From IMG/VR virus record IMGVR_UViG_3300036832_000913, positions 1 through 30,170 of that record: DNA of 30,170 bases. One strand, 5' to 3'. Position numbers and translations under genes: made by a program. Origin of the DNA: a virus. Shown one piece after another: positions 1-30,170 of the stretch. The notes under the pieces are model-generated. The model had not been told where the DNA came from and searched no databases. It worked only from the letters and a program-made list of their open reading frames with translations. The first letter of the stretch is position 1, and each line of letters opens with the position of its first letter.

Positions 1-1669
1 CCGAGCCCACCTTGGTGCCATTGACCCAGACACTGCCGTCTTTTGCTGCCGCAGTTGCGACTGTAAAACCCGAAGCGGCGGACGCCAAGCTGCCACTTGC
101 TGTAATAATACCACAGGCCGTATTGTTATTAGTCCACGTCCCGATCGTGCTTTCCCAGTAATACTTGCCCGATGTGTAGCCGAAAAGCATTCGCGCTCCG
201 CCGGAGCCCGTACCCGTCATAATAAGATTGCTGCCGCTCAAGGTGACGTTCAGTAAATCAGCTGAGTTCCACTGTGGAGCCAAACCAGACGGCGCGTTGG
301 TCCAGGACGATGATGAGGTCGACAGCGCCGACGAAGCCGTCAGCACGCTTGCAAGACTGTCTCCGAAGCTGGCGATCGGGTTGCCGGACGTCCCCATATA
401 TTCCAGCAGCAGTCGGATGTCGGTGTTATTGAGCGACAGCGACGAGACGATCTCGACGGTCGCCGTCTTCGAGCTGCCGGTCGCCGTGTTCTCGACGTCA
501 AAAGCAAAGCAGTCGGTTGGCTGCGCCTGGAAATCAGATCGCGAGCTGGACACCATCTTGAGGCTGTAATTCCCAATGTCGTCCTGCGCGCCGCCGGTCA
601 GGTAGGTGCTGCGGTCAGTCACGACCGATCCGGTGGTGCCGTAGCGCTCGTTGATGACGTTGGTGCCGTCGTAACAGTTCACGAGTTCGACGCTGTCGCT
701 GATGTCTGAAGTGTATACGGGCGTTCCAAAACGAGTAACGCCCGAGGCAATTTTACAGCTGTCGAACAGCACCTTTGCTCCGGTGGTGCCAGCCCCGACC
801 AAAGTCCCGGTGATCGCGCTCAGGTCAACTCCGCGGCAAGTGATGTGCCCGTTGCTGCTGCCGCCCGGGGAAAATAACGTTGTCGGGATGGTGGCACCCT
901 GGATGGCCGATGGCGTGTTGATCCAGGTGACGTCGAAATTATAGCTGTAGGTGATCACCTGCCCTGCGTTACCGAATTGTACCGTCGTATTGTCCAGTAC
1001 GATAGCCGCCGCGTTGTTAGTGGCGATTTTCGAAGCGGCGTTGGTGTTGGTCATGACCAGAGCGCAGTTCTTGAGGTAGTGCGACCTCAGCCCTGCGTTG
1101 TTGAAGTTGATGTTGGCGGCTGTCGAGCCGGGGTTCGTAAAAGTGAACCCTTGCCACAGGGTATTGCAGGCCGCGTCGAGGATAAGACCCCCGGCGCTAA
1201 TTGCAGCGCCCGCCAGCAGGTCAGCGGCAACCGGCGGCACCGAACCCGCACGGTTGACTGAGAGGAACTGGATCAGGCCGAACGAACCACCAAATTGGTA
1301 CAGCGAGCCGATCGCGCTCTCGCTGTGGTCGCTCGACACGAACACCCGGTCGCCCGCGGCCAGCGAGCGCGAGGACGCGGCCTGCGCCGTGAGCAGGTAG
1401 ACCGTTCCTCCCGCCGCGCTCCAACCGTAAGTGGAGCGGCCGGTGACATTGGTAAAAGTCGCGCCGCCTGTGGTCACCGTACCGCCGTCGGCCGCTGGCC
1501 AAGTCGGCTCGGTCGACGAGGTGCCCGCCGTCGTGCAGCGAAACGCGTATTCGCGCCCGGCTGCTGGCGCTGTGAGCGGCCGCACGATATCGCCAATGCT
1601 GTAGGCATGGCTCGCTGCAAACTGCGTGATCGCTGTCCATGCTGCGGACGAGATGTACCAGTCCGAAAT
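1..1669 (-). CDS. Fibre- or appendage-like virion protein, partial (3' end outside window), putative ATT start
   Basis: One reading frame stays open from 1669 to the window edge (556 codons seen, no stop). It begins ISDWYISSAAW, a style of N-terminus I associate with phage tail or appendage proteins. The middle is rich in Asn, Thr, Gly and Ser, as in beta-structured fibres. Near the visible end comes a stretch with SGKYYWESTIG, which resembles a SPRY/lectin-like carbohydrate-binding domain. The chosen start is ATT at 1669-1667, because AGGAGG at 1680-1675 sits five bases upstream. The first in-frame ATG is about residue 206, and the first in-frame GTG is about residue 29 with no evident ribosome site. 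The gene begins just after the stop of the small virion gene upstream. It probably encodes a host-binding appendage, but the C-terminus is missing and the domain call is from memory. Confidence 0.75.
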   Translation of the reverse strand, partial: MSDWYISSAAWTAITQFAASHAYSIGDIVRPLTAPAAGREYAFRCTTAGTSSTEPTWPAADGGTVTTGGATFTNVTGRSTYGWSAAGGTVYLLTAQAASSRSLAAGDRVFVSSDHSESAIGSLYQFGGSFGLIQFLSVNRAGSVPPVAADLLAGAAISAGGLILDAACNTLWQGFTFTNPGSTAANINFNNAGLRSHYLKNCALVMTNTNAASKIATNNAAAIVLDNTTVQFGNAGQVITYSYNFDVTWINTPSAIQGATIPTTLFSPGGSSNGHITCRGVDLSAITGTLVGAGTTGAKVLFDSCKIASGVTRFGTPVYTSDISDSVELVNCYDGTNVINERYGTTGSVVTDRSTYLTGGAQDDIGNYSLKMVSSSRSDFQAQPTDCFAFDVENTATGSSKTATVEIVSSLSLNNTDIRLLLEYMGTSGNPIASFGDSLASVLTASSALSTSSSSWTNAPSGLAPQWNSADLLNVTLSGSNLIMTGTGSGGARMLFGYTSGKYYWESTIGTWTNNNTACGIITASGSLASAASGFTVATAAAKDGSVWVNGTKVGS

Positions 1670-1670
1670 G

Positions 1671-1680
1671 CTAGCCTCCT
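1671..1680 (-). promoter_or_regulatory. Shine-Dalgarno site that fixes the ATT start
   Basis: The leftward strand reads AGGAGG, then CTAGC, then ATT. Sequence and spacing are ideal for initiation. The site overlaps the TAA stop of the upstream gene (1682-1680), so the two genes could be translationally coupled. It is the main reason for placing the start at a non-standard codon. Confidence 0.65.
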
Positions 1681-2222
1681 TATGCGGACGCTGCCGTGAA
1701 GGTGTAGGTCAACTGTAGAATATCAGTGCTGACGACCGCTTTCGGCGAGCCAAACTGCGCCCCAGCGAAGAGCGTGCCACTAGTGCCGTTGATCGCCGAG
1801 GACGAGATCAAGAAGGCGCCATAGGCCGTCAAAGATGCGTTGAACGTATACGATGCTTGAGACGCCGAGTTAGTGATCGACTGGCTGGATGGCGGCGCTG
1901 AGGCCCAGGTCTGCCTGACCCCGGCCGTGTACTGCGTCACCTCACCAGAAACGCTCGCGATGTTGGACGCTGTATCGCTCGCCAGAATGGTATAATTGTT
2001 GGAGAACAGGCCGATGTACCAGGCAGTCACCACTGACTGGGCGCCGAGCGCAGCCCCCAAGAGGTAGTTAAGCCCCTGATTAACAACGATATTATCGCAC
2101 GCAAACTCGTCGATCACTCGGGCATTCCGGATGATCTTTCCAAGGATACGCCCACGGACGATGGCCTTAGGCACCAGCAATCGCCGATCGGGGACCAGCA
2201 GCTGCGTACGAGGAAGCAACAT
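1680..2222 (-). CDS. Conserved small phage virion (tail-region) protein
   Basis: This 180-residue protein contains DEFACDNIVVNQGLNYLLG followed by WYIGLFSNNYT, a pattern I recall from uncharacterised proteins in tail-gene regions of phages with podovirus-type genomes. The N-terminal 40 residues are basic and rich in Leu, Val and Arg. The rest is Ser/Thr/Ala-rich and likely beta-structured. I chose ATG at 2222 because AAGGAG lies eight bases upstream. A GTG at 2231 is also in frame but almost touches that site. The gene is separated from a divergent rightward gene by only 28 bases, and a fibre-like gene follows within a few bases. The exact role is unknown; a tail or fibre-associated structural part is most likely. 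Confidence 0.7.
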   Translation of the reverse strand: MLLPRTQLLVPDRRLLVPKAIVRGRILGKIIRNARVIDEFACDNIVVNQGLNYLLGAALGAQSVVTAWYIGLFSNNYTILASDTASNIASVSGEVTQYTAGVRQTWASAPPSSQSITNSASQASYTFNASLTAYGAFLISSSAINGTSGTLFAGAQFGSPKAVVSTDILQLTYTFTAASA

Positions 2223-2250
2223 TGAAATCACTCCTTAAGATGGTTGAACC

Positions 2251-2685
2251 ATGAGCATCTGGCAGAGCGGTACCTTCTACATCGGTGAGACCTGGGTCAT
2301 CTCCGGCTATGTCCGAGATGCCAACGGCGTCATCGTCAACCTCACCGGCGCCACCATACAGTTACGCGTGACACTGGGCAATTCGGTGATCTTTGATTTA
2401 GTTGGCACGATCCTCCAACCTCCCACCACAGGCGCCTACCAATTCGAGATCACCCCAGACCAGCAGACAGGACTGGTCCTAACCACTTACCGGTACGAAG
2501 TCCGGGCCGTCCTTGCCGATGGGGCCATCAGCGTCCAGAACGTCGGCGAAATCACCATCATCCCCTCTAAGTTTGTGAACTTCCCGACTCCAATGAACGT
2601 TACCCTGGTTGACCAGATGCACGTTGCAGCAAGCCCGGCCTGGGCGCTTCTCTCATCTTCTGCAGCAAGCGTTCGACCTCAATGA
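2251..2685 (+). CDS. Fibre/baseplate-type protein with BppU-like N-terminal fold, on the opposite strand
   Basis: This 144-residue protein has FYIGETWVISGYVRDANG, then alternating beta-type segments (LTGATIQLRV, YRYEVRAVLADG, VGEITIIPS). The layout resembles the beta-sandwich N-terminal domain of BppU-type upper baseplate or fibre proteins and related phage Ig-like modules. It is the only rightward gene in the leftward structural block and begins 28 bases from its divergent neighbour, leaving almost no space for a promoter. The ribosome site is weak (AGATGG about eight bases upstream). The last 30 or so residues look less protein-like and overlap a possible leftward frame at 2600-2854, so the 3' end may be shifted or rearranged. 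Translation through about residue 110 is convincing; the functional call is by resemblance only. Confidence 0.6.
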   Translation: MSIWQSGTFYIGETWVISGYVRDANGVIVNLTGATIQLRVTLGNSVIFDLVGTILQPPTTGAYQFEITPDQQTGLVLTTYRYEVRAVLADGAISVQNVGEITIIPSKFVNFPTPMNVTLVDQMHVAASPAWALLSSSAASVRPQ

Positions 2686-2854
2686 GAGCTTGCTCGCCGT
2701 GAAGTCCCAGCAGACGGGTACGCTTGAACGCAATGGCAAACTGCCAATTCGCTTCATCAGGCAACAACCTGCCATTACGAACCCTCCAACTGCAAATGGG
2801 CAACACATTTAGAGCAAATGAACAACACTCAAAGAACAGCAAAAGCCCGATCAC
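2600..2854 (-). CDS. Possible small protein next to the endolysin
   Basis: An 84-residue frame begins with GTG whose last bases share the TGA stop of the endolysin gene (a GTGA overlap), which favours coupled translation. The first 20 residues are hydrophobic (IGLLLFFECCSFALNVLPIC) and could be a membrane or signal segment. The second half is helical and charged (EVERLLQKMREA). A hydrophobic small gene beside an endolysin could be a lysis accessory, but I recognise no family. It overlaps the 3' end of the convergent rightward gene by 86 bases, and no clear ribosome site is present, so one of the two may be spurious there. Confidence 0.3.
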   Translation of the reverse strand: MIGLLLFFECCSFALNVLPICSWRVRNGRLLPDEANWQFAIAFKRTRLLGLHGEQALIEVERLLQKMREAPRPGLLQRASGQPG

Positions 2855-3834
2855 GCAGTCGTAACAGAATCTGCTAATATCTCCTCGACAGCCATAAATA
2901 ATTCATCTGCTTCCGTTCTAATTTCTACTTCAAATCTACCCACAGGCCCCCAGTGCTTGCGAAGGTTCCTGATCCCCACCGCGGCGCTCTCGACCGCAAA
3001 GGCCGGGCAGATCTTGGACAGCTCCTGGAACTGCGCACCTGTGCCACCGCCGTAGTTCTCCCAGTCGTCGCCGCTGCAGCTCACGCCCTTCTCGAACGCC
3101 GCTAGCTGGCACTGAGGCTCCTCACTCTCCAGCGCATGATAGTACTCGTCAAAAAGTGTCTCGGCGTCGGTCGCGCACACGTGGTAGTTCCAGCTGGTCT
3201 GGAACAGCCCAGCCTCGCAGGTCTCACTCTCGACGTTCTCGGCGCTCTGGTCGCGCCCGCAGCAATGCTGGCCTGAACTTTCTCGCATGCCGAGTCCGAG
3301 CAGGAACACGAAAACGTGGCGTAGAACCCGCCGTCCTGCGATGGCGTTGGACATGCCGAGCTTCTGAAACTGCTTGCGGTAGAGCGCGAGCGCGTCGTGG
3401 TCAGTATCACCAGTCTCTGCCTTGGCGATCTCGTGCATCGTCATATCGCCGCGCTCGAACTTGCGGACACACGTGGCATAAGCCAGCGCCATGCCCTTGA
3501 TATAGCCCAGCGGTGCAGTGCCACGATCGTCCCAGAGCAGATCAGCAGCGTCGCTCCCAGCTGCAGCCTCCTCGATTTCGGCGATCACCTCAGGCGGCAA
3601 CGGCTCGAGCATCGACGCCGGATAGGGGGGCAAGTCAAAGATCTCGGCGAGCTTGGTCCACGTCTGTGGCCCAACGATACCGTCGTTGTCCAGATCATGG
3701 TCATCCTGGAACCTCTTCACTGCCTTCTCGGTCTCGGGACCGAACGAGCTATCCAACGACTCGCACACCAGGCATTCCTGCACGAGGAGCACCAGCGAAC
3801 CATAGTCACCGTCACCAATCGTCGGTCGGTCCAT
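2851..3834 (-). CDS. Endolysin: peptidoglycan-binding domain plus lysozyme-like domain
   Basis: This 327-residue protein has an N-terminal peptidoglycan-binding type 1 repeat at about residues 8-66 (SFGPETEKAVKRFQ, DNDGIVGPQTWTKL). A C-terminal hydrolase region carries MRESSG at residues 183-188, with Glu185 the likely catalytic acid, and GLFQTSWN at 209-216, a pairing typical of lysozyme/transglycosylase folds. It should cut the cell-wall glycan at the end of infection. I see no signal peptide, so export would need a holin. The C-terminal half is cysteine-rich (HCCG, ETCEAG, CQLA, VSCSG), suggesting disulfides. An asparagine-and-glycine-rich NYGGGTG stretch follows. The gene lies four bases downstream of the virion-protein gene at 3838. 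Confidence 0.85.
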   Translation of the reverse strand: MDRPTIGDGDYGSLVLLVQECLVCESLDSSFGPETEKAVKRFQDDHDLDNDGIVGPQTWTKLAEIFDLPPYPASMLEPLPPEVIAEIEEAAAGSDAADLLWDDRGTAPLGYIKGMALAYATCVRKFERGDMTMHEIAKAETGDTDHDALALYRKQFQKLGMSNAIAGRRVLRHVFVFLLGLGMRESSGQHCCGRDQSAENVESETCEAGLFQTSWNYHVCATDAETLFDEYYHALESEEPQCQLAAFEKGVSCSGDDWENYGGGTGAQFQELSKICPAFAVESAAVGIRNLRKHWGPVGRFEVEIRTEADELFMAVEEILADSVTTA

Positions 3835-3837
3835 TGA

Positions 3838-4956
3838 TCATGGTCTCCCGTTTGGAAATCCCGAGCCGCGTACTATCTTGACATCCAAATAATCCCCGAT
3901 CGCCGCCGTATGCGTCGGTGAGCCACCGCTCTGCAATGTGGCAATGTACTGGTTCACGCCATCTTGCCGGCGGTACAACGCCGCGGCGCCGACCGCATCC
4001 GGGAAAACGTACTTGGTCTCCGTCATGTTGGTCGTCTTGCCGCCATCGAGTCCAATGCAGATACCCTTGGTCGTCATGAACATGATCGCCGACGCGATCG
4101 GCGTCGACGCCACGAGCGGCACCTGAGGTGAGTTCGCAAGCTCACCAGGGAGGTACACCATAGAGCCGGGGATCACTCCTGCGTCTGTGACCCATGTGCG
4201 CTTCATCTCGGCAAAAGTCGGCCCAGACAAAAACCACGCTCCCCCTTTCGTCCCCACGTAAACCCCATCAGCCACCGTCCCGAGCATGGTGATGTCGGCT
4301 TCGAACAGCTTGTATCCGGACGTCGCGTCAACGAAATTGTAAAGATAAAGCTCGGTCGCCCACAGCGTGGGGCCCTGACCGAGATAAAGCCGGCCATTGA
4401 AGTAGGTCATGCAAGTCGCGTTCGGCGGCTGCTTCAGGAGCCGCCCGGCGACCGGTGGGAGCGTCTCGGTCGGGTTGACCACCGGGGAGAGCCAGAGATC
4501 TCCCGGGTCACCCCACGGGACCCAGCTACGCCCAGGAATGTCCACCACACCGCGATCGACCTCACCCACGTAGTAGACCAGGTCACCCACCTGAGCGTAA
4601 GCCAGCGGCAGCATACCGGCCGCCGGGTCTGTGCCGATGAACGCCAGCGGCTGAACGGAATAATCAGGATTGATGATGCTCAGCTCTGAGTTGATTACAC
4701 CCAGGACTGTACCCTGGTAGCTCGTGAACAGGGAATGCACGTTACCGGGAAGCTTTAACGTGTAGCCGCGCCGTCGTGACGGCTGTCCGCTGTCATCTAG
4801 GACGATATTCCTGGCACGTACCAAATCTTTATCGCTAAGTCTCTCGGGCTGAAGGGTATTCTTCAGGCCGTCCCAGCTGCTCAAGACCTTACCGACCTCG
4901 GGAGGCGCCGGCAACGGGGCGTTCTGAGCTTGTCGAAGAAATTGGTTCTGCGCCAT
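3838..4956 (-). CDS. Virion structural protein, tail- or stabilisation-type (372 aa)
   Basis: The N-terminal part has WDGLKNTLQPERLSD and then NIVLDDSGQPSRRRGYTLKL. This is a recurrent motif of phage structural proteins encoded near head-tail and tail genes, in which a consensus and then a basic RRRGYT segment precede a repetitive beta-rich body. Later segments such as YFNGRLYLGQGPTLW and GVYVGTKGGAWFLSGP suggest repeated blades, so a beta-propeller-like fold is plausible. ATG at 4956 overlaps the TGA stop of the giant gene upstream (TGATG), which indicates translational coupling and places it after the internal or ejection protein. GTG at 4959 is an alternative. The precise virion location is unknown. 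Confidence 0.65.
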   Translation of the reverse strand: MAQNQFLRQAQNAPLPAPPEVGKVLSSWDGLKNTLQPERLSDKDLVRARNIVLDDSGQPSRRRGYTLKLPGNVHSLFTSYQGTVLGVINSELSIINPDYSVQPLAFIGTDPAAGMLPLAYAQVGDLVYYVGEVDRGVVDIPGRSWVPWGDPGDLWLSPVVNPTETLPPVAGRLLKQPPNATCMTYFNGRLYLGQGPTLWATELYLYNFVDATSGYKLFEADITMLGTVADGVYVGTKGGAWFLSGPTFAEMKRTWVTDAGVIPGSMVYLPGELANSPQVPLVASTPIASAIMFMTTKGICIGLDGGKTTNMTETKYVFPDAVGAAALYRRQDGVNQYIATLQSGGSPTHTAAIGDYLDVKIVRGSGFPNGRP

Positions 4957-7900
4957 CACTGCACCGGTCGTATGTTGCCGTACTGAAGCATCCCGCGACC
5001 AGCAATATCCCGTGGCTGTACTCCAAGTGGCAGCCCCATGCCACGCGCCATCGCGGACTGACGTATGTGGTTATCGAGCGCCCGCCCAAAAGTAGCTTGT
5101 GGAGGCATCAGACCTGGGTGGTCTACTTGCCACTTCTGCGCTTCGATCATCCAATTGTGGAACATCCCTGTGTCGTGCTGCATCCATGCGTTCTGCAAAT
5201 GCTGAGAGATGTTCGCATGGCTTAACTGCCGCATAGTCCGCAGCCCAAACTCCTCCCGAGCTACTTCCTCATACTCAGCTTGCTTCTCTGGCTTGATCCC
5301 AAGCGCCGTCAACATGACGTCCATGGTTGAAGCGCGACCGCCCGGCCCGCCGATCGGCAGCGTCGTCCCATCCAGATGGTTGACAAATCCATGCTCAGCA
5401 AGCCGGAAAGCCTCTGATGGCGCTTTCAAAATCTCTGGCGACATGCGGATTAACCCATTGAGATAATCGCCATTGCTGATATCGCGTATCCCTAAGACGA
5501 TCCTGGGAATGTTACCAACTCCTGCGCCAGTCATCGACTTGGCCCAGTCGCGCCACGCATCATCGAACTTACGCTTCTCAAGCAGCATATTGATGGTCGA
5601 CGATCCTGGCACCGTCGTCGCCTCACCCCAATGCCCAAAGTCCACTCCAATCGCACGTGGCAACCCGCGCGCGATAACCTCGCCCATATCCTTACCAAAG
5701 GTGTCTGCCAGAAAAGTTCGGGTCGAAGCCGTCAGATCATGATCATCCCGGTTGGTAACCCAATTCATCAGTCGATCGTAGACCGAGGACATCACGGATA
5801 GCGCCGGTAATCCCAGCACACCCGCCAGCATCGTCGTTGCTCCCGCGTGCGCGAGCAACCACCGCTGCGCTTCGCTTCTTGTATCTTTATCGCCCTTAAA
5901 CGAGTCCCTAAGCTCCTGGTACATCTTACCGGTCATTTGTGTCGACCAGTTCATGAACTGGTTGAATACCGGCGAATAGGTACCGAACATACCACCAGTC
6001 GTCAGCTGCCGCGGAGTGCCTGCACCCCAGGTACCTTGGGTTTGATCCATCACATGATTGGCATACTGCTCAGCCGTCATGTCCCTGTAGTTCACTGAGG
6101 TCGGGCGTTTCCCTGAATCATAAAGATCGTGCGCAGCAAAGCCTGCAAGCAACCGAGGAAGCTGCTCAGAATAGAAACCCATCGCATTCGCCAACTTCAG
6201 CCCCGTGCTGTTGTGTCCAACTTGCATTGGCGAATGATCAGTCATCTCGGCCGAATAAACTTGCTGCAAGCTACCCCCAGCTATCATCGCCCTAGCTTGA
6301 GCTTGCCTCTCCGCACTCAGACCAGAATTCGCTATAGCGTCATCCGTGATCCCGGCCTTATCCCAGTTGGGAGTTTTCATAACCGCCGCGAGTAATTTCC
6401 AGGCATCTGGCGCAGCACCAGCCATCGCTCGCATACTCGCAACAGGGCTGTGCAATTTAAGGAACTCTGGAAGAGTTGTTGTTAAATTCTGCGACGCCAA
6501 AGTCAGCGGATATATCGGCGATGAGCCGACACTCGCGGTATGCGAGAAGCGACGGAGCGCATCAAAGGGAGTTGGCGATGCATAGGACTGCTTGTTCCCG
6601 TCTCTTATCAGCAGCTCAGATACAGCCCGCGAAGCACCTAGCAAAGCATCAGATGAGATATCCGGATTTTCTTTGAGCGCCGTAAGCTCATCCCGCATTT
6701 TAGCTTGTAGCTCACCAACCTCTGGCGCCAACGTTGTACGTGCGAGACTGTTCGCCATGATCTTCGACGCATTCGCCGCCTCGCGTATCATGTCGGCATT
6801 GTAGCCCGGCACATTATGCCGTTGCGCCATCAATCGGCCCATCGAATTTTCCTGCATCGTATTCAACAGAATACGTCGCAGATCACGCTCCCGGTTAGTA
6901 TCCGCTTTGTTCAGCGCATCTATAGTCTCTGAAGTAGCTCCTGCCGGAGCCTCTCCACGAAGTGACCGCATCTGCTCAACGACCTTTCGCAACATGGCAG
7001 GTGAAGCAAGCGCGTTGAAAATATGTGGATCGGTCACCTCGCCACGCGCCGCGCCCGTAGGTGATATAAGACCATCGGCTTGCGCTTGCTTTATCGCCTT
7101 GAACAGCATGTCCATCTGGCCGGCGCTTTTGACGCGCATGTAAGCCGTGTCGTTCTGACTCCCTTCCAGGATCGTTACACCGGGAAATGTCTTTTCTAGG
7201 CGATCAGCAAACTGAGTTAGTTTTTGCTGGTTCACCGTACCATCAGGATCGGTAAACAATTTGTTCAGGACAAAGAAATCGCCATTCCGCCCCTGATGAA
7301 AATGCGGTGCCTTCGCTGCAGTATCCCGCTTTGATAGCGTGTCCTTCAGAACATCGTCGATGGCATCAACGTTACCCTGCAAAGCATCGCGTTGCTTGGT
7401 CAGCTCTTTCACCTGGTCAGGAGGTGGAGGCGGCTTTGCTGCTAGCTGCGTATCTATGTTCGCTCGATCGCCAGATAGCGCATTACGACGATCGGTCAAC
7501 GCTGTCTGCTCGTCAGTAAATGCCTGCTTCCAAAACCCCTCAGCCTTATCCGGGCGCGTGTACAAACCGGTGCGATTGGTAAAATCGTCAAACCTATCCT
7601 GGGCTAGCCCACCAGAAAGCGTACGCTCCACCTGCTGCATATCATCTACCAGCGTCATGAGATAGTGCGATGACGAGGTTGCACGCTGAAACTCAAAAGC
7701 CTTTTTGCCCTCCGGGCTAAGTTGATTATAATCAGCCGTGACACTTGCAAGCCTATTGACCCGATCAGGGTCATTATGAAGATCAGGCTGCGCGCTAAGA
7801 GGTCGTTGCGGGTCCACGCCATACCCGTTCGACTCACGCATGACCTTATTCACAAGGTCACGTTCCTCTACAGGAAGTGCATTCGACACTTGCTCAGCAG

Positions 7901-10900
7901 TCTGGCCGAGCATTCCTATGGCTTCCTTGCGCGCCTGTTGTCGCGGTCCAGTGGCCTCGACATAAGGCTGCATCGACGGAATTATGCGGCCTTGCAATTG
8001 ACCGATACGAAAATCAGTGGCCCATCCTAATCCGTATTTACCGGCAGTATCGTTAAAATTAAGCCAAGCTTTTCGCAATATCGAACCAAGACCTTGATCA
8101 GCATTGTTGGATACGGACGACATTGCGTTGCCCAACACACGGGCATAGCTATCTGGCCCTACCCAACTATTCGCATACTGCTGCTGTTCTTTCATCAGAT
8201 CGTCGCCATGCGACATGATGCGATCAAGCGCATTGAACAGCCGCGGAGGAATACCAAGCATCCCACGCACGGCGTCAACAAACCGATCCCAGAAACTTGT
8301 GCCCTTCACGATCTGCGATCGCAGCCAATCCCTGGTAACCGGGTTGGTATACGCCTCGGCCGTCAACTCGTGCGCATCCGTGAGACCTTTGGGTAGAGCA
8401 TCCCGATCCTTGAGCTGATCATAGATGTCGCGTATTTTCCGGCCTGGCACGCTATTCGGATCGTCGATACCCTTGTGCGTCACGGCATGCACCGCCTCGT
8501 GCATGGCGGTCTGCGTAGCATCAGCGGCGTTGTATAGTTCAGAGGATTTCTGTCTCGGAAAGAACCTGCCCTCCTCGTGCGTCACTTCTGGTCTATAAGT
8601 AGTGGTAATATCTTTTGGTACCTCCTCGGCCAATCGCAACGCGATCTCGGCCATCGCTGCATCGGGATGCTGCTCGGCAACATGAGCCATGGTATCAACA
8701 AGCGTGACGCCACGCTGATGCAGGTCCGTCACGTCCGCGTCCAGCTGCGTCACCGGCAGCCCATCCCGTGAGGTAATAGCCCTGGCGTATCCACCATCAG
8801 CCCGAAGCGACTGAAGCACTGATTCATGCTGCGTCAGATACGCATTGACCTCGTCTCGCGTTGACTTACTGAGTTGTCTCAAACCTCCAAGATTGTCCGC
8901 CTCAGGATTGGCCTCAGGGTTCTCTGCCAGAGCTTTTTGTAAATCTTCATCACGAACAGCCTTCAGCCAGTTTTCGTGCTGCTCGATCGCCGCAACCGCC
9001 TCCGGGCGATTCCCTAGCGTCTTACGTAAACTATCCAGCGCTTTCTGTGCGTCTGTCAGCTTGGCGTCGAGATCACCTGTTGGCGCCGGCACCGCCTCAG
9101 CGCGCGGCGACGGCGCCAGGTCCGGGGGCGCCACCTGGTCTGCAGGCGGTTGGGAAAGCTTTTCGGCCGTCGTACTCAACTCCGCTAGCTCCTTATCAAC
9201 CATCTTGGCAAAACCAGGATTACGTTCAGCGCCCGGTAATCGGTTGGTTATTTGCTCCACCTTATCCAGGAGCTGAGCCTTGGCGGGGGACTCCGGAAGC
9301 GTGCTTGCCTGCTTTGCGACATCACCGAGCACCGCGGCACGTTTCTCCGCAGGTGTAGTAGGCTCAGCAGGAGGCTCAGCGGTAACCCCCGGCGGCTCCT
9401 CAACCGGCCGCTCCGGAACCAGCTTGCTTTTAAGATAACCTGTATCCTTGTCCAGAATATCGAGCCCAAGCGCCTTGATCCATTTTTCCTGCGGCTTTGT
9501 CGGTTTACCTCCCCGTTCAATAATCTGATCGATCAGCGGCTGCACCATTTCCGCCTGCGCCTCAGGCGTTACTTTCTCGTATTCCGCTGTAGCCTCTTTA
9601 ATCCTGCCCTTGGTGAAATCGATCACGTATGGCGGAGGTTCTGCAGCAGGCGCCACAGCAACCAGAGGCTCACCAGGAGCGCCAGCCACAGCAGGAGGCT
9701 CACCAGGAACAGGTACAGGACCGGGCAGTTGCTCAGCCACAGCAGGAGGAAGCTCACCAGGAGCAGGTACAGGTTCTTCACGAGGCGCCACCTCCGGTGC
9801 AGGTGGCGCTAGCGTAGCCCCAGGTTCAGCAGGCGCCACAGGTTCCGTTCGTCGCTTAGCCTCTTCCCCTAACAGCTCAAAAGCCCGCTGCGCTGTAGCG
9901 TCTTGCGGGTTACTCTTCAAATGCCCTTGCACACTATCCAGCCGCGCCGATAACTCAGCAGACGGCATCTCCTGCAACGAAGGAGCCCCTCGTCCGGGAG
10001 GTTCAGGACCTCCTGGAATCGGCCGGAGTGGAAGACGCTGCGGCAGCTCTGGCTCAGCAGATGGCGCGCCCGCCGGAGGTTCTGACGGTGTGAACGGCAC
10101 AGGACCGGGCCGGTCAGGTTGCGCAGGCGGTTCAAGCGCCTGATCGACCGACTTACCAAGATCTTCAGTCCTGATGCTCTGCGCCGGTTTACCGGCAAGC
10201 GCATGAAGACCGCCAAACGCTCCACCGATGATCCCACCAATCACCCCGCCACTCAGAGCCTGCTGTGTAACGGCAGACGCTCGATCCGCCATACTGCGAT
10301 CCGGATCACCCAGCAACTGGGTCATAGCTTCGGTTGCCCCTCCGGCAACACCTTGCGCCGCTGCAGAATGAGCGATTCCTCGCAAAATCCCTTTTCCGAA
10401 AAGTGATTCCAACTTCGCCGGCAAATACCCCTGCACGACCGCTTCCGGCACCCCAAGCGCCAGAGCCGTGCCTGGATGCTTAAGCTCGCCAGTTTCACTG
10501 ATCTCCCGTTCAACATTCGCACCAGCCGCAGGGAGGTACATCGTCGTGGCGGCACCCGCCAGGCCACGCGTGGCTGCGGCTCTTGCCGCTGCAGCGATAG
10601 CCGCAGCGCTAGCCCCAGCTGCAGCCTCGGGCGCTGTCGCTGCCGCGAGCGCGCCTCCACCAAAAGCGGCAAGCCCCATCGGGGCCATACGCGCAACCTG
10701 GTAGGCAATCCCAGCAGGCGACCATGGACTAGCCTCTAAGTCAGGACGCGCATACGACTGCGCACGAGCGTGGTGCTCTTCAGCAAAATCAGAAAGAGAC
10801 TGCGCCGCACCAGAAGCACCCGTCCCCTGAGCCACGGCCTGGAGCGCCCGCGCACCTTCCGAGATCGCCCCATGGAAGCCAGACATGATGCCGGAGGTAA

Positions 10901-11051
10901 ACCAGTCGCCAGTGCCAGTCGCCGGAACCTCAGGCGGCGGCGCTGGCCGCGACGGCACCGGCGGCTGGAATGCCGGCTGAATCGACGGCCATTGCGACAT
11001 GGGCGATGACCCGAGCACATAGTCAGAGAATGAAGGAAGACCCTCGGGCAT
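4956..11051 (-). CDS. Giant polyvalent virion protein (2031 aa), likely ejected, with HEXXH metallopeptidase motif
   Basis: The largest gene in the window. In order: a Pro-rich N-terminus; Ala-rich segments at about 100-230; a glycine zipper, GGVIGGIIGGAFGG, near 264-278 that could insert in membranes; a Pro/Ala/Glu low-complexity linker at about 300-565; and a region with HEAVH at 851-855 followed by HELTAEAY at 894-901, which fits a zincin with a downstream Glu ligand. Helical segments follow, and from about 1480 a C-terminal part (SPVFNQFMNWSTQMTGKMY and neighbours) resembles large polyvalent protein-associated domains of phages. Such proteins are packed in the virion and delivered with the DNA. 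AGGTGA precedes the ATG. It sits between two structural genes and overlaps the downstream start by one base. Peptidase activity is inferred from the motif only. Confidence 0.8.
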   Translation of the reverse strand: MPEGLPSFSDYVLGSSPMSQWPSIQPAFQPPVPSRPAPPPEVPATGTGDWFTSGIMSGFHGAISEGARALQAVAQGTGASGAAQSLSDFAEEHHARAQSYARPDLEASPWSPAGIAYQVARMAPMGLAAFGGGALAAATAPEAAAGASAAAIAAAARAAATRGLAGAATTMYLPAAGANVEREISETGELKHPGTALALGVPEAVVQGYLPAKLESLFGKGILRGIAHSAAAQGVAGGATEAMTQLLGDPDRSMADRASAVTQQALSGGVIGGIIGGAFGGLHALAGKPAQSIRTEDLGKSVDQALEPPAQPDRPGPVPFTPSEPPAGAPSAEPELPQRLPLRPIPGGPEPPGRGAPSLQEMPSAELSARLDSVQGHLKSNPQDATAQRAFELLGEEAKRRTEPVAPAEPGATLAPPAPEVAPREEPVPAPGELPPAVAEQLPGPVPVPGEPPAVAGAPGEPLVAVAPAAEPPPYVIDFTKGRIKEATAEYEKVTPEAQAEMVQPLIDQIIERGGKPTKPQEKWIKALGLDILDKDTGYLKSKLVPERPVEEPPGVTAEPPAEPTTPAEKRAAVLGDVAKQASTLPESPAKAQLLDKVEQITNRLPGAERNPGFAKMVDKELAELSTTAEKLSQPPADQVAPPDLAPSPRAEAVPAPTGDLDAKLTDAQKALDSLRKTLGNRPEAVAAIEQHENWLKAVRDEDLQKALAENPEANPEADNLGGLRQLSKSTRDEVNAYLTQHESVLQSLRADGGYARAITSRDGLPVTQLDADVTDLHQRGVTLVDTMAHVAEQHPDAAMAEIALRLAEEVPKDITTTYRPEVTHEEGRFFPRQKSSELYNAADATQTAMHEAVHAVTHKGIDDPNSVPGRKIRDIYDQLKDRDALPKGLTDAHELTAEAYTNPVTRDWLRSQIVKGTSFWDRFVDAVRGMLGIPPRLFNALDRIMSHGDDLMKEQQQYANSWVGPDSYARVLGNAMSSVSNNADQGLGSILRKAWLNFNDTAGKYGLGWATDFRIGQLQGRIIPSMQPYVEATGPRQQARKEAIGMLGQTAEQVSNALPVEERDLVNKVMRESNGYGVDPQRPLSAQPDLHNDPDRVNRLASVTADYNQLSPEGKKAFEFQRATSSSHYLMTLVDDMQQVERTLSGGLAQDRFDDFTNRTGLYTRPDKAEGFWKQAFTDEQTALTDRRNALSGDRANIDTQLAAKPPPPPDQVKELTKQRDALQGNVDAIDDVLKDTLSKRDTAAKAPHFHQGRNGDFFVLNKLFTDPDGTVNQQKLTQFADRLEKTFPGVTILEGSQNDTAYMRVKSAGQMDMLFKAIKQAQADGLISPTGAARGEVTDPHIFNALASPAMLRKVVEQMRSLRGEAPAGATSETIDALNKADTNRERDLRRILLNTMQENSMGRLMAQRHNVPGYNADMIREAANASKIMANSLARTTLAPEVGELQAKMRDELTALKENPDISSDALLGASRAVSELLIRDGNKQSYASPTPFDALRRFSHTASVGSSPIYPLTLASQNLTTTLPEFLKLHSPVASMRAMAGAAPDAWKLLAAVMKTPNWDKAGITDDAIANSGLSAERQAQARAMIAGGSLQQVYSAEMTDHSPMQVGHNSTGLKLANAMGFYSEQLPRLLAGFAAHDLYDSGKRPTSVNYRDMTAEQYANHVMDQTQGTWGAGTPRQLTTGGMFGTYSPVFNQFMNWSTQMTGKMYQELRDSFKGDKDTRSEAQRWLLAHAGATTMLAGVLGLPALSVMSSVYDRLMNWVTNRDDHDLTASTRTFLADTFGKDMGEVIARGLPRAIGVDFGHWGEATTVPGSSTINMLLEKRKFDDAWRDWAKSMTGAGVGNIPRIVLGIRDISNGDYLNGLIRMSPEILKAPSEAFRLAEHGFVNHLDGTTLPIGGPGGRASTMDVMLTALGIKPEKQAEYEEVAREEFGLRTMRQLSHANISQHLQNAWMQHDTGMFHNWMIEAQKWQVDHPGLMPPQATFGRALDNHIRQSAMARGMGLPLGVQPRDIAGRGMLQYGNIRPVQ
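9650..9800. repeat. Degenerate repeats inside the Pro/Ala/Glu linker of the giant gene
   Basis: The segment AGCCACAGCAGGAGG followed by CTCACCAGGA recurs at about 9683 and 9735, with shorter CACCAGGAGC-type copies between. It encodes a Pro-Gly-Glu-Pro-Ala style linker. The repeats are slippage-prone and may vary in number between related phages. Confidence 0.7.
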
Positions 11052-11061
11052 CGTTCTTCAC

Positions 11062-12219
11062 CTATTGCACACCAGGCATCTTCGCAGCTGCGCCAATATA
11101 TTCGCCTATCGAACTCATTAGAGCTTTCCTCAACGCATCACGTCTTTCTACCAATTTATCGTATTCAGATTTTCCAGACCACCACCCGGACGCCCTCTGT
11201 GCAGGGGTCGTCTTTGCAAACATATCACTAAGCTGATTATTAACATCCTCATACTCTTTAGTTGATGTCTTAAAGAACGTCTGCGCCATGACATTTTTCG
11301 GGTCTGCGTTGGCCCTGATTCGAGGGCCATATAACATCTCCAGACCCTGCCACGTCAGACCCCTCGTAGCATTGACAAACTCGTCAGCCGTGAGCCGATG
11401 AGGCGCCACTGCGGCATTCACCTGCGATGGACTTTCACCCGTCCTGAGCACACCATCTATGATTTTATGATGATCATCGCGATGTGCATTTGGATCACTC
11501 TGCACCGCCGCCTGAACTTGCTGCGCCTTTCCCATAAGTGTCTTGAAAGTCCCTAGATATCCAGCCGGGTCCCTTTCAGCCATCGTCAATTCGTCTGGAT
11601 TATTAAAAAGATGCTGCCGCAATGCCGGATTCTGATACTCCCGCGCCAGCCCTTCCCGCTGCGCGATATCCGCCGTTGATCTGTCATCACCAGCAAAAAC
11701 ATTCATCAGCTTCTCATGAGGTGATGGCGCCGTGCCGAGGTTACCTACCCTATGAGACTTGTCGAGAAAATCCGCGAACCTGGCCAACGCGTGAGTCGCT
11801 GGTGACCCCGCAGGATTTTGCTGGGCCTCAGTGAACTGACCATGCGACAGCTGGCTAAAAGCGCTACGCCCGTCTGGCGCTGCAGGCGTTACGTCTGGCG
11901 CTGCAGGCGTTACGTCTGACGCTGCAGGCGCTGCAGGCGCCGCTGGGCGGGGAATCCCAGCCCGGCCGGCCGGACCATGCGCGTACAAATAATCACGGAT
12001 AGTCGACGGCAGCTCTCCAAGAAGCCCCCGTTCTGGAGGCAGGTTTGCTGTTGGACTAGCCTGCATCTGCGTCGTCAACGCGCCAAGACCGCGCGCAATC
12101 GCAGTTGCCATATCGGGCGGGCCACCTGATCCAGGTACGAGATACGGCTGTCGAACAGAAGACGTCGTATCTGGATCACCCTCGGCATAGTGCGCTATGC
12201 CACGTCTGAGCGGCGCCAT
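11062..12219 (-). CDS. Probable internal virion protein, companion of the giant protein (385 aa)
   Basis: I do not recognise a named family. The N-terminal 90 residues are Pro/Gly-rich. A short Ala-Pro repeat (VTPAAPD units) follows at about 95-115. The remainder is charged and mainly helical (FADFLDKSHRVG, MGKAQQVQAAVQSD, YDKLVERRDALRKALM). It lies directly upstream of the giant gene with about 10 bases between them and has a good ribosome site (GGAGG, seven bases before ATG). Position and composition suggest an internal head or ejection protein acting with the giant protein. This is inference from context. Confidence 0.6.
   Translation of the reverse strand: MAPLRRGIAHYAEGDPDTTSSVRQPYLVPGSGGPPDMATAIARGLGALTTQMQASPTANLPPERGLLGELPSTIRDYLYAHGPAGRAGIPRPAAPAAPAASDVTPAAPDVTPAAPDGRSAFSQLSHGQFTEAQQNPAGSPATHALARFADFLDKSHRVGNLGTAPSPHEKLMNVFAGDDRSTADIAQREGLAREYQNPALRQHLFNNPDELTMAERDPAGYLGTFKTLMGKAQQVQAAVQSDPNAHRDDHHKIIDGVLRTGESPSQVNAAVAPHRLTADEFVNATRGLTWQGLEMLYGPRIRANADPKNVMAQTFFKTSTKEYEDVNNQLSDMFAKTTPAQRASGWWSGKSEYDKLVERRDALRKALMSSIGEYIGAAAKMPGVQ
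11876..11940. repeat. 21-bp tandem repeat within the companion virion gene
   Basis: The unit CTGCAGGCGTTACGTCTGGC (plus one base) occurs twice in tandem from about 11880, followed by shorter CTGCAGGCG copies. It stays in frame and encodes the VTPAAPD repeats, so copy-number changes would not break the gene. Confidence 0.75.
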
Positions 12220-12266
12220 ATCAGTACCTCCAACTGGAGAAACGTCTGGTAACGTTTTCCTGCATC

Positions 12267-13046
12267 TTAATACCTTTCGTACGAGAATCCGTGGCGACCG
12301 AATCCAAACTGCAGCGGGCGAAACATCTTAGACTGCGCGTCCCGTTTCATGTCGTTGACCGCATCGTCGAACGCAGAGCGAAACTCCTTGGCGCGATCCC
12401 AGGCGCCACCCCCAGCGACATCGAGATCAACCCCACGAAGCGCCAGGTAGGCAGCCCAATTGAGGATATCGAAATGGTGCTCTTCCGGGATTTCAGGAAC
12501 ACCGTCCGGCGCACTGATGCTCAATGAAGTAAGCGGCAAACGCGCCACCCGCATGTTGCCAGTAATACCGTCGTAGGGAGCTAAAGGTATAGGATAAAGC
12601 CGTAGCTGGATCGCCGTATACGAGCCACCCGTATCCTGGATTACGCCTTCGTCCGTCGACCACGCCACCGGCTTGCCCGGTGGCATGCTCGAAAGCTGGC
12701 CAGGATCAAAGAAGTAAGTATCTGGCTGACGATAAGTATCAAGGTCACTATGCCCAGCTCTAGCCATATCAGCTGTATCGCCTGCCATTCTAATAGACAG
12801 TACGCTGATAACGTGAGGATCAAGCACATAAAACGCCTGATTAGACACAGTCGTAAACTGACAAACCTGCGGCGTTACCGCATCACGGATGCACTTGGTT
12901 TGCCGAGCAAACCTGATCTGTCCCTCGTTGATGTAACGAATCAGGCCATTATCAGACCATAGATAATCCGAAGCGCCGGCAACCTGGTCAGAAACATCCC
13001 GAAGCATATGATGCCGCAGCTCGCTCAACAACTCGCTGGTTTGCAT
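12267..13046 (-). CDS. Head-tail adaptor-like protein (259 aa)
   Basis: The N-terminus SELLSELRHHMLRDVSDQ and LWSDNGLIRYINEGQIRFARQT match the style of phage adaptor/connector proteins, in which a helical start and a WSD...LIRYINEGQ motif are typical. A beta-rich middle (QAFYVLDPHVISVLSI) and a C-terminal helical part (EEHHFDILNWAAYLALRG, DRAKEFRSAFDDAVND) follow. Such proteins sit between portal and tail. AGGTGATCT precedes the ATG. The gene lies in the cluster of small conserved virion genes downstream of the capsid, although portal and terminase are several kilobases upstream. The family assignment is from memory of the motif. Confidence 0.65.
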   Translation of the reverse strand: MQTSELLSELRHHMLRDVSDQVAGASDYLWSDNGLIRYINEGQIRFARQTKCIRDAVTPQVCQFTTVSNQAFYVLDPHVISVLSIRMAGDTADMARAGHSDLDTYRQPDTYFFDPGQLSSMPPGKPVAWSTDEGVIQDTGGSYTAIQLRLYPIPLAPYDGITGNMRVARLPLTSLSISAPDGVPEIPEEHHFDILNWAAYLALRGVDLDVAGGGAWDRAKEFRSAFDDAVNDMKRDAQSKMFRPLQFGFGRHGFSYERY

Positions 13047-13049
13047 AGA

Positions 13050-13436
13050 TCACCTATCGATTCTCCGGTACGGGAATCTAAGCCGCTCACGATATCCCGT
13101 AACACGTTGCGTTTGCGGATCTATGACTGGCACCGAGGTCACCGCATCGTTCAAGACACTTATCACCTCCGGCGGCACCTGCGCTTCAGCGCCCGCCATC
13201 AACAAGTACGGTTTGCCATTAGCCGAGATAAAGAGCCCGGTCGGCGGGATCGCGGCGTCTTCCTCCAGGACAACCTTGACCCGCAAAACGGTCTTCACTG
13301 GAGCCGGCACAGGTGGCGCAGGTGACGCCGGTGACACAGGTGGCGCCGGTGACGCAGGTGGCGCATCAGATAATTTAGACCGCGCATTACGCGCCGAGCT
13401 TACCAGCTCGTCATCCTCAGGAAGCATCGTGCTCAT
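13050..13436 (-). CDS. Conserved small phage protein with Pro/Ala linker (128 aa)
   Basis: Residues 25-47 are a Pro/Ala/Ser repeat (PPASPAPPVSPASPAPP). The C-terminal 75 residues (IPPTGLFISANGKPYLL, QVPPEVISVLNDAVTSVPV, YRERLRFPYRRI) form a block I recall from uncharacterised genes next to phage head and adaptor genes. The ATG overlaps the stop of the gene upstream (ATGA at 13436-13433), suggesting coupling. Function is unknown; virion or assembly role is inferred from position. Confidence 0.65.
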   Translation of the reverse strand: MSTMLPEDDELVSSARNARSKLSDAPPASPAPPVSPASPAPPVPAPVKTVLRVKVVLEEDAAIPPTGLFISANGKPYLLMAGAEAQVPPEVISVLNDAVTSVPVIDPQTQRVTGYRERLRFPYRRIDR

Positions 13437-13696
13437 TCGTCTTCATCCTCTTCATCGTCCTCTTTGATCGCCGCATCGAAACTACTCGCGTAGTCGTCCT
13501 TGCTCGGTGCAATCTTGTCGAGATTCTTGGTGAGAAACGCAACAACACCGGCCACATCATCAAAGACGTACTGTCGTTCCGGGTCCACATAGGGCTGAGG
13601 GCCACCGTCAGATTTACGGTTCTTGGCGACGATCGCCGGATCGTCCATGCATACAACATAACCATTTTCCGCCCGCTCGATGCGTATGCTGTTCAT
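13433..13696 (-). CDS. Conserved small acidic phage protein (87 aa)
   Basis: The protein starts MNSIRIERAENGYVVCMDDP, contains YVFDDVAGVVAFLTKNLD, and ends in an acidic run (KEDDEEDEDE). A purine-rich ribosome site (GGAAGGA) precedes the ATG at 13696. It overlaps the downstream gene by four bases and begins four bases after the repeat-protein stop. I associate this pattern with small genes in podovirus-like structural modules, but no function is known to me. Confidence 0.65.
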   Translation of the reverse strand: MNSIRIERAENGYVVCMDDPAIVAKNRKSDGGPQPYVDPERQYVFDDVAGVVAFLTKNLDKIAPSKDDYASSFDAAIKEDDEEDEDE

Positions 13697-13699
13697 CAG

Positions 13700-15004
13700 T
13701 CAAATCCTTCCCAGCGACCTTACCAAGCGTCGACTATAGCCACCAGACTGCGAGCCACTCCCCTGGAGCATCATACCGCTACGACGCCCATACAGCGAGA
13801 TGATCTGTTTAGGCAACGAAGCGCTGCCATATGCGGCGCCGACACCAGCCGCCGACCCATACGAGAGCGCAGTGTATGGCGGCTGTCCAAATGCGCGCCC
13901 GACGCCGTTAGCCTGCCCGAACGAAAAGTACTGTCCTGATGTCGAACTGATCGCAGCCGCATCACCAGTGCTGGGGGCCTGTCCAAAAAAGCCAATGCTG
14001 CCAGATACAACGCCTGCACCAGCAGATGCGCCAGCAGCCTGAGCAACCACACTACCGACAGCTGACGCTGCGCCGACCCCACCAGCTTGTGCGATAACAG
14101 CGCCAAAAGCTGCACCAATAGCATTTCCGACCCCGGCGCTCACGCCAACACTAGCGTTCAACGCCCCAGAGATAGCAGTCGCATCGCCACTCGACGTTGA
14201 GACGCCACTCCCCACCTCAGGAACAGCGGCAACGGCATTGCCACCACCAACCGCAGCACCCTGTGAGTCGATCTCAATAGCGTAGATCGCCGCAGCATCA
14301 CCAAAAGCCGACGCAAAACCAGCCGCGCCTGCCGCAGAGGCTGCACTGGCACCACCAGCACCTAATGCATGACCTGCCGCGTCTACCTCGACAAACGCTC
14401 GAGCTGCGCCATTGGCTGAGCCCGCTCCGGTAGATGTCGCAAAACCCGCCGATCCACGAATGCCGGTGGCACGAGCCGCCCCAACCCCCGCCGCTGCGCC
14501 CTTGACCTGTTTTGGCTTACCAGGTGCAGTGGCTGAACCTAACGCAACACCCGTACCCGTAGCATGGCCGACGCCAAACCGGATCCCGATCCCCCTCCCG
14601 GACGCCGCCCCCGTACCCGCAGCGACACCAATTGCATTTTTCGTGCTGAGTCCACTGCTAGACGCCGCACCTACCCCGGCGGCGTTAGCAACCCCCATAA
14701 CGGTTGCTATAGCCTGTCCCGACCCGAGACCAGCACCAGTCGCAACACCAACCGCTCCCGCCTGCGCAACCCCGACTCCAGATGCTGCGCCAACGCCCGC
14801 CGCTGCGGCGATCGCTGTTGCTACTGGAGCGCCAACAGCTGCAGCAGCACCAGTACCAGAAGCCACGCCAACATTGGCAGGCGCCGCCGTCTGAGACGCA
14901 GCACCAACACCAGATAGAATTTGGGTATGGCCTGACCCTGCATCAGCAACGACGGCCGATCCAAGTCCTGCACGCGCTGCGCTGAGCAACTGAGTGAGCG
15001 CCAT
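13700..15004 (-). CDS. Glycine/alanine-rich repeat protein (434 aa), likely virion-associated
   Basis: Almost the whole protein is built of Gly, Ala, Val, Ser and Thr in a degenerate alternating pattern such as GVGAASGVGVAQAGAVGVA and GVAAGTGAASGRG. Small residues recur every second position (A-x-G-x-G-x-A), which fits a solenoid, polyglycine-helix or silk-like packing. Three interruptions carry larger residues (KPKQVKG, FVEVDAAG, YAIEIDSQG). The last 50 residues change to IISLYGRRSGMMLQG and an Arg-rich tail RRLVRSLGRI, probably an anchoring or folding domain. It lies between two conserved small phage genes, so a fibre, spike or capsid decoration is plausible. I recognise no named family. 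The ribosome site is weak. Confidence 0.7.
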   Translation of the reverse strand: MALTQLLSAARAGLGSAVVADAGSGHTQILSGVGAASQTAAPANVGVASGTGAAAAVGAPVATAIAAAAGVGAASGVGVAQAGAVGVATGAGLGSGQAIATVMGVANAAGVGAASSSGLSTKNAIGVAAGTGAASGRGIGIRFGVGHATGTGVALGSATAPGKPKQVKGAAAGVGAARATGIRGSAGFATSTGAGSANGAARAFVEVDAAGHALGAGGASAASAAGAAGFASAFGDAAAIYAIEIDSQGAAVGGGNAVAAVPEVGSGVSTSSGDATAISGALNASVGVSAGVGNAIGAAFGAVIAQAGGVGAASAVGSVVAQAAGASAGAGVVSGSIGFFGQAPSTGDAAAISSTSGQYFSFGQANGVGRAFGQPPYTALSYGSAAGVGAAYGSASLPKQIISLYGRRSGMMLQGSGSQSGGYSRRLVRSLGRI

Positions 15005-15007
15005 AGC

Positions 15008-15442
15008 TCACACCCGCAGACGGGCCGCGTCCATTCGTGCTTTGATAATATCGGAATCAGTGACGCCGTCCGCGTAGCATCCCATCACCGCGTTCGACAT
15101 CGCCTTCTCGATCGCACGTGCCAATGGCTCGCTCGCTGCCGACATCGCTTTCACGGCGACACCCACAGCGTTCACGCTGTGTGGGTAGAGCCGCGCTGCC
15201 TTCGGCTTCATCCAATCCGGCAACCCAGACGGCAACCCACGCTCGCACAACCAAGCATGAGAGTAGCAACGCAGCTTGACCGGAATCGACCCAGCCTGCG
15301 TACGCGCGTAGTGCATCGTCGCCAGCGCTTCGTCGTTGTTCTTAGGCTGAGGTAGACGCGGCGATACGTGAAACCACAGATCGCAAATCCCGACAATATC
15401 GAGTTCAATCAGACATCGTCGGAATTCAGCCGCATGGTTCAT
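15008..15442 (-). CDS. Conserved uncharacterised phage protein (144 aa)
   Basis: The protein runs MNHAAEFRRCLIELDIVG, then LWFHVSPRLPQPKNNDEAL, ATMHYARTQAGSIPVKLR and RGLPSGLPDWMKPKAARLYP. This is a block I recall as a conserved gene downstream of the capsid in some phages and prophages. It appears mostly helical and cytoplasmic. I placed the start at ATG 15442, which overlaps the TGA of the upstream endonuclease (ATGA). A start at 15490 would only add residues read out of frame inside the endonuclease. Function is unknown. Confidence 0.65.
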   Translation of the reverse strand: MNHAAEFRRCLIELDIVGICDLWFHVSPRLPQPKNNDEALATMHYARTQAGSIPVKLRCYSHAWLCERGLPSGLPDWMKPKAARLYPHSVNAVGVAVKAMSAASEPLARAIEKAMSNAVMGCYADGVTDSDIIKARMDAARLRV

Positions 15443-16221
15443 GACAACGCCACGTGACCGATGTTCCTCGATCCACAATCGAGGCAGCACATGACGACGT
15501 GCTTACCATGCTTGCCTTGACGTAGCTCTAAGTTCTCTGGCGCGTTGTTGACTTTGTCGCCATCGATGTGATGTACGGTTTCCGATACTAGAAGCGGACG
15601 ACCAAGTTTGCGAGCGAGGACAAGGCGATGTTCTAGAACATGCGACCTAGTCCCGCGCATTGATACCATCGGATCATCGTCAGAAACCCAAGCATAAACA
15701 TAGCCTCTATGAGTAAATTTCCCACCACCCCAAGTCGGGCTACGTGGTCCTGGCCCATTCGGCCTAACAATCTCAGGGTGCTTATGAATCAGCTGCATAA
15801 CCGTTCCCTCACTCCTACCCGCTGCTACCGCGACCTCTTTGAAATTTAATCCGCTTTTATAAAGCTCAATCACCTTAAGTTTTTCCTCGTCAGTCATACG
15901 TGGCTTGGGGCCACGTATCTCAACTCCAGCCCTTGCAAGCGCATCCAGAATTGTAATTCGCGCACAGGAATATTTCGTAGCGAGATCAGCAGTCGAGCAC
16001 CCACCCTCATATTCTTCGATCAGCTTTCCTAGCGATTCCCCCTTAAATTTCAGAAGATGGCCACTACGAAATGCCCTTGTGTCCACACCTCTCTGAGCGA
16101 GAACTCGGTAGACAGTTCTGTCATTAAACCCAAGCTCCTTAGCAACCTTGTTTCCGTCTTTTAGCTCTACGTACAAGTCCACGATTCTCTGATCGAGATC
16201 ATCGCTCTTTCGATAAGCCAT
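15439..16221 (-). CDS. HNH homing endonuclease with helix-turn-helix repeats (260 aa)
   Basis: The N-terminal two thirds contains at least three helix-turn-helix-type repeats (IVDLYVELKDGNKVAKELG, LIEEYEGGCSTADLATKY, VIELYKSGLNFKEVAVAAG), as in DNA-binding parts of mobile endonucleases. The C-terminal part is an HNH nuclease with EHRLVLARKLGRP, VHHIDGD at 216-222 and NNAPENLEL, then a short CCLDCGS segment that may bind zinc. It should make site-specific breaks that copy its own gene. I chose ATG 16221 because AGAGG lies eight bases upstream; 16281 is an alternative. It sits between two small virion genes as a free-standing invader and ends in a four-base overlap with the next gene. Confidence 0.85.
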   Translation of the reverse strand: MAYRKSDDLDQRIVDLYVELKDGNKVAKELGFNDRTVYRVLAQRGVDTRAFRSGHLLKFKGESLGKLIEEYEGGCSTADLATKYSCARITILDALARAGVEIRGPKPRMTDEEKLKVIELYKSGLNFKEVAVAAGRSEGTVMQLIHKHPEIVRPNGPGPRSPTWGGGKFTHRGYVYAWVSDDDPMVSMRGTRSHVLEHRLVLARKLGRPLLVSETVHHIDGDKVNNAPENLELRQGKHGKHVVMCCLDCGSRNIGHVALS

Positions 16222-16319
16222 GCCCAATACCTCTAATGTTTTGCTACTACGCCAAACATTATAGGCAGAACTGGTAGCCATTACAAGACCACCGCTACTT
16301 CTAGCTAAGTTATTGATAT

Positions 16320-16757
16320 CTATGATAAAGTTATGGTCGTGGCGGTCGTCAACACCGGAGTCACCCCGCTACCACAACTTATGTTCGGAGTTACAGTTCC
16401 ACTCCAAAGTATCGCCGTCGCGCCACCCCCAGTCTTACCTGTGCTGAAATTGGTTACCGTCCCAGTGCCGCCAGTCCCCGCCGGGAAAGTGATGTTGGAT
16501 ACTGGTGAGCAATTCGCCGGCCCCGTCCCGCTGATTGTCCAGCCACCCGTCGTACGCGCCACACTGGCGCGCGCGTAGCTCGTATAGGCGACCTCGCTGG
16601 TCGACTGCGTGCCACTCGTACCCGGATCAGCCGTATGTAGAGCAACAGAAGTGTTTGTCTGCGGTGAGCTAGCTGCGTTGTCCGCATAATTCGCCCAAGC
16701 TGTCGCATTATAGACCAGCTGTAAGATTGCAGTCTCGGTCGTACCAGCAATAGCCAT
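16320..16757 (-). CDS. Small Thr/Gly-rich phage virion protein (145 aa)
   Basis: The segment VALHTADPGTSGTQSTSEVAYTSYAR is typical of a conserved phage structural protein (HTADPG...EV.YTSYAR) that is followed by Gly/Thr-rich beta structure. ATG at 16757 starts just after the upstream TGA at 16764-16762, with no clear ribosome site, so coupling to upstream translation is likely. A GTG at 16802 is in frame but lies within the upstream gene. Role unknown; structural by context. Confidence 0.6.
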   Translation of the reverse strand: MAIAGTTETAILQLVYNATAWANYADNAASSPQTNTSVALHTADPGTSGTQSTSEVAYTSYARASVARTTGGWTISGTGPANCSPVSNITFPAGTGGTGTVTNFSTGKTGGGATAILWSGTVTPNISCGSGVTPVLTTATTITLS

Positions 16758-16761
16758 TAGG

Positions 16762-17163
16762 TCAGCCCATGATATGGTAACAGATATTCTTGGCGTTGCC
16801 ACACAACCCGGTCGACAAGGTCACCGTGGAATTACCGGCCACGTCAGTGACCACCGTGATGGCGCTCGTGGTGTCGAGCACACCAGCAATCGTCCCCAAT
16901 GTTACCTTGACGCTGTTACTGGCCGGCATACCCCATTGCCAATGCCACATCAGTGCGCCAGTAACGTCCATGATATCGACCTGCAACGCCTGAAAGCCGA
17001 CGTTAATCTGCACCGCGTTACCAGTCGACGAGGTAAAAAACCCGTAGACGTCGCACGCCTCACCACCAGAGTTCACGCAGTTGCCGATCAGGTTCCCTGG
17101 CCCGGTGTAGCCCGACGGAAACGCAGCGAGATGCAGTGAAGTGTCGACTACTTGTGTCGGCAT
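16762..17163 (-). CDS. Small virion-type protein (133 aa), unknown
   Basis: Starts MPTQVVDTSLHLAAFPSGYT and contains FQALQVDIMDVTGALMWHWQ, then a beta-rich Thr/Val C-terminus. A good site (AGGAG, six bases before ATG) fixes the start. It lies between the Ig-like protein and the HTADPG-type gene, all leftward with small gaps. I do not recognise a family; a decoration or tail-related part fits the location. Confidence 0.55.
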   Translation of the reverse strand: MPTQVVDTSLHLAAFPSGYTGPGNLIGNCVNSGGEACDVYGFFTSSTGNAVQINVGFQALQVDIMDVTGALMWHWQWGMPASNSVKVTLGTIAGVLDTTSAITVVTDVAGNSTVTLSTGLCGNAKNICYHIMG

Positions 17164-17172
17164 GGGAGACTC

Positions 17173-17841
17173 CTACGAGTGCTGTGCTGATTTCGCCTTG
17201 TCCTCGTCCCGTGGCTGCGGCTGCGGCGAAGGCTGAGACAAGGTCTGTGCAGGTGGAACGGTCTGCACATGCGGAAGCGGCGGAGCCGGCGCAGGCACAG
17301 GCACAGGCAAAATCTGTCCAGACGGAGCCGCCCTACGTCTACCCTCGTCTGTCGCAGGCCGAACCGAAAGCTCGATCTTACCCTCGGCTGGCGCACCCTT
17401 CGCGATCACCATCACCTCAATAGACGCCTGCGTCGAACCAACGTCGCCATGCGCGTCCACCTTGATAGACGCAAGCCCAGGCCCGTACGCGAATATTTTA
17501 GCGCTCGTCGGATCTTTCTCGTCCGCCGTCACTGTCACAGGACCAGTCGCAGACCACTCGGCAGTCGTCAGTTTCACATCGCCACCGAATGCATCCTTGA
17601 ATTGCGCCTTGACAGTCCCCTCCCCACCCAGCTCCATCTGCTGACGAGGGGCCACATCTCTGGACACTTGTGCTTGCTTGAGCTGGCTCTCGTACTGCTC
17701 AGGTGTAATGCTGATCATATACTGCGCATTTGCAGGATTAGCTCTCTGCGGGACATCTCTGGGCTGCCCGGGCTGCGTAGGTTGCCCTGGGTGTGTAGGT
17801 TGCGCCGGGTGCGTAGGTTGTGCAGGATGCTGATTGGCCAC
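17173..17841 (-). CDS. Ig-like virion protein near capsid, Pro-rich tails (222 aa)
   Basis: The first 30 residues are six-residue repeats of the type HPAQPT/HPGQPT. A central beta domain at about 60-150 (GTVKAQFKDAFGGDVKLTTAEW, VTVTADEKDPTSAKIFAYG, ASIKVDAHGDVGSTQASIEV) has the look of a bacterial Ig-like (Big) domain. A Pro/Gln C-terminal tail follows. Such domains decorate phage capsids and aid attachment to surfaces. The gene is the first phage-type gene after the major capsid gene once the intervening endonuclease is removed. GTG at 17841 is preceded by GAGG nine bases upstream. Confidence 0.65.
   Translation of the reverse strand: MANQHPAQPTHPAQPTHPGQPTQPGQPRDVPQRANPANAQYMISITPEQYESQLKQAQVSRDVAPRQQMELGGEGTVKAQFKDAFGGDVKLTTAEWSATGPVTVTADEKDPTSAKIFAYGPGLASIKVDAHGDVGSTQASIEVMVIAKGAPAEGKIELSVRPATDEGRRRAAPSGQILPVPVPAPAPPLPHVQTVPPAQTLSQPSPQPQPRDEDKAKSAQHS
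17772..17830. repeat. 18-bp tandem repeat at the start of the Ig-like gene
   Basis: About three copies of a TGCGTAGGTTGCGCCGGG-type unit lie in frame and encode HPAQPT/HPGQPT. Copies differ at a few bases. Copy number may vary without a frameshift. Confidence 0.75.
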
Positions 17842-17854
17842 TTGAAGCTACCTC

Positions 17855-18358
17855 TCAGGTTCTCGCGAAATCGCCGTGATGCTCGGCTGCTGCCTTTACA
17901 TAAGCTGCATGCGCCTCTTGCGCGGTCTTGAAGCTACCCAGATAAATCCGCTTTCCGTCTACACCGATCTGCGCCACGTAGTACCCACACCGATTACCAT
18001 GCGCCGATCGCTGAAACCTTACACCCTTGAAGCCTGTGCTACTATCCTCACGCACCGTGCGGTTTCGTTGATTCTCCGGTCGAGTGGCTTTACGAAGATT
18101 GCTCCAACGGTTGTTCTTCGTATTGTGGTCGATATGATCAACCTCGCCTGACGGCCACTCTCCAGTCATCCACAAGAACGCCAGCCTGGATGCATGGTAG
18201 TTTGCCCCGTCGATCCTAATCTTGCGGTGCCCATTATCAAAGTACCCTGCCGTATCGCCAACTCTTACCCGCGTACGTTTCACCCGCCAGGTGAACTGCC
18301 CAGTCTCCAAATCATAATCCAACACCTCACGCACACGGTCAGCGTGTAACCCCGACAT
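17855..18358 (-). CDS. HNH-AP2 homing endonuclease (167 aa)
   Basis: An HNH_3-type core at about 57-88 has SRLAFLWMTGEWP, VDHIDHN at 73-79 and NRWSNL. An AP2 DNA-binding domain follows at about 108-155 (TGFKGVRFQ, YVAQIGVDGKRIYLGSF, EAHAAYVKAA). The protein should cut a specific DNA site to spread its own gene. It stands alone between the capsid gene and the Ig-like gene, and is a paralogue of the gene at 19514-20023 with the same domain order. The ATG has a GGGGA-type site upstream. No key HNH residue appears missing. Confidence 0.9.
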   Translation of the reverse strand: MSGLHADRVREVLDYDLETGQFTWRVKRTRVRVGDTAGYFDNGHRKIRIDGANYHASRLAFLWMTGEWPSGEVDHIDHNTKNNRWSNLRKATRPENQRNRTVREDSSTGFKGVRFQRSAHGNRCGYYVAQIGVDGKRIYLGSFKTAQEAHAAYVKAAAEHHGDFART

Positions 18359-18366
18359 AGCACATC

Positions 18367-18397
18367 CCCTGTTTGGTTACACTTGACAAACGCAGGG
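18367..18397. other. Hairpin downstream of the capsid gene
   Basis: CCCTGTTTG pairs with CAAACGCAGGG (two unpaired bases in one arm) around an 11-base loop. It lies in the 73-base gap after the capsid stop and overlaps the -35 box of a rightward promoter candidate. There is no T-run for leftward transcripts, so it might protect the 3' end of the capsid message instead of terminating. Confidence 0.4.
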
Positions 18398-18410
18398 AAC
18401 GTACTACAAT
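18383..18410 (+). promoter_or_regulatory. Candidate sigma70-type promoter reading antisense into the capsid gene
   Basis: TTGACA at 18383-18388, a 16-base gap, and TACAAT at 18405-18410. The -35 box is perfect and the -10 matches five of six positions. It faces right, against the capsid gene whose stop is at 18432, and no rightward gene lies downstream. It may be antisense control or chance. Confidence 0.4.
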
Positions 18411-18431
18411 GAGTTCACTTTCGATAGTGCC

Positions 18432-19499
18432 TTAAGCGGTAGCGCACACCTCCAAGCGAGCCATGAATGCGTCCTGCAAGATCACAGTGCCCGTATATAG
18501 CTTCCATCCACACGTTCCGCGTTGGGCCAAAGGATCACCAGGTGCAGGTTTAGGATTGACCACCAATGGAGTCATTGAAGACTTGCCCTTGAGCGGCACC
18601 AAACCAAAGGCATCGCGGCCGAAGTACAGGACGGGATACACATCCCAGTTAACCCCGCCGGTCGAACGATATGTCGTCGCACCGGAGGTCGCAGCGCCCG
18701 CATTAGAGAACGGTGCGACTACCGTCGAACTGAGATATCGAACTTGCTCGATCGAGCCGATCTCACCCTCGAAAGGACTTGTATGAGGCCCGTAGCTCGC
18801 CACCGGGATGAACCCGGTCATGTTGCGGATATCGGTTTCCAAATCGGGATGAACGAGAGCGAAGTACGCGGCTTCCACCGACTTGGTCTGGAAGTCCGGA
18901 TTAGACGCCACAACCTGGGAAATCTTCTTGGCGTTCTGACGGTTGAGCCCTGTCGTCACCCGGCGCTGGTCAGTCAGACTGAGCGCACCGGCGACGTTCG
19001 CTCGCCCCGCAACCAGGTTCTGATACCAGACGTTGGTGCCCGCCTTGAGCACGTTAAACCGTAGGGTCTCCAGCGTTACTGCCGCCTGCTCGCCAAGAAT
19101 ATCAGTAGCCTGCTGGAGCACTGGGTCGGTGTGGGTGTCCTCAATCACATCGGTAATAGTGACATAATCGCCATACTGGTAGAGCTGTACCGTATAATCT
19201 TGATTCGCCAGCATGGACCCCGAAGGCGTCACGCCCTCGACCAGGGGCGTCAAGGCCAGGGGGATATAAAAAGGTTGCCCAGCGCCGTTGGTGCCGCCAG
19301 CATTCGGGCCGGCCGTGCCAGTCGCACCTTGCAGGAAGTATCTTCTGAACTTGGCGGTCTGCGTGCTGTTGGTGGGGAGGGGGTAGGTTTGGCCGAATTT
19401 CTCTATGTGAAGGTAGGGCATTGCCCGTTTCAGCATACGTACTACTGAGTATGCAGCCACCGCGGGAGATATATCTCCATAACTCGTGATAGCAACCAT
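18432..19499 (-). CDS. Major capsid protein, N4-gp56 family (355 aa)
   Basis: The protein carries LVEGVTPSGSMLANQDYTV, LYQYGDYVTITDVIEDTH, DPVLQQATDILGEQAAVTLE and NVLKAGTNVWYQN. This is the hallmark order of the N4-gp56-type major capsid family, whose length is usually similar. It builds the icosahedral head with an HK97-type fold. A strong site (AAAGGGGAGA) precedes the ATG, fitting high expression. The neighbours are a scaffold-like gene upstream and an Ig-like decoration candidate downstream, both separated from it by an HNH-AP2 endonuclease gene. The family call is confident from the motif string. Confidence 0.93.
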   Translation of the reverse strand: MVAITSYGDISPAVAAYSVVRMLKRAMPYLHIEKFGQTYPLPTNSTQTAKFRRYFLQGATGTAGPNAGGTNGAGQPFYIPLALTPLVEGVTPSGSMLANQDYTVQLYQYGDYVTITDVIEDTHTDPVLQQATDILGEQAAVTLETLRFNVLKAGTNVWYQNLVAGRANVAGALSLTDQRRVTTGLNRQNAKKISQVVASNPDFQTKSVEAAYFALVHPDLETDIRNMTGFIPVASYGPHTSPFEGEIGSIEQVRYLSSTVVAPFSNAGAATSGATTYRSTGGVNWDVYPVLYFGRDAFGLVPLKGKSSMTPLVVNPKPAPGDPLAQRGTCGWKLYTGTVILQDAFMARLEVCATA

Positions 19500-19513
19500 A
19501 ACTTATCTCCCCT

Positions 19514-20023
19514 TTAGGTTGCGCAAACGAACTCCGCATGCAGTCGTTCGGCCGCGCGCCTATACGTCATGCTGGCTTCTTCAGGATCGTCAAAAAATCC
19601 AAGGTGCTTGTACCGGCGTTGATAACCAATCTTAGCTTGCCACTTCTGCCGCTGCGTATTCCAGAACACGCCCTTAAATCCTGATTTGTTATTACTCTGC
19701 TTCGTCCGATTGTACTGATTCTGCGATCTTGTGCAGACCCACAAGTTGCTCCACCGGTCGTTCGCCCGGTTACGGTCAATATGATCGACGAACTCAGGCA
19801 TCTCCCCAGTCACCCACAATACAGCAAGTCGCGAACACCGGTACATCTTATCGAACAACCTAATCTTGTAATAACCATCAGGATGCAGGCACCCTGCCCG
19901 TCGTCCCTTCATCACCTTGCCCCGATCCCGTGACCTATTCCACGTGAAATATCCGGTCTCTGAATCATACGCCAACCACTCTTGCAACGTCCTCTGGTCA
20001 AGCGTTACCTGTTCATCAGCCAT
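19514..20023 (-). CDS. HNH-AP2 homing endonuclease (169 aa)
   Basis: The HNH core is at about 64-94: SRLAVLWVTGEMP, VDHIDRN at 79-85, NDRWSNL. An AP2 DNA-binding domain at about 114-163 follows (SGFKGVFWN, WQAKIGYQRRYKHLGFF, EEASMTYRRAA). It lies between the scaffold-like gene and the capsid gene, so it interrupts a gene pair normally kept together. GAGGGA upstream of the ATG supports the start. It shares domain order and the SRLA-LW-TGE block with the gene at 17855-18358, indicating common ancestry. Confidence 0.9.
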   Translation of the reverse strand: MADEQVTLDQRTLQEWLAYDSETGYFTWNRSRDRGKVMKGRRAGCLHPDGYYKIRLFDKMYRCSRLAVLWVTGEMPEFVDHIDRNRANDRWSNLWVCTRSQNQYNRTKQSNNKSGFKGVFWNTQRQKWQAKIGYQRRYKHLGFFDDPEEASMTYRRAAERLHAEFVCAT

Positions 20024-20051
20024 GATCGAGGTTCCCTCTCGGTTGTGGTCA

Positions 20052-20085
20052 GGGCCGATCCGGCGTAGGCAACGCCGCTCGGCCC
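20052..20085. other. Strong two-part hairpin between scaffold and capsid genes
   Basis: GGGCCGA pairs with TCGGCCC, and inside it CGGCGT pairs with ACGCCG around a five-base loop, with a small internal bulge. It lies about 16 bases after the scaffold stop and 28 before the endonuclease start. No T-run follows on the leftward strand, so it is not a classic terminator. It could act as an RNA processing or stability element that sets scaffold-to-capsid ratios. Confidence 0.5.
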
Positions 20086-20101
20086 GCTCAGTTTCTAGCT
20101 C

Positions 20102-21082
20102 CTAGCTCGCCTTGGCGAACTCCGCGAACGCTGAATCAAAGTCCTGTGGCGGAGCAACCACGTTGGTTCGCTTGGTGGCAACAGGCGCAAGACGCGCGGC
20201 GGCTTGAGCCAGAGCAGGATTGACGGGTGCTGGTGCCGGCGCCGGTGACGGAGCTACGGCCGGGGAAGCCACTGGCGCCGGTTGACCTGCCACGGACGCG
20301 GCAGACTGGGTAGACTGTGTATCGGCTTTGTACCGGTTGATCAAATCGACAACCTCAGAAGCTGTTCCTGATTTGATAACATGCTCATAAGCTGAGCGCA
20401 AATACGTAGGTTGTTGGGCCGCCCAGGTGGTTAGCTGAGTCGCCACGGTGTCGTAATCGGTGACCTGATTTTGTAGCTCGGACAGCTGGGACCGGTCTGC
20501 CAAAGTGTCTATGGTCTGCAGGTAGGGCGCCAATGACGCCGCCATATCCTGGTACATGCGTCGCGCTGTTTGAGTCAGCATGCCCCTGATCATCGTCTCG
20601 GTGGCACGGGCGACATCGGGCCACTCAGTGTAAAAACCCTGCAGCTGGGTCACTTCCTCCCCGTTGAACAGCGGGGGCTCGGGCGCAGCCTGATACGCCT
20701 GGGGCTGAGGCTGAGGCTGAGGCTGAGGCGGCAGATTCTGCGGCTGTGGCTGCGGTTGCTCCCGGGGCCCCGGATGCGGCTGCTGATCCGGCCCTGCAGG
20801 CGTAGGTGACTCCGGGATCGCCGCCGGCTTCCCTGCCGGAAGCTCGTCTGGCTTAGGCGCAGGCGCCGTTGGTGCCGGGGCAGGCACGGGCTTCTTGGGG
20901 GCAGCAGCCTCCACCTCGGCAGCCACGGCTTCAGTGAACGCCGCAGCAAACGGATCAGGAGCAACCGGCGTAGGCTCAGCCGCTGACGTCTCCGGCACCG
21001 GAGCGGGAGCTGGCTCGGCAGCGGGAACTGCAGTAGGTGCCGGCTCGGCAGCGGAAGTTGCAGCACGCGCGGTTTTTGCCAT
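20102..21082 (-). CDS. Scaffold-like protein (326 aa)
   Basis: The first 150 residues are Ala/Pro/Glu/Gln-rich low complexity, including a PQPQPQPQ run. The rest is helical and polar (EWPDVARATETMIRGML, QTARRMYQDMAASLAPYL, LQNQVTDYDTVATQLTTW), ending near FDSAFAEFAKAS. Highly helical, low-complexity proteins between portal and capsid genes are usually scaffolds for head assembly. AGGTGACCC precedes the ATG. I see no protease motif. The call rests on location and composition, since scaffold sequences are poorly conserved. Confidence 0.65.
   Translation of the reverse strand: MAKTARAATSAAEPAPTAVPAAEPAPAPVPETSAAEPTPVAPDPFAAAFTEAVAAEVEAAAPKKPVPAPAPTAPAPKPDELPAGKPAAIPESPTPAGPDQQPHPGPREQPQPQPQNLPPQPQPQPQPQAYQAAPEPPLFNGEEVTQLQGFYTEWPDVARATETMIRGMLTQTARRMYQDMAASLAPYLQTIDTLADRSQLSELQNQVTDYDTVATQLTTWAAQQPTYLRSAYEHVIKSGTASEVVDLINRYKADTQSTQSAASVAGQPAPVASPAVAPSPAPAPAPVNPALAQAAARLAPVATKRTNVVAPPQDFDSAFAEFAKAS
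20701..20734. repeat. 6-bp GGCTGA repeat in the scaffold-like gene
   Basis: At least four GGCTGA units in tandem encode the alternating Pro-Gln run on the leftward strand. The repeat is short and in frame. Confidence 0.8.
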
Positions 21083-21089
21083 GGGTCAC

Positions 21090-21374
21090 CTACTCAGGTG
21101 TAATGCGTTCACTGGATAGATCAGTCAGAAGCTTCTCGAGCGTACGCGCCTCACCCTGCAGCAAAGGTACATCACTGAGGGATGCCTTGACCAGCTTGGT
21201 CTGGCATAACCCCAGGCGGACCAGCAAGAGCTGGCGCACCACCATTAACTCTGGGACCGAGCGCGCCTGCTGCAAGCGCCGCAGCAAGTCCACCTCCTGC
21301 TGGCGCACCTGGGAGGGTTGGTGCGGGCCCGGTAGAGATGGGAGCGCCAGCGGCAGCAGTTCCTGTAAGCTCAT
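21090..21374 (-). CDS. Small helical protein overlapping the portal 3' end in another frame (94 aa)
   Basis: The frame encodes EVDLLRRLQQARSVPELMV, VRQLLLVRLGLCQTKLVKA and LLQGEARTLEKLLTDL, a helical pattern resembling a small protein often found after phage portal genes (LLQG-AR-L--LL). It overlaps the portal coding end (stop 21172) by about 200 bases in a different frame. ATG 21374 has AAGGG eight bases upstream. A shorter form could begin at a TTG after GGAGG near 21288, still inside the portal gene. It ends eight bases before the scaffold-like gene. The C-terminal half looks genuine; the start is uncertain. Confidence 0.55.
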   Translation of the reverse strand: MSLQELLPLALPSLPGPHQPSQVRQQEVDLLRRLQQARSVPELMVVRQLLLVRLGLCQTKLVKASLSDVPLLQGEARTLEKLLTDLSSERITPE

Positions 21375-23688
21375 CTTGCATGCCCTTCTCTAAGATGCCC
21401 AGCGCCGTGTCCACCAATGCCGCATCGGCATTGGCGGTGTTCTTCTGACCCTGAGCGATGTTCTTGAACGCGTCGGACAGAATCTTGCGAAGATTAGCCT
21501 CCATGAGCTTGCTCTGCTGATCCTGTTGCTCCTGGTTCGCCTGGGCCTGACTCTGCTGACGCCGACCAGCCTCGTCCTCGGTCACCAGGATGTCGTCCAT
21601 GTCCCTGGCCTTGACCTGGGCTTCGGTGAGCTTACGCTCGTCCACGTGGATCATCTGTTCGGGCTTGAGCGTCTGGACGAGACTATCAGCCTGCATGCCG
21701 CGAAGCTCCTTGGCCATTAAGGAGGTAGCGCCGCGCGCGATCACATCGTAGTCGCCATCGGGCGCCTGTGTCGGGTTAAACACCCGGTTGAACAGCACCA
21801 TGGAGTTGATGACACTCTGAGTGAACGTATCGAAGCTCCGGATGATATCCTTGAAGGGAAGAGCCGCTTCACCCCTGAGCATGCTCGCGCCTGCTGCGGT
21901 ACGCATCGGCTCGGACGGAACCCGGTCCTGGTCGCCACCTGTCGCCGGGCCGACGAACGTCTCGCTATCTGCGAAACGTAAACCAAGCTCGACGATCTTG
22001 AGCAGGCTATCCAGGTGCGCATCGATGGAGAGATTGCGCACTGCCGGCCATTGCGCCTCGGGACCGGAGCCCTCACGGTACCAGACTTTATACGCGCTGA
22101 TAGCGCTGAGGTCCTGGTCCAGACGCAAAAGATCGGTATTAAGCTCTAGGTTAGGTCCGCACACGACGCTTGCATTGTCCAGGAGCATACGCACTGCGGC
22201 GGCAACCATCATCTGGCTATCTCTGATAGCTTGGGGGAGACCGAACCCCACGGGGCTAGTGTCGTCCTCGTCAAACAAGAAAGTATGAATCATGGGCGGG
22301 ATCGGTATGGAAGGCATCTCCTTGGTAAGCTCTTCCCAAGGATTGAGCCGCGCGCCGATGACGTTGGCGTCGAGCATCCAGATCTCTGCGTCGATGAAAT
22401 CAGAGAGCTTATCAACAGGAACCTCTACGCCTACTTCCTCCAGGAGCCTGCCGTCCACCGAGCCATGCCACACCATGATCTCGTACTTCATCGTCTCCGA
22501 TTTCATCTCGTTGACGTTGACCTTGACGCCCATTGCCCGCAGCTCCATCTCGAACGGCTGAGCGCGATAGTTGCCCACAGGATAACGAGTCAGATAATTA
22601 TCGATGACATTAGCGAAGAAATCAGGCCGGCCGCCTAGCTCCTTGACCTGGGTCCGGCTCATGACAAGACGCACGAAATATCCGTCCATGCCCTGTAGGG
22701 TTTTGGCGCTGAGATCAGGATAGAAATCCCAGACCGGAAGGAACTCGAAGTAAGGTTTGAAGACTGTCTGCTTGATCGGCCTGACGATCGGCATCGGCTG
22801 CGCCGCTGGTGGCGCACCGTTCAGTTGCGGGGACGTCCCGCCGTTCATTTGGGCTGGGGGTAATCCCTGACCAGGTATTCTCGTTGGGGGAATAGGTGGA
22901 CCGGGCGGCCCAGGCTGACCTGTAGGTAACTGCGGGGGAGGTTTCAACACCTTCCACGTCACGGTCTCTGATTTGCGCACGAACGGACCACGCAGGACGC
23001 CGAGCCCATACATGATTCCTGAACGAATCACGACCCTGTTAAGGGCGACATAGTCCAACGCCTGATGCCCACCCAATTCCTGTAATTGATCGTCAATGAG
23101 CGTGGCGAGCTTGTCCGCACGTAAATCCGCGTAGCGGTCCAGCGCTTCCATCACGTAGTTGTTGAAAGTGAACTCGTCGGTTGGGTCTGGCGAGGAAACG
23201 CCTGCTTGCTGGTCCTTCTCCTGAGCCAGCTTGAGCGCTTCCGTCACTTCCTTGGAGGTAATATCTGGCCACGGCGCAGCATGAATTTCCCAATTGCGCT
23301 CGTTACCCTGGAACATGAGGTTCATGATTCGCGCCAGGACGCTGATGCACTTGGTTCGTGTAATCTTGGGATAAGCCTTACTCCTATTTGGACTGAATGA
23401 CTTTTCAACTTCCGGATCGTATAAACCCAGATACTGACGCTGGTTAGCTAACCATCTAAGCTCGACAATTCGACGATCACTCGCGTATTGCATAAACATG
23501 GTGGCAAATCGTTGCCCTAAAGTTCTAAGAGCTTCAGAAGAAATCTTTCTAACTGGAGGATCGCCAGTAGAATCAAGCTCGTTCTTAGCAGGCATCGGTG
23601 TAGGTATGGTAACCATAGGCGGTTTAAGCTCAGGGTCCGGGTACGCTTTTGCGGAATTGAGAGGAGGCTCTGAGGTGGGAAAGGCCAT
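21172..23688 (-). CDS. Portal protein (838 aa)
   Basis: The protein lies directly after the large terminase and has the portal layout: an N-terminal helical domain (RFATMFMQYASDRRIVELRW), a wing-type region with a Pro/Gly insertion at about 255-305, KPYFEFLPVWDFYPDLSAKT, and VGFGLPQAIRDSQMMVAAAVRMLLDNASV typical of large podovirus portals. A helical stem and crown (QDRVPSEPMRTAAGASMLRG) and a Gln-rich coiled C-terminus (RRQQSQAQANQEQQDQQ) follow. It forms the DNA gate of the head. Length is greater than the common 400-750. The last 70 residues are Gly/Ala/Pro-rich and overlap another small gene. The ribosome site before ATG 23688 is weak. Confidence 0.88.
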   Translation of the reverse strand: MAFPTSEPPLNSAKAYPDPELKPPMVTIPTPMPAKNELDSTGDPPVRKISSEALRTLGQRFATMFMQYASDRRIVELRWLANQRQYLGLYDPEVEKSFSPNRSKAYPKITRTKCISVLARIMNLMFQGNERNWEIHAAPWPDITSKEVTEALKLAQEKDQQAGVSSPDPTDEFTFNNYVMEALDRYADLRADKLATLIDDQLQELGGHQALDYVALNRVVIRSGIMYGLGVLRGPFVRKSETVTWKVLKPPPQLPTGQPGPPGPPIPPTRIPGQGLPPAQMNGGTSPQLNGAPPAAQPMPIVRPIKQTVFKPYFEFLPVWDFYPDLSAKTLQGMDGYFVRLVMSRTQVKELGGRPDFFANVIDNYLTRYPVGNYRAQPFEMELRAMGVKVNVNEMKSETMKYEIMVWHGSVDGRLLEEVGVEVPVDKLSDFIDAEIWMLDANVIGARLNPWEELTKEMPSIPIPPMIHTFLFDEDDTSPVGFGLPQAIRDSQMMVAAAVRMLLDNASVVCGPNLELNTDLLRLDQDLSAISAYKVWYREGSGPEAQWPAVRNLSIDAHLDSLLKIVELGLRFADSETFVGPATGGDQDRVPSEPMRTAAGASMLRGEAALPFKDIIRSFDTFTQSVINSMVLFNRVFNPTQAPDGDYDVIARGATSLMAKELRGMQADSLVQTLKPEQMIHVDERKLTEAQVKARDMDDILVTEDEAGRRQQSQAQANQEQQDQQSKLMEANLRKILSDAFKNIAQGQKNTANADAALVDTALGILEKGMQDELTGTAAAGAPISTGPAPTLPGAPAGGGLAAALAAGALGPRVNGGAPALAGPPGVMPDQAGQGIPQ

Positions 23689-23752
23689 CTTAGGTCACTC
23701 TGAATGTACTGCAAAGTACCGACGCTGATTTTGCCGTTGTTGCGATCCTGGT

Positions 23753-25288
23753 TCAGCGTACATGGTACGAGTTGCGCTCCGGTTGACGTTGCCAGGGGGC
23801 ACCCTGACGTCGCGCTGCCAGGCTACCCCGGGGCAGGTTGTAGCGCGCCTCGCGCTGACCGTCTCTCCTGAAGTACCTGCACAAATAACCGAAGGCGTCG
23901 CCGGGATGACTATAAGCGTTCTTCTCGGGGTCATGACCCCGTAGTGTTTCCCGCTTCAGATCAGCGGAATAGCGCCAGCCCCCTTTCAGGGCGCGTATGA
24001 GCACCTGGCATGAGGGGTCAATCTGCAAGGCCGGACGACCCTCGACCAGGGTGTTAGTGTAGTGATCTATGGCGTCCAGGCGCAACGGGAGCCGGTTGTT
24101 GGATTCTACATCGACCTCGTAATACTGCTTGAATATCTTCACCACCGTGCGCTCATCGGTCTGAGTTCGGGAGGAAGCTGCGGGGTCAGCAGCGATAATG
24201 ACCCGGCTCACCTGCGGGAACCGATTCCGCAGCAGCGGCTGGAGCCGCTCCTGGACCAGGCGCTCAGCTCCCATGCCTTCCTGGACCAGCTCGGCGAACA
24301 CACGAACCCTGCCGTCGTAGTCCTGCTGTCCGATGATCATGGCGGAGCCGGTGATCCCCGGGTCGAGCCCCACGATGAGTGGGAAGTACGGATTAGGCTG
24401 GAGAGTGTTGGGAAGGGCCACATGAAGGTCAGCACGGAACCCGGACACCACAGCCTTACCGGCTATGCTGAAGCCCCATTCTCCAGTAATATACTGCCTT
24501 ACCCAAACATCGCTTTTACCCTTGGCGGCATCACGGTAATACCCATCAGGGAGATTCTCCAGATTCTCCGCCTCCACGCTAAACCCTGAAGGTTGCTGAT
24601 AATAAGAGGCGATAGGCTCTGCAGAAGATTGATCTGGAATAATAGCCCCCCAACCATCCGTCTTTTCCATAACCTCGGCCACACCAGAGGGTGTGCGTTT
24701 ATAACGCCGCACCGCAGGACCGTGCAAATAGTCAAACCACCAGGCATCCTCGAGACCCGGATTACTTGCACCCCACATGCCCCAAATCGTCACCGGTGTG
24801 CCGTCCGGATGTCTATAACGCCCGAGTCGGGCGCTCAACGCATCCACGATCGCCTTCGGGATCTCGACGAATTCATCGAGTACAGCAAATGAGATTTCCA
24901 AGCTAAGAACCCGACGAACGTCATCCGGAGAATCCAATGGACGAAATAAAACCTCGCATTCAACATCACCAAATCGTAGGGTAAATATCTTGTCAGTAGC
25001 ATTCCAATCTCCAGCGATCCCGTCCTTGAAAAAATAATCCCAGCTTGCCAATGTCGTATCTTTAAGTTGTGGAAGTGTATTTCTAACTATTACTGCCTTC
25101 GTTCGTCTAATCCCATCCGGGCTAGGCGCTTGCTTCATAGCCATGTAAATAAGCTTGAAAAACAGAGCAGTAGTCTTACCGGCCCCGACTGGCCCAGTTA
25201 ACCAACAATAAAATAGAGCAGACTGACGGTAGTCGCGAATAAACGCCTTGATCGTGGGTGATGGTTTGTAGTCTATAATACTGGTCAC
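23753..25288 (-). CDS. Large terminase subunit (511 aa)
   Basis: The ATPase has Walker A GPVGAGKTT at 32-40 and Walker B FAVLDEF with Asp138-Glu139. The C-terminal nuclease has acidic positions at Asp309 (VGLDPGITGS), Asp368 (IIAADPAA) and Asp464 (HPGDAFGYL), matching the RNase H-like nuclease of phage terminases. It cuts and pumps DNA into the head through the portal encoded just downstream. Both domains look complete and of normal length. The start is GTG at 25288, with a poor ribosome site. A decayed HNH relic begins 14 bases upstream on the other strand, which may have altered the leader. Confidence 0.93.
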   Translation of the reverse strand: MTSIIDYKPSPTIKAFIRDYRQSALFYCWLTGPVGAGKTTALFFKLIYMAMKQAPSPDGIRRTKAVIVRNTLPQLKDTTLASWDYFFKDGIAGDWNATDKIFTLRFGDVECEVLFRPLDSPDDVRRVLSLEISFAVLDEFVEIPKAIVDALSARLGRYRHPDGTPVTIWGMWGASNPGLEDAWWFDYLHGPAVRRYKRTPSGVAEVMEKTDGWGAIIPDQSSAEPIASYYQQPSGFSVEAENLENLPDGYYRDAAKGKSDVWVRQYITGEWGFSIAGKAVVSGFRADLHVALPNTLQPNPYFPLIVGLDPGITGSAMIIGQQDYDGRVRVFAELVQEGMGAERLVQERLQPLLRNRFPQVSRVIIAADPAASSRTQTDERTVVKIFKQYYEVDVESNNRLPLRLDAIDHYTNTLVEGRPALQIDPSCQVLIRALKGGWRYSADLKRETLRGHDPEKNAYSHPGDAFGYLCRYFRRDGQREARYNLPRGSLAARRQGAPWQRQPERNSYHVR

Positions 25289-25301
25289 GTGCTGCTTTTC
25301 C

Positions 25302-25427
25302 GTGTTAAGTCCACCAGGGATGACCCTGGATCGCTACCCCGATCCTGACGGTAACTACGAGCCCGGCAACTGCCGATGGGCTACTCGTTGGGAGCAAGCC
25401 TCGAGCCGGCGTCCTCGACGCCGCTAA
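25302..25427 (+). pseudogene. C-terminal relic of an HNH-type homing endonuclease
   Basis: Read rightward, the frame gives PPGMTLDRYPDPDGN, YEPGNCRWATRWEQASSRR and a stop at 25425-25427. LDR-(I/Y)-D-DGNYEPGNCRWAT-EQ is the characteristic C-terminal block of one group of phage HNH endonucleases. The upstream nuclease part is absent: the frame meets TAG at 25269-25271 and is only about 50 codons long. It fills the gap between the terminase start and the small gene at 25424, on the opposite strand. Confidence 0.7.
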
Positions 25428-25630
25428 TCGTCCCAAGCTGCAGGCTTGTTGGGCTTGTCCTGATGAGCAAACCCGGCCCGGGTGGCGTCCACCTTGGCGT
25501 CGCGTTCCTCGAACTCCTTGTCGAACTCGTCCAGATCGCCCGAATAACAGGGGTCGTAGCTGCCGCACCGAGGATCGTAGCCATTATCCTCCGGGGTCGT
25601 AGCGGTTAGAACCTTGGTTTTGGGCGCCAT
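25424..25630 (-). CDS. Small acidic protein upstream of terminase (68 aa)
   Basis: The sequence starts MAPKTKVLTATTPEDNGYDP and continues DLDEFDKEFEERDAKVDATRAG, acidic and helical. GGAG lies six bases before ATG 25630. It ends where the rightward HNH relic ends (a few bases overlap). Small unknown proteins often sit just before terminase genes in phages. I recognise no function. Confidence 0.6.
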   Translation of the reverse strand: MAPKTKVLTATTPEDNGYDPRCGSYDPCYSGDLDEFDKEFEERDAKVDATRAGFAHQDKPNKPAAWDD

Positions 25631-25639
25631 GGTGTTCTC

Positions 25640-25807
25640 CTATCTCTTTGTCCTGGGTGCTCCCTTACGCAGGGGGAGCTTACTCAAGTCTCTCCCCTTG
25701 TCGGCCGCAACGAAGTCCTTACCCACTTTCGGGGGAATGCCGAGGGTGCTCTTGCCCGCCTTGGCGGCAAACATGGCCTTGACCTGCTTCCTGCTCACAC
25801 TAGGCAT
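25640..25807 (-). CDS. Conserved small basic phage protein (55 aa)
   Basis: [20 protein letters not shown] followed by [19 protein letters not shown] matches a very common small phage protein pattern (MPSVSKKQ...GVP..VGK.F..ADKG) usually lying near head or terminase genes. ATG 25807 has GGAGG eight bases upstream, which I prefer to an in-frame start at 25882 that would run into the HNH relic. The protein is strongly basic, which may fit DNA or RNA binding. Function unknown. Confidence 0.75.
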
Positions 25808-25829
25808 TATCTGACCCTCCATGCTATAA

Positions 25830-25985
25830 TGCGCAGCGGTCGGCCGCTGTCCGCCAGGGTTCTCTATCGACCGCATCGACAACGACGGTCACTATGAACC
25901 AGGCAATGTACGGTGGGCTACTGCCAGCGAGCAAGCAAGGAACAGAAGGAAGCGCGCACCTGCTACGGAAGCTACAATAGAGAAC
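25830..25985 (+). pseudogene. Second C-terminal relic of an HNH-type homing endonuclease
   Basis: The rightward frame from 25851 gives [19 protein letters not shown] and [16 protein letters not shown], nearly the textbook endonuclease tail. A TAA stop lies at 25827-25829 and no start codon or HNH core precedes it. The frame happens to stay open downstream, where it runs antisense into the fibre gene. It occupies the 208-base gap between the fibre gene stop and the start of the 55-residue gene. The right limit is uncertain, since similarity fades after about 25945. Confidence 0.7.
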
Positions 25986-26015
25986 ATGAGAAAAGCTAGG
26001 CTCATCGTAGGAATA

Positions 26016-27143
26016 TTATCTTGCGCGCCTAGCGGAAATATAGCCCGTAGCCGTCGTCGCCGGCCCGAGCGCTACCAGGTAAACGGTCGTGCTCACGCTC
26101 ACGTTGAAGCGGACAAGGCTGGTGTTGAAGTTCTGCTGAGCCTTGCCGAAGGTCAAGGACATGTCTGTCAAGGTCCCAGCGCCAGCGGCGAGCTGAGCCG
26201 GCGTAGGCAAAGTGGCGCTGGTGTTGCCGATCGCCACTGCATAGCGGGTCCCGGCTGTTCCAGGGGCAACGAAGTTGACGTTCCCAGCGACCACCCAGTC
26301 CCCAGGGGTGAGGGTGAGGCTACCAATGTTGGCTGGCGTGCTCGCAGTCAGATTCACCGCGGTCGTGATCGAGGTGCTCAGCACCTCGCCGACGTTACCT
26401 TGAACCGCCTGGTCGGCTACCGTGGTGCCTTTGATGGGCATGCGGCTCAAGTCGGTAGGATGCACGTGGTCGCCACGCGACCATGACGCAGCTACGCCAG
26501 GTGCGGCGGCACCATCCATAGATGGGGTGGTGCTCGAGCCCGCTGGCACGGCGGGCGGAGCCGGCACGAATATTAAGGAGTCGGTGCCCAATGCGGCAGC
26601 ATTGCCGGCATTGGCGGAGACCGCGGTCGGACCCGGGATACCTTGAATGCCCTGTGCGCCGGCAGGTCCCTGAACGCCTTGTGCGCCGGCAGGTCCTGTT
26701 GGACCCTGCGCGCCGGCAGGTCCTGTTGGACCCGCCACGCCGGGCGTGCCTTGCGGTCCCACGGGTCCAGCCGGTCCTTGTGGTCCCGCAGGGCCATCCG
26801 CTCCTGCGGGGCCTACCGGACCTTGTGAGCCAGGTGGGGGGACCAGGGACCAGGCGGCGTCCTGGCGTCCGTAAAGGGTTCCGTCTACTGGCGCTTCGGG
26901 GATGCCGCCACCGCCGCTGCCACTGGCGGTGACGTTCGAAAAAATCCAGCGGGTTCTCTCGCGCATCGGGTCCGGGTAGACGGACACCAGCTGCCAGCCA
27001 TCCTGGCCCACGACGCCCAGCATCGCCTCGGCAATGGTGGGATCGCCGGGGTTCCACGGGTGGTCGACCACCTTGTACTGGACGGGACTGCCGACTGCGG
27101 TGTCTCTTGCGCTTGGTGGATCAGGCTTGTCGGGCTCGACCAC
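26016..27143 (-). CDS. Collagen-like tail fibre or appendage protein (375 aa)
   Basis: A globular N-terminus (about 1-75, including [19 protein letters not shown]) may attach to the virion. Residues about 104-172 are Gly-x-y collagen repeats ([19 protein letters not shown]). Next come GDHVHPTD, a motif common in phage fibres, near 222-229, and a beta-rich C-terminal head ([19 protein letters not shown]). Collagen-like stems trimerise in phage fibres. GTG at 27143 is preceded by GGAG eight bases upstream. Unusually it lies upstream of the terminase, far from the fibre genes at 1-2700, between the small membrane protein and packaging genes. Confidence 0.82.
26630..26835. repeat. Collagen-type Gly-x-y coding repeat
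   Basis: The DNA contains repeated units such as GCGCCGGCAGGTCCTGTTGG and close variants with multiples of nine bases. They encode Gly-Pro-Ala-Gly-Ala-Gln blocks. In-frame expansion or contraction is expected. Confidence 0.8.
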
Positions 27144-27148
27144 TTACC

Positions 27149-27442
27149 TCACTCCTTCGACATCGGCCGTTCTGGCGGCAATGGCACTGGTTCCAGACGA
27201 AAGTTCGTTAGTCCAGCATCCGTAGGATGCCGGACACATAGCTCGATGAACATCTTACGCTCCTCGGCAAAGAGCTTGCGCTCCTCCGCTATGTCACGCT
27301 GGCGCGCGTTCACGTTATACCCTACGACACCGAGCGTTAACCCCTGAAGCAGCACCAGGGCTATGAGCACCGGCGCAGCCTTCATGGCTTCGATCGCGCT
27401 GGTGGCGACCTGGCCTGCGCTATCCAGGATGCCTGGGTTCAT
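27149..27442 (-). CDS. Small membrane protein, possible holin (97 aa)
   Basis: One transmembrane segment at about 23-44 (APVLIALVLLQGLTLGVVGY) follows a short helical N-terminus and is followed by a charged coil (RQRDIAEERKLFAEERKMF) and a Pro-rich tail. This layout is common for uncharacterised phage membrane proteins near terminase genes, some of which are annotated as holins. The endolysin in this window lacks a signal peptide, so a holin is needed somewhere. I chose ATG 27442 over TTG 27445. The lysis role is not proven. Confidence 0.6.
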   Translation of the reverse strand: MNPGILDSAGQVATSAIEAMKAAPVLIALVLLQGLTLGVVGYNVNARQRDIAEERKLFAEERKMFIELCVRHPTDAGLTNFRLEPVPLPPERPMSKE

Positions 27443-27494
27443 CAAAAGCTACTCTCGCTGGGCGCGCTTCCGGCGAAGCCGGGATTCATAGGAA

Positions 27495-27947
27495 TTAATC
27501 CCCAAGATGCAAGTTAATCACAAGCGAAGTCAATGAAGCAGCCGTAGCTGTAGCAGTAGCCTTGGCTTTTTGCTCGACACTGGAATCCAACCCGGCTGCT
27601 TTGATGGTGAACTTGATAAGATCTGCTTTGACCGAAGCTGGCACGTCGCTAAGTGGTTTGTGGATCAAGGCCCAGCTCGTCTTGAGCAACTCTTCACTCT
27701 GGGCCCTTGCCTTGAGCCTGAACGTGGCGCCTTCCTCTTTGAGCAGCTCCGCTGCTTTCGTCACCGCCACCCTGAAGTTCGGATCGGCCTTGAGCCGATC
27801 GTACTCGGGTTTCGCAATCCCGTAGGCCTGGCATATCCCCCGGACGGACTGCTGACGTAGCGCGAGTTCCAGGGGGAGTGACGGAGGCCATCCTAAATTT
27901 GCCGGATCGTTTGTAAGATCCATGTACTGTACGGGGAGGTTGCTCAT
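27495..27947 (-). CDS. Candidate small terminase subunit (150 aa)
   Basis: PLELALRQQSVRGICQAYGIAKPEYDRL looks like a helix-turn-helix, followed by a helical stretch (FRVAVTKAAELLKEEGATF, RLKARAQSEELLKTSW, VKADLIKFTIKAAGLD) and a Thr/Ala/Ser tail. Proteins of this type are found as the first gene of phage packaging modules and are often called small terminases. I chose ATG 27947 (MSNLPVQYMD), with AGGA eight bases upstream; GTG 27989 has no ribosome site. It is the first leftward gene after the control region. The assignment is from position and helical pattern. Confidence 0.55.
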   Translation of the reverse strand: MSNLPVQYMDLTNDPANLGWPPSLPLELALRQQSVRGICQAYGIAKPEYDRLKADPNFRVAVTKAAELLKEEGATFRLKARAQSEELLKTSWALIHKPLSDVPASVKADLIKFTIKAAGLDSSVEQKAKATATATAASLTSLVINLHLGD

Positions 27948-27996
27948 GTCCTTGATCCTAACAGCTTTTTTCACACACGTCACCATCACTTTAATT

Positions 27997-28134
27997 AACT
28001 AAAATTCACAAAATTTTTATCTAAAATTTTAGGAATTTTGTTTGCATCAGTTTATGAATTCCTAAAATTTTTTATCTACAATTTATGAATCCCTAAACTT
28101 CTTTGTAGCATGATAGATTCCTAAAATTTTTTAT
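27997..28134. repeat. AT-rich iteron-like repeats
   Basis: ATTCCTAAAATTTTTTAT occurs identically at 28058-28075 and 28117-28134. A diverged copy (TTTATGAATCCCTAAA) lies at 28082-28097, another weak copy at about 28001-28020, and an inverted copy at 28021-28040. The CCTAAA cores are 31 and 28 bases apart, near three helical turns. Such arrays serve as replication origins or as operator clusters; which one cannot be told from sequence. Confidence 0.65.
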
Positions 28135-28184
28135 AGTATATAGTTTAATTTTAGTCGGAAAATACGAAAAATGCTAGAGGTATG

Positions 28185-28209
28185 GGCAAGATGCCGCAGG
28201 CATCTTGCC
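28185..28209. other. Perfect 11-bp hairpin in the control region
   Basis: GGCAAGATGCC, loop GCA, GGCATCTTGCC. All 11 pairs match. No T-run follows on either strand, so it is not a standard terminator. It could be an operator, a protein-binding hairpin or a transcript-end element. Confidence 0.7.
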
Positions 28210-28268
28210 GCGAACCCCTTCTACCGGTCTCAGTCAGCACAAGTAATTCTTATTGTGGTATATAGGAT

Positions 28269-28294
28269 ACCGGGGGTGTAGGGCCGCCCCCGGT
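28269..28294. other. GC-rich hairpin just upstream of the rightward promoter
   Basis: ACCGGGGG and CCCCCGGT form an eight-pair stem around a ten-base loop. Its right arm ends two bases before the TTGACA box. It may block transcription entering from the left or bind a regulator. Confidence 0.6.
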
Positions 28295-28296
28295 CG

Positions 28297-28325
28297 TTGA
28301 CAACACCTATCAAGTTATGTACTAT
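28297..28325 (+). promoter_or_regulatory. Sigma70-type promoter for the rightward genes
   Basis: TTGACA at 28297-28302, a 17-base spacer and TACTAT at 28320-28325. The -35 box is perfect, spacing is ideal and the -10 has the essential second A and final T. Transcription would start near 28332, 45 bases before the first rightward gene. This suggests early expression by host RNA polymerase. Confidence 0.75.
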
Positions 28326-28331
28326 GATGTT

Positions 28332-28347
28332 GGTTGATTAACTAACC
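28332..28347. promoter_or_regulatory. Palindrome at the predicted transcription start, operator candidate
   Basis: GGTTGATTAACTAACC is symmetric at GGTT, TTAA and AACC, with two mismatched pairs between. It lies exactly where transcription from the promoter should begin, a usual site for a repressor. The binding protein is unknown. Confidence 0.45.
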
Positions 28348-28376
28348 AGACGACTACCAACAAGGAGAGACGAACA

Positions 28377-28715
28377 ATGGTCAAGGGATTCTCGGTTACC
28401 TTCGAACGCTGGGATGACGCAGCCGCCGAAGCGGGCGACACGAATGATCATGGCTTTGTGATTGAGAACGTGTCGCTTAGCGACGCTATGCGCGACGGCC
28501 TCGAATACCTAAAACCGGAGTGGAGCGGATTTTGTGAAGCCAACGAGTATCCCGTGCGAGCCCCGCAGTGGCTGACATGGCCAAACTGGAACGAAAACAC
28601 GCGCGAGTGGTACGAAACAAGCATTATCGAAAGCCGTTCGCTGCATATCCCTGAGGGCGTCACGTCAGCATCACGTCGGCGCATTGCGCGGCTCTTTGCC
28701 GCCTATAGCCTGTGA
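28377..28715 (+). CDS. Uncharacterised early phage protein (112 aa)
   Basis: Starts MVKGFSVTFERWDDAAAEAG and contains LSDAMRDGLEYLKPEWSGF, a Trp-rich segment (APQWLTWPNW) and an Arg-rich C-terminus (SASRRRIARLFAAYSL). A strong AAGGAG site lies nine bases before ATG. I associate the TSRHIP...T..SRRRIARL pattern with small unknown proteins of phages and plasmids. No membrane segment. It is the first gene behind the rightward promoter, so early expression is likely. Function unknown. Confidence 0.75.
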   Translation: MVKGFSVTFERWDDAAAEAGDTNDHGFVIENVSLSDAMRDGLEYLKPEWSGFCEANEYPVRAPQWLTWPNWNENTREWYETSIIESRSLHIPEGVTSASRRRIARLFAAYSL

Positions 28716-28733
28716 GTATAGAAGCAACGTAGC

Positions 28734-28925
28734 GTGATACGCGACGTGCGCCGTACGAACCAAAAGGTAAACCTAACTAACGAGGTCGCGACCTACGCAA
28801 GAGGTCGCAGCCTTTTATTTACCGACCAAACCACTGACCAAACCACTGACCAAACCACTGACCAAACCACTGACCAAACCACTGACCAAACCACTGACCA
28901 AACCACTGACCAAACCAAAGGATAA
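28734..28925 (+). CDS. Short protein with eight TDQT-type repeats (63 aa)
   Basis: The first 30 residues (MIRDVRRTNQKVNLTNEVAT) are basic and ordinary. The remainder is a Thr-Asp-Gln-Thr repeat encoded by a 12-base DNA repeat. It begins with GTG after a weak AGAAG site, and ends six bases before the next gene, whose ribosome site (AAAGGA) lies just after the repeat. It may be a true small protein or just a leader whose DNA matters. I recognise no family. Confidence 0.4.
   Translation: MIRDVRRTNQKVNLTNEVATYARGRSLLFTDQTTDQTTDQTTDQTTDQTTDQTTDQTTDQTKG
28824..28919 (+). repeat. 12-bp tandem repeat, eight copies
   Basis: GACCAAACCACT is repeated seven times without a mismatch, then once as GACCAAACCAAA. 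There are no spacers, so it is not CRISPR. The perfect identity points to recent slippage-driven expansion. In the transcript it precedes the ribosome site of the Gp88-like gene. Confidence 0.95.
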
Positions 28926-28931
28926 CTAACC

Positions 28932-29606
28932 GTGAAACAACTCATGACTATCAAAGAAGCCACGTCCATTGCTGGCACGTTAGGTTATCCCTCGAAGATG
29001 CCGGGAACCTCTTACGGGATATCCGCACGCGCCTGCAAGATCGGGGGTATACTCGCCAAGATCAAAGGAAGTGTATGTCATGGGTGCTACGCACTCAAGG
29101 GTAATTATCTATACCCGGATCTCAAAAAATCACATACCAAGCGTCTGGCGAGTATCGCCAACCCAAGTTGGACCATGGCGATGGTGACTCTACTAACTAA
29201 AGCCCATAAACGCGGTACCGGGCGCAACGGCAAATTTTCCAAGGGCTGGCATCGCTGGCATGATTCGGGAGACCTCCAGAGCGTCGAACACCTCACCAAG
29301 ATATGTGCAGTATGCGCGCTCACGCCAGATATTAACCACTGGTTGCCAACCAGAGAACATACAATCGTCAAGGCGTATATCTCGCAGGGCGGGGTCACCC
29401 CCAGGAATCTGGTTGTACGCATCTCGGCCACCATGGTCGACGGTCCGGCTACTACGCACTGGTTGCATACCAGCGGGGTGCACGATAAGGTTTTACCGCC
29501 GACCGAGAGTCACGTGTGTCCGGCGCCCCAGCAAGAAGGCAAATGCGGGCCATGCCGTGCTTGCTGGTCGCATGACGTAAAACATACATCCTATCACAAA
29601 CACTAA
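28932..29606 (+). CDS. Gp88-family cysteine-rich phage protein (224 aa)
   Basis: The protein has KMPGTSYGISARACKIG, SVCHGCYALKGNY (Cys49, Cys52, after Cys35), HRWHDSGDLQSVEHL, HWLPTREHTIV, LVVRISATMVDG and a C-terminal cluster at Cys196, 205, 208, 211 (CPAPQQEGKCGPCRACW) ending in TSYHKH. This string is diagnostic of the Gp88-type family in phages (PF17338, from memory), whose function is not established. The paired cysteine clusters suggest zinc or an iron-sulfur centre. It starts at GTG with AAAGGA upstream, and is the third rightward gene. Its last 13 codons are part of a tandem duplication. Confidence 0.85.
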   Translation: MKQLMTIKEATSIAGTLGYPSKMPGTSYGISARACKIGGILAKIKGSVCHGCYALKGNYLYPDLKKSHTKRLASIANPSWTMAMVTLLTKAHKRGTGRNGKFSKGWHRWHDSGDLQSVEHLTKICAVCALTPDINHWLPTREHTIVKAYISQGGVTPRNLVVRISATMVDGPATTHWLHTSGVHDKVLPPTESHVCPAPQQEGKCGPCRACWSHDVKHTSYHKH

Positions 29607-29675
29607 AACTTAATTGGGTGGACGCGGTCGCATGACGTAAAACATACATCCTATCACAAACACTAAAACTTAATT
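29566..29675. repeat. 50-bp direct duplication at the end of the Gp88-like gene
   Basis: Bases 29566-29615 and 29626-29675 are identical over 50 bases, 60 apart. The first copy holds the last codons and stop of the gene; the second repeats them in the same frame behind the stop. GGACGCGG lies after each copy and is half of the terminator stem, hinting that the duplication arose at this short homology. Confidence 0.95.
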
Positions 29676-29691
29676 AGTGGTATCCAGGGAG

Positions 29692-29717
29692 GACGCGGCG
29701 TGAGCCGCGTCTTTTTT
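29692..29717 (+). terminator. Intrinsic terminator for the rightward genes
   Basis: GACGCGGC, loop GTGA, GCCGCGTC, then six T. Perfect eight-pair GC-rich stem with a T-run, 86 bases past the stop of the Gp88-like gene. Confidence 0.92.
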
Positions 29718-30170
29718 GTTTGTGCTAGGACGTGTTAAGATTTATTACCGTCTTTTTGCACTCAACCTATGTACTATGCTAGAAACTTAAGGTTATGCTC
29801 TATACTACACTACAAATAACATAAATTCCTGTAGGTTTTTCGCTAATCTTTATATTTTTTCGCTAACGACGTCCATCTTTATGTGCTTGTTCCATAAGGT
29901 TTTTTAATTTACATACAAGGCTAATTTAGTAACGTGTTGATTCCAGGTGTGTGTTTTAGTGTGAGAAGGTTTCCAAAGTCTCGTGCACCCTAAAGCGTTG
30001 TAATCACTAACCAAATCTGTTAATGCTGTTGTGCCACTAAAAATAACAACCCTATATTATTCTAGTCTTCTGGTAGTGTAGTATAAAATTAAAGTCTACC
30101 TACCTTACTACTCCGATTTAATTATATATATATATATAGAATGGTAATGGTATTATAATATAATATATGA
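29718..30170. other. AT-rich apparently non-coding tail of the window
   Basis: No convincing reading frame is present on either strand. The stretch includes TATGTACTATG at 29768-29778, the same 11 bases that contain the -10 of the rightward promoter (28316-28326). It also holds TTTTTCGCTAA twice, at 29836-29846 and 29856-29866, 20 bases apart, and an AT dinucleotide run near the end. It may hold further promoters for genes beyond the window. Confidence 0.7.

Follow-up and report, generated by a model that had tools for sequence, protein, structure and literature searches.

The gene at 13700..15004 (minus strand) of the window, by which we mean the whole 30,170-nucleotide stretch of viral DNA analysed here (IMG/VR record IMGVR_UViG_3300036832_000913), probably encodes the thread, or rope, of a chain-like neck or tail fibre of a soil phage, with the gp80-type protein encoded at 16320..16757 providing the beads. 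The gene begins with ATG, and its 434-residue product, referred to below as the GA protein, consists to 59 % of alanine, glycine and serine (A 26.3, G 21.2, S 11.3 %), with a further 9.2 % valine. The initial annotation had described a glycine/alanine repeat protein with few charged residues, and both points hold: D+E+K+R amount to 6.2 % of the protein overall and 4.9 % across residues 30-395, and the repeats lie far above chance and are stronger than that description conveyed.

The repeat-period analysis proposed in the initial annotation was carried out as a BLOSUM autocorrelation and revealed a strong even-lag periodicity, with peaks at lags 6, 18, 20 and 26 (z 5.0-6.0, against a 99.9 % quantile of 4.0 for the maximum in shuffled sequences). 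Only even lags are high, and the even-minus-odd lag contrast reaches 5.3, whereas it never exceeds 1.2 in 2000 shuffles or 0.9 in any other protein of the window. The small-residue alternation reported from the first reading is thus present as a two-residue pattern, but it is more than a vague tendency, being built into a repeat unit of about 18-20 residues. Such regularity would be given by alternating beta segments that present one face of small residues. A polyglycine-II helix requires glycine at every third residue, and the polyglycine helix suggested earlier is not supported because a glycine period of 3 is absent: lag 3 falls below chance, and enrichment is confined to even spacings.

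Splitting the GA protein at the anchor [AST]xGxG yields about 19 units, which are 18-23 residues long and in most cases exactly 18 or 20, with boundaries inside the longer pieces parsed by hand. These units, with their even-lag, beta-like alternation, occupy residues 30-396 (13817..14917, minus strand) between two caps. The N-terminal cap, residues 1-29 (14918..15004, minus strand), is of the TQLLSAARAGLGSAVVADAGSGHTQ type, and the C-terminal cap, residues 397-434 (13700..13816, minus strand), carries the conserved motif LYGRRSGMxLQGS, which is the only widely kept part of the tail. The terminal arginine-rich domain described earlier amounts to just this tail of about 38 residues; its RRLVRSG end is optional, and in the window protein the tail ends in RRLVRSLGRI. 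The tryptic pieces of the protein include two of 111 and 168 residues. Antisense open reading frames across the gene, such as 14412-14894 on the plus strand, are taken as by-products because the homologues conserve the minus-strand frame, as judged from dN/dS.

The absence of a recognisable family, also noted in the initial annotation, was borne out: the GA protein has no match in Pfam, PHROGs, the phages of INPHARED or the PDB, where weak matches to a T6SS lipase effector (E 0.09) and a putative pectinase (E 0.88) were judged to be chance, and a single-sequence scan of IMG/VR found nothing. Homologues were reached only by a detour through the capsid gene, using the major capsid protein of the window to obtain 80 related contigs. 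In most contigs with a capsid identity of at least 91 % a GA protein sits in the same slot, with 47-55 % identity to that of the window. Complete sister genes encode 359-590 residues and vary in repeat number, and their N-terminal ends differ, being of the RAGLGS type, made of TQVxxEQW repeats or, in the sister L017, replaced by an additional domain whose SPRY match stays below the threshold. The alignment nevertheless contains 50 invariant columns, and dN/dS between sisters is 0.2-0.3, with dS near saturation in pairs that include the window and 0.5-1.0 in the closest sisters. This is the mark of purifying selection, and the GA protein is therefore a maintained protein. In one sister phage (L002:12128-15226) a 1032-residue open reading frame is inserted next to the GA gene, between it and the homologue of the window gene g15008.

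The bead gene lies three places upstream of the GA gene, at 16320..16757 on the minus strand, and its 145-residue product is identified as a gp80-type fibre bead by domain, fold and profile alike. It matches Pfam PF23140 (Podophage GP4 fiber I protein gp80) with 36.8 bits against a cut-off of 27, and its AlphaFold2 model (pLDDT 90) finds as top match 8jou_a, 'Fiber I and fiber-tail-adaptor of phage GP4', with a Foldseek E of 2.7e-4 and prob 1.00, and in VIA a Z of 10.2 at an rmsd of 3.6 over 119 residues; the profile of the bead family matches 8jou_a by sequence as well (E 2e-26). The longest reading frame starts from a GTG at 16802, but homology begins at the internal ATG at 16757, and so that ATG is probably the real start. 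Between the bead and GA genes lie g15008 (15008..15490, minus strand), with homology from about residue 17, and an HNH endonuclease gene (15439..16281, minus strand) that sits between the bead gene and g15008, is inserted in the cassette and is no part of the fibre; it is shared only with the sisters L003 and L009. It is one of three HNH endonuclease genes in the structural block, the others being at 17855-18358 and 19514-20023. Elsewhere in the window, the protein encoded at 17173-17841 (minus strand) has an N-terminal repeat rich in Pro, His and Gln (QPTHPAQPTHPGQP) and is beta-rich in its central part; it varies strongly among sisters (37-57 %, with L002 at 88 %) next to a capsid protein that is 91-95 % identical. 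Outside the late structural block 26016-27143 (minus strand) encodes a collagen-like protein (PF01391, E 4e-12).

Comparison of the clade loci across the interval bounded by g16762 and g13433 shows that the bead gene, g15008 and the GA gene are inherited together: all three are present in 13 loci, all three are absent from 35, and a single locus, L015, holds a remnant. All 17 loci in which a GA relative is detectable by sequence also encode the bead and g15008. Of 159 bead loci, 48 contain a relative of g15008, and the only bead-free loci to contain one are the window excerpt and L015. This co-inheritance makes g15008 a candidate for the anchor of the fibre. The remnant is a natural case of co-loss. 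In L015 the bead gene is absent and g15008 is shortened, and the place of the GA gene is taken by a 63-residue reading frame (L015:11147-11338; MSGAQALSASRAGLGSVIVTDPGSGRTQLISNVGAVTSSPSPILAVMSLYGRPSGMRLQGSAS) in which the N-cap is joined directly to the C-cap with zero repeats; loss of the bead was thus accompanied by loss of the repeats. A collapsed assembly is an unlikely cause because the losses fall at three separate places, namely the bead gene, the end of g15008 and the GA repeats, with the frames still open. The neighbour that the initial annotation had singled out as informative, the gene at 13433-13696, was rejected as a partner, since members of the clade retain it whether or not they carry the GA gene; the useful neighbour is the bead gene.

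The same association extends to otherwise unrelated phages. Bead relatives were gathered from IMG/VR, GTDB genomes and phage records, and a reading frame was counted as repetitive at a repeat z of at least 5 and an even-odd contrast of at least 1, a threshold of our own choosing under which the weak-repeat proteins in the thread slot of Itty13, Lacusarx and RXM score too low. By this rule an even-lag repeat frame is found in 46 of 76 non-redundant bead loci, with none detectable in the other 30, whereas the 44 bead-free loci of the window clade have none (Fisher 4e-13). Because that control represents one phage clade, a second, mixed set of 59 loci collected via HNH and portal genes was added, and it gave one trivial match and no bead. 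Within bead loci the repeat frames are concentrated on one side: 41 of the 264 reading frames less than 3 kb downstream are repetitive, versus 1 of 273 upstream (p 1e-12). The best lag is even in all 46 repeat frames, and 20 or 40 in 41 of them; background frames split into 243 even and 215 odd. The consensus of 40 repeat families, AAVGSAAGTSTATAVGAATA, has glycine at positions 4, 8 and 16; almost every even position is occupied by a small residue, and the larger V, I, L, T and R stand mainly at the odd positions 3, 15, 17 and 19. Dozens of phages that are otherwise unrelated thus encode proteins of this rhythm beside the bead gene, and these are listed in no family database. Period-20, even-lag frames rich in Gly, Ala, Ser and Thr lie next to a gp80-type bead in Mae-JY04 (L084:6448-8325) and MW202711 (L082:8924-9901), as well as in IMG/VR loci such as L114, L115, L144 and L164; they resemble the GA gene in this respect, but they are unnamed in databases, their unit is 20 rather than a mixture of 18 and 20, and their end domains are different.

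Bead, putative thread and adaptor also recur in a common order. In POI1126, BcepIL02, Mae-JY04, Lacusarx and further phages, a repeat gene with no other assignment is located between the bead gene and that of a gp77-type adaptor. A repeat gene has this position in the wider-family loci L119 and L121 too, where the order is bead, a member of the window's own g15008 family, a 1000-residue repeat protein and gp77. At their ends, the thread-slot proteins of L119, L123, L086, L089, L097 and L103 carry short repeats of the ExR type, such as VPAEPRSISLP and LPAEARRRAI, which the window protein lacks and which are possibly an adaptor-binding end. In BcepIL02, a Lessievirus, the thread-slot protein gp56 has 11 units of about 20 residues. 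Burkholderia phage DC1 has in the place of the bead a protein (gp53; L232:1717-2136) that is similar to the BcepIL02 bead gp55 and is annotated 'major capsid protein', a label that is a probable misannotation.

Fibre I of Ralstonia phage GP4 is among the closest known systems. In this fibre an elongated rope protein reportedly joins five dimers of gp80. The deposited unit, 8JOU, holds 10 gp80 and 3 gp77 chains. The window resembles this system in its bead, which is gp80-type by Pfam, profile and fold, and in the long repetitive chain of about 19 units encoded close by, where an extended bead-linking chain would be expected; in relatives of GP4 itself, repeat genes lie between bead and gp77. 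The window clade differs in its GA-rich units of 18-20 residues, numbering about 19, and in having no detected gp77-type adaptor: in the window neither Pfam nor a custom gp77 HMM finds one, the HMM being run on 12 proteins from g11062 to the major capsid protein, and this HMM has no match in the 17 loci with GA relatives, although gp77 is present in L119 and L121. We therefore do not claim membership of the GP4 system but propose that the GA protein works like the GP4 rope. No PDB sequence matches the thread proteins, and 8JOU has no match to the Lessievirus thread profile, so that no sequence homology to a solved rope was found. The 11 units of BcepIL02 gp56 set against the 10 gp80 copies of the deposited GP4 unit would fit a ratio of roughly one repeat to one bead. 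On that ratio each thread of the window phage would bear some 19 beads.

Other fibres share parts of this design. The bead model also matches 9c39_K with a Z of 10.2, the relative in Sf14 of Sf17 gp131. In the neck whiskers of Sf14 and Bas63 (PDB 9C39, 9MT4) a protein of bead-type fold (gp31) is likewise accompanied by a second chain, gp30, which 'threads through' the whiskers of Sf14 (PMC11821841), but gp30 is a non-repetitive protein of 166 residues and the whisker is short rather than a long chain. Reading by eye of Sf17 gp132, the orthologue of Sf14 gp30, revealed no GA repeats. Anabaena phage A-1(L) carries five bead-chain fibres, gp82-gp81-gp80, on a 15-fold neck ring; these are similar as chains of beads, but they are built from an anchor, numerous trimeric beads and a protein at the tip, and no thread is described (PMC10966104).

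How the GA protein would fold bears on each of the other readings. AlphaFold2, run with 11 homologues, gave a pLDDT of 34.5, a pTM of 0.26 and no residue above 50, and so does not support with any confidence the solenoid put forward in the initial annotation; the extended fibre proposed there, in the virion block, fits with a cassette that includes a gp80-type bead, but the folds proposed for it are unsupported, and none of the results points to the ice, cellulose or host binding also suggested. A poor model of this kind does not prove that a solenoid is absent, and it would fit plain disorder as well as a thread. A chain predicted as unfolded that yet keeps a strict register looks as a thread held by beads should. 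An unlikely alternative is that the protein is a separate fibre or adhesin, a free beta-solenoid or a trimeric fibre that shares the cassette of the bead without touching it. Fibre genes often move as cassettes, a period of 18-20 residues is also typical of beta-solenoids, and related slot proteins bear lectin-like domains, as with Laminin_G_3 in L147. Against this stand the lack of a confident fold and the history of L015, which lost bead and repeats only and kept the caps; taken with the association across unrelated phages, this co-loss calls for a tighter link than joint mobility. The lectin-like domains of some thread-slot proteins, for which the window protein has no counterpart, suggest that one end of the thread is the fibre tip.

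It seems quite improbable that the GA protein serves, with no defined partner, as a linker or surface coat of disordered, low-complexity sequence. The uniformly low pLDDT and the variable length among sisters would suit such a protein, but the strict 18/20 even-lag register, the invariant columns and the dN/dS are unlike those of free linkers, and the repeats were lost along with the bead. We consider it very improbable that the protein acts outside the virion, for instance as an assembly factor or chaperone of bead polymerisation that leaves before maturation. This reading draws on Burkholderia phage JC1, in whose virions mass spectrometry found the bead gp53 and the adaptor gp55 but not the thread-slot protein gp54 (PMC9144972), a result that counts against a thread, although long tryptic pieces and a low copy number may explain it. 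The BcepIL02 homologue, on the other hand, is annotated as virion-associated, and a few long GA-rich chains with scarce tryptic sites are easily missed.

The thread of a bead-chain fibre thus stays our preferred reading of the GA protein. In such a fibre the repeats would be short alternating beta segments that are not stably folded alone, and a bead or bead dimer would hold each repeat or pair of repeats. The fibre would be a string of beads whose length is set by the number of repeats; one of the conserved end caps would attach it to the neck, and the second would carry or form the tip. A broader proposal, which we put forward only tentatively, is that many kinds of phage may share an unannotated class of threads marked not by homology but by a GA code in even register with a period of 20 residues (here 18/20), with one unit per bead, so that repeat number would act as a genetic ruler of fibre length and change by gain or loss of repeats. 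Few phages have so far had their bead-chain fibres resolved. Should the period-20 GA proteins encoded beside gp80-type genes indeed be threads, fibres of this type would be far commoner than the available structures suggest, dozens of 'hypothetical' genes would gain a testable role, and fibre length would become predictable from repeat number.
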